In this document: positions 1 through 57,137 of the stretch, one piece after another
Layout: each line of letters opens with the position of its first letter
Numbering within the stretch: position 1 is the first letter of the stretch
Assembly (NCBI GenBank): GCA_027858715.1
Contig: JAQICD010000218.1
Location: 1-57,137, forward strand
Direction of reading: 5' to 3'
Source: Prolixibacteraceae bacterium
Lineage (GTDB): Bacteria > Bacteroidota > Bacteroidia > Bacteroidales > Prolixibacteraceae
Length of the DNA: 57,137 nucleotides
Position numbers and translations under genes: made by a program
The notes under the pieces: generated by a model
What the model was told of the DNA's origin: nothing
The model's database searches: none
What the model saw: the letters and a program-made list of their open reading frames with translations, nothing else

Positions 1-705
1 TTTTCGTATCTCGATTTCGATTACGAAGAACGCCCCGGAAGCGATGCAGTTTTAGTTACTTACTATCCTACCTTTTCATCCTCAATCGATTTGGCTTATA
101 AAGCTGCCGATGTTTTTTCAAACACCGCACTGGCTGCCAAATACCGTTTCAATTTCAAAAACTACGACATTCAGTTTATTGCCGGCCAGGTCGGAAACGA
201 TTTGGTCTTCGGTAGTGGTTGGTCAGGCTTTATAGGTAGCTTATCTTTTCGAGGAGAAGGCTCATTGTTCACTCCGCTCCCGTCAAAAAGCGATATCTCA
301 GAAAAAGCCTTTACCGGCACCGTTTCTCTTGATTACACCTTCAGCAACTCGCTATACCTGCATACTTCATTTTTATACAACAGCAATGGCACAACAACAA
401 AGGGAGAAAGTTTTTCACTGCTCGACCCCGGATATCAGCTTAGTGCCAAAAATCTGTCCATTGGCAAATATGAATTATTCGGGCAGGCCTCCTACCCTTT
501 AAATCCACTCATCAACACAGGCGTGGCTGCAATGATGAACCTATCCGACCAATCAATGTACGTAGGGCCATCTGCTTCAATTTCCCTTCAAAATAATCTT
601 GAACTTTATCTTATGTCGCAAATTATGGTGGGGGAAACCGGTTCGGAATATGCTGCAACCGGAAATATTTACGCTTTTTACGGGCGACTGAGCTGGAGTT
701 TTTAA
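1..705 (+). CDS. Outer-membrane beta-barrel protein, C-terminal part (5' end outside window)
   Basis: Frame is open from base 1. Alternating amphipathic strands; ends in aromatic ...FYGRLSWSF*, typical of barrel C-termini. Confidence 0.6.
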   Translation, partial: FSYLDFDYEERPGSDAVLVTYYPTFSSSIDLAYKAADVFSNTALAAKYRFNFKNYDIQFIAGQVGNDLVFGSGWSGFIGSLSFRGEGSLFTPLPSKSDISEKAFTGTVSLDYTFSNSLYLHTSFLYNSNGTTTKGESFSLLDPGYQLSAKNLSIGKYELFGQASYPLNPLINTGVAAMMNLSDQSMYVGPSASISLQNNLELYLMSQIMVGETGSEYAATGNIYAFYGRLSWSF

Positions 706-923
706 CACATATTCTTCTACAATAGATCGTTAGATTTTAGACACAAGACAATAGACCTGTGTACTTAAACTCTTATATTTAACATTTTATATTTTTTTAA
801 GCAGTTTATTCTATTACACACCTTTAACAAAAGAAACCGACACACATTCTTATAAAGATTTTGCCAATTATCTTTTTAAGTATACTTTTATCCTTATTAA
901 AAAAACAGCATGGGCCGTTGTTA

Positions 924-931
924 TATATTTG
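924..931 (+). promoter_or_regulatory. Putative Bacteroidota -7 promoter element TATATTTG
   Basis: Matches TAnnTTTG, about 29 bp upstream of the likely ATG at 960. Confidence 0.4.
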
Positions 932-959
932 TCGCGGCGCACAAAATAAGTATAAAACT

Positions 960-2882
960 ATGAAGACATTAATCGACCTCTTTGAAACCAGTGTGGAAAA
1001 GTTCCCCGAAAACCCATACATGTGGGAAAAAATTGATGGTAAATATCAACCTTTCTCATATACCCAGATACACGACGAAGTAATTGCATTCAGTGCCGGA
1101 TTAATGGCTATGGGCATTAGCAAAGGCGACCGAATAGCTCTACAAGCCGAGGGGCGTACCGATTGGATTGTTGCCGAACTTGGCATGCTCTATGCAGGTG
1201 CCATCAACGTACCATTATCAGTAAAACTTGAAGCCGGAAATGATGTTTCGTTTCGTGTAAATCACTCCGGAGCCCGCATGATCATTACTTCGTGGACACA
1301 GGCTGAAAAAGCTGAGTCAATTTTTAAAAATTGCAAAGAGCTTGAAAAAATAATCTACTTTGACGACATTAAAGAACCTGCAGACCATAAAATTTCTTTT
1401 ACTTCTATAAAAGAACAGGGACGGCAATATTTGAACAACCCAAAAAACAAAGAAGTTTTTGAAGCAGTTTGGAAAAACATTCAACCCGATGACCTTGCCA
1501 ATATTTCATACACATCAGGAACTACAGCCGACCCAAAAGGAATTATGCTCACGCATGAAAACTTTACGGTAAATACCATCCAGGGCAACACCCTAATGAA
1601 AATTGATTCCAATTTTAAAACACTCACCATCTTACCATGGGATCACTCTTTTGCTCATACCGCTTGTTTATACTGTTTTATGTACAATGGTGCCAGCGTA
1701 GCATGCCAGGAAATAGGTAAAACACCTATCGAAACCCTGAAAAACATTCCTAAAAACATAAAAGAAATTGAACCTGACCTGATGATGAGTGTACCAGCTA
1801 TCTCAAAGTCATTCCGTAAAAATATTGAAGGCGGAATACGCGCTAAAGGTTCTACTGCCGAAAAATTGTTTAACCAAGGATTAAAAGTTGCTTACAAATA
1901 CTATGGTAACGGCTTTAACCGTGGTAAAGGATTCAGAGCATTACTGAAGCCAGTTTATGCTTTCTACGATAAAATTATCTTCAGCAAAATACGTAAAAAT
2001 TTTGGCAGCAACCTGAAATTTTTCATTGGCGGCGGTGCACTGCTCGATACCGAGCTTCAACGTTTCTTTGCAGCCATTGGCATTCCTGTAATGCAAGGAT
2101 ACGGCCTAAGTGAAGCTTCACCTGTTATTTCATCAAATGCACTCCATGCATATAAATTCGGAACTTCCGGGAGACTGGTTAAATACCTCGATCTGAAAAT
2201 TTGCGATGAAGACGGAAATGACATTCCACGCGACAAAAAAGGCGAGATGGTTATCAAAGGCGGGAACGTAATGAAAGGGTATTGGAAAAACGAAGTAGCC
2301 ACTAAAGAGACAATCAAAGATGGCTGGCTTTATACCGGCGATATGGGATACGTTGATAAAGATGATTTTCTGGTTGTTCTTGGCCGTTTTAAGAGTTTAC
2401 TTATTTCGAGCGACGGTGAAAAATACAGTCCCGAAGGCATTGAAGAATCATTGGTTGACCAGTCGCCATACATCGATCAGGCCATGCTTTACAACAATCA
2501 AAACCCATATACTTCAGCAATGATTGTTCCCAACATTCAGGCTATCAACCGATACCTCGAACGCAATGGCCTTAAACCCGGCTCAGATGCAGGTAACCGC
2601 ACAACCATCGAACTTATTCAAAATGAAATTAATGAATACCGAAAAGGCGGAAAATACGAAGGAATGTTCACCGAGCGATGGCTACCAACAACTTTCGTTA
2701 TTCTGCCCGAATCGTTCAACGAACATAATAAACTGCTTAATTCTACTATGAAGATTGTTCGCAGTAAAATTACAGAATACTTTGCCAATGAATTTGAGTT
2801 CTTATATACTGCTGAAGCAAAAAATATTTATAACGAACTCAACACGAATGCTGTTATAAAATGGAATGCTAAAAACAGCTAA
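960..2882 (+). CDS. AMP-dependent long-chain acyl-CoA synthetase/ligase
   Basis: AMP-binding motif YTSGTTADPKGIMLTH, and GYGLSEASPV, GWLYTGDMG and GRFKSLLISSDGEKYSPE. ATG at 960 (MKTLIDLFETSVEKFPENPYMWEK) fits better than the ORF start at 861. Confidence 0.9.
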   Translation: MKTLIDLFETSVEKFPENPYMWEKIDGKYQPFSYTQIHDEVIAFSAGLMAMGISKGDRIALQAEGRTDWIVAELGMLYAGAINVPLSVKLEAGNDVSFRVNHSGARMIITSWTQAEKAESIFKNCKELEKIIYFDDIKEPADHKISFTSIKEQGRQYLNNPKNKEVFEAVWKNIQPDDLANISYTSGTTADPKGIMLTHENFTVNTIQGNTLMKIDSNFKTLTILPWDHSFAHTACLYCFMYNGASVACQEIGKTPIETLKNIPKNIKEIEPDLMMSVPAISKSFRKNIEGGIRAKGSTAEKLFNQGLKVAYKYYGNGFNRGKGFRALLKPVYAFYDKIIFSKIRKNFGSNLKFFIGGGALLDTELQRFFAAIGIPVMQGYGLSEASPVISSNALHAYKFGTSGRLVKYLDLKICDEDGNDIPRDKKGEMVIKGGNVMKGYWKNEVATKETIKDGWLYTGDMGYVDKDDFLVVLGRFKSLLISSDGEKYSPEGIEESLVDQSPYIDQAMLYNNQNPYTSAMIVPNIQAINRYLERNGLKPGSDAGNRTTIELIQNEINEYRKGGKYEGMFTERWLPTTFVILPESFNEHNKLLNSTMKIVRSKITEYFANEFEFLYTAEAKNIYNELNTNAVIKWNAKNS

Positions 2883-2884
2883 CA

Positions 2885-3889
2885 ATGAATAAGAAACAAA
2901 AATGGCTGTATTATTCAGCAATGATAGTCGGCATATTGACCCTCGTTTATTTTGTGGGGCCAATTCCCGGTTACGAACCGGTAAGCGATGAGCTACCCGC
3001 CCTCAACCTCAACACAGAAAACGTAGCGCAATACGTCACTGAAAAAGAAGCACAGTTTGACATTCGCCCCGACAATGAAGCCCGGATTATATGGGACAAC
3101 GATTCGCTCCAGGATAAAACAAACTGGTGCGTTCTTTACTTACACGGTTTTAGCGCCTGTTGGTACGAAGGATATCCTGTACACACCAACCTCGGCAAAG
3201 AAATAGAAGCCAATATTTACCTTAGCCGACTCCACGATCATGGCATCGATAAAATAGATGCGCTGATTGACATGCAGCCCGGCAAATTGTACGATTCGGC
3301 AAAAGAGGCGCTGCTCATTGCACGTGCACTTGGCGACAGTATCATCATTGTAAGCACCTCTACCGGCGGAACCCTTTCATTACAACTTGCAGCCGACTTT
3401 CCCGAAATGGTTGAAATGCTCGTACTTTTATCGCCCAACGTTGCCATCAACGATCCTGCAGCTTTCCTGCTTGGTGCTCCATGGGGACTCCAAATTGCAC
3501 GGCTTTCAGGTGGCGGCAGTAAATTCCGCGATTTAGGCCCGGCACCCGAAATTGAAGAAAAATATTGGTATCAGCAATACAGATGGGAAGCCACGGTGTA
3601 CCTTAAGCACCTGGTTGACATCACCATGAATAAGAAAACGTTTCAAAGAGTATCGCAACCGGTTTTTCTGGGCTACTATTACAAAAACAAAGCAGAACAA
3701 GATCCGGTTGTAAGAGTTGATGCCATGCTCGACATGTTTGAGCAATTGGGCACTTCTAAAGAAGATAAAAAGAAAGTTGCTTTCCCGAATGCCGGACGAC
3801 ATGTTATCGGGTGCCAATCAACATCGAATTCATATAAAAAAGTTAATAAGCAAATAATTAAATTTGTAAATGAGCAAATAAAGCCGTAG
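2885..3889 (+). CDS. Alpha/beta hydrolase family protein
   Basis: N-terminal hydrophobic anchor, VLYLHGFSACWYEG oxyanion region, nucleophile elbow IIVSTSTGGTLSLQLA, late His in GRHVIG. Starts 2 bp after the ligase. Confidence 0.75.
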   Translation: MNKKQKWLYYSAMIVGILTLVYFVGPIPGYEPVSDELPALNLNTENVAQYVTEKEAQFDIRPDNEARIIWDNDSLQDKTNWCVLYLHGFSACWYEGYPVHTNLGKEIEANIYLSRLHDHGIDKIDALIDMQPGKLYDSAKEALLIARALGDSIIIVSTSTGGTLSLQLAADFPEMVEMLVLLSPNVAINDPAAFLLGAPWGLQIARLSGGGSKFRDLGPAPEIEEKYWYQQYRWEATVYLKHLVDITMNKKTFQRVSQPVFLGYYYKNKAEQDPVVRVDAMLDMFEQLGTSKEDKKKVAFPNAGRHVIGCQSTSNSYKKVNKQIIKFVNEQIKP

Positions 3890-3929
3890 ATTAATCATTA
3901 ACCTGTAGTCTTTTTAATAACAACACACT

Positions 3930-4763
3930 ATGAACACTCCCAAAAAGATTCTGATTGTTGATGATGACATAGCTATCGTTGACATGATCAGCGATATATT
4001 GTTAGAGAAACAATATCAGGTATTGGGTGCTTTTAACGGAAAAATTGCTTGTGATATTGCTTTAGCTGAAACCCCCGATTTAATTATCATCGACTGGGAA
4101 ATGCCGGTACTAAACGGTATAGAAGCCACAAGAAGGCTCAAAGAAAATAATAAAACCAAAGACATCCCGGTGATTATAATTACGGGGCACATGACCAGCA
4201 CCAGCGATTTAGAAATAGCCTTTGAAGCAGGCGCTATCGACTTCATAAGAAAACCAATAGAGCCAGCTGAAATTCAGGCACGTTCAAGATCTATGCTCAT
4301 GCTTTCGGAATATCATAAAGAATCAATTCGAAGAAAAGACTGGGAGCTAACCAACCTGACCCATACCAACCAAAAAAGCAATGCAGCCATTGGTGAACTC
4401 ATAAATCTTATCGAAAACATTATGCAAAGCTGTAAAACCATTGACCATTTCACTCAAAAAGAACTGACTGAGAACATTCAGAAAGTAAAAATAAATTTAC
4501 GAAACAATACATGGAAACAGTTTCAGGATTATTTTAACAAAGTACATCCCGATTTTTCAGCCAATTTGCTTAAAGCATACCCAACCATAAGCTCCGAAGA
4601 GTTAAAATTATCATATTTCCTGAGGCTAAATATGAGCTCGAAAGAAATAGCAACCATTACAAGCAAGGAAATTCACAGCATTGATATTGCCCGTTATCGC
4701 TTACGCAAAAAACTCGGAATAGAACGGAACATTAAACTTCAAGAGTTTTTAATGAAATTCTAA
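3930..4763 (+). CDS. Response regulator (REC domain plus C-terminal LuxR-like HTH)
   Basis: ILIVDDDIAIVDMI, IIIDWEMPVLNGIEATRRL, FIRKPIEPAEI; C-terminal helix-turn-helix LSYFLRLNMSSKEIATIT...RYRLRKKLGIE. Confidence 0.8.
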   Translation: MNTPKKILIVDDDIAIVDMISDILLEKQYQVLGAFNGKIACDIALAETPDLIIIDWEMPVLNGIEATRRLKENNKTKDIPVIIITGHMTSTSDLEIAFEAGAIDFIRKPIEPAEIQARSRSMLMLSEYHKESIRRKDWELTNLTHTNQKSNAAIGELINLIENIMQSCKTIDHFTQKELTENIQKVKINLRNNTWKQFQDYFNKVHPDFSANLLKAYPTISSEELKLSYFLRLNMSSKEIATITSKEIHSIDIARYRLRKKLGIERNIKLQEFLMKF

Positions 4764-4810
4764 AAACAAAAAAATCCGTAATCTTTTCGACTACAGACTT
4801 TTTTGTTTTG

Positions 4811-4895
4811 TGCCCAGAACAAGACTCGAACTTGCACATCCTAACCGGATACCAGCCCCTCAAGCTGGCGTGTCTACCAATTTCACCATCTGGGC
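4811..4895 (-). tRNA. tRNA-Leu (anticodon GAG)
   Basis: Reverse complement GCCCAGATGGTGAAATTGGTAGACACGCCAGCTTGAGGGGCTGG...GTTCGAGTCTTGTTCTGGGCA. Acceptor GCCCAGA/TCTGGGC, anticodon loop TTGAGGG, long variable arm, no encoded CCA. Confidence 0.92.
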
Positions 4896-4972
4896 AGATG
4901 ATTTATTTCAGATCGGATGCAAAAGTATAAAAATCCACATTTCAACCAAAAGGAAAATGAATATTTGTACAA

Positions 4973-5305
4973 TTATTTTTCAATCTCTTTTGTGTATCCT
5001 GTATTTACAATAAAACCATCTTCGTTTATATCAAAACGATATGTCTCAATTTTTGTAAATCCGGGACTAACCCGAGGGTCAAGCGTAGTTTTTCCGGTTC
5101 CTATGGCTGTTTCACGTATTATTTCTTCCTTCACATAAAAGAAGCGTTCTCCCCCGTTTTCCAATTCAACAATCCGGTCGGGTTCACCCATATCATACAA
5201 CAACATTGCACGACTTTGCCCCATGTAGTTACGTTCGATTTTTTTGCTCACACTGCAAGCTGCAAACACAGTCAGCACAACCAAAACTCCAATTACCTGC
5301 TTCAT
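4973..5305 (-). CDS. Small putative lipoprotein (110 aa)
   Basis: Signal peptide and lipobox MKQVIGVLVVLTVFAAC; DUF/SmpA-like body LLYDMGEPDRIVELENGGERFFYV. Confidence 0.65.
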   Translation of the reverse strand: MKQVIGVLVVLTVFAACSVSKKIERNYMGQSRAMLLYDMGEPDRIVELENGGERFFYVKEEIIRETAIGTGKTTLDPRVSPGFTKIETYRFDINEDGFIVNTGYTKEIEK

Positions 5306-5418
5306 ATTATTTATAATTCTCTTTTATCAACCTTTCTTGTTCCTTACCGCAAAGTTAACGATAAAATTGTCCTCTACCTGAATGAAACTACAATTTCATT
5401 AATACAATGCCTTTTTAC

Positions 5419-5426
5419 TATATTTG
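5419..5426 (+). promoter_or_regulatory. Putative Bacteroidota -7 promoter element TATATTTG upstream of purL
   Basis: TATATTTGCACC 37 bp before the purL ATG. Confidence 0.45.
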
Positions 5427-5462
5427 CACCATCAAAAAAGCTTAATGTAAATCTTCATAATT

Positions 5463-8400
5463 ATGATTCTATTCTTTCACGTGCCGGGAGGCAACTATAT
5501 TGCCGTAAGCACAAAGAATTCACTTTCAGAAAAGGATACTGAAAAGTTACAATGGTTATTTGGCAATGCCGAAAAAATCGATACCGAAAAAATCGACGGA
5601 TGGTTTATCGGACCACGTAAAGAAATGCTTACACCCTGGAGCACCAATGCCGTAGAAATCACCCAGAATATGGGCATCGAGGGCATTTTTCGTATAGAAG
5701 AATACATCAGGGTTGAAGACAAAAATGCTTCGTTCGACCCCATGTTGCAACATCGTTACAACGGGCTCGACCAGCAACTTTTTACCATTGAAAAGCAACC
5801 CGATCCAATAATCGAAATCGTAGATATTGCCGAATACAACCAAAAAGAAGGACTGGCATTAAGCACCGATGAGATTAAATACCTTGAATCGGTATCAAAA
5901 AAACTGGAGCGACCGCTTACCGACAGTGAAGTGTTTGGTTTTTCACAGGTAAACAGCGAGCACTGTCGCCACAAAATTTTCAATGGCACTTTCATCATCA
6001 ATGGCGAAGAAAAAAAACTATCATTATTCAAACTCATAAAAAAAACCACCGAAACACACCCCAATAAGATTGTTTCGGCTTACAAAGACAATTGCTCATT
6101 TGCCGAAGGCCCGGTAGTTGAACAATTTGCCCCCAAAACCCAGGACAAACCCGATTTTTTTGAAGTAAAAGATATCAAAACGGTTTTATCTTTAAAAGCC
6201 GAAACTCACAACTTCCCTACAACTGTTGAGCCTTTTAACGGTGCAGCAACCGGAACTGGTGGCGAAATTCGCGACCGTATTGCCGGTGGTAAAGGTGCGC
6301 TGCCCATTGCTGGCACAGCCGTTTATATGACTGCCTATCCCCGACTTGGCGAAGGCCGTGAGTGGGAAAACAAAAACGAAGCCCGCTCGTGGCTGTATCA
6401 AACACCCGAAGAAATTTTAATTAAAGCATCGAACGGCGCCAGCGATTTTGGCAACAAATTCGGGCAACCACTTATTAACGGCAGCGTGCTCACTTTCGAA
6501 CATTTCGAAAATGATAAGAAATTCGCCTACGATAAAGTAATAATGCTTGCCGGTGGCATTGGCTTCGGCAAAAAATCCGACAGTTTGAAAGATATTCCCG
6601 AGCCCGGTGAGAAAGTTGTGCTGTTGGGCGGCGACAATTACCGTATTGGAATGGGCGGAGGTGCTGTTTCGTCGGTTGCAACCGGTGAATTTGAGAATAA
6701 CATTGAGCTAAACGCCGTACAACGCGCCAACCCCGAAATGCAAAAACGCGTGTTCAACGCCATCCGCGCTTTAAGTGAAAGCGATAAAAATCCGATTGTT
6801 TCTATTCACGACCATGGAGCCGGCGGCCATCTTAACTGCCTGAGCGAACTGGTTGAAGATACCGGCGGCGTAATAAATATCGACAAATTGCCTGTGGGCG
6901 ACCCTACCCTTTCGCTAAAAGAAATAGTAGGCAACGAATCGCAGGAGCGCATGGGACTTGTAATTAAGGAAGAATACATTGAAACACTGCGTAAAATTGC
7001 CGAAAGAGAACGCGCCCCAATGTATGTAATTGGCGAAACAACCAACGACATGAAATTCACCTTCCAGAAACTCGAAACCAACGAGAAGCCAATCAACTGG
7101 AAACTGGAACACATGTTTGGCAACCCGCCAAAAACCATCATGAACGATCAAAAAGTTGATGCAAAATTTGAAGCACCAACTTATACCGAACAAAATATTC
7201 AGCACTACGTTGAACAGGTTCTTCAACTCGAAAACGTAGCTTGTAAAGACTGGCTTACCAATAAAGTTGATCGCTCGGTAACCGGGCGCATTGCCAAACA
7301 GCAAACAGCCGGAAAATTACAATTGCCGCTTAACAACCTCGGCGTTATTGCGCTCGACTACAAAGGCAAAAGCGGATTGTCCACTTCAATTGGTCATGCA
7401 CCGGGAGCTGCATTAATCAATGCAGCCAACGGTTCGGTGTTATCCATTGCCGAAGCACTAACCAACATTATATGGGCGCCGCTGGCCGACAAAATAACCA
7501 GCATTAGCATGAGTGCAAACTGGATGTGGCCTTGTAAAAACGAAGGCGAAGATGCCCGTATTTACGATGCAGTAAAAGCAGCCAGCGATTTCGCCATTGC
7601 GCTGGGAATCAATATTCCTACCGGAAAAGATTCCTGTTCGATGACTCAGAAATATAAAAACGACACTGTGCTTTCTCCGGGTACGGTCATCATTTCGGCC
7701 TCGGGCGAAGTATCCGATGTTAGGAAGACTGTTGAACCGATATTGGTTAATGATAAACCCCTGTATTATATTGACTTTTCGAAAGCACCTAAATCAATCG
7801 GGGGCAGTGCTTTCACGCAAATACTGAACAAAATTGGCAACGACACACCTACAGTGTCCGATCCTGCTTATTTCCTTAATGCTTTTAACACCATCCAGAA
7901 ATTAATTGAAAAAAGTTTAATATTCAGCGGTCACGATATTGGCGGTGGTGGTTTAATCACTTCATTACTCGAAATCTGTTTCTCAAACAACGAAAGCGGC
8001 TTAGATCTCGACCTATCAGCCATTGGCGAAGCCGATACCGTCAAGCTGTTGTTTGCCGAAAACCCGGGAATCATTTTCCAGGCCGATGCTGAAGCTGAAG
8101 AAATACTTAAAGCAAAAAATATTGAAGCCGTAAAAATCGGAACACCGACTAACTCGGGCAATGTGCTTGTAAAGAACGGTGTCAACAGCCACACGTTCAA
8201 CATTCAAAAATTGCGCGACCTGTGGTTCAAAACCTCGTACCTGCTCGACCGCAACCAAAGTACGCCGAAGCTGGCCAAAGAACGTTTCGAAAATTATAAG
8301 AAGAACGAACTAGGCTACAACTTTGGCAACTTCGATGGTAAAGCAGCATCGCTTGCACTGAATACAAGCAGACGCACAGCATCGGGCATTAAAGCAGCAA

Positions 8401-9134
8401 TTATTCGCGAAAAAGGAGTAAACGGCGACCGCGAAATGGCCTATAGCCTTTACCTGGCCGGCTTCGATGTAAAAGATGTTCACATGACCGACCTTATCAG
8501 CGGTCGTGAGGATCTTACCGACATAAATATGATTGTATTTGTGGGAGGCTTCTCCAACTCCGACGTACTGGGCTCGGCAAAAGGTTGGGCCGGTGCTTTT
8601 AAATACAACGAGAAAGCACGCGTTGCGCTCGAAAACTTCTACAAACGCGAAGATACGCTCAGCCTGGGTATTTGCAACGGTTGCCAGCTCATGGTTGAAT
8701 TAAACCTGGTATATCCGGGCATGGCACAAAAGCCAAAAATGCTCCACAACGAAAGCCATAAATTTGAATCATCGTTTTTAAATGTGAACATACCGGCCAA
8801 CAACTCGGTAATGCTTGGCAACATGGAAGGCCAACAACTTGGTGTATGGATAGCGCATGGCGAAGGAAAATTCAGTTTGCCGGCCGGCGAAAGCAATTAT
8901 AATATTGCGCTGAAATATTCGCGCAGCAACTATCCGGCGAATCCAAACGGTTCCGATTTCGACACCGCGGGCATTTGCTCGACCGATGGACGACACCTGG
9001 CCATGATGCCGCACCTCGAAAGAGCTATTTTCCCATGGCAGTGGGGCTATTATCCGGCCAATCGAAAAACCGACGAAATTACCCCGTGGGTTCAGGCCTT
9101 TGTTAATGCCCGCAAATGGATTGAAGCGATATAG
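5463..9134 (+). CDS. purL: Phosphoribosylformylglycinamidine synthase (single-chain PurL)
   Basis: 1223 aa; SEVFGFSQVNSEHCRHKIFNG, SLKAETHNFPTTVEPFNGAATGTGGEIRDR, SIHDHGAGG, C-terminal glutaminase LSLGICNGCQLM. Confidence 0.97.
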   Translation: MILFFHVPGGNYIAVSTKNSLSEKDTEKLQWLFGNAEKIDTEKIDGWFIGPRKEMLTPWSTNAVEITQNMGIEGIFRIEEYIRVEDKNASFDPMLQHRYNGLDQQLFTIEKQPDPIIEIVDIAEYNQKEGLALSTDEIKYLESVSKKLERPLTDSEVFGFSQVNSEHCRHKIFNGTFIINGEEKKLSLFKLIKKTTETHPNKIVSAYKDNCSFAEGPVVEQFAPKTQDKPDFFEVKDIKTVLSLKAETHNFPTTVEPFNGAATGTGGEIRDRIAGGKGALPIAGTAVYMTAYPRLGEGREWENKNEARSWLYQTPEEILIKASNGASDFGNKFGQPLINGSVLTFEHFENDKKFAYDKVIMLAGGIGFGKKSDSLKDIPEPGEKVVLLGGDNYRIGMGGGAVSSVATGEFENNIELNAVQRANPEMQKRVFNAIRALSESDKNPIVSIHDHGAGGHLNCLSELVEDTGGVINIDKLPVGDPTLSLKEIVGNESQERMGLVIKEEYIETLRKIAERERAPMYVIGETTNDMKFTFQKLETNEKPINWKLEHMFGNPPKTIMNDQKVDAKFEAPTYTEQNIQHYVEQVLQLENVACKDWLTNKVDRSVTGRIAKQQTAGKLQLPLNNLGVIALDYKGKSGLSTSIGHAPGAALINAANGSVLSIAEALTNIIWAPLADKITSISMSANWMWPCKNEGEDARIYDAVKAASDFAIALGINIPTGKDSCSMTQKYKNDTVLSPGTVIISASGEVSDVRKTVEPILVNDKPLYYIDFSKAPKSIGGSAFTQILNKIGNDTPTVSDPAYFLNAFNTIQKLIEKSLIFSGHDIGGGGLITSLLEICFSNNESGLDLDLSAIGEADTVKLLFAENPGIIFQADAEAEEILKAKNIEAVKIGTPTNSGNVLVKNGVNSHTFNIQKLRDLWFKTSYLLDRNQSTPKLAKERFENYKKNELGYNFGNFDGKAASLALNTSRRTASGIKAAIIREKGVNGDREMAYSLYLAGFDVKDVHMTDLISGREDLTDINMIVFVGGFSNSDVLGSAKGWAGAFKYNEKARVALENFYKREDTLSLGICNGCQLMVELNLVYPGMAQKPKMLHNESHKFESSFLNVNIPANNSVMLGNMEGQQLGVWIAHGEGKFSLPAGESNYNIALKYSRSNYPANPNGSDFDTAGICSTDGRHLAMMPHLERAIFPWQWGYYPANRKTDEITPWVQAFVNARKWIEAI

Positions 9135-9139
9135 AATAC

Positions 9140-9817
9140 ATGCGCGTAATATACGAAGATAATCATATCATTGCTGTAAACAAGGCCGTTTCGGAGATTG
9201 TGCAAGGCGACAAAACCGGCGATACGCCCTTAAGCGAAACCGTAAAAGCCTACATCAAGGAGAAATACCGGAAACCCGGTGCTGTTTTCCTGGGTGTCAC
9301 CCACCGTCTCGACCGACCTACCAGTGGTGTGGTGCTATTTGCCCGCACAAGCAAGGCACTTACACGGCTTAACAAGATGTTTAGCAGCAAAGATGAAATT
9401 CGAAAAACCTATTGGGCTGTTGTTGATCACATGCCACCTCAAAATGCAGGAACATTGAGACACTGGCTTGTTCGCAACACAAAGCAAAACAAATCGTACG
9501 CAAACAACACAGAAAAACCCGGCAGTAAAGAAGCCATTCTCGACTACCGGGTTATTGGGCGTTCTGATAAATATTTTCTGCTCGAAATCGATTTAAAAAC
9601 GGGGCGACATCACCAGATCAGGGCACAGCTAGCAGCCATTGGATGTGCCATAAAAGGCGACCTCAAATATGGGTTTCCACGGTCGAACCCCGATGGTGGC
9701 ATTCACCTGCATGCACGTAGTATTTGTTTCACACATCCCGTCTCGAAAGAAGAAATTAAGCTTGTAGCCCCAACGCCTGATGATGCATTGTGGAAAGTGT
9801 TTGAACACCAACATTAA
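9140..9817 (+). CDS. RluA-family RNA pseudouridine synthase
   Basis: THRLDRPTSGVVLFARTSKALTRLNKMF catalytic motif; LKTGRHHQIRAQLAAIGCAIKGDLKYG. Confidence 0.9.
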   Translation: MRVIYEDNHIIAVNKAVSEIVQGDKTGDTPLSETVKAYIKEKYRKPGAVFLGVTHRLDRPTSGVVLFARTSKALTRLNKMFSSKDEIRKTYWAVVDHMPPQNAGTLRHWLVRNTKQNKSYANNTEKPGSKEAILDYRVIGRSDKYFLLEIDLKTGRHHQIRAQLAAIGCAIKGDLKYGFPRSNPDGGIHLHARSICFTHPVSKEEIKLVAPTPDDALWKVFEHQH

Positions 9818-11262
9818 AAAATGAAATACGTTAAAGTTGCACTTAGATTCTGATAAAACTCATTTCTTTCTCTTGTTATGTAATTTATTGACGACTCTTT
9901 ACTTTTGCTATAGTCAGTCAAATAATAGTTAAAATTAAGATTTGCATTAAACCTTAAACGCTCTGAAAAATAATAATACCCCCCAAAGCTTAATCTTGCT
10001 GATGATTCCAGTTCGGTCTCTGTTTGAAAATCATCAGACACAAACCTTGATCGAATAGACGAAGATATATTCAGGTAAGAACGCGTAGTTGGATAATAGC
10101 CAATATTATAATAAACATATCCGTTATATTCCATTACATCATGCTCACTTTTTGTATTATCCCTTGTTTTATAAATATATTCAGAACTCCCCTTATACTT
10201 TGAAGCGCTCAAATTAATACCGAAGTCCCTCTGCCATTTAACATTAATCGATTTGAAGTTTACATAAGATACTGCAGCACTAATGCCAGTATTAGAATCA
10301 TGCCGATCATATTCATTTTGCATGATATTTCTTTTATCCAAAAATGGAGATAAAAAGTATTTCAATCTTTGTCCCGACTGTCGGACATGCATGTTTGCAT
10401 AGTAATGGTAGTCAGCAATTGTATTATAAACATCGACATTGTTTTCATCGATCAATCCCTCATGCACTAATAAAGCAGCAAGTTCTTTAATCGTTTTCTT
10501 TCGAAACAATCTAAAATCGTAATAACGCTCATTATTTAACAACGTAATTCTATCTGCTAGTTGCTTAATATCATTTTCAAATAAATCACGAACCAGATAT
10601 CCACTTTCAATCAATTCATTTAAAATATAGATGGCCTCCACGGCATCCTCTACATATTCAATTCGGCCATGTCCGTGCCCAATATATGCTGAAACATTAA
10701 TATTTCTATACGGATTAAACACATTAAAATCCACGATTACAGAATCATCTTCTTCAAATCTATCGGTATAATCCATGTGCCAATTAAGCTCGCCTCCGTA
10801 GGTTATAAAATTTTTATTCTTCTCTGAATAATAAAAATCACTATCATAAAACCCATTTAATTTAGCCTCTGCTGAATTAGATTTAAAAATTTGTTCCGTA
10901 TTTTTATCATTAAAATAACTCTGATCTTCATTGCTTATATGTGATATATTTTCATATAAATATAAATCCCCTCCAAAGCTCGATATCTTTTTCCTTTCGC
11001 TTAAATTTTTCAAAAAACTCAATCTTCCATTAAAATTAAGACGAAGATATTCATCGTCGCTATCACGGTCGTTATTATAGCCAACATACTTATAATTTCT
11101 GGAATTAAATGATTGATAGAGATCCAACTGAAGATCTAATTTTGAACGATCGTAATCAGTTGTTTTGAATTCATCCAGCTTAAAATTGGTTTCCTGGGCA
11201 TTGGCAATGTTTAAGATAAGAAACATTCCGGTAAATACGGATAAAAAATTTGGTAGTTGCAT
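9814..11262 (-). CDS. Putative outer-membrane beta-barrel protein with an internal helical segment
   Basis: Signal peptide MQLPNFLSVFTGMFLILNIANAQ, many Tyr/Phe-rich beta strands, C-terminal ...ATLTYFIF*. Convergent with rluA-type gene, stop codons overlapping. Confidence 0.6.
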   Translation of the reverse strand: MQLPNFLSVFTGMFLILNIANAQETNFKLDEFKTTDYDRSKLDLQLDLYQSFNSRNYKYVGYNNDRDSDDEYLRLNFNGRLSFLKNLSERKKISSFGGDLYLYENISHISNEDQSYFNDKNTEQIFKSNSAEAKLNGFYDSDFYYSEKNKNFITYGGELNWHMDYTDRFEEDDSVIVDFNVFNPYRNINVSAYIGHGHGRIEYVEDAVEAIYILNELIESGYLVRDLFENDIKQLADRITLLNNERYYDFRLFRKKTIKELAALLVHEGLIDENNVDVYNTIADYHYYANMHVRQSGQRLKYFLSPFLDKRNIMQNEYDRHDSNTGISAAVSYVNFKSINVKWQRDFGINLSASKYKGSSEYIYKTRDNTKSEHDVMEYNGYVYYNIGYYPTTRSYLNISSSIRSRFVSDDFQTETELESSARLSFGGYYYFSERLRFNANLNFNYYLTDYSKSKESSINYITRERNEFYQNLSATLTYFIF

Positions 11263-11376
11263 AATTATTGATTCTTAGGTTAAAAGGGAAAAAAATATTA
11301 AATATTAAACAATGATTTTTCAATAAAACAAATGCCATACCATAATACATAATATTAAATTTTTTTAACAAAAAAA

Positions 11377-11397
11377 GGATGGCAAATACTGCCATCC
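11377..11397 (-). terminator. Rho-independent terminator on the minus strand
   Basis: Perfect 8-bp stem GGATGGCA/TGCCATCC with 5-nt loop, followed on the minus strand by a T-run. Confidence 0.75.
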
Positions 11398-11426
11398 TCT
11401 ATAATTCTGTCATTTAATGTAGTTTT

Positions 11427-11797
11427 TTAAAAAACCAATTTTAACCCGATATTCAACCCCATAGCTCCATACGAGAACAAGTGATGAACAAGTTCTGTTT
11501 CGTCGGGCTCTGGATAGGCAACCTTATCTTCAAATTTATACACGGTACCATCGAGCTCACGGCGTTTTCGAGGCTTCTAAATTAGCGATTGAGGTAAATT
11601 TCACCAAAAACCTTCACGTTGCTGCTAATGTTATAATCTGTTCCAATAGCACCATTATAACCTAAGGGGAAACCACCTCTGAATTTCTTTTCATCACTTC
11701 CGACCAACACTTTAGTTAAAGGGAGTCCGGTAGTGACACCTAATTTTGCATAAGGCGACAGATCTTCATTTACTGATGTAAAGGTTTTCTTCATCAT
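11427..11797 (-). pseudogene. Degenerate outer-membrane barrel gene (frameshifted remnant)
   Basis: Frame A gives ...GAIGTDYNISSNVKVFGEIYLNR*. The adjacent frame continues ...KPRKRRELDGTVYKFEDKVAYPEPDETELVHHLFSYGAMGLNIGLKLVF* with a barrel-like C-terminus. No signal peptide remains. Confidence 0.65.
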
Positions 11798-11812
11798 TAT
11801 ACATTTAAGATA

Positions 11813-12952
11813 TTATTTCTTTTTCTTTTCCATTTGTTCATCCATTTCCCGATCCATGCTTTCCGTTAATTTACGAATAATTTTGAATTCAGAAAGAAAT
11901 TCTGCTCCAAGTACACGAAAAATAGTATAAACCGGTATAGCCAGTATCATACCAATAATTCCTGCAAAACTTCCGGCGGCAATTATAACAAGAAAAATCT
12001 CCATGGGATGTGCCTTCACGCTGCTCGAGTAAATCAATGGTTGAAAAAGCACATTATCAATCACCTGTACCGACACAAAAACCAGAACCATCCATCCGAC
12101 AATAGGAAGCGTCTGAGTCATAAAATCTGCATTTATATTAATTGCCAAACCAATTAAAACACCTACGGCACTTCCAATCCACGGCCCCAGGTATGGTATA
12201 ACATTAAAAAGCCCACAAAACATACCAATTACCACAGCCTCGGAAAAATCGAGGCCAATAATAGTCAGACCAATAGTATCAAGGGTCATCACCAATAAAA
12301 CCTCCAATATTATTCCTATAAAATATCTTCGCAGCAAATAAGCTATTCGATCAATGCTATCGGAAACGCGCTCTTCATAACCTGTTGGCGATAACATCAT
12401 GATGCCTTGCCTGAACATTCCTTCTTCACTAAGAAAAAAGAAAGAAATAAAAGCCACAGAAAAAACGCCCATAAACACACTCCCCAGTGTTCCGGCAATT
12501 GCGCCAAATAAATCGGTTACCTGTGACATTTCAAAAAACGAAGAAATACGTTCGTCAAATATACTCAGGAAACTCCCGTCAGTTAGCGAAATGCTCTCAC
12601 CGTAAAGAAATTCAGAAATTCGGTTCAATGGTACTTCGAGCTGTTCGAGATAATCGTTGATATTAATGGTTGAAAGCTGCTCGAATTCACTCACCAGCAG
12701 TGGAATTAAAAAGCGAAAAATTCCAAAAAAGAATCCCACAATTAGTAAAAGGGTAATAAAAGCACTTAACGAAGCCCCCAGATGGAACTTCCATATTCTG
12801 ATTTTTTTCAGCCACCGCACAAAGGGACGCCCAATCATTGCAAGCACTGCTGCAATAATAATATAACCAACTATTGAACGAAAATACCACAGCAGGAAAA
12901 CAATGAAAATTACGCCTGCTGCAATAATAATATTCCGTACTTTTCTATCCAT
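11813..12952 (-). CDS. AI-2E family transporter (PerM/UPF0118-like membrane protein)
   Basis: 379 aa with multiple TM segments; GLFNVIPYLGPWIGSAVGVLIGL and VQVIDNVLFQPLIYSSSVKAHPMEIFLVI are family-typical. Confidence 0.88.
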   Translation of the reverse strand: MDRKVRNIIIAAGVIFIVFLLWYFRSIVGYIIIAAVLAMIGRPFVRWLKKIRIWKFHLGASLSAFITLLLIVGFFFGIFRFLIPLLVSEFEQLSTININDYLEQLEVPLNRISEFLYGESISLTDGSFLSIFDERISSFFEMSQVTDLFGAIAGTLGSVFMGVFSVAFISFFFLSEEGMFRQGIMMLSPTGYEERVSDSIDRIAYLLRRYFIGIILEVLLVMTLDTIGLTIIGLDFSEAVVIGMFCGLFNVIPYLGPWIGSAVGVLIGLAININADFMTQTLPIVGWMVLVFVSVQVIDNVLFQPLIYSSSVKAHPMEIFLVIIAAGSFAGIIGMILAIPVYTIFRVLGAEFLSEFKIIRKLTESMDREMDEQMEKKKK

Positions 12953-12991
12953 ATCTATTTGGTTTTAAGGTATCCTTTATATCGTAATCTC

Positions 12992-13747
12992 TTATCCAAG
13001 ATTTATAGCATCGATATCATTTAATGATTTTAATACTTCCCGTTTCATTAAAAATCTCTCTTCACGGTCGCCACATTTCAAAATACACATATGAGTTTTC
13101 CGGTCAATCGAATCGATAAATTTCATATTTACCAGCGACGAACGGTTAATTTTTATAAAAAAATATGGTTCAAGCATCTCAATTAAATCCTTTACAGGAG
13201 TATTAATTTTTTTAATATCGCCATCACATAAAAACATCATGGTGATGCCTCTTTCGGATTTTACACAAAATATTTCGCGCGGGTTAATAAACAAGTATCC
13301 GTCAATAGTTTTAAATTTAAGCTTATCAGGAATCGAATTACCCCATATCGATTTGCTTTTTGAAAGCTTTTCTTCTTTTCTGATGTTCTGTTCAACTTTC
13401 GAAAGCACGTTAAAAACATCGTCTAATCCAAAGGGCTTAACCAGGTAATCGATCGGCTTTACTTCAATTGCATTATATGCATATTGTTTATAAGCCGTGG
13501 TGAATACAATCTGGGTATTTATATTATTATCGCGCAATCGTTTTGCAAAATCAAGTCCGTTTTCTTCGGGCATGTTAATATCAAGAAAAATCACGTCGGG
13601 CAAACAAGTTTCTATTAACTTCAGTGCTGAAGAAGTCTCACTTACTGTATCAATTATTTCAACACAGTCGCCAACTTGTAAATATTTTTCCAAAATACGT
13701 TGAGCTGAAATGTCATCATCAACTATTAAAGCCTTAATCTTCGACAT
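12992..13747 (-). CDS. LytTR-family response regulator (canonical receiver)
   Basis: IKALIVDDDISAQRIL, DVIFLDINMPEENGLDFA, DYLVKPFGLDDV; LytTR domain FKTIDGYLFINPREIFCVKSERGITMMFL...FFIKINRSSLVNMKFI. Confidence 0.9.
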   Translation of the reverse strand: MSKIKALIVDDDISAQRILEKYLQVGDCVEIIDTVSETSSALKLIETCLPDVIFLDINMPEENGLDFAKRLRDNNINTQIVFTTAYKQYAYNAIEVKPIDYLVKPFGLDDVFNVLSKVEQNIRKEEKLSKSKSIWGNSIPDKLKFKTIDGYLFINPREIFCVKSERGITMMFLCDGDIKKINTPVKDLIEMLEPYFFIKINRSSLVNMKFIDSIDRKTHMCILKCGDREERFLMKREVLKSLNDIDAINLG

Positions 13748-13750
13748 AGG

Positions 13751-14476
13751 TTATAAAATTGATTCTGTTTCTAATTTACGTATATATTTTTTAGACATTT
13801 TAAAACTGGTTGATTTTTCGTCATCAATAATACATTTTCCATCTTTTTTATTTACTTCTCTTACTCTGCTTAAATTCACCAGAACAGATCTGTTAATTCT
13901 TATAAAATTATATGTTTTTATTAAACCTTCAATTCGCCCCAGGTTATAGGTTGTATAATATGATGTTCCATCATTAAAAAAAAGATTAGTATAAGCGCCT
14001 TCAGCTTCACAATAAAGCATATGCTGCATGTCAATTAACCGATATCCCTTAATTGTTTTCATCCTCACTTTAACATCTTCTTTTGGAGATTTAACCAACT
14101 CTTCAGATGTATGTATCTCACGTATAAACTGTATTGCCTTTTTAATTGAAAGGTTCATCATTTTTGATGACAATGGCATAAGCAGAAAATCAAAGATATT
14201 GTTTCCGATTGCCTGTATCGCGTTATCAGCATCGTTAGCAATCAATATTACAGGAATATTCATTTCATTTTTTTGAATAATTCGTGCAAGCTCAAACCCA
14301 CTTCTGAATGATAATATTTCGGAAATAACAACGATGTCAGGTTTGATATCAAGTATCTGAAATGCGGCATCTTCAGCAGACACTGCATGAAAAACGTCAG
14401 TTTTATACTCGCCGGCAATATTTTCAAGATAATAATTTCTCGTTTCAGGTATTCCGTCAACAATTAATAGCTTCAT
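13751..14476 (-). CDS. LytTR-family regulator with degenerate (pseudo-)receiver domain
   Basis: Receiver-like N-terminus MKLLIVDGIPETRNYYLENI; LytTR domain MKTIKGYRLIDMQHMLYCEAEGAYTNLFFNDGTSYYTTYNLGRIEGLIKTYNFIRINRSVLVNLSRV. Confidence 0.85.
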   Translation of the reverse strand: MKLLIVDGIPETRNYYLENIAGEYKTDVFHAVSAEDAAFQILDIKPDIVVISEILSFRSGFELARIIQKNEMNIPVILIANDADNAIQAIGNNIFDFLLMPLSSKMMNLSIKKAIQFIREIHTSEELVKSPKEDVKVRMKTIKGYRLIDMQHMLYCEAEGAYTNLFFNDGTSYYTTYNLGRIEGLIKTYNFIRINRSVLVNLSRVREVNKKDGKCIIDDEKSTSFKMSKKYIRKLETESIL

Positions 14477-14563
14477 TTCTATATCCTTTAGGCTGAACCA
14501 ATTATTAATATATGTATTGCCTTAAATATATCGAAAAATTTAACGATTTAAAACAACAATCTT

Positions 14564-15454
14564 TTAAACAAAGAAAATTGTAATGCCTGACACTGCTATA
14601 AGAGCTCCAAGAACTTCGTTTAGAGTCAGTTTTTCTTTTAAAATTAAGTGAGATGGCAATAAAATAAAAACAGGTACAGTGGCCATTAATGTTGAAGCAA
14701 TGCCTACAGAGGTAAATTTAAAAGCTATCATACCCAACGACACGCCTAAAAAAGGACCAAAAAACGACCCAACTGTCAGAGCTTTAAGAGCTTTTTTATC
14801 GCTTAGACCTTTTGCTACACCTTTCCACCTGCCCATTAATGTAATCATTATTGCAAAGCCTACTATGCCGGTTATAACCCTTATCTGCGACGAAGCGAAA
14901 GCATCGTATTGTCCCATACCTATTTTGCTAAATACAGCACCAACCCCCTGACCAACAGCTCCTCCAAAAGCAAAAAGAATTCCTTTTAACGGGTAGCGAC
15001 TTTTTTTAATTCCATTTTCTACATCCTTTTTCAGAATTACCAGCGACACACCTGCAATTACAAGAAGCATACCCAGTATATTAATTGCCGAAAACGATTC
15101 GCCCATCATCACCCAACCCAAAGCAGCAGCAATTGGCGGTGCCATTGTCATGATAAGCATCGATATTTTGGAACTAACAAATTCGTAGGATTTAAACAGA
15201 AAAAAATCGCCAAGTACAAAACCAATAAGGCCTGAAATACTTAAATAAACCCAGGCTTTAAGCGGAGCGTCGAACGGAAGCCATTGCCCCATGAAAACAC
15301 GGGTATAAATTACATAAAAAAGAAAGGCAAACACCAGGCGTATCAGGTTAACCGATACCGATCCGATTCGGCGTGTTGCTACCTGAAAGCTCATTGCCGT
15401 TGCGGTCCAGCATATTGCTGTTGCCAATCCCGCAACTTCACCGGTATATTCCAT
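14564..15454 (-). CDS. EamA/DMT-family transporter
   Basis: About 10 TM helices; GLIGFVLGDFFLFKSYEFVSSKISMLIMTMAPPIAAALGWVMMGE and a second EamA repeat. Confidence 0.85.
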   Translation of the reverse strand: MEYTGEVAGLATAICWTATAMSFQVATRRIGSVSVNLIRLVFAFLFYVIYTRVFMGQWLPFDAPLKAWVYLSISGLIGFVLGDFFLFKSYEFVSSKISMLIMTMAPPIAAALGWVMMGESFSAINILGMLLVIAGVSLVILKKDVENGIKKSRYPLKGILFAFGGAVGQGVGAVFSKIGMGQYDAFASSQIRVITGIVGFAIMITLMGRWKGVAKGLSDKKALKALTVGSFFGPFLGVSLGMIAFKFTSVGIASTLMATVPVFILLPSHLILKEKLTLNEVLGALIAVSGITIFFV

Positions 15455-15486
15455 ATAATATCTAAACCAACGGTTATAAGCTGATA

Positions 15487-16299
15487 CTACTTTTTATTTT
15501 TCTGTTTGTTATACCTGAAATGTGCAAACAATACAAGTCCCAGACCAAACAACACAAACGGGATGCTTAACCATTGACCCATATTTAACATCATGCCGGC
15601 TTCAAAAGCTTCCTGATCTTCTTTGATAAACTCGATAAAAAAGCGAGCGGTAAAAACCATTATAAATAAGAAACCTGTGAGCATACCAGTTTTCGATTTT
15701 ATTTCGGTTTTCCAGTAAGCCCTGCGAAGCAATATAAAAGTTACGAAGTAAGCAAAGGCCTCGTAAAGCTGCGTGGGATGCTTGGCTACTGTTTCGCCAT
15801 TGCGTTCAAATATAAAGCCCCATGGCAATGATGTTTCAATACCGTATATTTCTGAGTTGAATAAATTCCCCAGCCTTATAAACATGGCTGCCAGGGCTGT
15901 GGGAATAATAACACGGTCGATAGTCCAGAAAACATTTTTTTTGGTGAAAATTTTTGAATGTATAAGCAAAGCTATAAAAATAGCCAATGCACCACCATGA
16001 CTAGCCAAGCCGCCTTTCCATACCATTAAAATTTCGATCGGATTTTGAGAGTAATAATCCCATGCATAAAAGAAAACATGCCCAAGCCGTGCACCCACAA
16101 TAGTGGCGATAACAATGTACATAAGCAGGCTGTCGAGCCACTTCAGGTTTTCTTTTTCATACTTAAACATCTTCTCTACCATGTTGTAGCCCAAAATAAA
16201 ACTAAGGGCAAACATAAGTCCGTACCAGCGAACCGAAAGCGGCCCGAGGCTGAATATTTCGGGGTCAATACTCCAATGAATAAAACTCAATAAATCCAT
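15487..16299 (-). CDS. lgt: Prolipoprotein diacylglyceryl transferase
   Basis: VRWYGLMFALSFILGY, VGARLGHVFFYAWDYY, WKGGLASHGGALAI, RLGNLFNSEIYG, HPTQLYEAF, RFFIEFIKEDQ. Start at MDLLSFIHW preferred over ORF start 16344. Confidence 0.95.
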   Translation of the reverse strand: MDLLSFIHWSIDPEIFSLGPLSVRWYGLMFALSFILGYNMVEKMFKYEKENLKWLDSLLMYIVIATIVGARLGHVFFYAWDYYSQNPIEILMVWKGGLASHGGALAIFIALLIHSKIFTKKNVFWTIDRVIIPTALAAMFIRLGNLFNSEIYGIETSLPWGFIFERNGETVAKHPTQLYEAFAYFVTFILLRRAYWKTEIKSKTGMLTGFLFIMVFTARFFIEFIKEDQEAFEAGMMLNMGQWLSIPFVLFGLGLVLFAHFRYNKQKNKK

Positions 16300-16316
16300 A
16301 CCAGGTTTTTTACAGT

Positions 16317-19300
16317 TTATGCAGGACTTCCTGCTCCATGACAACTCTTATATTTTTTTCCACTTCCACAAGGACAAGGATCGTTTCGCCCTACTTTCTT
16401 TTCGGTACGCACAGGCTGTGCTTTTTTAGGAGCTTCCTGTCCGGCAGTACCACCTTCAGAGACGCCCGAACGCCCGGTTTGCATCCGGCTCATATCGATA
16501 CGCTTACGCTCCTCTGCCTCTTTTACTTCCGACGGATCGGTAATCGGGATATGCCCTTTGGCAAGTATTGAAACCACTTTGCGATTTACTTCGTTAATCA
16601 TTATTTTAAACAAGCTGAACGATTCCAGCTTATAAATAAGCAATGGATCTTTCTGCTCGTAAGTTGCATTTTGTACCGATTGACGCAGGTCGTCCATCTC
16701 GCGCAACTGCTCTTTCCATGCTTCGTCGATGGTACCTAGCATAACCTGCTTCTCGAACGACTTTGCCACTTCCTTACCCTCGTTTTTATAAGCTTTATCG
16801 AGGTTGGTTACCACCTGGTACATACGTTTGCCATCGGTAAAGGGTACTACAATGTTTTTATACTGATGCGACCGGGCTTCGTAAACCTTTTTAATAACCG
16901 GATATGCCTGCTTCGCAACAATTTCCTTCTTACGTGTATAACCATCGAGCATTTTGCGAAATACTCTCTCGCTTATTTCTTCAGCTTTTAAACTACCGAA
17001 TTCTTCTTCGCTTACAGGCGACTCGATAGAAGCAGTTCTCATCAGATCAATTCTGAATTGATCAAAATCACTCTCGTAGTTCTCATTTACAAGTTCTTCA
17101 ACCGAATCGTACATGTTGTTCATGATATCCACCTCGATGCGTTCGCCAAAAAGTGCGTGACGGCGACGTTTGTAAACTACTTCACGCTGCGAGTTCATCA
17201 CATCATCATATTCGAGCAAATGTTTACGAATGCCAAAGTTATTTTCTTCTACTTTTTTCTGTGCCCGTTCAATCGATTTCGAAATCATTGAATGCTGAAT
17301 CACTTCGCCTTCTTTCAGCCCCATACGATCCATCACCTTGGTAATGCGGCCGGTACCGAAAAGCCTCATCAGGTCGTCTTCGAGCGACACAAAGAATTGC
17401 GACGAACCGGGATCTCCCTGGCGTCCGGCACGTCCGCGTAACTGACGGTCAACCCGGCGAGAGTCGTGTCTTTCAGATCCAATAATAGCCAAACCGCCTG
17501 CTGCTATAACTTCGGCAGATAGCTTAATGTCGGTACCACGACCGGCCATGTTGGTTGCAATGGTAACCATCCCTTTTTTACCGGCCTCGGCAACAATTTC
17601 AGCCTCGCGCTGATGCATTTTCGCGTTCAGCACATTGTGTTTAATGGCTTTCATTTTCAACATCCGACTCAACAACTCCGATATTTCTACCGATGTTGTA
17701 CCCAATAATACAGGTCGCCCCTGTTTGTTCAGCTCTACTATCTCGTCGCTAATGGCATTGTATTTTTCGCGTTTGGTTTTATATACCAAATCTTCGCGGT
17801 CGTCGCGCACTATCGAACGGTTGGTTGGTATTACCACCACATCGAGCTTGTAGATGTCCCATAATTCGCCTGCTTCGGTTTCGGCAGTACCAGTCATACC
17901 CGAAAGCTTGTGGTACATTCTGAAGTAATTCTGCAAAGTTACCGTTGCAAAAGTCTGGGTAGCGGCCTCAACCTTAACCCGTTCTTTAGCTTCAATTGCC
18001 TGGTGAAGACCATCGGAGTACCGGCGTCCTTCCATAATTCGGCCGGTTTGCTCATCAACAATTTTTACTTTATTGTCGATTACTACATATTCATCATCTT
18101 TTACGAATAAAGTATAAGCTTTCAGCAACTGGTTCAGGGTGTGTACACGTTCAGTTTTAACGCTATAATTTTGCAGTAACTCGTCTTTTTGAGCCATACG
18201 CTCGTCGTCCGACAAACTTGTGTCGTTTTCGAGCTTGGCCATTTCGCTCCCCATATCGGGCAATATGAAAAAGCTTGCATCATCAACATCGCCCGAGATC
18301 AGGTCGAGGCCTTTATCGGTAAGCTCTATCGAGTTGTGTTGTTCTTCAATGATGAAATAAAGCGGATCGGTAACAATATGCATGTTTTTATTGTTATCCT
18401 GCATATAGAAATTCTCCGTTTTATGCATTTGAGCCTTGATACCTTCTTCGCTGAGGAATTTAATCAGCGCGCTGCTTTTAGGTAAACCTTTATGAGCCCG
18501 CAGCAATAGTAAAGCACCTTCTTCCAGTTCCTTTTTCGTAGCATCTTCTTTATTTAGCAACCTTTTGGCATCTGCAAGTATTTGAATAACCATTTTCCGC
18601 TGTATCTCAACCAGTTTTTCAACTTTAGGGCGATATTCCATAAAAAGTTCATCGCCGGTTGCTTTTGGCACCGGTCCCGAGATAATAAGCGGCGTACGGG
18701 CATCGTCGATTAACACCGAGTCAACCTCATCGACTATTGCATAATGATGCTTTCGCTGCACCAGATCTTCGGGGCTGATCGACATATTATCACGCAGGTA
18801 GTCGAAACCAAACTCGTTGTTGGTACCAAATGTAATATCTGCATTGTATGCTTTACGTCGATCTTCAGAATTCGGACGGTGCTTGTCGATACAATCGACC
18901 GACAGACCATGGAACTGATAAATAGGTCCCATCCACTCCGAGTCACGCTTGGCCAGGTAGTCGTTTACAGTAACCAAATGCACCCCTTTTCCAGTAAGTG
19001 CATTGAGAAATACCGGTAAGGTAGCTACAAGCGTTTTACCTTCACCGGTTGCCATTTCAGCAATGTTACCTTTATGAAGCACTACCCCACCTATGAGCTG
19101 CACATCGTAGTGTACCATATCCCAGGTCACCTCGTTGCCCCCTGCCATCCATGTATTGTTCCACACAGCAGTGTCGCCATCAACGCTTACGTGATCGAAG
19201 CGTGCTGCCATTTCGCGATCGAAATCATTGGCCTTAACCACTATTTGGTCAATATCTTTAAACCGTTTGGCCGTTTCTTTTACTACGGCAAATGCTCGTG

Positions 19301-19622
19301 GCAAGACATTATTGAGCACTTCCTCAACTTTCACATCTATAATTTCGGTAAGCTTGTCTATACGGTCGTAAAATGTTTCACTTTCTTCAATATCTGCTTC
19401 TTCGGCCTTCGCTTTCAATTCAGCAATTTCATCCTCTTCTGCTTTAACAAAATCGGCTATCTGCTTTTTTATTGCCGCCGTCTCAGCTCTGAGCTCGTCG
19501 TGCGACAATTTGGTTACTTGTTCATATTCAGCCTTAATGGCATCAACAACAGGTATAATTTCCTTAATATCCCTGTCTGATTTCGTACCTAATAAGCTGC
19601 TCAGAAATTGTGTAATTCCCAT
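16317..19622 (-). CDS. secA: Preprotein translocase ATPase SecA
   Basis: [68 protein letters not shown]-terminal zinc motif [20 protein letters not shown]. Start at MGITQFLSS. Confidence 0.98.
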
Positions 19623-19933
19623 ATCGTTTTTATAAATAATTTTGCAAAAGCATGTTACACGAAACACAACAATAAGCTGTTTTCATATTTAATATGCCAA
19701 ACACAAAAGTAATTTAATTGTGGGAGTAATGAAACAGGAATTTGATGAAATTAATGATAACACGGGTTCGGCCTAATTTTTTATTTACAATAATTGTGAT
19801 TCAGGCGTTGAATTGAAACAGCGTTGAATGGAGAACAGTGGCGTTAGTTGCTGTCGCCTTAGAGTGGAGATGGCACAGGGGAGCATACTCTCTTGGGGGG
19901 GGCATCAGCTTTTTTTATATTTATTTTATGAAA

Positions 19934-21085
19934 CTATCTTTTAAACGGATTTGATTGTGATGTTTTGCGTACTATCCTGTCGTTACCTATTTTCAGCAAA
20001 ATTGCGATCCTGCTCCCCCCACTAATGCCCGGTGCTTTAACCAAATCGTTACTTAAATAGAAACTGTGCATATAGGTTATTGCGTAATTTTTAAAATCGA
20101 ACACTACATATGGATTTAGCATGTTAAGATGTTTTTCTGAATATCCTTTCAGGTAATGCACATTCAATCCAAGTTGTCCATTAAAAATTATCTCACTTCT
20201 TATACCTGCAATATGATTCTTAAAGAATGCGTCGAGCTTTAGATCCAAGAAAAATTCTGCATGATTGGTTTTTGGTGCGTACAACGCGGAAAAAGAGGGT
20301 ATAAAATCAATATCTAAATCACGTGAGTCGTGTATGCGCAGGAATTTAACTTTAAAATCGGCCATAAATTTTGCAGGATACAATGAATCGTAGGTGTACA
20401 TGTTATTATTATCGGGCATATACAAACTATCTGTTTCTAGTCTGTTTTTGTAAGGTATAATACTCAAACCAGCAACACCAACATCGACATGAGCTGTTTG
20501 GTACACCGCACCAAGATCGCTTGTAAAGAACCACGATGATATTTTATCTATGCTTGCCAGGTCAATATAATTCTCGTCGTGATTATCAATTGCCAAACCA
20601 TCAATACCTGTTAAGTTGAGTTTGTTTACATTGAAGCCAATACGCTGTAACCTTGGGGTAAAAGCAAACACGATTTTACGTGGAAGTTTGGTAGTATTGT
20701 TTGTGCCCAGGTTAAGGTGATAGCCATAAGTTAAGCCTATATTAGTTTCAAGTTGAGGTCCATAATTATATTGCAGAAATTGGAATCCTAGAGCCACATT
20801 ACCAAATTGTCCAAAAAATTTATTGATTTTCCCATCTTTTGCAAACATATATCCCTTACCCAATCGTGAATGCGCTGTAAGAAAAGATGTTCGCGGCGAG
20901 CTGTTCGACAAACCATAAAACCGCTGATCGTAGCCAGTTTGAAGAGTATAATAATTTCCGTTGCCAACATACGCCGGATTCAACAGGTAATTATCAAATA
21001 TATGATATCGATATTGATAAGTTTGCTGCGAAAAGCCACTATAAAATAGAAAACCTATCAATAAAGTTAGTAGAGCCTTTTTCAT
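19934..21085 (-). CDS. PorP/SprF family type IX secretion system membrane protein
   Basis: Signal peptide then QQTYQYRYHIFDNYLLNPAYVGNGNYYTLQTGYDQRFYGLSNSPRT-type start (NPAY.G motif), barrel body; sits directly downstream of an SprB-repeat protein. Confidence 0.85.
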   Translation of the reverse strand: MKKALLTLLIGFLFYSGFSQQTYQYRYHIFDNYLLNPAYVGNGNYYTLQTGYDQRFYGLSNSSPRTSFLTAHSRLGKGYMFAKDGKINKFFGQFGNVALGFQFLQYNYGPQLETNIGLTYGYHLNLGTNNTTKLPRKIVFAFTPRLQRIGFNVNKLNLTGIDGLAIDNHDENYIDLASIDKISSWFFTSDLGAVYQTAHVDVGVAGLSIIPYKNRLETDSLYMPDNNNMYTYDSLYPAKFMADFKVKFLRIHDSRDLDIDFIPSFSALYAPKTNHAEFFLDLKLDAFFKNHIAGIRSEIIFNGQLGLNVHYLKGYSEKHLNMLNPYVVFDFKNYAITYMHSFYLSNDLVKAPGISGGSRIAILLKIGNDRIVRKTSQSNPFKR

Positions 21086-21196
21086 ACTATAATATTTTTA
21101 TTTCTTAATGAAGTACGGGACTTCATGTTGCCATGCTTAACGGTTTTTCTTTTTGGATTTTCTATGCAACATGCTCGTTTCATAAAACCAGTTTTA

Positions 21197-24100
21197 TTAT
21201 TTGTACACATTTCTTATTATAGAAACATTTCCATTAATAATAGTATCTCGAACTCCATTCGATTTTTGCAATATGTAAATATATGTTCCAACCGGTGCCG
21301 GCTTTCCCATGTCGTCCAAACCATCCCATTTAATATTATCTTCGTCTGAATTACCTTTTTTACTATAAACCAGATCACCGTATGATGTATAAATCTGCAA
21401 TAAATACTCTTCGAATTCGGTATTGTTCAACGACCACTCGTTGTTCGTATCGTTACCACTATGAGGCGAGAACCAGTTGTAATATGTAACAGGCGGACAG
21501 TCGGATCCGTATTCCGAAAACAAATCAAATACGATAGTATCGGTACAGGTCGATCGATTATCCTGAGCAACTATCCGGTACGCTCCAATCCCTAATCTAT
21601 TACCAAGAAGCGTATCTAAAACATTGAAAGTAGCAAAATCTTCGTTATGGGTTTCGAAACCGTGTTCCGGCAAATAAGTTGCTGTATCTTGTTTATGTAT
21701 TTGGTAAATACCTGATCCATAATTTAATTTCTCCAACTTAACACTTACACCCAAATCCATATAATTATAGACATCAATAACCAATTCACCATCACCTTTA
21801 CTGTCGCAAACCGGCCTGATTGTATCTAATATCTGTACACTAATTGAATCGAATTGTGCATCAATTTCAACATCAATATAACTCAATTCTGTACTAATAT
21901 CCTGATAATAAGCCTGACAATTGTTTTTGTCGGTTAACACACAACGGTAAGTGCCTGCAAACAATTTATTTACTTCGCCATATCCGTCAGAATTGACAGC
22001 CCTGTTAAATTCACGTTCAAAATCCTGATAGGGATCTTGAAGTTTGGTTGCAGAAAATACATAATTTGGGAAACTTCCACCTTCAGCATGAAAACGAATC
22101 CTTCCCGATTGGTCGCCGGCACATGTCACCGGATATGGTACAGGATCATCAAGCAGAATTAAAGGTTTCGGCCGTTCAAATACTGTTGACATTACCGGTT
22201 TTTGTACGGTGTTCACCCCTTCAATATTCTGAACATGACACCCATTGGCATCTTTCAGATAAAGCGAGAAAGTCTCTTTTTCAGGTAATTCAATAAAATT
22301 ATTTAATAAATCGTAGGTTGTTGTATCTGTTCGTGCCCGTGTTATTTCATAAGGGTTGGAAAAACTTCCCGATGTATTAAAATCTTTATCATTAACACTC
22401 AGGTAATAATTTCCGGTTCCGCCTACCAAATCAAGTACTACATTTCCAAACTCATCTTCGTAGCACATAATGCCCTGTTTAGTGAATCGAACTTCAAAAG
22501 GAGCGGGCTCTTCATAATAAAACTCAGGAACCGGCTCTGGGTCAGCGCAATTGTTTTCATCAACTACATAAGGTTGCTTAAGCCCTTCCGGTTCATCAAC
22601 AAATATACTGTCGTATAAAGCTCCATAGTTATTACCACCATCGAGACTGTAGTAAAAAGTTCCGGTTCCGCCTACAGCGTGTAAAATAATTCTGTCGTCG
22701 GTGTCGCCATTACATTTGGCACTATCAATCGAAACAGTAAAATCTACTTCTTCAGGATTTTCAATCAATACCGGATCTGGAATCTGAACTTCACATCCAT
22801 TATCATCTTTTATAAGCGGCTGATATTCTGCGCCATCCGGATTCGATGAACCGAGGTTTTTAATAATGTAATTGTTCTCGGTTTTTTGTTCTATTGTATA
22901 GGTAAGTGATGGTTGCAATAAATCGCTTACAGAATACGAAGATTCTATAGTTCCACCTACAATGGTCAAGTCGATTGAACCGTTTCTGTCGTTATGACAC
23001 AAGGCATCGAACTTTTCCCAGCTCAAAATCTCAAGTTTCTGCGGGTTAATGATGTTAAATGACTGCTCGTCGGTTTGACAACCATTTTCGTCGGTGACAT
23101 AAAAATGATAAGTTGTTGAATTTTGGCCAAATTCACCAAGCTCAAAAAATTCGCCACTTGTATTTGGATTATCGGTAATTCGTTCGGGAGCATCTGATAA
23201 ATAATAGGTTTTTATTCCAACTCCCCCCTGAGCTATAATTTGAACTGAGCCCCGGACTGCATCATCACGACATCTAAAGCTATTTACTATCAATGTATCA
23301 ATAATTAACTCTTCAGGATTTTCTATCTCAATTTTTTTATCATATTCTACCGAATACTGAAGAACGCACTGATCGTTATCCTTAATGCGAATCCAAACGT
23401 CATAAAAACCGGATGGCAAATTTTCAAAGGTGTTTTCGTCTTTATAACCTGAATCGTAATTTCCACCATTTGCAATTCGGTATTCCAAATCAAAGGGTAA
23501 ACCACCGCTTGCTTTTACCACAAGCTTACCTTTCGGTATATCATAACATTGGAGGTGAGTAATTTCAAACTCATCTTCAAGGAATGACAATGGAGTTGGT
23601 TCTTTAATCGTAACATCAACCGGTTCTGAAAAACAAGTTTCTTCGCGATTTGATAACTTAACCTCGAAATTACCGGCAGGTAAATTTCTAATTACCGGGT
23701 AATTTGTCTGCTCAAACGCACCTCCGGCTGGTGCAATCCATGCCATGTAACCTGTGTCCCATGATCCACTGGCATTTAAAATATTTATTTTCCCGTCGGA
23801 AGCACCGTAACAACTAACAAATGAATCTCGTTGTACCTCAAAGGTTATTGGGTCGGGTTTTTCAATCTCTATCTCCACAATATTTGAACGACAATTATTA
23901 GCATCCTGCACTTCAATAAAATATGTTTGGGCAAGCAATCCAGTGCTTATGGTTGCTGTGTTTCCTGTAAATTCATTTTCACCACCTGATCCAATTCCAC
24001 TAATTCCATATGAATATCCGGGAACACCGGCATTATCGGCAACTGTAATCACAATTTCAGCGTCTTCGGAGTCGGAACAAGTAAAATCGGTATGCGTTGC

Positions 24101-26851
24101 TGATATTTTTAACGAATCGGGTTGCTCAACGATGATGGTTGTATCATCATCGCAACCATCTTCATTCGTTGCTGTTACCAGGTAAGTTCCACCTAACAAT
24201 TCAAATTCAGAACCAGAATACTGGGTTAAATCAACGCCATGACTACCGGTAACATGTATTTCTTTATCAACACTCCATCCACCGGTTGCCGTTAAGGTTA
24301 GTTTCGCGGCTTCACCAAAACACTTAATCTCTTGTGAATATACGGGATCCTGAATTTCAAACGAATTGGCTGGTTCTTTTACTTCAATACCTGTAATTGG
24401 TGCACTTAGCATACAACCATTTTTATCAGTTACTTGTAATTCATACGTATCAGCCGGTAAGTTATTAACAACAATCGCTCCTTGCGAAGATGATTCGGTA
24501 AATACTTTCCCGCTTGCACCTGTAAGAGTTACTTCGTATCCAGACGTTCCGCCTGTAACGGTTAATGAAACATTGCCTGTTGCTCCACCCTTACATTTCA
24601 CAGGCTCAGCAATTGGCATACTTGCCCATAACCCTTCGGGTTCGTAAACCGTAACACTTGTTTTTTTCGAACACCCGTTTACATCAAAAATCTCAATTAC
24701 ATGGGTTTGTCCGGTCAATGAAGCACTAAGTCCACTAATTGGTGTACCCTGCGAATAATTTTGAATCGAACCACCATCTACCATATAAGTCAATGGTGTG
24801 GCACCTATAATGTCCAATTCTAAATCAGCCAACTCACTTGGACAATCAACCATTAATGAGTCGTTGAAATTATTGATAATGATTTGTGTTGGTGCCTGAA
24901 TTGTAAAAGAAGTATCTTTGGATTCACATAAAATATCACCTGTAACCTTCAGATTGTATGTTCCTGAAATTAAGCTATCGAACTCAACAATTCCATTTCC
25001 TGTCTCAGTCTCTGACCAGTTATCGCGAGTCAAAGTATAAGTTTTAGTTGCAACAGATCCACCACTTACACTTACCGAAAGTGTTGTAGTTGAGCCGTAA
25101 CAAAAAACATCCGGATCAACATCAAAATAGCTAATATATAATTCAGAAGGTTCTTCTATTGAAAAATTCACAGTATTTGCAGTACAATTATTTTTATCGA
25201 ATACCTCAAGAGTATAGTCTCCAGCAACTAAACCACCAATATTTAATTCTGCATCAGCCTGATTGCTACGCGTCATCGATCCCGTTAAATTGTAAGAATA
25301 TGGTTCAGTACCTTCTGAAATTTCAAATTCAGCGCTACCATCATTTCCCCCAGGACAAGTAACATCTGTTTCAGAACCGGGAACTAAAGAAACTGTTAAC
25401 TGGTTGGGTTGAGAAATAGTAACTGGTTTAGTTTCGGTTGTACAACCATTATCATCCTCAATATATACACTGTATGTATTAGCAGAAAGCAAAATATTTG
25501 ATGGATCAGAATATTCTGTTCCATCAACAAAGTATTTATACGGAGTAGCTCCACCTGAGACTGAAAATTGAATCGTCCCATCAGACTCACCAAAACATGA
25601 AGCATCTAATCCTACTGGATCTGAATTAAATAGAAGCGGATCTTCAGCTCCAGGGATAATAAAGGATGATGTTGTTTCAAAACAATCTGGATTGTTGTTA
25701 TCAACTACTTTGATTGTATATGAACCTTCACTTACCTCATTAAAAGTATGCGTTTCAGTATATTTCTTTAAAGGTGAAAACCTATCATTTGTATCATCTC
25801 CATCATTACTAATCAAGTAAATAGTCGCTTTTTCATCTGTTTGTCCACCATTAATAGTTACAACAACTGAAACTTTTTCTCCATAACAGAGAATGAAATC
25901 ACTAACACTATAATCGATTTCTATATCCTCAAATTGAAAAATCTCAAAGGGTCGAGTTACCGGAGTACAACCATCACGCCCAACTGTTAAAGTATAGTCA
26001 CCATAATCTAAATTAGTAAAAACATTATTTGATATTAAACTATATGAAGTGCTTCCTGTTCTATTATTTCGCAATTCAATATTATAAGCATCAACCCCGG
26101 TATTGTCGGGTAAACCGGTCACAGTAGCACTACCTGTTTCATCAAAACATGTAATCTGACCGGGAATCACATTTATATTGTTTAGATTGGATGGTTCAGT
26201 AAATTTCAAAGCATCATCACCTACATAATAACTGGTGCAGTTATTAGCATCTGTCGCCCAAACGGTATAATTACCTGCTGGTAAACCTTCAAATTCACCG
26301 TCAGTATTATCATAACTAGAGTTTAATGGTGAATTCATTGCATAATAAGTAAAACCCCCAACATCACTTGTTGCAGCAAAATCCATTCGACCAAAATTAC
26401 CATTACACTCAATTGGTTCAAAATTGATTAAATCGACAATGACTTCAGAGGGTTCTTCAATAACTTGAGGATTTGATGTCCAGGGATCACCTCCTGAACT
26501 ATCTTCAATGTAAACTTTATACGATCCAGCTGCTAATCCATTTATTGTGAAATCAGTCGTAATTACATTATTACTTTTACCTGGAACTAAATTATTAGTA
26601 GATGCATACCTTAATTCGTAGTAAAACGGAGCACTTCCCAAGGTAATAGTAACATCAATACTTCCATCCCCCTCATCATAGCAAGAAATATCATTAGGTG
26701 TAACGAAAGCACCCAAAGCCTCTGGTGCCATCCAACTATTCTCTTCCTCAACCGGGTTTGCATTGCCGGGGCTTTCAGGGTTGGCTCCAATCAACAGGGT
26801 GCCGAAACACATTGTTGAGCACAATGCAATGCTTAATCGCTTTAAAAACAT
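21197..26851 (-). CDS. SprB-repeat surface adhesin with gliding-motility-associated (type B) C-terminal T9SS domain
   Basis: 1884 aa. By eye about 19 repeat starts of the form xxCxGxxDGxxxxxxxGGxxPYxY...DxNGC. C-terminal FSPHSGNDTNNEWSLNN...YTSYGDLVYSKKG...WDGLDDMGKPAPVGTYIYILQKSNG. Confidence 0.9.
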   Translation of the reverse strand: MFLKRLSIALCSTMCFGTLLIGANPESPGNANPVEEENSWMAPEALGAFVTPNDISCYDEGDGSIDVTITLGSAPFYYELRYASTNNLVPGKSNNVITTDFTINGLAAGSYKVYIEDSSGGDPWTSNPQVIEEPSEVIVDLINFEPIECNGNFGRMDFAATSDVGGFTYYAMNSPLNSSYDNTDGEFEGLPAGNYTVWATDANNCTSYYVGDDALKFTEPSNLNNINVIPGQITCFDETGSATVTGLPDNTGVDAYNIELRNNRTGSTSYSLISNNVFTNLDYGDYTLTVGRDGCTPVTRPFEIFQFEDIEIDYSVSDFILCYGEKVSVVVTINGGQTDEKATIYLISNDGDDTNDRFSPLKKYTETHTFNEVSEGSYTIKVVDNNNPDCFETTSSFIIPGAEDPLLFNSDPVGLDASCFGESDGTIQFSVSGGATPYKYFVDGTEYSDPSNILLSANTYSVYIEDDNGCTTETKPVTISQPNQLTVSLVPGSETDVTCPGGNDGSAEFEISEGTEPYSYNLTGSMTRSNQADAELNIGGLVAGDYTLEVFDKNNCTANTVNFSIEEPSELYISYFDVDPDVFCYGSTTTLSVSVSGGSVATKTYTLTRDNWSETETGNGIVEFDSLISGTYNLKVTGDILCESKDTSFTIQAPTQIIINNFNDSLMVDCPSELADLELDIIGATPLTYMVDGGSIQNYSQGTPISGLSASLTGQTHVIEIFDVNGCSKKTSVTVYEPEGLWASMPIAEPVKCKGGATGNVSLTVTGGTSGYEVTLTGASGKVFTESSSQGAIVVNNLPADTYELQVTDKNGCMLSAPITGIEVKEPANSFEIQDPVYSQEIKCFGEAAKLTLTATGGWSVDKEIHVTGSHGVDLTQYSGSEFELLGGTYLVTATNEDGCDDDTTIIVEQPDSLKISATHTDFTCSDSEDAEIVITVADNAGVPGYSYGISGIGSGGENEFTGNTATISTGLLAQTYFIEVQDANNCRSNIVEIEIEKPDPITFEVQRDSFVSCYGASDGKINILNASGSWDTGYMAWIAPAGGAFEQTNYPVIRNLPAGNFEVKLSNREETCFSEPVDVTIKEPTPLSFLEDEFEITHLQCYDIPKGKLVVKASGGLPFDLEYRIANGGNYDSGYKDENTFENLPSGFYDVWIRIKDNDQCVLQYSVEYDKKIEIENPEELIIDTLIVNSFRCRDDAVRGSVQIIAQGGVGIKTYYLSDAPERITDNPNTSGEFFELGEFGQNSTTYHFYVTDENGCQTDEQSFNIINPQKLEILSWEKFDALCHNDRNGSIDLTIVGGTIESSYSVSDLLQPSLTYTIEQKTENNYIIKNLGSSNPDGAEYQPLIKDDNGCEVQIPDPVLIENPEEVDFTVSIDSAKCNGDTDDRIILHAVGGTGTFYYSLDGGNNYGALYDSIFVDEPEGLKQPYVVDENNCADPEPVPEFYYEEPAPFEVRFTKQGIMCYEDEFGNVVLDLVGGTGNYYLSVNDKDFNTSGSFSNPYEITRARTDTTTYDLLNNFIELPEKETFSLYLKDANGCHVQNIEGVNTVQKPVMSTVFERPKPLILLDDPVPYPVTCAGDQSGRIRFHAEGGSFPNYVFSATKLQDPYQDFEREFNRAVNSDGYGEVNKLFAGTYRCVLTDKNNCQAYYQDISTELSYIDVEIDAQFDSISVQILDTIRPVCDSKGDGELVIDVYNYMDLGVSVKLEKLNYGSGIYQIHKQDTATYLPEHGFETHNEDFATFNVLDTLLGNRLGIGAYRIVAQDNRSTCTDTIVFDLFSEYGSDCPPVTYYNWFSPHSGNDTNNEWSLNNTEFEEYLLQIYTSYGDLVYSKKGNSDEDNIKWDGLDDMGKPAPVGTYIYILQKSNGVRDTIINGNVSIIRNVYK

Positions 26852-26900
26852 ATTTATCGTTTAAATAGTTTTATTCAATTTAGTTGTTGCTACCCCTACC

Positions 26901-27236
26901 CTATTTGTTCCCGTTAGTAAGAAAGAAAAAGGCGATGGACAGTGGGAGAAGGTGTGTTATTACACCATAAATCCCGTCGGCCACATCAAGGTATATATTA
27001 AACGCTACTGCTAGTAAAAGCAATAACGCACTGTAAACAGTTATATTGTCTTTTTTCCTAAAACCACCAATCAAAAGAGCCACAGCTGCAATAATGTATA
27101 TTAATGCAAAAACAAACGACACATCCAGAAAATCGAGATATGCCAACGTGCCATGATAAAAAGCAATTAAATAAATAACCAGGGTAATCCTTAATAACCA
27201 TTTTGAGAGTGCTACACCAGATTTCAATGGTTTCAT
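26901..27236 (-). CDS. Small integral membrane protein (111 aa), unknown function
   Basis: Four hydrophobic segments, no recognised motif. Confidence 0.55.
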   Translation of the reverse strand: MKPLKSGVALSKWLLRITLVIYLIAFYHGTLAYLDFLDVSFVFALIYIIAAVALLIGGFRKKDNITVYSALLLLLAVAFNIYLDVADGIYGVITHLLPLSIAFFFLTNGNK

Positions 27237-27366
27237 ATTCTTTCGCTTTGGTTAGGTTCTACAACAAAAATATTCTTTTTTGTGAGTATTGTGCAATTTT
27301 ATTAAAAAAATTTAAAATTTAAGGTATGTATTTAGAGTTTTTATTAATAAAGTACTTAACAATGTA

Positions 27367-28389
27367 TTAATTGTTATTCTGTATGTCCTTTTTTACGGCC
27401 TCGAGAAGGACTATAAAATCGGCCTGGGTAATAATTCGGCGTTTGCGTGTAGGAAAGATTTTGCGCCATGGTACTTTACCATTCAACCGCATTCGCAACG
27501 AAAAATACTCGTCGAGGCACACCTTACGGCTTGTTTTAAAAGCAAGCTCAATTTCGTAAGGCTTCTCGAAATTATACATTGGCACCAACATAGGCCTTAC
27601 AATACCATAATCGGGCACACTATATTGCAATAATACCTTTGCACTGGGCAGTTTCTTCTCGCGAGTCCACCACGAGTTATGCACACTCTCCATTGCTGCA
27701 ATGGTTTCCTGTTCAGTCTCCACGGCCTGTAGGGTATCAAGCATGGCTCGTATTTCAAGTTCCATGGCTTCGCCGAAAGGCAGACTGCTCTTTACCGCCC
27801 TGGCTCCAAGCTCAACACCCAAACGGTTCGAAAAGTCGTCTTCGACCGAAAATGCCGAATAGCGCTCGGGCAGTAAAGGAACTGTCGAAGCGCCGTACCA
27901 GGTAGCAATCTCGTGCCACAACGATAAGTGATAGGTGATGTATCCGGCAAGACGCAGTATATCGTCGTCGGATAGGCTATCGGGAATATTAAGAAGTAAC
28001 TTTTTAACACCGGCTTCATAGCCCAGTTTGAGGGTTTCTTTACCACCACGAGCATCTTTTATTTTTTCATACAAAAACACAGTCCAGTCGGCCTGATCGC
28101 GCATATGACCCACATCGATAAAACCACCGCGAAGGGTATAAATAATACCGTTACCTTCGTTTTTTCCACCCAGATATTGGTGTTGTCCAAGTTTATCAAC
28201 TGCTATTATCTCGCTGTTACTTATAAAAGGAACACCCCAGTATTTAATATCGTAACCGAAAGCACAACAAGTACGTATAATTCGCGGAGGACACTTTAGC
28301 TCGCCAGGCGAAATATCAATGCTTTTGGCCATTGCCCCTCCCGTTTGCAGAATAAGGAGTAGAATGAATATTTTTTTAAACGAAATCAT
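27367..28389 (-). CDS. DUF4056-like secreted protein
   Basis: Signal peptide; CPPRIIRTCCAFGYDIKYWGVPF and HLSLWHEIATWYGASTVPLLPERYSAFSVEDDFSNRLGVELGARA. Family name is from memory. Confidence 0.6.
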   Translation of the reverse strand: MISFKKIFILLLILQTGGAMAKSIDISPGELKCPPRIIRTCCAFGYDIKYWGVPFISNSEIIAVDKLGQHQYLGGKNEGNGIIYTLRGGFIDVGHMRDQADWTVFLYEKIKDARGGKETLKLGYEAGVKKLLLNIPDSLSDDDILRLAGYITYHLSLWHEIATWYGASTVPLLPERYSAFSVEDDFSNRLGVELGARAVKSSLPFGEAMELEIRAMLDTLQAVETEQETIAAMESVHNSWWTREKKLPSAKVLLQYSVPDYGIVRPMLVPMYNFEKPYEIELAFKTSRKVCLDEYFSLRMRLNGKVPWRKIFPTRKRRIITQADFIVLLEAVKKDIQNNN

Positions 28390-28397
28390 GTGTTATG

Positions 28398-28484
28398 GTT
28401 TCAAGTTACAGGTTTCAAGTTACAGGTTTCAGGTTTCAAGTTTCAGGTTTCAAGTTTCAGGTTTCAGGTTACAGGTTTCAGGTT
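28398..28484. repeat. Tandem heptamer repeat GTTWCAR, 12 copies plus 3 nt
   Basis: Read directly: GTTTCAA GTTACAG GTTTCAA GTTACAG GTTTCAG GTTTCAA GTTTCAG GTTTCAA GTTTCAG GTTTCAG GTTACAG GTTTCAG GTT. Confidence 0.95.
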
Positions 28485-28563
28485 GTTTTACCACAGAGAA
28501 CGCAGAGTTTATTCAATTGCTTTCCATTGTTTTTACCGCTAAAACGCAAAGATCTTTCAATAT

Positions 28564-28619
28564 CTCATTACTCACCCTCTCACAGTCTCACGGTCTCAGT
28601 GCTCAATGCTCAACACTCA
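28564..28619. repeat. Degenerate CTCA-phased repeat (7-8 bp period)
   Basis: CTCA at 28564, 28571, 28579, 28587, 28595, 28602, 28609, 28616. Confidence 0.8.
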
Positions 28620-28758
28620 CCTTCACAATATTCATACTTCCACATTTTGGGCATACTTCAATTTTATCGTTTCCGGCACACGTTTCCACTTCATCGTAGT
28701 CGAGGGCATCTTCAGTTCCTTCCCACCCACAATTTTTGCATTGATAACGATCCATCAT
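28603..28758 (-). CDS. 51-aa zinc-ribbon/rubredoxin-like small protein
   Basis: Not in the supplied ORF list. Translation MMDRYQCKNCGWEGTEDALDYDEVETCAGNDKIEVCPKCGSMNIVKVSVEH*; CxxC...CxxC pairs. Confidence 0.75.
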   Translation of the reverse strand: MMDRYQCKNCGWEGTEDALDYDEVETCAGNDKIEVCPKCGSMNIVKVSVEH

Positions 28759-28779
28759 ATTCAATTTTATGCTACAATA

Positions 28780-31700
28780 TTAATGTTTCTTTTTGCTAAA
28801 GGCAGTAGGATTATAAAATATTTTATCGCGCAACTTAGCCAATTGCAGCAAACGCCAGTTTTCGATGTATGCCAACGACTTACGCAGCACATCGAAATAA
28901 AGGGTAACCATAAGCACCCCGGTAAGCAACCAAATTACCATAATATTGTACCACACGGTTTCTATTTTGATATTTCCGATTTGTTTGTAGGATGCATAAA
29001 AATGAGCACTTCCATTTCTATAGGCCGGCGCACGATAGACAGGCTCGTCGCCCTGTAAAATACGATTATCGGCCACATAAACTTTTTGCATTGAATATTT
29101 ATCACGTAATACACGTTCAAGGTTTTTGTTAACGAAGCGTTTGCGGTATTGCAACATGCGTTCGGCATCTCCATCAAACTCACCAAGCATTTCAGCGTGT
29201 ATGTTGTCCAGGTCAAGCGATGTTTCGCGGTGCTGATCAATATAGAATGAGCGGCCTTTTTCAATATAACGCCGGTAATTATCAATTGCTTTTCCGCTTT
29301 CCAAACGGGTAATCATCTCACTTACCGAATCGTTTGCAACCCCCAGGTCGTGCGTAATTTTTGTTATCGAATTGGAAAGCACAGGTGCAAATTCGACCCT
29401 GTCGCTATCGTTTTGGGCATTTTCGTATGCGTTCAGATATTTTTCAACTTCGGGTATCCAGTAATAAGCATCGAAACCATAGTTGTTTTTCTCTTGTTCG
29501 AGGTCGAAAAATTGCCTGCGGTATTTATTATTGGCAAACTCGTTCACTGCAAGAGCTTCGTACGACCAGCGCGAAGTCATTAAATCGCCGATAATTGGCG
29601 TACGCGAATAACTGCTCATTGAAGGGTGCATTTTATTAAAATCGACAATAACACCACTCAATAAAAGCTGTGGAACAAGTATTAAGGGAATAAGTATGTA
29701 AATGGCCACGGCCGAATTAAGACCTGACGAAAGATTCAGCCCCAGTATATTTGCAAAACATGCAGTAGTAAACAATATTGCCCAATTGGAGAACAACAAG
29801 CCCTTAAATTCGAGCATGTAATATCCGATGAGAACAAAAAGAAGCACCTGTATGGCCGAAATGGAGAAAAGCATTAGTATTTTCGATGAGAAATAAGCAC
29901 CACGGCTCAGGTTAAGAAATTCTTCGCGTTTAAGAATACGCCGATCTTTAAAAATTTCTTCGGCACTTATGCTTAGCCCTACAAACATTGCCACCACCAC
30001 ACTCATAAATAAAAAGGCCGGTATATTATCGTTGTTGGCAAAGATGTATTCGCCTGCGGGGGTATATTTCGAAAAGAAACCCAGTATCAGCGCCAGCAGC
30101 GGCGCCTCGAGTAAAGCAATAGACAAATACTGCCGATTTGATTTTTTGGTGATATAGTCGCGACTAAAATAAAGCTTAAGTTGTTTCGCCCACCCGGGAA
30201 TTTTGAAGAATATTTCGGGAAAAGTTTTGCTCTCAACCGGGTTTTGCTTCATAAAATCGACTACGCGTGGTTCTACTTTTTCTTTGTATCGGCTAAACCA
30301 ATCTTCGGGTGATATTTTCCGGTTACGAATGCTACGCCCGAAAGGATCGACCATGCGTTCTTCTATTATACGCAGGGGTTGCTCGGTTTTGACATTTCCG
30401 CAGGCCATGCACTCACTTTCGTCGGGATTAACATAATTGGCCTCGTTTTTGAAGTAAGTGACTGCTTCCATTGGATTACCGAAAAACACCACTCGCCCAC
30501 CTTTATCCATCACAATCATACGGTCGAACAACTTATAAATATCGCTCGATGGCTGATGAATGTTTGCAATCACCAGTTTTCCTTTCAAACACTGGCGTTT
30601 TAACAGAAACATTACCTTTTCTGAATCGGACGATGACAAGCCCGAGGTGGGTTCATCGGCAAAAAGAATTGAAGGTTCGCGCATAAGCTCCAACGCTATA
30701 TTCAGGCGCTTACGCTGTCCGCCACTCAATATTTTTTTCAGGGGGCTACCCACAATGAGATCACGAGCTTCAACCAAATCGAAATCGATTAACGTTTGTT
30801 CGATGATGTTTTCGATTTGGTCATCACTCAGATTATCAAAGCAAAAACGGGCATTAAATGCAAGATTCTGATATACAGTTAACTCCTCAATAAGCAAATC
30901 ATCCTGTGGCACATAACCAATTAATCCCTTCAGTTGTTCTTTGTTCGCGGGATCGTGTAAATCATAGCCATTAATGGTTATTTTACCACGCCGGGGCTTG
31001 AACTTTCCGTTGAGAACATTAAGCAAGGTTGTTTTACCTACGCCACTTCCGCCCAGAATACCCACCAGATCGCCAGAGCGTTCCTGAAAGCTAAACGGGT
31101 GCAATCCATAAACCTTACGGCTGAATTTATATTCAATATTTTCGGCATTATATACAATAATTGACTGCCCCTGCTGCCGAATAAATCTCGACATGATGCT
31201 GCTGTAATAAATAGGGATAATGCGCGAAGTGCGAACGATTCCGCCCGGCGGAAAAAAATAAAGCCGATCCTGCGACAAGCGATGACCGTTGAGATACATA
31301 TTCCGTGGCCCCCAGTATTTGAAAAACAAGGCATTAATGCTTTTCACCAGGATCAATTCGAGCTCAACACGCTGATTTTCGCGATACAAGTGTTTAATTT
31401 CGGAATCGTGGTATTGTTCATTTCCATTAACAACAAACAAGTTTTCTTTATACTTTACACGTGCAATAGAATATAAATAGAACCTTTTAAAGTCATCGTA
31501 TTCATCTTCTTCTACTTTTAACCCACGAGCTACCACGTCAACAATTCTCAGTTCGTGTCCACCCACTCCGTCCGGTTTGTAAATAAAATTAAGAAGTTGA
31601 ACCACGATCATATACCTCGATTCGAGTGTAAACAACTCCACGATACCGGTGCAAATTTTATTCAGATGTTTGTGATTAATAAATTTATCACCTTCTCCTG

Positions 31701-31911
31701 CATCATCGTATAATATTTCCCGGTGTTCAATGTGATAATACTGAACATTGCCATCATACAATTCGAGATATTTTTCGACCATTTCTTTACTGAAGTTTTC
31801 CTTCAGGTACGATTCAACCAGCGTCCTGGCTTCGTCGATGGCCGACTGTTTACTATAATCGGTGATAATGGCAAAAAACTTAATCAGCGTTTCAATAATG
31901 CCTTCGTACAT
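28780..31911 (-). CDS. ABCG-like ABC transporter, fused ATPase and ABC-2 permease (1043 aa)
   Basis: Walker A GILGGSGVGKTTLLNVLNG, signature LSGGQRKRLNIALELMREPSILFADEPTSGLSSSDS, ABC-2 TM domain; extra N-terminal helical domain and CxxC insert ESECMACGNVKTEQ. Confidence 0.88.
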   Translation of the reverse strand: MYEGIIETLIKFFAIITDYSKQSAIDEARTLVESYLKENFSKEMVEKYLELYDGNVQYYHIEHREILYDDAGEGDKFINHKHLNKICTGIVELFTLESRYMIVVQLLNFIYKPDGVGGHELRIVDVVARGLKVEEDEYDDFKRFYLYSIARVKYKENLFVVNGNEQYHDSEIKHLYRENQRVELELILVKSINALFFKYWGPRNMYLNGHRLSQDRLYFFPPGGIVRTSRIIPIYYSSIMSRFIRQQGQSIIVYNAENIEYKFSRKVYGLHPFSFQERSGDLVGILGGSGVGKTTLLNVLNGKFKPRRGKITINGYDLHDPANKEQLKGLIGYVPQDDLLIEELTVYQNLAFNARFCFDNLSDDQIENIIEQTLIDFDLVEARDLIVGSPLKKILSGGQRKRLNIALELMREPSILFADEPTSGLSSSDSEKVMFLLKRQCLKGKLVIANIHQPSSDIYKLFDRMIVMDKGGRVVFFGNPMEAVTYFKNEANYVNPDESECMACGNVKTEQPLRIIEERMVDPFGRSIRNRKISPEDWFSRYKEKVEPRVVDFMKQNPVESKTFPEIFFKIPGWAKQLKLYFSRDYITKKSNRQYLSIALLEAPLLALILGFFSKYTPAGEYIFANNDNIPAFLFMSVVVAMFVGLSISAEEIFKDRRILKREEFLNLSRGAYFSSKILMLFSISAIQVLLFVLIGYYMLEFKGLLFSNWAILFTTACFANILGLNLSSGLNSAVAIYILIPLILVPQLLLSGVIVDFNKMHPSMSSYSRTPIIGDLMTSRWSYEALAVNEFANNKYRRQFFDLEQEKNNYGFDAYYWIPEVEKYLNAYENAQNDSDRVEFAPVLSNSITKITHDLGVANDSVSEMITRLESGKAIDNYRRYIEKGRSFYIDQHRETSLDLDNIHAEMLGEFDGDAERMLQYRKRFVNKNLERVLRDKYSMQKVYVADNRILQGDEPVYRAPAYRNGSAHFYASYKQIGNIKIETVWYNIMVIWLLTGVLMVTLYFDVLRKSLAYIENWRLLQLAKLRDKIFYNPTAFSKKKH

Positions 31912-31930
31912 AGCGCATAAGCAGTTAAAA

Positions 31931-31977
31931 CAAACGAGTTTCTATTTGGTAAAAACCTCCAAACCGAAACTCGTTTG
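31931..31977 (-). terminator. Long perfect inverted repeat, candidate terminator or attenuator
   Basis: CAAACGAGTTTC (31931-31942) / GAAACTCGTTTG (31966-31977), 12-bp perfect arms, 23-nt loop, T-rich on the minus-strand 3' side. Confidence 0.55.
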
Positions 31978-32005
31978 CACATATTGTTAAACCCAACTAT
32001 TGTTG

Positions 32006-32809
32006 TTACTCACGAATTTTTTCAAGCAAACGGATTAATGCCTCAATTTGCTCTTCTGTCATCGAGGTTGTTCCTTCTTCGAGCGCATAAATGGCATTAA
32101 TTTTTTTAATATTGTTGTAAACCATACGGCTCATCTCCGAATCCTTATACTTGTCAAGCATTTCCTCAAGTTTCATTAAAGGATTTTTCTGATAAAGAAT
32201 AGTCTGAACAATTTTAGGATTATTGAAACTGTTCTCGGAGATGTGGGTTGTTAGGTATAAGCCTTCGAATACCGAACCGGCAAGTATAAGGTACGAAAGC
32301 TCGGTACGCCCCTGCTTATTCAGATACGAGTATGTGTCTTGCGAAACCTGTGTAATTATATCGACCAAAGCATCGTTGTTATCAAGATTGGCTTCAATCT
32401 GCTGTGCCACATCACGGCTAACAGCTGCAGTCATATCAAGCTCTGTCAGCAGATATTCAACAGCCTTCATATACTTCTGAATTTCGTTTTTTTGATTATA
32501 GGTAGTTGCATAAGCCAGGTCGGCTGAATATACGCCCAGTGCCAAAGCTTTATCCTGATCGGTAAAATTTTGTTCGACAGCAGTCGGGTCGAAGGTAATG
32601 CCTACAATATAGCTTGCTTCAATTTCGTTAAGCATTTTAGTAATGTCAAAGCTCGAAATTAATGGATAAACATACTCTTCTACATCGTCTGAAATCACTT
32701 CGTCTTCAACAGCCGAGTCGGTTTTTTTACTGGTATTTTTGCATGAAAAGAATGTTACAGATAGTACTGCAACTATGAGCATTAAGCTGATTTTCTTTAA
32801 GTTTACCAT
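32006..32809 (-). CDS. Putative lipoprotein, unknown function (267 aa)
   Basis: Lipobox region MLIVAVLSVTFFSCKN followed by low-complexity acidic linker and helical domain. Confidence 0.65.
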   Translation of the reverse strand: MVNLKKISLMLIVAVLSVTFFSCKNTSKKTDSAVEDEVISDDVEEYVYPLISSFDITKMLNEIEASYIVGITFDPTAVEQNFTDQDKALALGVYSADLAYATTYNQKNEIQKYMKAVEYLLTELDMTAAVSRDVAQQIEANLDNNDALVDIITQVSQDTYSYLNKQGRTELSYLILAGSVFEGLYLTTHISENSFNNPKIVQTILYQKNPLMKLEEMLDKYKDSEMSRMVYNNIKKINAIYALEEGTTSMTEEQIEALIRLLEKIRE

Positions 32810-33008
32810 AAAGCATTTGTTATTAGGTTGATTGAATATTCTGTTTTAATAATTCTATAAAATTACAAAATCCTTTAGAAAAACATAATTTTTAACCCGC
32901 TACATTATTCTTTTTCACAAAAACTTCAACTCAAGGGTAAACCTGAATTGTCAACCAACAAAACGTTGATTTTTTTTACATTTTTTTAGTGTGAATAAAA
33001 TAATATAG

Positions 33009-33016
33009 TATATTTG
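33009..33016 (+). promoter_or_regulatory. Putative -7 promoter element TATATTTG for tRNA-His
   Basis: TATATTTGCACCGCG 28 bp upstream of the tRNA. Confidence 0.5.
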
Positions 33017-33043
33017 CACCGCGTTAGAAAAACAGCGCAAAAT

Positions 33044-33118
33044 GGTGATTGTAGCTCAGTTGGTTAGAGCACTGGATTGTGGTTCCAGGGGTCGTGGGTT
33101 CAATTCCCATCTATCACC
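33044..33118 (+). tRNA. tRNA-His (anticodon GTG)
   Basis: GGTGATTGTAGCTCAGTTGGTTAGAGCACTGGATTGTGGTTCCAGGGGTCGTGGGTTCAATTCCCATCTATCACC; anticodon loop TTGTGGT, G-1:C73 pair. Confidence 0.95.
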
Positions 33119-33126
33119 CTCTATAT

Positions 33127-33164
33127 AATCCAACTATCGGTTTTACTGGTAGTTGGATTTTTGT
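33127..33164 (+). terminator. Rho-independent terminator after tRNA-His
   Basis: 10-bp stem AATCCAACTA/TAGTTGGATT followed by TTTTG-T-rich sequence. Confidence 0.75.
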
Positions 33165-33337
33165 TTTAGGTAAAACTCAATATTGGCCAATACTTTTTCG
33201 CTTAAACGCTGGAAAGCCTGACTGGTTAGGCTCGACGAAATTTTTCTGAATAAACTTATGTTTCCCTTCGTGTTTCCTTTGTGTTCATCGTGGTTAAGTT
33301 TTTTTCGCGACGCCAGAGGCGGAGTTTATTAAAAATA

Positions 33338-33378
33338 AAAATGAGATTGCCGGTTTCGCTTGCCAACAATCTCATTTT
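33338..33378. terminator. Bidirectional terminator-like inverted repeat
   Basis: 12-bp perfect arms AAAATGAGATTG/CAATCTCATTTT between tRNA-His (+) and the convergent gene at 33451 (-). Confidence 0.65.
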
Positions 33379-33450
33379 ATTCAGTAAAAAGCTTAAAAAA
33401 AAATTGGTTAATAAATAATATTTCCAATTCGTCAGTAAAAAGAATCATTT

Positions 33451-33840
33451 TCAGCGTATATCTTTATTTTTCAACGCACTTTCGCGTGCAAGAATATAAA
33501 ATAACTGCAAACGATAAATATTGTTGGTATATTTATTTTTAAAATGTCGGTACAGATAATTGATTTTTAAGTCAAAATCAGTTTGCGACAATACCATAAA
33601 GTTGGAATACGGATTTGAAACCATTTTTATAGGCAATGCACCTTCACTGGTACGAGGTATCTGAATAGCTAAAGGTGTTACACCATTAGTATTTAGGCCG
33701 ATGGCAATTTCAGCAGCAGGAGTACCCCCTCTATCGTTGCTCCCCTTACCGGCATAGCGATTTAAGGCTACCATACTGAGCACTAGCACGGCGAACCCGA
33801 AGATACGCCAGCAAATGATATGTTTATTGCCTGTTTTCAA
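33451..33840 (-). CDS. Small membrane-anchored protein, unknown function (129 aa)
   Basis: N-terminal TM IICWRIFGFAVLVLSMVAL, remainder soluble. Confidence 0.5.
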   Translation of the reverse strand: MKTGNKHIICWRIFGFAVLVLSMVALNRYAGKGSNDRGGTPAAEIAIGLNTNGVTPLAIQIPRTSEGALPIKMVSNPYSNFMVLSQTDFDLKINYLYRHFKNKYTNNIYRLQLFYILARESALKNKDIR

Positions 33841-33939
33841 ACCATTTAAAACTTTAATTTCAATCTCAACAAATGTATGAAAAAAGCAAATAGCAACAAA
33901 TTGCTAACTTTGCATATCAAAAATCATTTTCAAAGCACG

Positions 33940-34404
33940 ATGGATTCTACTGATATTATTATAAACATACGCAAAATAGTACGTTCAATAAACCTTGAAT
34001 CAAAACGCATACAAAAAGATTACGGAGTAAGCATACCCCAGATTTTATGTTTGAATTACCTGTACCATGCCCAAAACTTTCAGGCCACACAAAGCGAAAT
34101 TAAAGAGTTTCTAAATCTCAATCCTAGCACTGTAAGCGGTATAATCCAACGGCTTGAAAGGAAAGGGCTAATTGCCAGGCTTCCCAAATCGGGCGACAAA
34201 CGCGTAACCAATCTCATACTCACTACAATAGGCGAAAGTATGTTGAATAATATTCCACCACTTCTGCACGACCGTCTGAGTAAAAAACTCAACAATTATG
34301 ACCAGAAAGAATTAATAAATATTGAAACTGTACTTGAACAACTGGTCAATATACTTCAGATATCGGACATGGATGCTTCGCCTCTAATTACAGACGAAAT
34401 ATAA
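33940..34404 (+). CDS. MarR-family transcriptional regulator
   Basis: QSEIKEFLNLNPSTVSGIIQRLERKGLIARLPKSGDKRVTNLILTTIGESML winged helix. Start MDSTD preferred over 33877. Confidence 0.85.
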   Translation: MDSTDIIINIRKIVRSINLESKRIQKDYGVSIPQILCLNYLYHAQNFQATQSEIKEFLNLNPSTVSGIIQRLERKGLIARLPKSGDKRVTNLILTTIGESMLNNIPPLLHDRLSKKLNNYDQKELINIETVLEQLVNILQISDMDASPLITDEI

Positions 34405-34537
34405 GATAAGGCAATCGTAATTTACTGTTTATTTGAAAAATGCAACGTTAAGCAAGGTTTAACAAATAAATTTGCTTGCACTCAAATTCTTTTTAAAGAC
34501 GATATTTTTATATTTTTGTTCGTATAGAAACTAATAT

Positions 34538-35869
34538 TTGAAAAAAATGCAGATATTTAATGAAAAGCAACAAAATCTTGCTCACAGAATTAATGAAGAC
34601 ACAACACTTAAAAATTGGAAAGACTGGAAATGGCAATTAAAGCACTCCGTTAAATCAATTGATAAATTCGAGTTGGTTAGCGGAATAAAATTTCCGGCAG
34701 ACTATCGAAAAAAATTAGAAGAAACACTTGAAATATTCCCTCTATCAGTTACCCCCTATTACATATCACTAATTGACGTTGACAACTACGAGAACGATCC
34801 TGTTTTCAAGCAATCGTTTGCCGACCAGCGCGAATTAATCACCAACAGTTCAGAGCATAGCGACCCCTTAGCCGAAGACAAAGACAGTCCGGTTGAAGGT
34901 ATTACTCACCGTTATCCCGACAGAGTATTGTTCCATGTCAGCAATATTTGCTCGATGTATTGCAGGCACTGTACCCGCAAGCGCAAAGTAGGCGACGTGG
35001 ATTTTGTACCTTCGAAGGCACAGCTCGAAAAGGGTATTGAATATATAAAAAACACACCGCAAGTACGCGACGTACTTCTTTCAGGCGGCGACCCGTTTAT
35101 GCTTTCGGACTCAATGCTCGACTGGCTGCTTTCGGAGATTTCTCAGATTGAACACGTAGAAGTAATTCGTATAGGAACCAGAATGCCGGTTGTATTACCA
35201 TACCGTATTACCGACAGCTTGCTGGAGATTTTAAAGAAATACCATCCAATTTGGATTAATACTCACTTTAACCACCCGCGCGAAGTAACTGATTCGGCAA
35301 GCGAGGCACTGGCAATGCTTGCCAATGCAGGTATCCCGCTAGGAAACCAGTCGGTACTACTGGCCGATGTAAACGACTGTCCGCGTATTATGAAAAAACT
35401 GGTACACGACCTGGTTAAAAACCGCGTACGTCCTTACTATCTCTATCAATGCGACCTTTCGGAAGGATTGGCACATTTCCGCACACCTGTTGGAAAGGGT
35501 ATCGAAATTATGGAAAGTCTTATTGGACATACCAGTGGTTTTGCCGTACCAACATATGTTATTGATGCACCCGGTGGTGGTGGGAAAATTCCTGTTATGC
35601 CGAATTACATCATCTCGTGGTCAACCAACAAGGTTATTCTCAGGAATTACGAGGGCGTTATTACTACCTACCAGGAACCCGACTCATACGAGGCCAGAGC
35701 ATGCGATCGAGATTGCAAGAACTGCGACCTTGACCTTAAGATGCAACCTTCGAAAGAATACGCAGCTACCGGAATCGAAAAATTATTGTCGGATTACGAC
35801 GATTCGATTTCGCTGATTCCGGAAGGAAATGAACGTTACGAAAGGAGGAGTGATGAAGATAATGGATAA
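34538..35869 (+). CDS. ablA: Lysine 2,3-aminomutase (radical SAM)
   Basis: [16 protein letters not shown] radical-SAM motif, [30 protein letters not shown]-terminal [10 protein letters not shown]. Paired with ablB. Confidence 0.93.
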
Positions 35870-36686
35870 AATTGAAAAGATTGACAATGCAACCATACAT
35901 CACGGAAAATATTCCGACCGATTGTATATTATGAAATTTCCGATTGACGGCGATAACTTACTGGTTGATAAACTAACTCAAAAAGCCATCAAACACGGAT
36001 ATTCAAAAATTACTGGGAAAATACCAAAAAAGGTACTCCCCCTGTTCCTTGAAAACGGCTATAAACTGGAAGCCGGCATTCCAAAATTTTATAACGGAAA
36101 GGAAGATTGCAGCTTTGTTTCGCGCTTTTTGGACATGGAGCGTGCTGTTTATGACCCTAAACCCTTAAAGAAATTCAACAAAGTTCTGGATGCATACGAA
36201 TTCACAGGAGAAGGTAATTACGAGCACAACTACGATATTCGCAAACTGGATAAAAGCCATGCAGAAGATATTGTAGCAGTTTTTAAACAAGTATTTGCCA
36301 CGTATCCTTTCCCGATTCACGATCCTGAATACATAAAAGAAACGATGAACAACGAGGTTGTTTATTTCGGAGTATTTATCGACGGAACACTACAAAGTGT
36401 ATCGTCGTCGGAGATGGATGTTAAAAGCCAGAATGCCGAGATGACCGACTTTGCGGTGCTCGATTCGGCACGTGGTCTGGGGCTTTCTAAGCTGTTGCTT
36501 CACGAAATGGAAGAACACATGAAAACGCAAGGCATGAAAACACTGTACACCATTGCACGACTAAAATCAATTCCGATGAACAAAACTTTTTTGGGCGCCG
36601 GTTACAGTTACTCGGGTACACTAATAAACAACACCAATATATCCGGTGGAATTGAAAGCATGAACATTCTTTATAAATACATCTAA
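35853..36686 (+). CDS. ablB: Beta-lysine N-acetyltransferase
   Basis: GNAT domain [55 protein letters not shown]; overlaps ablA and is preceded by AAAGGAGG. Confidence 0.85.
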
Positions 36687-36728
36687 AAAAAGAACCAACA
36701 CTTAAAAAAACCGCGCAAATAATTCACC

Positions 36729-38174
36729 ATGCATTTTATCGACTACTTTATTTTCGTTCTTTACATGGCAGCAATGCTTATGTTTGGCTTTTACTTTATG
36801 CGGCGTAACAAAACCGTTGACGATTACTTTGTGGGCAGCCGCAATATGAATCACTGGCACATTGGTCTGTCGGTAGTGGCTACCGATGTGGGTGGAGGAT
36901 TTTCAATTGGGTTGGGCGGATTAGGCTTTGTGATGGGGCTATCTGGGTCGTGGCTTTTGTTTACCGGGCTGGTAGGCGCCTGGCTGACCGGCGTGGTTTT
37001 GGTACCGGTTATTTCCCGGTACTCGAAATCGCACAACCTGCTGAGTTTTCCACAGTTTCTCGAAATAAAATACAATAAAAGGGTGAGTTTTATTGCCGGC
37101 ATTGTGTCGGCTGTTGGCTACCTCGGGTTTACCAGTTCGCAACTTTTGGCCGGCGCCAAACTTGCATCGACCGTTGTACCCGATTTAAGCCTTACCATTG
37201 CCTTGATGGTAATGGGTGTGGTAGCCGTGGTTTACACCTTTGCGGGCGGAATAAAAGCCGTAATTTATACCGACACCATTCAATGGATTGTATTGTTAGC
37301 AGGACTGATATTTATCGGAATTCCTTTCAGCTATGCTGAATTTGGTGGCCTTGAAGCTTCAAGAGACATTCTCCCCGATCATTTTTTCTCACTCACGAAT
37401 GTAACATGGCAGCAATTGCTCAACTGGGGCATTACCATTATTCCTATTTGGTTTATCGGAATGACGCTATACCAGCGTATTTACGCCTCGCGCGATGAAA
37501 AAACCGCTAAAAAAGCGTGGTTTATTGCCGGATTATTTGAATACCCGGTGATGGCTTTTTCGGGAGTTATACTTGGGCTCTATGCCCGACTGGCCTTTAT
37601 CGAAGGATACTTTCCGGCTTACCCCGACATCAGCGCTTTCGACCCTGAAATTGGAGTTCCAATGTTGCTGAAAACCATTTTACCCGTAGGCCTAACCGGG
37701 GTCATTCTATCGGTATATTTCTCAGCCATCATGTCAACCTCCGATAGCTGTTTAATGGCTTCGAGCGGCAATTTCCAGACCGACATTTTCAAAATCAATC
37801 CGAACAATCCCAAAGCCATAAAAATTTCGCAATTGTTTACATTTATTGTTGGAGCTATTGCCGTAATTATTGCCTTAAAAATCCCCAATGTACTTGAGCT
37901 AATGCTGTTGTCGTACGCCTTTATGGTTTCGGGACTATTTATTCCGGTGCTTGCTGCATTGTTCATGAAAAAACTAAACAGTTCAGCTGCAATCGCCTCG
38001 ATGGTTGTTGGCGGCGGAACGACATTAACGCTTATCATTCTTGGTACAGCATTGCCATTTGGACTAGACGCCAATGTGTTTGGCGTGTCTGCTTCGCTAC
38101 TGACTTTTGTAGTTGTTACTGCCCTGGCTGGAGCAAAACCGAAACCTACAACAAAAACAAAATCAACAAATTAA
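36729..38174 (+). CDS. Sodium:solute symporter (SSS family)
   Basis: 481 aa, 13 or so TM; DYFVGSRNMNHWHIGLSVVATDVGGG and FSAIMSTSDSCLMASSGNFQTDI. Confidence 0.9.
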   Translation: MHFIDYFIFVLYMAAMLMFGFYFMRRNKTVDDYFVGSRNMNHWHIGLSVVATDVGGGFSIGLGGLGFVMGLSGSWLLFTGLVGAWLTGVVLVPVISRYSKSHNLLSFPQFLEIKYNKRVSFIAGIVSAVGYLGFTSSQLLAGAKLASTVVPDLSLTIALMVMGVVAVVYTFAGGIKAVIYTDTIQWIVLLAGLIFIGIPFSYAEFGGLEASRDILPDHFFSLTNVTWQQLLNWGITIIPIWFIGMTLYQRIYASRDEKTAKKAWFIAGLFEYPVMAFSGVILGLYARLAFIEGYFPAYPDISAFDPEIGVPMLLKTILPVGLTGVILSVYFSAIMSTSDSCLMASSGNFQTDIFKINPNNPKAIKISQLFTFIVGAIAVIIALKIPNVLELMLLSYAFMVSGLFIPVLAALFMKKLNSSAAIASMVVGGGTTLTLIILGTALPFGLDANVFGVSASLLTFVVVTALAGAKPKPTTKTKSTN

Positions 38175-38365
38175 CACTTTAGCAGGAAAGATATTCTGGT
38201 GTAAATCTACAAACACATCCTTAAACAAAAGATGAAAAGCAGTCACCAACGAAGATAAAATTTCAGCGATAAACAACAAGACCAATTCCGTTGAAACAAC
38301 TTATTTTCCCGAGAACAGACAAACTACAGGAAACAGGTTTTGATAAACCTGGGCATAATAACATC

Positions 38366-38872
38366 CTACAAATAATCGTTCGCAATAAGATCATCAACAA
38401 TAGCATAAACCACCGGGCAAACTTCACAATTCTTAATGGTCAAATTCATAATTTGTATCATCTTACGTCGGTCGGTATGTGGATATTCGCGGCAGGCTTT
38501 GGGGCGGTTTTCATAAACCATGCAATAATTATCGGGCATTAAAAACGGACAAGGTGTTTGTTTGAATACAAAATCACCCTCATCATCCATGTAAAAATAT
38601 TCTTCGATTAAATCGGTCGCTTTTCGCCTGAAATGCTTTGCCAAACGGTCGATGTCTTTCTCGGTAACAATAGGGCTGATAGAACTACAACAATTGGCAC
38701 ACTCCAGACAATCGAACTGTTCGAAAGCTTCTTCGTGTAACACATGAAAAAGATTGTCGAGATTTTTAGGTTTCTTTTTCTTTACTTTCTGCAAAAAGGC
38801 GTTAATGCTTTTTGAATTATGCTTAACCACCCCCCTTAACTCTTGCGGCGTTTTGTATTCAATTGTCTTCAA
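38366..38872 (-). CDS. YkgJ-like cysteine cluster (zinc/iron-chelating) protein
   Basis: FDCLECANCCSSISPIVTEKDIDRLA...TPCPFLMPDNYCMVYENRPKACREYP. Confidence 0.85.
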   Translation of the reverse strand: MKTIEYKTPQELRGVVKHNSKSINAFLQKVKKKKPKNLDNLFHVLHEEAFEQFDCLECANCCSSISPIVTEKDIDRLAKHFRRKATDLIEEYFYMDDEGDFVFKQTPCPFLMPDNYCMVYENRPKACREYPHTDRRKMIQIMNLTIKNCEVCPVVYAIVDDLIANDYL

Positions 38873-38898
38873 AATATTTATTTGAATTTTATGTAAAA

Positions 38899-39867
38899 TT
38901 AGGTTCGCGGCACCGGCTGATGCTTCCTGAAACGCTTTTTCAGACTCAACTGAGCAACAAACAACCCCCCAATCACCAGTGCAATGCCAATCCCCTTCTG
39001 AAAGCCGGGCAGCTCATCCAGAATAAACCAACTAAACAGGGCAGTAAATACCGGGATTATATTTGTAAACATGTTTGCTTTGGTAATTCCGAGGTAACGT
39101 ACACTGTAGGTTAAAAATATAAAAGCAAAAGTTGAAGCAAAAATAGCCAGATAAACAATCGCCAGAATGGCATCCCAGTCGAGAGGCGTATTCATAAACC
39201 TGTTCTTTTCGAAAGCCAGCCAGAAAGGAAAAAAATAAACCGAACCAATAATATTCTGAAAAAGAATGATGGAAATAGTATTCATCCGATCCGATATATT
39301 CTGCAAAACAACCGTATAACCAACCGCTGCAATTACAGCACCAAACTGCAACATTACACCCAACGGCGAAGCAGTTAACCCAGCACCAAATTCAACAATT
39401 ACAAGCGTAACTCCAAAGAATGAAACGATTATGCCCAGCAGGTTCTTAACCGTAATCTTTTCTTTATAAAACAAGAAAGCGGCAACCGGTGCTACCAGTG
39501 GCACTGTGGCAATAATCACCGATGCAACTGTTGACGAAAGGTACTGCAAGCCAAAGCTTTCGCCCATAAAATACAGAAAAGGCTCAAAAAAAGTCAGCAA
39601 CAACAGGTATTTAAAATCTTTTTTATTGGGAATAACCAATTTGCGGGCAACTTTGGTATATATAAAAATGATAAAGGTCGAAATTACCAGTCGCGACAAC
39701 ACAATGGTTAAAGGCCCGTACGACACATTCGCCTGCTTGAACCAAACAAACGAAATGGCAAAAAACATCATCGAAAGTACAATAGCACTATATACCTTTA
39801 CCGGCTTCTGGTATTCCATATAAAAATATGTTAATTTTTGGTGCTTTACAATATCAGGCCAACACAA
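38899..39867 (-). CDS. EamA/DMT-family transporter
   Basis: Two EamA repeats, 10 TM; LIPNKKDFKYLLLLTFFEPFLYFMGESFGLQYLSSTVASVIIATVPLVAP. Confidence 0.85.
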   Translation of the reverse strand: MCWPDIVKHQKLTYFYMEYQKPVKVYSAIVLSMMFFAISFVWFKQANVSYGPLTIVLSRLVISTFIIFIYTKVARKLVIPNKKDFKYLLLLTFFEPFLYFMGESFGLQYLSSTVASVIIATVPLVAPVAAFLFYKEKITVKNLLGIIVSFFGVTLVIVEFGAGLTASPLGVMLQFGAVIAAVGYTVVLQNISDRMNTISIILFQNIIGSVYFFPFWLAFEKNRFMNTPLDWDAILAIVYLAIFASTFAFIFLTYSVRYLGITKANMFTNIIPVFTALFSWFILDELPGFQKGIGIALVIGGLFVAQLSLKKRFRKHQPVPRT

Positions 39868-40675
39868 ACAAGCTCAATGCCATAACCAACATTCCGCTTA
39901 CCACACCATAAATCGAAAGGTGATGTTCGCCATACTCTTCAGCAGTGGGCAGCAGCTCATCGAGCGAGATAAACACCATAATACCTGCCACAGCAGCTAA
40001 AATAATTCCGGTGAAAATGCCCGAAGTTGCCGTAGTTAAAAACGGCATAATAAAAAGATAAGCCAGTAAACCACCAACAGGCTCAGCCAGTCCCGATGAA
40101 AAAGAAAGCAAGAATGCTTTTCTTCTGCTTCCGGTAGCATAATAAATAGGTACCGAAATGGCAATTCCTTCAGGAATATTGTGAATGGCAATGGCTAACG
40201 CAATGGCAACCCCAACCTTGGGGTCGTTCAGAGCCGACATAAAAGTGGCAATTCCTTCGGGAAAGTTGTGAATAGCAAGTGCAATTGCTGTCATTATACC
40301 CATACGGTACAGACGGTTAAATTTTTCCTCTTTGCGGGTATCGTGCATATCCTCAACCGGTCGTACCTCATGGGGGTTTTCCATCGACGGAATAAATTTA
40401 TCGATAAGTGCAATAATCAACATTCCGGCAAAAAAAGAAGCAATGGTGTAAAACAACGAACGTTTTTCACTGAAGCTTAAGACAAGTTCATCCAGTGCCG
40501 AAGGGAAAATTTCGACGAAAGAAACATAGATCATCACTCCGGCAGAAAAGCCTAAAATGTATGAAAGGAGCTTGGTATTTGTTCTGTTCGTAAAGAAAGC
40601 GAGGGCACTTCCAATTCCCGTTGAAAGCCCGGCAAATAAAGTCAAAAGTGCTGCAATCCAAAAATTATCAATCAT
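39854..40675 (-). CDS. ZIP-family metal transporter
   Basis: ALAIHNFPEGIATFMSALNDPKVGVAIALAIAIHNIPEGIAISVPIYYATGSRRKAFLLSFSSGLAEPVGG; ZupT-like. Confidence 0.93.
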   Translation of the reverse strand: MIDNFWIAALLTLFAGLSTGIGSALAFFTNRTNTKLLSYILGFSAGVMIYVSFVEIFPSALDELVLSFSEKRSLFYTIASFFAGMLIIALIDKFIPSMENPHEVRPVEDMHDTRKEEKFNRLYRMGIMTAIALAIHNFPEGIATFMSALNDPKVGVAIALAIAIHNIPEGIAISVPIYYATGSRRKAFLLSFSSGLAEPVGGLLAYLFIMPFLTTATSGIFTGIILAAVAGIMVFISLDELLPTAEEYGEHHLSIYGVVSGMLVMALSLFVLA

Positions 40676-40832
40676 TTACAATTCGTTTTTTTATAATTAA
40701 ACAAAATGAAAAGTTTATTTTTTGTTAAGTGCATCTACTCTAATAATTCTGGCTTAAATATACCTTTGATTTTTGAAATAAGTTGCTACTTTTGCTCATA
40801 AATTATTGGTATAAATTTAAAGAGTTAATATT

Positions 40833-41000
40833 ATGGCTTATGTAATTTCTGACGAATGTACCGCATGTGGTACTTGTATCGATGAATGCCCTGTAGAGGC
40901 AATCGCTGAAGGTGATATCTATACAATTGACCCTGAACTATGTACTGACTGCGGTTCATGTGTTGAAGTTTGTCCTGTTGAAGCAATTTCACCAGAATAA
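40833..41000 (+). CDS. 2[4Fe-4S] ferredoxin (55 aa)
   Basis: Not in supplied ORF list. MAYVISDECTACGTCIDECPVEAIAEGDIYTIDPELCTDCGSCVEVCPVEAISPE*. Confidence 0.97.
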   Translation: MAYVISDECTACGTCIDECPVEAIAEGDIYTIDPELCTDCGSCVEVCPVEAISPE

Positions 41001-41055
41001 CATTTGACTCAGCATTAAAGTCAATAAAAATTTCAGATTTCTACAATCCGAAAAG

Positions 41056-41085
41056 GGTGTCCCAAATAAAAGGACACCTTTTTTT
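41056..41085 (+). terminator. Rho-independent terminator after ferredoxin
   Basis: GGTGTCC/GGACACC stem followed by TTTTTTT. Confidence 0.8.
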
Positions 41086-41141
41086 GTAACATAAACACCA
41101 TTCACATCAGTATATCCTTCTCATTTTTGTATTTTTGTTAA

Positions 41142-41642
41142 GTGAAAAAGAAAAACTTAAAATACAGAACAAGGGCAATGTTTATTCACAAAGCACTGAA
41201 AAACAACAAACGAAAGGTGCATTTCCCTTCAGCCACCAAGGTTAAAACTATCGGGATAATATGTGATGCCAATAATAACGAAACCAGCCTGTCGATACCA
41301 TTTATCAAAAATGCAAAACATTCTGTATTGAAAATCCACAATACCAGACGCCCCAAACAAAACAGCGATATGGCTGTTTATAAGTCGGATCGAAATTTAT
41401 TGGGGCTGCCCACCAAAAAATGGATAATACCATTTATTGACGAAACATTCGACATTTTGATTGATCTGACCGATGGAACAAATCAAGCAATAGAGTATAT
41501 TTGTGCGCGATCGGTTGCCGGTTTTAAAACCGGCACAAACCCCGAAAGCCGGGTTTACGACCTGATTATCAAGCATAATTTTGAAAATTCAAATAGCTTT
41601 ATAAACGAGATTGAACGAACATTAAATAATCTGAATCAATAA
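41142..41642 (+). CDS. Conserved hypothetical protein (166 aa; possibly DUF6913)
   Basis: Intact ORF directly upstream of dapA; family name recalled, not checked. Confidence 0.6.
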   Translation: MKKKNLKYRTRAMFIHKALKNNKRKVHFPSATKVKTIGIICDANNNETSLSIPFIKNAKHSVLKIHNTRRPKQNSDMAVYKSDRNLLGLPTKKWIIPFIDETFDILIDLTDGTNQAIEYICARSVAGFKTGTNPESRVYDLIIKHNFENSNSFINEIERTLNNLNQ

Positions 41643-41723
41643 TCCCCAGTTTCGTTAAATATTGGGGATTCGATTTAATAATATTATTTTAAGGCCAATA
41701 TAAATACAAATGAACATTGATTT

Positions 41724-42599
41724 ATGGAAAACATTCTAAAAGGAACCGGACCCGCATTAGTAACTCCCTTCAAAAAAGATTTAAGTGTTGACTATGATGC
41801 ACTTGAAAAAGTTCTGGAATACGTTATCAATGGTGGAGTCGATTTTTTAGTTGCGCTTGGAACTACGGCTGAAACAGCCACGTTATCGCACGAAGAACGC
41901 CACGAGGTTTACCGATATATTAAAAAAGTAAATAACAAACGACTACCACTTGTGGTGGGTTTTGGTGGCAACAATACTGCCGAGGTAATCGAACATATCA
42001 AAAAAGCCAATTTTGAAGATGTAAATGCCATCTTATCGGTTGTGCCATATTACAACAAGCCCAACCAGGAAGGGCTGTACCGACACTTTATGGCCATTGC
42101 CGAAGTTTGTCCGGTGCCCCTTATTTTATACAACGTTCCCGGACGTACAGGCGTAAACATGGACGCTGAAACGACAATCAGACTTGCCAAAGCCTCTGAT
42201 AAGTTTATCGGAATTAAAGAAGCATCAGGCGATATTGAACAGGTAAAAACCATTATCAAAAATGCGCCTAAAGGATTTCTGGTACTCAGTGGTGAAGATG
42301 GTTTGATTAACGAGATCGCATCACTTGGTGGCAATGGGGTTATTTCGGTACTGGCAAACGCATTTCCAAAACGTACGGTTGAGTTAACAAATAAAAGCAT
42401 TGAAAATGCGGCAGCTGCAAAGTCGTTACAAGATGATTTTGCCGACCTCATTGAACTTCTGTTTATCGAAGGAAACCCCGCAGGTGTTAAGGCCGCACTG
42501 AACCAAAAAGGGCTCATAGAGAATGTTTTACGGCTTCCGCTATGTCCGGTAAGCGACGAAACATATAAGAAAATCAGCCTTGTAATGGACGAGCAGTAA
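41724..42599 (+). CDS. dapA: 4-hydroxy-tetrahydrodipicolinate synthase
   Basis: GTGPALVTPF, ALGTTAETATLSHEER, PLILYNVPGRTGVN, FIGIKEASGD (Schiff-base Lys), GGNGVISVLANAFP. Confidence 0.96.
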   Translation: MENILKGTGPALVTPFKKDLSVDYDALEKVLEYVINGGVDFLVALGTTAETATLSHEERHEVYRYIKKVNNKRLPLVVGFGGNNTAEVIEHIKKANFEDVNAILSVVPYYNKPNQEGLYRHFMAIAEVCPVPLILYNVPGRTGVNMDAETTIRLAKASDKFIGIKEASGDIEQVKTIIKNAPKGFLVLSGEDGLINEIASLGGNGVISVLANAFPKRTVELTNKSIENAAAAKSLQDDFADLIELLFIEGNPAGVKAALNQKGLIENVLRLPLCPVSDETYKKISLVMDEQ

Positions 42600-42601
42600 T
42601 T

Positions 42602-43744
42602 ATGGCCATCGATTTCTCTAAAGTACCTTCGCCATGTTTTGTACTCGACGAGCAGTTGCTTGAGAAAAACCTGAAACTTATTGCTTCGGTTAAACAACGT
42701 GCCGGAGTCGAAATCATTTTGGCTTTTAAAGGTTTTGCCATGTGGGGTGCATTTCCTCTGGTAAAAAAATATATAGGCTCAACCACAGCCAGTTCGCTCA
42801 ATGAAGCACGACTGGCCAACGATTTTTTTGGTGCGCCGGCACATACTTATGCACCGGTTTATACGCAAAATGATTTCCCGGCTATTATCAAAAACTCGAG
42901 CCATATTACCTTTAACTCACTTACCCAGTTTGAGCGTTTTTTGCCAATGATTAAGCAGTCGGCAAAAAACATTTCAGTTGGGCTACGGGTTAACCCCGAA
43001 TATTCTGAGGTTGAAACAGAACTATACAACCCATGCGCCCCCGGGTCTCGACTGGGAGTAACAGCTGAACAACTGCCCGATCTGCTACCTGCCGAAATTG
43101 AAGGACTTCATTTTCATACTTTATGCGAATCGAAATCGTTCGACCTTGAAAAAACACTTCAGGCTTTTGAGCTAAAATTCGGAAAGTACTTCAGCCGGAT
43201 AAAATGGATAAACATGGGTGGCGGTCACCTTATGACTCATAAAGATTACGACGTTGAACATCTGATTTCGGTACTTACCGGTTTCAGGCAACGAACTGGT
43301 CTTAAGGTTATTCTGGAACCGGGCAGCGCCTTTGCTTGGGAAACCGGCTACCTGATTTCGACCATCAACGATATTGTTGAAAATAAAGGCATAAAAACAG
43401 CTATGCTCGATGTATCGTTTGCTGCACACATGCCCGACTGCCTCGAAATGCCCTACAAGCCAAGAATTACCGACAGTTATTTCGAGCCTGTTCCGGGCAA
43501 ACCCACCTACCGTATGGGTGGAAACTCATGCTTGTCGGGCGACTACGTAGGGTTTTGGTCGTTTGATAAAGAACTCGAAGTTGGCGACCAAATTATTTTT
43601 GAAGATATGATTCATTACACCATGGTGAAAACAACCTTTTTTAATGGTGTTCAGCATCCAGCAATCGGTACATGGAACGACACTACAGGCTTTAAACTAC
43701 TGCGCGAATTCACTTTTGAGGACTATAAAAATAAGCTCTCGTAA
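42602..43744 (+). CDS. nspC: Carboxynorspermidine decarboxylase
   Basis: PLP decarboxylase fold: LAFKGFAMWGAFPLV, EGLHFHTLCESKSFD, WINMGGGHLMTHKDYD, LEPGSAFAW, MGGNSCLSGDYVG. Confidence 0.93.
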   Translation: MAIDFSKVPSPCFVLDEQLLEKNLKLIASVKQRAGVEIILAFKGFAMWGAFPLVKKYIGSTTASSLNEARLANDFFGAPAHTYAPVYTQNDFPAIIKNSSHITFNSLTQFERFLPMIKQSAKNISVGLRVNPEYSEVETELYNPCAPGSRLGVTAEQLPDLLPAEIEGLHFHTLCESKSFDLEKTLQAFELKFGKYFSRIKWINMGGGHLMTHKDYDVEHLISVLTGFRQRTGLKVILEPGSAFAWETGYLISTINDIVENKGIKTAMLDVSFAAHMPDCLEMPYKPRITDSYFEPVPGKPTYRMGGNSCLSGDYVGFWSFDKELEVGDQIIFEDMIHYTMVKTTFFNGVQHPAIGTWNDTTGFKLLREFTFEDYKNKLS

Positions 43745-43945
43745 TAAGAAACTCTGTTTAAGTTTTATCCTTAGGGATGTTTTTACGTCTTCCAAAAACA
43801 AAATTCAAACATACGAGTTTCTAAGTTAAAGTACTGCTCGTCATTTTGATTTTAAATCAAAATAATGGATATTGTCATTTCTTGTGATACGAATTATACC
43901 GATTTTTGAATTTATTTTTTGTTAACCTTTAAAATACAAGATATA

Positions 43946-45139
43946 GTGGGACGAGTATTAATAATTGGAGCTGGCGGTGTAGGAACCGTAGTAGCTCATA
44001 AAATGGCAGCCAACCCCGATGTTTTTACCGACATTATGCTGGCCAGCCGTACCAAAGCAAAATGCGATGCTATTGCAGAAGCCATTGGCGACAACCGCAT
44101 TAAAACAGCACAAGTAGATGCCAACAAAGTACCTGAACTGGTAAGCCTGATAAACAGTTTTAAACCTGACATTGTTGTTAATGTAGCACTACCGTATCAG
44201 GATTTGACCATTATGGATGCCTGCCTCGAAACCAAAACAGCTTACCTCGACACGGCAAACTACGAACCCGAAAACGAGGCTAAATTTGAATATAAATGGC
44301 AGTGGGCTTACAAAGACGAGTTTAAAAAAGCCGGCATTACAGCCATACTGGGTTGCGGTTTCGACCCGGGTGTTACAAGCATTTACACCGCTTACGCTGC
44401 AAAGCATCATTTCGACGAAATTCAGTATCTCGATATTGTTGATTGCAATGCCGGCGACCACGGAAAAGCTTTTGCCACAAACTTCAATCCCGAGATAAAC
44501 ATTCGCGAGGTTACCCAAAAAGGAAAGTACTGGGAAAACGGCGAATGGAAGCTTACCGAGCCTCACGAAATACACAAACCGCTAAAATATCCGAATATCG
44601 GACCTAAGGAATCGTACCTGATTTACCACGAAGAACTTGAATCACTGGTGAAAAATTTCCCAACGCTTAAGCGTGCACGCTTTTGGATGACGTTTGGTCA
44701 GGAATATCTTACCCATCTGCGGGTTATTCAAAATATTGGCATGGCAGGCATTGAGCCCGTTATCTACGAAGGCAAGGAAATTGTGCCCATTAAGTTTTTG
44801 AAAGCGGTACTGCCCGATCCCGGCGAACTGGGCGAGAACTACACCGGCGAAACATCAATTGGATGCCGTATTAAAGGACTAAAAGATGGCAAAGAAAAAA
44901 CATACTACATTTACAACAATTGCAGCCACGAAGCAGCCTACAAAGAAACCGGGGCACAAGGTGTAAGTTACACCACCGGCGTACCGGCAATGACTGGTGC
45001 CATGATGTACCTAAAAGGCATATGGACTGGTGCAGGTGTTTTCAATGTTGAAGAATTCAATCCCGACCCCTTCCTCGACGAAGTGGCCAAACAAGGCTTA
45101 CCCTGGGTTGAGCTTCACGATGTTGATTTAGAACTGTAA
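43946..45139 (+). CDS. Carboxynorspermidine dehydrogenase/synthase (saccharopine dehydrogenase-like)
   Basis: GRVLIIGAGGVGTVVAHKMA Rossmann motif; LGCGFDPGVTSIYTAYA; partner to nspC. GTG start at 43946 preferred over TTG at 43919. Confidence 0.9.
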   Translation: MGRVLIIGAGGVGTVVAHKMAANPDVFTDIMLASRTKAKCDAIAEAIGDNRIKTAQVDANKVPELVSLINSFKPDIVVNVALPYQDLTIMDACLETKTAYLDTANYEPENEAKFEYKWQWAYKDEFKKAGITAILGCGFDPGVTSIYTAYAAKHHFDEIQYLDIVDCNAGDHGKAFATNFNPEINIREVTQKGKYWENGEWKLTEPHEIHKPLKYPNIGPKESYLIYHEELESLVKNFPTLKRARFWMTFGQEYLTHLRVIQNIGMAGIEPVIYEGKEIVPIKFLKAVLPDPGELGENYTGETSIGCRIKGLKDGKEKTYYIYNNCSHEAAYKETGAQGVSYTTGVPAMTGAMMYLKGIWTGAGVFNVEEFNPDPFLDEVAKQGLPWVELHDVDLEL

Positions 45140-45256
45140 AACATAACACCTTAGTATTGCCAGCATGGCTAATTACAATTAGCTTTACTGTGTTTGTATT
45201 ACAATAATTACGCAAGCCATTAATTTATATTCAAAAATACACAGGCATAAGAAGCA

Positions 45257-47512
45257 TTAATATTTCACAACTCTTTTGGTAAAGCTGGCATCACCTGCCA
45301 AAATTTTAATGAAGTAAACACCCCGTTGCAACTCGCCAAAGTTGATATAACCGAGATCGCCGGTGTAATGTTTCACCACGACACCTTCAGTAGAATACAG
45401 TTTAATTTCTGATATTCTTTCAGAGGAAGCAATATGCAAAATATCCTGCACCGGATTGGGAAATGTTTTTATCCACACATTGGAATTCAACATGGAAGTA
45501 CTCGATTGATATTCAATTTTTATAAGGAATAAATTGGCTACATCATCTTTGCTTAACACATGTGTTCCAGCAGACAGGCCAACTGAAACAATGCCTGCAA
45601 CAGCGGTATAACTGGTTCCGTTAATCTTAATCTCTCCCGTAAAATCGTTGTTAAATACCAACGTTAACAGCGATTCGTCGATGGTTGTAAAAGCAACATT
45701 GGTTGACGATTCGATTTTCAGGCACTGTGTAAGTGTTTGTCCGCCATAGGTCACTGTTCCCTTCGAATCGGAAAGGTTGCCGCTTATGGCGAAAAATGTG
45801 CTTTGAATTCCGTCGGTTGTGAAATTGTGAACCACATTGCCTGTGATTTCATCGGGATCGTCATCATCGCCTGGATCATTCCCTTCGCCATCGGCCTGAA
45901 CAGCAATCAACTGAGTTTTGTAAGTTACCAGCGCCTGCTTAAGCGCCGGGTTCACGGCATAATCAGCATCATCCTTCGCATTGTCAAAAACCCATTTAAA
46001 ATCGCCGCCGTTCATTCGTCCGGCATACATTTGCACTTTATCTTTTGCTTCTTCCGGACTATCGGGTATATATTTATACATAATACCTTCGTCGGTATCG
46101 AAATTATTGTAACGGTTGTCTCCTTTGTCCGAAACCACACTTCCAGGTACTTCTTCGTTGCGCGTTTCGGCAACATAAGCATCAAAATCCGTCGTTGGGT
46201 CGGAGTAGGCCTCATCGCCATAGGCCACAAACCGGCGATGGCCAATCATGTAATTATTAAAAGCTTTAATGCTGCCCCCGTCTTCTTTCGAAAAAGTTGG
46301 CATATCGGAATAATCGTTGGCTTGTTTGCTTTCATCGTAAACATCGGATCCCTGCATAGACGTCAGAATCGGGTATTTACAATTCCTGAAATAATTGCCT
46401 TCAACAAAAACCGACGAAGCATTGGTAGCGCCAACTCCATATTTGGCTATTCCATCGTAGTAATTGTTATATACATGCACACTATGGCTTCTCACCCTTG
46501 GATGACGACTATCGGAATGGTCGTACCAGTTATGATGGTAGGTTAAAAAACGCGGATCTTCGATACCATTACCCAGGAGATTTGATTTCCCTGTATCCCA
46601 GAAATGATTGTACGAGAACGTAACAAAGCCCGACCGTTTGCAATCGAGCGCTCCGTCGCCTTTGGCCTGATCGGAATCGCCACCGGCATTGCCATAAAAG
46701 AAATCGCAATGATGCACCCAAACATATTCGTTGTCCTGCTGAAGGCTAACATCATCGCCTTCGTTGCTGTCGCAATTCATAAAGCCAATATTGCGGATTT
46801 CAATATTCGAAGCATTTTTCACACGTATCCCCCAACCATCGGCAGTTGCATCGTCTCCCACACCTTCTAATGTAATATATCCGGCTGAATTATTGTCATT
46901 TTCAATAACAATATCTCCCTTATCGAGATACGAAGGATCTGTTATCTGGCCAACCAGTCGCACAATTAACGGGCGGTTATCTTTCCCTTTTTTGAATCCT
47001 TCGAGTATGGTTTGAATGCCCACACAAGGGTTGGTATTAGCGCCAGTAACCTCAAGTGATATTGTATTTTTTGTGTTTTCGGTAATATAAATAATTACGG
47101 CATTATCCTTATGTGTTCCGTCTAACTGGTATGCACCGGGCACTCGTTCGTTCGAGAAAGCAAAGCCTGTACGATCGTGCTGCATAACGGTAATCACTTC
47201 CGTTTCAGCTTCGTTAACCTCTTCGTCTTCAATTACAGCCTTAACCATAAGTGTGTAATTACCTGCTTTCAATCCCAATACATCGGCACGAAAATATGAC
47301 CCATAATCCCTGATCAGCTGATCGTCGATTTTAACATTGGTTGCACTGCCGCCGCTATAGTAAACATTATAGCTTTCGGCCTCATCAACTGGTGCCCATT
47401 GCACATAGGCCGATTCAATCCAGCCTTCTGCTTCATTAATAACTAACGATTGGGCAAAAGTATATTGCCATGTAAAAACTAATATGCAAGATAACAGAAT
47501 AAATTTTCTCAT
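45257..47512 (-). CDS. Secreted pectate lyase (PL1-like) with C-terminal T9SS sorting domain
   Basis: Signal peptide, parallel beta-helix with EYVWVHHCDFFYGN...YNHFWDTGKSNLLG...LTYHHNWYDHSDSRHPRVR; type A CTD TFPNPVQDILHIASSERISEIKLYSTEGVVVKHY...RGVYFIKILAGDASFTKRVVKY. Confidence 0.9.
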   Translation of the reverse strand: MRKFILLSCILVFTWQYTFAQSLVINEAEGWIESAYVQWAPVDEAESYNVYYSGGSATNVKIDDQLIRDYGSYFRADVLGLKAGNYTLMVKAVIEDEEVNEAETEVITVMQHDRTGFAFSNERVPGAYQLDGTHKDNAVIIYITENTKNTISLEVTGANTNPCVGIQTILEGFKKGKDNRPLIVRLVGQITDPSYLDKGDIVIENDNNSAGYITLEGVGDDATADGWGIRVKNASNIEIRNIGFMNCDSNEGDDVSLQQDNEYVWVHHCDFFYGNAGGDSDQAKGDGALDCKRSGFVTFSYNHFWDTGKSNLLGNGIEDPRFLTYHHNWYDHSDSRHPRVRSHSVHVYNNYYDGIAKYGVGATNASSVFVEGNYFRNCKYPILTSMQGSDVYDESKQANDYSDMPTFSKEDGGSIKAFNNYMIGHRRFVAYGDEAYSDPTTDFDAYVAETRNEEVPGSVVSDKGDNRYNNFDTDEGIMYKYIPDSPEEAKDKVQMYAGRMNGGDFKWVFDNAKDDADYAVNPALKQALVTYKTQLIAVQADGEGNDPGDDDDPDEITGNVVHNFTTDGIQSTFFAISGNLSDSKGTVTYGGQTLTQCLKIESSTNVAFTTIDESLLTLVFNNDFTGEIKINGTSYTAVAGIVSVGLSAGTHVLSKDDVANLFLIKIEYQSSTSMLNSNVWIKTFPNPVQDILHIASSERISEIKLYSTEGVVVKHYTGDLGYINFGELQRGVYFIKILAGDASFTKRVVKY

Positions 47513-47678
47513 GAGTTTAGAATTATTATCGGAAATTAGACATGCAAAGTTAAAAATTCATTTTGATTAAGAGCTGCTGAACAAAACAAAGCAGATGAGA
47601 AATCAACAAAAGCCAATATTTGGTTTTATACGTTTATAATAAAAAATTATCTTTGGCGTTATTTGGTAAACATCGACA

Positions 47679-48722
47679 ATGAACCGACTTATATACATTC
47701 TTATATTCATCTTATTTGCATTTAAAGGTTTTGGCCAGTTTGGAGGCGGATCTACCTACGATTTTTTGAATCTGTCTGCATCTGCAAGGATTAATGCACT
47801 TGGGGGTAACCAAGTTGGCTTGCTTGACGAAACCGAGTTGGGCTTTACCTACTACAACCCGGCTACTTTAAGACCAGCCATGCACAACGGCGTTTCAGTT
47901 AACTATATCGATTATGTTGCCGACATCAGAATTGGTTACGCAGCATACGGACTGCATTTCGACAACATTGGCACTTTTGCCGCGGGCATGCAATTTGTTA
48001 ATTACGGATCGTTTATCGAAGCCGACGAGTATGGTAACCGCTCGGGCAATAGCTTTAGTGCCGGCGATTATGCACTAAACATTATTTATTCGCGAAATGT
48101 ATGGAACAACATCACCGTTGGTGCCAACCTCAAACCCATTTATTCGGCATACGAAAACTATAATTCATTTGGAATCGCATCCGACATTGGAGTAACTTAT
48201 GCCGATTCGTCGGGTAATTTTAATGCCGGGCTTGTAGCCAAAAACATGGGGATGCAATTAACAACCTACAATAATGAAGATGGCTCACGCGAGCCCCTGC
48301 CCTTCGACTTACAGGCAGGTTTTTCACAAAAACTGGCACACGCTCCCTTTCGGTTTAACGTAACACTACAAAATCTCACAAACTGGAAATTAACCGATAA
48401 AAACACATGGGATTACGACAATAAAACCGAAAATCAGATTTTAGTTGGAAGCTCAGATGATTTTTTCAAGCAGTTTCTCAGACATGCCATATTGGGTGTA
48501 GAGTTTATCCCTTCGGATAATTTTTTAATCGGAATAGGTTATAACTTTCAACGCAGGTTCGAATTATCGATAAGCGATCGCCCCGGCGCAGTTGGGCTTT
48601 CGGGCGGTTTCACCATAAAGGTTTCAAAGTTCAGAGTTTCGTATGCCATTGCCAGCTATCACCTTAGCGGCACCTCGAATACTTTTTCAATCACAACCAA
48701 CCTTTCGGAGTTTATCAGGTAG
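47679..48722 (+). CDS. porQ: Type IX secretion system protein PorQ
   Basis: GGGSTYDFLNLSASARINALGGNQVGLLDETELGFTYYNPATLRPAMHNGVSVNYIDYVADIRIGYAAYG; upstream of cmk. Confidence 0.85.
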   Translation: MNRLIYILIFILFAFKGFGQFGGGSTYDFLNLSASARINALGGNQVGLLDETELGFTYYNPATLRPAMHNGVSVNYIDYVADIRIGYAAYGLHFDNIGTFAAGMQFVNYGSFIEADEYGNRSGNSFSAGDYALNIIYSRNVWNNITVGANLKPIYSAYENYNSFGIASDIGVTYADSSGNFNAGLVAKNMGMQLTTYNNEDGSREPLPFDLQAGFSQKLAHAPFRFNVTLQNLTNWKLTDKNTWDYDNKTENQILVGSSDDFFKQFLRHAILGVEFIPSDNFLIGIGYNFQRRFELSISDRPGAVGLSGGFTIKVSKFRVSYAIASYHLSGTSNTFSITTNLSEFIR

Positions 48723-48784
48723 AACTTATACTTGAAAACTAAATCCGACGGTAAGAAACTCTTCAAAAAGACAAAATTGTCTTA

Positions 48785-48790
48785 TATTTG
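48785..48790 (+). promoter_or_regulatory. Putative -7 promoter element (TATATTTG-type) for cmk operon
   Basis: TTATATTTGAC about 30 bp before the cmk ATG, flanked by a palindrome at 48768-48783. Confidence 0.35.
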
Positions 48791-48816
48791 ACTTTTATTC
48801 CCAAATAATTAGCATC

Positions 48817-49515
48817 ATGCAACAAAGAAAAATAACCATTGCCATTGACGGACATTCATCATCGGGTAAAAGCACCATTTCGAAACAACTGGCGTCAAGT
48901 TTGGGATACAAGTACATCGACACTGGCGCCATGTATCGTGCAGTAACACTTTTCGCCCTTCGTAACAAGTTAATCAGCAACAAAACAGTTGACAAAAAGA
49001 AGCTCAACGAAGAGTTGAAAAACATAAATATCGGTTTTAAATACAATTCTGAAACGCAACATAGCGACACCTATTTGAATGGCGAAAACATTGAAAACGA
49101 AATCAGGGAACTGGAGGTTTCGAATAATGTAAGCCCGGTAGCTACAATAAAAGATGTACGGCATGCAATGGTTAGAATTCAACAGCAAATGGGAAAAGAA
49201 AAAGGAATTGTGATGGACGGTCGCGACATTGGCACAGTTGTGTTTCCCGATGCCGAACTGAAAATTTTTCTCACAGCTTCGACCCGGGTTCGGGCTCAAC
49301 GCCGCTACGACGAACTTAGAGCCAAAGGGCTAGAGGTTTCGTTTGACGAAGTTTTAAAAAACATTGAAGAACGCGACTATATGGATTCGACCCGTGAAGA
49401 AAGCCCTTTAAAAAAAGCCGACGACGCCATAGTACTCGACAACAGTAACTTAGAACCCAAGGAGCAGATTGAATGGCTACTAAAAAAAGTAGAAGAAATA
49501 AAAAATGCAAATTGA
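48817..49515 (+). CDS. cmk: Cytidylate kinase
   Basis: [68 protein letters not shown]. Confidence 0.97.
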
Positions 49516-50377
49516 AATAGATAAGAAATCAGGATTTTGTTTTGGCGTACAACGAGCCATCGACAAGGTCGAAAATTTAATTCAACAAGGTGAAAAAATA
49601 AATTGCCTTGGCGACATTGTACACAACCACGAAGAAGTAAACAGGCTGTCGGAACTGGGCATGCACACCATACAAACAAGCGACATCGGAAACACCAGTA
49701 ACCAGACAGTTTTGGTGAGGTCACACGGCGAACCGCCTTCAACATTCGAGAAACTGAAAGCCAACAATAACAAAACCATTGATGCCACTTGTCCGGTTGT
49801 GTCAAAACTTCAAAACCGGGTAAAAAACAGCTACGCTGAAATAACCGGAAACAACGGGCAGTTGGTTATTTACGGAAAAAAAAAGCATCCGGAAGTTATC
49901 GGGCTCAACGGACAAACCGGAAACCGATCAATTGTGGTAACAACAAGCGACGATTTAGAAAAAATTGATTTCGACAGTCCCATCGAAATATACAGTCAGA
50001 CCACCATGCCACTGGAGGGTTTCAGTGCCATAACCGAACAAATAAAAGAAAGAGCAAAAAACCAGATAATCGTACATGATACCATTTGCAGGCAGGTTTC
50101 CGGTCGTGTTCCACATCTGAAAGAATTTGCGAAAAATTACGACGTTGTTTTGTTTGTCAGCGGTAAAAAAAGCTCGAACGGAAAATCGCTTTACGAAGTA
50201 TGCCGCAACAGCAATCCAAACACCTATTTTATATCTTCGGCCGATGAGGTCAAAGCAGAATGGATTAAAGTTGCTGAAAAAATTGGCATTTGTGGTGCCA
50301 CATCGACCCCACAATGGCTTATGGAAGAAGTAAAAACACATATCGAAAACAACTATCACAATAAAAAAAAGGAATGA
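49505..50377 (+). CDS. ispH: 4-hydroxy-3-methylbut-2-enyl diphosphate reductase
   Basis: [70 protein letters not shown]. Confidence 0.96.
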
Positions 50378-51369
50378 ACAAGCGAAAAAATATTAAACGA
50401 ATAGCCGTTTTCACCTCAGGTGGCGATGCTCCGGGTATGAATGCTGCGGTACGTGCCGTAACCCGTGCTGCACTGGCTCATAAGCTTGAAGTTTATGGAA
50501 TTAGACGTGGTTACCAGGGAATGATCGAAAACGACTTTGTGAAGCTTGAAGCAAGCGATGTCAGTGGCATCATGCACCTGGGCGGAACTTTCCTTCAAAC
50601 AGCTCGCAGCAAGGATTTCAGAACATACGAAGGTCGTAAAAAAGCATTCGAAAGTCTTAAGAGTCACCAGATTGATGCAGTGGTTGTTATCGGGGGAGAC
50701 GGCAGCTTTGCAGGCGCACTGGCATTCACCCATGAGTTCGACATGCCGTTTGTGGGCATACCCGGCACCATCGATAACGACATGTATGGAACTGACTATA
50801 CTATTGGCTACGACACAGCGCTGAACACTGTTGTTGAAGCAGTTGATAAAATAAAAGACACAGCCAGCTCACACGGACGTATTTTCTTTATTGAAGTTAT
50901 GGGGCACGAAGCCGGCGCACTGGCACTGAAAGCAGGACTGGCCTGTGGTGCAGAAGTAACATTTGTGCCCGAAATACAGGAAGAAGAAGTCGAACTTGAC
51001 AAGTTTCTGGCCAAAGATTACAAAAACAAAAAACGTTCGGGCATCATTATGGTTGCCGAGGGCGATCGTGCAGGAGGAGCACTGAAACTTGCAGAACAGG
51101 TACAACAGAAACATCCCGAAATAGATGTACGCGTTACAATTCTGGGGCATATTCAACGGGGAGGCAGCCCTACAGCCAACGACCGTGTTGCTGCTACTCA
51201 AATGGGAGTTGCAGCTGTCAATGCCCTTCTCGACGACCAGAAAAGTGTGATGGTTGGCCTGAAAAACGATAAGATTGTTCATGTTCCCTTATCAAAAGTG
51301 GTCAAAACCAATCGTGATTTCGACGCCGAACTTCTTTACATTCAAAGATTAATAAATTCGGCTTATTAA
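50374..51369 (+). CDS. pfkA: ATP-dependent 6-phosphofructokinase
   Basis: IAVFTSGGDAPGMNAAVRAV, VVIGGDGSFAGA, GIPGTIDNDMYGTDYTIGYDTALNTV, EVMGHEAGALAL, LGHIQRGGSPTANDR. Confidence 0.97.
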   Translation: MNKRKNIKRIAVFTSGGDAPGMNAAVRAVTRAALAHKLEVYGIRRGYQGMIENDFVKLEASDVSGIMHLGGTFLQTARSKDFRTYEGRKKAFESLKSHQIDAVVVIGGDGSFAGALAFTHEFDMPFVGIPGTIDNDMYGTDYTIGYDTALNTVVEAVDKIKDTASSHGRIFFIEVMGHEAGALALKAGLACGAEVTFVPEIQEEEVELDKFLAKDYKNKKRSGIIMVAEGDRAGGALKLAEQVQQKHPEIDVRVTILGHIQRGGSPTANDRVAATQMGVAAVNALLDDQKSVMVGLKNDKIVHVPLSKVVKTNRDFDAELLYIQRLINSAY

Positions 51370-51378
51370 TAAATGTTT

Positions 51379-51428
51379 TTCATCAAAAGAACAAAGCCAT
51401 TCATCAACAAAAAACATACGTTCATCAA
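51379..51428. promoter_or_regulatory. Three direct repeats TTCATCAA with exact 21-bp period (candidate operator array)
   Basis: Copies at 51379-51386, 51400-51407 and 51421-51428. Confidence 0.6.
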
Positions 51429-51443
51429 AATAAATCTCTTTTT

Positions 51444-51475
51444 TTTGTATTAAAGACTTTTTTGTCTTTATTTAG
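51444..51475 (+). promoter_or_regulatory. Candidate promoter (-33 TTTG at 51444; -7-like TATTTAG at 51469)
   Basis: 21-nt spacing; -7 match is imperfect. AAAGAC-TTTTTT-GTCTTT hairpin lies in the spacer. Confidence 0.35.
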
Positions 51476-51509
51476 CACTGTAAAACATATATAAAAAAAG
51501 GAGGTAATT

Positions 51510-51605
51510 ATGATTCATTTAGCAATTGCATTAGGTATTTTTATTGTTGCAGTAGGCTTAGCCTTCTTCAAAAGTGAAGCAAGCAATGATGCAACGCGAA
51601 ACTAA
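51510..51605 (+). CDS. 31-aa single-pass membrane microprotein
   Basis: Not in supplied ORF list. MIHLAIALGIFIVAVGLAFFKSEASNDATRN*, preceded by AAGGAGGT with 4-nt gap to ATG. Confidence 0.7.
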   Translation: MIHLAIALGIFIVAVGLAFFKSEASNDATRN

Positions 51606-51642
51606 ACAGCTGGTTTCAAGAGATTTAACAAAAATATTTTCT

Positions 51643-51667
51643 AGCAGTATCCTAAAAGGTTACTGCT
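51643..51667 (+). terminator. Hairpin downstream of microprotein, candidate terminator
   Basis: AGCAGTA...TACTGCT with inner CCT/AGG pairing; weak T tract (TTGTTATTT). Confidence 0.5.
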
Positions 51668-51769
51668 TTGTTATTTCCAAAAATCCTTATAACTTATCAA
51701 ACACAAAAAAAACCAGATATTAAAGCCACGAATACCCGAATAATAAAATAATACAAAACAACACATACG

Positions 51770-52924
51770 ATGTACTTTACTTTTAGCCATACTCCAACCT
51801 TACTTTTTGGAAACGGACAATTCAAAAAACTCACAGATCAAGTTAAATCATTCGGCAACAAAGTCCTCATTGTCAGCGGAAGTTCATTCAAACACTCAGC
51901 TCAAGCCGCAGAAATAACAAAGGCACTTCAAAACAGCAATATCGATTACATTTTTGAACAAATTCACGGCGAACCAACACCTGGGCAAATTGATAAACTC
52001 ACAGCCGACAACCGTGGTTTTGCCCCCGAAGTGGTGGTGGCCATTGGTGGCGGAAGTGTTTTGGATGCCGGCAAAGCAGTATCAGCTATGCTGTGCGAAA
52101 AAGGATCTATTACCGATTATCTCGAAGGCGTTGGCTTAAAGTCGCCCTCGGGTGCAAAAGTACCGATGATAGCAGTTCCTACCACATCGGGAACGGGCAG
52201 TGAGGCCACAAAAAATGCAGTAATCTCAAAAAATGGCAAAGACGGATTCAAAAAATCGCTGCGCCACAACAACTTTGTGCCCAACATTGCCATTGTTGAC
52301 CCCGCATTAACCGTTTCGTGTCCGCCGTCGGTTACAGCAGCTTCAGGCATGGATGCTTTCACCCAGCTTTTCGAATCGTACCTTTCGACACAATCGAACC
52401 CGATGACCGACGCCCTGGCTCTTGAAGGTTTAAAACGTGTTATCCATTCGCTTGAAGATGCTGTTTATGACGGAAAAAATATTGAAGCAAGAACCAACCT
52501 AAGCTATGCAGCATTTCTTTCGGGAATAACACTGGCCAATGCCGGGCTGGGCGTTGTACACGGATTTGCACAACCCCTGGGCAGTCTCTACCCCATCCCT
52601 CACGGTGTTGTTTGCGCCATTTTAACAGGCCCTGCAAATCGCGTTAGCGTTGAGAAACTACGCAAAGAAAACAATCAAATCGTTCTGGAAAAATACGCTA
52701 CTGCTGGACGGCTCGTAAATCATAAATTCGATGATGAAAAAGCTATTGATGGGCTTCTCGATTACATCGAAGGTTTGGCTACGTCATTCAAAATTCCAAA
52801 ACTTTCATCATTCGCTGTAACCCGGTCGGAATACAAAACGATTATCGCCCAAACCGGATTGAAAAACCACCCGGTTGAATTGAATGAGGATGAACTTGCA
52901 AAAATTCTTGATGCCTGTTTGTAG
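51770..52924 (+). CDS. Iron-containing alcohol dehydrogenase
   Basis: VVAIGGGSVLDAGKAVSAM, VPTTSGTGSEATKNAVI, GMDAFTQLFESYLS, GVVHGFAQPLGSLYPIPHGVVCAIL. Confidence 0.94.
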   Translation: MYFTFSHTPTLLFGNGQFKKLTDQVKSFGNKVLIVSGSSFKHSAQAAEITKALQNSNIDYIFEQIHGEPTPGQIDKLTADNRGFAPEVVVAIGGGSVLDAGKAVSAMLCEKGSITDYLEGVGLKSPSGAKVPMIAVPTTSGTGSEATKNAVISKNGKDGFKKSLRHNNFVPNIAIVDPALTVSCPPSVTAASGMDAFTQLFESYLSTQSNPMTDALALEGLKRVIHSLEDAVYDGKNIEARTNLSYAAFLSGITLANAGLGVVHGFAQPLGSLYPIPHGVVCAILTGPANRVSVEKLRKENNQIVLEKYATAGRLVNHKFDDEKAIDGLLDYIEGLATSFKIPKLSSFAVTRSEYKTIIAQTGLKNHPVELNEDELAKILDACL

Positions 52925-53077
52925 CACCATTCATTCAACTTGAATTATTTTTCTGATTGCACGCAACCTTTTACATGCCCACACATCATACTTTTCGTAA
53001 AGGGAATGGGAAATTATTTATAAATAAAATGGGGAAATTATAAAATGGCATAACTTTATCGTTTTTAAGCAAGAAGA

Positions 53078-53629
53078 TTGGAGGATCTTGAAAAGATTAT
53101 AGAAGATTGTAAAGCCGGTAAAAAAATGGCACAAGCAAGCTTGTATCGGCGTTTTGCCCCGAAATTTTTCGGGGTTAGTTTGCGCTATTCGCACGACCGC
53201 ACAGAGGCCGAAGACATTTTGCACGAAGCGTTCGTACGAATTTTTGAAAAGATTGGACAATATAGAGGCACAGGCTCGTTCGAAGGTTGGATGCACCGCG
53301 TTGTTGTTAATTTTGCACTCGAAAACCACCGCAAAAAAAACAGGCTATATGTGGTTGACGACATTACGTATTACGACAGCCACGAGAACAGCACAATCAA
53401 CCACGAATCGCTGAACGAACAACACCTTTTACAGCTCATACAGCAATTGCCGCCACGTTACAAAATGGTTTTTAACATGTATGCTATCGACGGCTATTCG
53501 CATAAAGAAATTGCTGAAATGCTTGGCATAAGTGAAAGCTCTTCAAAATCGAACCTCTCACGTGCCAGGAAAATATTGCAGACAAAAGTTTACGAAACGG
53601 GATTTACAGAAAAGCAATATGCAAAATAA
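53078..53629 (+). CDS. ECF-type RNA polymerase sigma factor
   Basis: Region 2 FGVSLRYSHDRTEAEDILHEAFVRIFEKIGQYRGTGSFEGWMHRV; region 4 LPPRYKMVFNMYAIDGYSHKEIAEMLGISESSSKSNLSRARKIL. TTG start (in-frame stop just upstream). Confidence 0.9.
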   Translation: MEDLEKIIEDCKAGKKMAQASLYRRFAPKFFGVSLRYSHDRTEAEDILHEAFVRIFEKIGQYRGTGSFEGWMHRVVVNFALENHRKKNRLYVVDDITYYDSHENSTINHESLNEQHLLQLIQQLPPRYKMVFNMYAIDGYSHKEIAEMLGISESSSKSNLSRARKILQTKVYETGFTEKQYAK

Positions 53630-55013
53630 CGGAGAACATATTGACGAATTATTTCACAACCGTTTATCGGGTTACGAAGTAACTCCACCGCCCAACGTGT
53701 GGGACAACATCTCGGCATCGATGGCTTTGAAACGCAAAAAGCGCAAGGCTATGTTGCTGTGGGGCTTATCGTCGGCAGCTTCGGTGGCTATCGCTTTTAT
53801 GCTCGGATGGACTTTATCGGACAAACCATCGGATTACGAAAAGCAATATGCCGAAATTGAAAAAATAAAGCAGGAATACACCAACAGCAAGCCCATCTCA
53901 TCCGTTGTTGAACAACAAATTGAACTTAAATTTGAACAGACTCAACCACAGCTTCTCCAAATTGATAAAGAAGACAGAAATCAAACAGTTAATAAAGAAA
54001 GCACTTCGGGCGAGGCCAACAACATTTCGATACCATTACTGCTTGCAGCAAATATCAATACAGTAACAACCAGTAAGCCACAGTACAATATTATTCGAAC
54101 AACCAGCGGTTTAAAAGGCTTAACGGCTTCCGATCGCACTATTATTGAGGCAAATCTACTGGCGTTAAATAACACCCGACAACAAAAAGGGAATGAAAAA
54201 AATTATAAACAATGGGCTGTTGGCCTTAAAGCTTCGCCACAAGTAAGATTCGATGAGTTGGCGATGAATGATGCTGATTACGCTCCACCACAGGCCGACT
54301 TTTCAGCCTCGCAAAACAGCATTAGCACAAATTATGCATCAAACATATCAGCCGGACTCTCGGTGGCGTACAATGCAAGCAAGCGATTGTCGTTTATTAG
54401 CGGACTAAATTACAATGAAATGACGCAAACAGCCGAGAACATTGCCCTCGCTTTTGCCGGTCATAACTGGGCTGTTAATTCAGGCGAGTCCGATTTTATT
54501 ACCGGAAAAACTATGAGAGCCGAAAGAGACAGAACTAACACAACTGCAATTATTGGCACCGATGTTGGACTGGCAAATATCAACATGCCTGCCGGTGTTG
54601 AGCTTGCCAAGGCATCTTACCTTTATTCGTCGTCGATACCAGCAACCGAAGGTTACGATTACAAACAAAATGCAGGTTACATTGAAGTGCCTTTGCTGAT
54701 GAAATATCAACTAAACGACAATACAATTGGCCTGCATCTTATCGGTGGAATTAACACCAATATACTTGTATCTAATAATGTGAATCTTTCACAGAATGAA
54801 AATACTATTGCCAGCGGTAATATTGAAGGATTACGCGATATATCGTTCAGCAGCAGTCTGGGAGCCGGCATGAGCTACAACATTACAAAATGGCTCAATT
54901 TCAACATCGAACCCATTATAAAAATTCAGCTTAACTCACTAAGCGAACTACAAGGTTACAATGTTCGCCCCTATACATTTGGTGTATATAGTGGTTTGCA
55001 GTATATGTTTTAA
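53619..55013 (+). CDS. Putative anti-sigma-like protein: cytoplasmic segment, one TM helix, periplasmic linker and C-terminal outer-membrane barrel
   Basis: MQNNGEHIDELFHNRLSGYEVTPPPNVWDNISASMALKRKKRKAMLLWGLSSAASVAIAFMLGWTL..., then beta-rich region ending ...YTFGVYSGLQYMF*. Overlaps the sigma gene by 11 nt. Confidence 0.7.
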   Translation: MQNNGEHIDELFHNRLSGYEVTPPPNVWDNISASMALKRKKRKAMLLWGLSSAASVAIAFMLGWTLSDKPSDYEKQYAEIEKIKQEYTNSKPISSVVEQQIELKFEQTQPQLLQIDKEDRNQTVNKESTSGEANNISIPLLLAANINTVTTSKPQYNIIRTTSGLKGLTASDRTIIEANLLALNNTRQQKGNEKNYKQWAVGLKASPQVRFDELAMNDADYAPPQADFSASQNSISTNYASNISAGLSVAYNASKRLSFISGLNYNEMTQTAENIALAFAGHNWAVNSGESDFITGKTMRAERDRTNTTAIIGTDVGLANINMPAGVELAKASYLYSSSIPATEGYDYKQNAGYIEVPLLMKYQLNDNTIGLHLIGGINTNILVSNNVNLSQNENTIASGNIEGLRDISFSSSLGAGMSYNITKWLNFNIEPIIKIQLNSLSELQGYNVRPYTFGVYSGLQYMF

Positions 55014-55060
55014 TCACTTACAAACAAAAATGGCAAAACAAAGTTCGCCGTCAGTAATAA

Positions 55061-55993
55061 TTAATCTATTTCTCCTCTGATTTTTAAAGCAAGTTCATGC
55101 GATAAACGAATAGCACTTGATTCGTCGAGATGGCTCCCATCGTAACTGAAGTAATTTTCGACATCGAATTTGAACCATACAGCACCTGCATTTTCGAGCA
55201 CTTCAGCTACATATTGCTCATTATAACCACTCAACGAGTCTTCCATCATTTCCATGGCACGAGTTGAAGGAGGCCTGAACGCAAAAACTTCAGCGCCTTT
55301 TTGTTCCCAAAAACTGATTTTTTCGGCCAATTGTTGCAACTGTTCTTGGTTCATCTGGTTGCCGGTATAGTTTGCTTCTACATGCCCCAATGCCATTTGC
55401 GGATTAGGCATATCGGTATTCGATGCCACCCAACCTTTAGCAGTATATCGATATTCATTTCCTTTCTTATAGTTTCTCTTTTTAACCTTATCAAATACTT
55501 CTTTCAAAGAATAGGGGGCAAAAAAATTATTAACAGACGAAAAATATTTTGCCTGAATAAGCTCTTCCTTTTTCCTGTTTAATTCGCCAGCCATATGCTT
55601 GTTTTCTCCGGCATCAGACGTTAAACTCCAGGGTGAAACCCCGAGTACTACAATTGGTTTGCGGGCATCAAAATCGATATGCTTTTCAATTTTACCAAAC
55701 ATCGAATTTGCAAAACCGGCACTACTATAGCCCACGTTGAAACCCCGATACCCTTCGAGCACTTTTTCCATTTCGCCCGGCGAAACACTTCGATAAATAC
55801 GCGAATCGCCAGCCACTACCAAAGAAAACCTACGGCTGTTGTGTGTTTTATTTATCCAGAAATCTTTTGACACCAGTCGATCCTTTGAATCCGATGATGG
55901 AACAAACAAAACAATACCAGCCAATACTATTGCTGTAAAAACAACAAATAGCAACAACCTTTCTTTTTTAAAACTGGAAATAAATAAACTCAT
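55061..55993 (-). CDS. SGNH-like membrane-anchored protein, probable O-acyltransferase partner
   Basis: N-terminal TM; VVAGDSRIYRSV (GDS-type block) and DGSHLDESSAIRLS (DxxH-type block); overlaps the MBOAT gene. Confidence 0.6.
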   Translation of the reverse strand: MSLFISSFKKERLLLFVVFTAIVLAGIVLFVPSSDSKDRLVSKDFWINKTHNSRRFSLVVAGDSRIYRSVSPGEMEKVLEGYRGFNVGYSSAGFANSMFGKIEKHIDFDARKPIVVLGVSPWSLTSDAGENKHMAGELNRKKEELIQAKYFSSVNNFFAPYSLKEVFDKVKKRNYKKGNEYRYTAKGWVASNTDMPNPQMALGHVEANYTGNQMNQEQLQQLAEKISFWEQKGAEVFAFRPPSTRAMEMMEDSLSGYNEQYVAEVLENAGAVWFKFDVENYFSYDGSHLDESSAIRLSHELALKIRGEID

Positions 55994-57137
55994 TACCTTT
56001 TCCTCTGAAATATATCGTAAAACAAATCAGCAGAGCCACCAAAAGCACTTCAACTATCCGCAATACGCTTTTGCTTCTGATAACCTTTCTTAACTTAATA
56101 TTCTGAATACCATATTCACCTGCAATAAAAATAAGAATATAGTAAAAGCCATTTCTAATATCGTCGGTAATACTGAAATCCAGCGATGAATTAAACTCCA
56201 GCATATCACCAACAACCTTGAAAGAATCGCCTATGGTTTCGGCTCTGAAAAACACCCAGGCCAGCAAAACCTGGAACATTACCACAACCCCGGCCAGGTA
56301 TTTTAGTTTATACTTTTTAAGAAACCCCGGCCACTTCACTACCCTTTCGAACGATGAATAAAATGCATGCAATGCCCCCCATATAATAAAATTGAATGAC
56401 GCACCGTGCCAGAACCCCGACAAAACCATGGTTATCCACAAATTAATATGGCTTCGGAACTTCACTTTTCGGCTGCCGCCTAACGGAATATACACGTAAT
56501 CGCGAAACCATGTTGAAAGCGAAATATGCCAGCGCTGCCAAAATTCACGCATCGACAGTGCACGGTACGGATGATTAAAATTCATTTTAAAATGAAAGCC
56601 CATCCATTTGGCCAGCCCGCGGGCAATATCGCTATACCCGCTAAAATCACAATATATTTGTATGGCAAAACCAATAATCACAACCCACCAGTAAACCGAT
56701 GAGCCGGTTTGATGCACATTATTAAACGCGGTGTTAACCAAAGGTGCAATATTATCGGCCAGCAACACTTTCTTAAAAAACCCGAATGCAATAAGTTTGG
56801 TACCATGCCAGCGTTCTACTTCGGTAGTTTTTCGAGGCTTCAACAGCTGCGGCAGCAGGGTTCGTGCCCTCACTATAGGACCGGCCACCAGTTGCGGGAA
56901 CATCGAAAGGTAAGCAAAGAAGTGCAAAACATTTTTTACAGGCTTAATCTCCCCCTTATATACATCGATGGTATAACTCATCGACTGAAACGTATAAAAA
57001 CTTATACCCACCGGCAGGATCATAAAAAAGTCGGGAAACCCGGAGGTCAACTCTACATTCATCCCAACTAAAGCAAGCACTTTTTCAAGTTCACCCAGCA
57101 CAAAGCGGCTGTATTTAAACACACCTAATGAACCGAG
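55968..57137 (-). CDS. MBOAT-family O-acyltransferase (AlgI-like), N-terminus outside window
   Basis: LPVGISFYTFQSMSYTIDVYKGEI, FPQLVAGPIVRARTLLPQL, YCDFSGYSDIARGLAKWMGF, REFWQRWHISLSTWFRDYVYIPLGGSR, SGFWHGASFNFIIWGALHAFY. Frame stays open to the window edge. Confidence 0.93.
   Translation of the reverse strand, partial: LGSLGVFKYSRFVLGELEKVLALVGMNVELTSGFPDFFMILPVGISFYTFQSMSYTIDVYKGEIKPVKNVLHFFAYLSMFPQLVAGPIVRARTLLPQLLKPRKTTEVERWHGTKLIAFGFFKKVLLADNIAPLVNTAFNNVHQTGSSVYWWVVIIGFAIQIYCDFSGYSDIARGLAKWMGFHFKMNFNHPYRALSMREFWQRWHISLSTWFRDYVYIPLGGSRKVKFRSHINLWITMVLSGFWHGASFNFIIWGALHAFYSSFERVVKWPGFLKKYKLKYLAGVVVMFQVLLAWVFFRAETIGDSFKVVGDMLEFNSSLDFSITDDIRNGFYYILIFIAGEYGIQNIKLRKVIRSKSVLRIVEVLLVALLICFTIYFRGKGNEFIYFQF

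Follow-up and report, generated by a model that had tools for sequence, protein, structure and literature searches.

The window analysed here is a stretch of 57,137 nucleotides of Prolixibacteraceae DNA. On its plus strand, between pfkA (50374-51369) and a putative iron-alcohol-dehydrogenase-like gene (51770-52924), lies an open reading frame of 31 amino acids (51510-51605), to which the initial annotation had attributed the character of a membrane peptide. The predicted helix of its product agrees with this description, and the purifying selection on its family, reported below, shows the gene to be real. AlphaFold2 models the microprotein as a single helix over residues 3-28, with a pLDDT of 93 over residues 1-20, and the Kyte-Doolittle mean over residues 4-20 is between 2.5 and 3.0. 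Sequence and model agree on one hydrophobic helix in a protein of less than 50 amino acids, the features that define a single-pass membrane microprotein, and we infer that it inserts into the membrane as a single helix.

The reading frame is preceded by a putative promoter of the Bacteroidota type (for the -33/-7 consensus, see PMC7366714), suspected earlier as a possible TTTG-N21 arrangement. The -33 element, TTTG (51444-51447), and the -7 element, TATTTAGC (51469-51476), similar to TAnnTTTG, are indeed separated by 21 nucleotides, and the latter stands at a fixed 39-40 bp from the operator boxes described below in most loci of the family. Transcription is predicted to start at about 51480. 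The gap between the two elements is filled by a palindrome, AAAGAC-TTTTTT-GTCTTT (51452-51469), a putative second operator. AAGAC-N6-GTCT was found upstream of microprotein genes at 7 of the 28 loci, namely the window and six others, when 0.19 was expected, and may be a site suited to a repressor or a second regulator. Downstream of the reading frame, the hairpin noticed in the initial annotation was located on the plus strand at 51643-51667. It resembles an intrinsic terminator (-11.4 kcal/mol, followed by the T-rich tail TTGTTATTT), and terminator-like hairpins of -5 kcal/mol or better stand behind 22 of the 28 copies of the family.

Spread and conservation of the microprotein

The microprotein was searched for in 61 relatives and, with a profile, in 140 genomes of the Prolixibacteraceae. 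With inspection of the sequences, this yielded 28 copies, 26 to 34 amino acids long, in 10 genomes and in 3 of the 23 genera of that bacterial family, a census in which distant members may be missed because the protein is so short, and in which the assemblies of most genomes of the genus are incomplete. Besides the genome of the window, the ten comprise six further species of its genus and three genomes from two other genera. The relatives concerned are uncultured Prolixibacteraceae assemblies from sediment bacteria, with several copies per genome. No further convincing microprotein was obtained in a draw of 344 genomes from the order and one of 396 genomes from the phylum, where the weak matches were stretches of long open frames.

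Over 24 aligned members, the consensus reads MxYLxIAFGIFLIAVGxAFxxES, with M1, F11, A14 and G16 invariant. The dN/dS ratio was between 0.03 and 0.32 in ten comparable pairs, an eleventh pair being saturated, and we therefore conclude that the reading frame is protein-coding and under purifying selection. This result bears on a different reading, in which the transcript serves chiefly as a regulatory RNA, its reading frame being incidental. The unit is indeed short, with its own terminator, and other targets of the same array resemble small RNAs. However, a dN/dS far below 1, a peptide conserved though the DNA is divergent, and a distance of 5 nt between Shine-Dalgarno (SD) core and ATG in all five copies carrying an extended SD make such an RNA most improbable.

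Synteny, which had been proposed as a check, was found: the pfkA-ORF-adh arrangement of the window genome (G000) is present in G001. The hom-ORF-ispE arrangement is kept across genera (G000, G001 and G028), and gltX adjoins microprotein copies in G005 and G028, with three tandem copies there. Judging from these neighbourhoods, kept across genomes, the locus is old.

The family has no match in NCBIfam and no curated Pfam family contains it, FixS, Hol_Tox and DUF7470 being matched by one member each; it was previously unlisted in curated collections. Membership of FixS/CcoS was rejected, the one match being below the cut-off. A profile search of the PDB returned a single match, to a photosystem helix (E 0.65), which was disregarded. 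A mobile or phage origin was also set aside, as the microprotein had no match in phage, plasmid and IMG/VR collections. E. coli YohP (27 aa), MgrB (47 aa) and DinQ are comparable in being very short, in having a single transmembrane helix and in being induced by a regulator. No sequence relation to them was found, and the microprotein differs in that one type of operator serves several paralogs in a genome. Among peptides of this size, MgrB is a kinase modulator and YohP slows metabolism under stress; for the microprotein, we infer a function as a regulatory or stress membrane peptide.

The operator array and its candidate regulator

Upstream of the promoter, TTCATCAA begins at exactly 51379, 51400 and 51421. 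The three repeats phased at 21 bp described in the initial annotation are thus exact, and the array is non-random across the 28 family loci. TTCATCAA is the visible part of a box of about 12 bp, N[AC]C[AG]TTC[AG]T[CA]AA. In a PWM scan, three putative boxes were placed on the plus strand: box 1, GTTTTTCATCAA (51375-51386), a weak copy 21 bp from box 2; box 2, GCCATTCATCAA (51396-51407); and box 3, TACGTTCATCAA (51417-51428), which is promoter-proximal and ends 40 bp before the -7 element. Boxes 2 and 3 are also supported by core and pair enrichment and by the geometry of the family.

In the 200 bp upstream of the 28 copies, 45 RTTCRTV cores were counted for 5.8 expected (maximum 15 in 2000 shuffles), as well as 19 exact 21-bp core pairs, in 14 loci, for 0.006 expected (shuffle maximum 1); with shuffles that resample to first order and with paralogous loci of common ancestry, these figures overstate independence. 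The fixed geometry of the boxes is independent of shuffle statistics, and is therefore unaffected by this caveat. The best three boxes per locus were mapped against the -7 element, with no spacing assumed and with a -7 pattern widened to admit TATTTAGC of the window and TAATATTG of locus L003; 54 of the 57 top boxes fell at 39 or 40 bp from this element, or further by multiples of 21 bp. Mean information was 0.95 bit in the box columns and 0.35 bit outside, meaning that boxes are kept while spacers drift. Conservation of the repeat and of its phase, another check proposed at the outset, thus extends to nearly every copy, boxes being absent from three of the 28 (L017, L024 and L055). Over both strands of the whole window, the box profile retrieved this array and one weak intragenic pair, at 49375 on the minus strand.

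The initial annotation had linked the 21-bp period to LytTR-type regulators, while considering that the motif was not clearly LytTR-like. The link is strengthened, and the reservation has to be dropped: the motif had been taken one register short, and box 3 holds TACGTTCAT, a full match to what we take to be the AgrA-type LytTR consensus, [TA][AC][CA]GTTN[AG][TG]. The other boxes fit this consensus less well, and about half of them carry ATT, not GTT. Published LytTR sites consist of direct repeats of 9-11 bp separated by 11-13 bp, located just upstream of the -35 element, and the microprotein arrays contain two or more direct repeats of this length and spacing. In AgrA sites, the centre of the proximal repeat is near -60; here, the proximal box ends 39-40 bp before the -7 element, which puts its centre at about -58 if, as we suppose, the -7 element begins at -11. 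The E. coli LytTR regulator YpdB has a site, GGCATTTCAT, present twice with a 21 bp period, which GCCATTCAT in the microprotein boxes resembles. By repeat length, period and position, the boxes are most likely a LytTR-type operator.

Alternatively, the arrays may be read by a direct-repeat activator outside the LytTR class, belonging to another response-regulator class or to a MerR/BldC-like one. Direct repeats with a 21 bp period are in principle not unique to LytTR, the ATT of about half the boxes departs from the GTT that we take to be classical, and LytTR sites are reported to share no common sequence. Nevertheless, repeat length, period, promoter distance and similarity to the sites of AgrA and YpdB all fit LytTR, whose genes are abundant (13-23 per genome), one of them adjoining an array, and we consider such an activator quite unlikely. 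Compared to known AgrA/LytTR operators (S. aureus agr P2/P3, HdrRM/BrsRM, YpdB-PyhjX), the arrays share direct repeats of 9-12 bp, the 21-bp period, a promoter-proximal repeat near -60, and small-peptide and RNA targets. They differ in often having three boxes, in their Bacteroidota -33/-7 promoter, and in having as yet a candidate regulator only.

This candidate for the reader of the LytTR-type arrays comes from contig C50 of G028, where a LytTR response-regulator gene, preceded by a TPR-His_kinase gene, is immediately followed by an array and a gene of 153 aa. Orthologs with 63-72% identity were found in G031, G010, G004, G003, G002, G001, G000 (C239) and G006. Counting G028, nine of the ten microprotein genomes carry the regulator at no less than 63% identity and no other genome does, the next-best matches (49-55% identity) belonging to genera that lack the microprotein. 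An array near the operon of this regulator was seen in one genome only, and the candidate is not pinned down because several other LytTR regulators, five or more, are equally common to G000 and G028. Co-occurrence alone was rejected as proof, given these shared orthologs and a Fisher test (p 1.4e-6) confounded by phylogeny. On these sequence grounds, the G028:C50-type response regulator is put forward as a tentative candidate activator of the arrays.

The window itself contains two adjacent LytTR response-regulator genes on the minus strand (12992-14476), which diverge fast: their counterparts in G028 are 37% identical, versus 73% for a neighbour. A link between these two genes and the array had been envisaged. 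They lie on the same contig and their LytTR domains were confirmed; however, the operator is conserved in G028 despite the divergence of the regulators, and the microprotein array is the only one in the window, which leaves no autoregulatory array at the LytTR genes. It is therefore very unlikely that they regulate the unit.

The extended Shine-Dalgarno sequence

Ahead of the ATG stands an extended SD, AAAGGAGGT (51497-51505, plus strand), with 5 nt between GGAGG and ATG and a pairing energy of -13.6 kcal/mol, computed with the 16S tail of a relative (G036). The AAGGAGGT that it contains (51498-51505) is the sole copy in the window. None of the 37 window genes reaches -10 kcal/mol at its first ATG (three alternative starts do). 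The match, called unusual for Bacteroidota in the initial annotation, is real. An extended SD is found on one microprotein copy in each of five genomes (G000, G001, G002, G006 and G010). The pairing energy of these copies ranges from -12.4 to -13.9 kcal/mol, and in four of the five genomes it is below -13 kcal/mol. These five copies are alike in protein sequence (MI[HY]LAIA...GLA). A sixth copy reaches -8.2 kcal/mol, and the rest are essentially devoid of SD. The earlier proposal that the SD is selected, or reflects strong translation, can thus be retained in part: the SD is conserved in one subfamily, but most copies have none, and strong translation is possible in that subfamily only.

In F. 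johnsoniae, SDs below -13 kcal/mol are used by ribosomes lacking bS21, and the SD of the window, at -13.6 kcal/mol, lies in the energy range of the rpsU type (below about -13 kcal/mol). It shares with the extended SD of Flavobacteriales rpsU, which is involved in bS21 autoregulation, a pairing that comes close to -13 kcal/mol or is stronger, in a phylum rarely using SDs. The difference is that it is carried here by a microprotein gene, whereas no SD precedes rpsU in the seven microprotein genomes checked. By this comparison, the extended SD would be read, in the microprotein genomes, by ribosomes with a free anti-Shine-Dalgarno. We consider it unlikely that one microprotein per genome is doubly gated, by LytTR transcription and by specialised ribosomes lacking bS21 or bS18; if this were true, a membrane peptide of Bacteroidota would be directly controlled by what its ribosomes are made of. 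In a phylum mostly ignoring SDs, the extended SD is a natural case for asking whether specialised ribosomes also act on non-ribosomal genes.

Elsewhere in the window, at 34538-36686, the second gene of a pair has an alternative start with an SD pairing of -17.5 kcal/mol, unusual for the phylum. We presume this pair to be ablA/ablB-like.

Other array targets and the proposed transcription unit

Exact 21-bp pairs, counted against a reversed control, were 8 to 0 in the genome of the window, 11 to 0 in G001, 6 to 0 in G010, 10 to 0 in G028 and 5 to 0 in G031. Arrays of this kind also stand before other genes and before RNA-like units, and we conclude that they form a regulon. Further targets are surface proteins with GEVED and lectin-like domains, and a beta-lactamase-fold-like protein. 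Three genera have, behind an array, a gene for a 153-aa protein that matches nothing in Pfam and whose N-terminus is signal-like (L131, L139, L140 and L142). In G001 (C70, L132), an array stands before an operon encoding a 110-aa protein, HlyD and a Peptidase_C39 protein, as in bacteriocin-type export.

Two RNA-like units were observed. Unit A, GCTTAATCAAAACCAGTTTAATTTTCTCTTTTCCAACCACAC...CCGGCTTTTTTT, is at least 90% identical across the same three genera as the microprotein (L217-L225, at G002:C193, G010:C51, G028:C46, G031:C237, G003:C47, G000:C24 and others), and has a 21-bp array upstream in 5 of 9 genomes. Unit B, CTCCCCTCCCTGTTTTACAA... with a terminator, lies behind the same boxes at G000:C177, G001:C179 and G006:C473 (L231, L232 and L235). 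In G000 and G001 it precedes a 250-aa lipoprotein-like gene, of which it may be the leader. Rfam returned nothing for the microprotein unit of the window nor for these RNA-like candidates.

Such a regulon raises the question of whether the microprotein, under LytTR quorum or envelope control, acts on membranes or is secreted, in the manner of a bacteriocin, a phenol-soluble modulin or a toxin that slows growth. Small peptides are classical targets of LytTR regulators elsewhere, the L132 operon contains exporter parts, several microprotein paralogs are present per genome, some in tandem, YohP slows E. coli growth if made early, and one microprotein has a weak match to Hol_Tox. However, this match concerns 1 of 24 members (E 0.0037), no leader peptide or double-glycine site is present in the microprotein, and its copies are stable at housekeeping loci, with no adjoining exporters or immunity genes. 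Antisense -7 elements over the gene are not enriched (3 of 28 loci, for 4.2 expected), which lends no support to an antisense-controlled type I toxin. We regard a membrane-active or secreted product as somewhat unlikely. The AgrA regulon offers a parallel, with LytTR-type sites before RNA-like units and very short peptides (RNAIII, phenol-soluble modulins); compared to the latter, the microproteins look like transmembrane helices.

We propose that the region is, with good probability, a complete transcription unit of a dispersed LytTR regulon encoding a membrane peptide. The self-contained regulated unit suggested in the initial annotation is supported by the conserved reading frame, by the operator and promoter geometry, and by the terminator. 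A LytTR-type response regulator, probably phosphorylated beforehand by a sensor kinase, would bind along one side of the DNA helix, at two or three direct repeats with a 21 bp period, and would activate, rather than repress, the Bacteroidota-type TTTG/TAnnTTTG promoter. The resulting short mRNA, ending at its own terminator, would encode a single-helix inner-membrane peptide with a conserved face of small residues (G9, A14, G16 and A18), which most likely acts by packing its helix against a membrane partner or against another copy of itself. The extended SD of the window's subfamily would add a translational control, through ribosomes with a free anti-Shine-Dalgarno.

These Prolixibacteraceae thus possess an unlisted microprotein family, defined by selection and by a shared promoter, within a probable LytTR-type regulon of Bacteroidota that recalls the agr regulon in its targets, which include RNA-like units and short peptides as well as proteins of the surface or secreted ones. 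With the operator as a guide, further small genes that escaped annotation can be sought across whole genomes.
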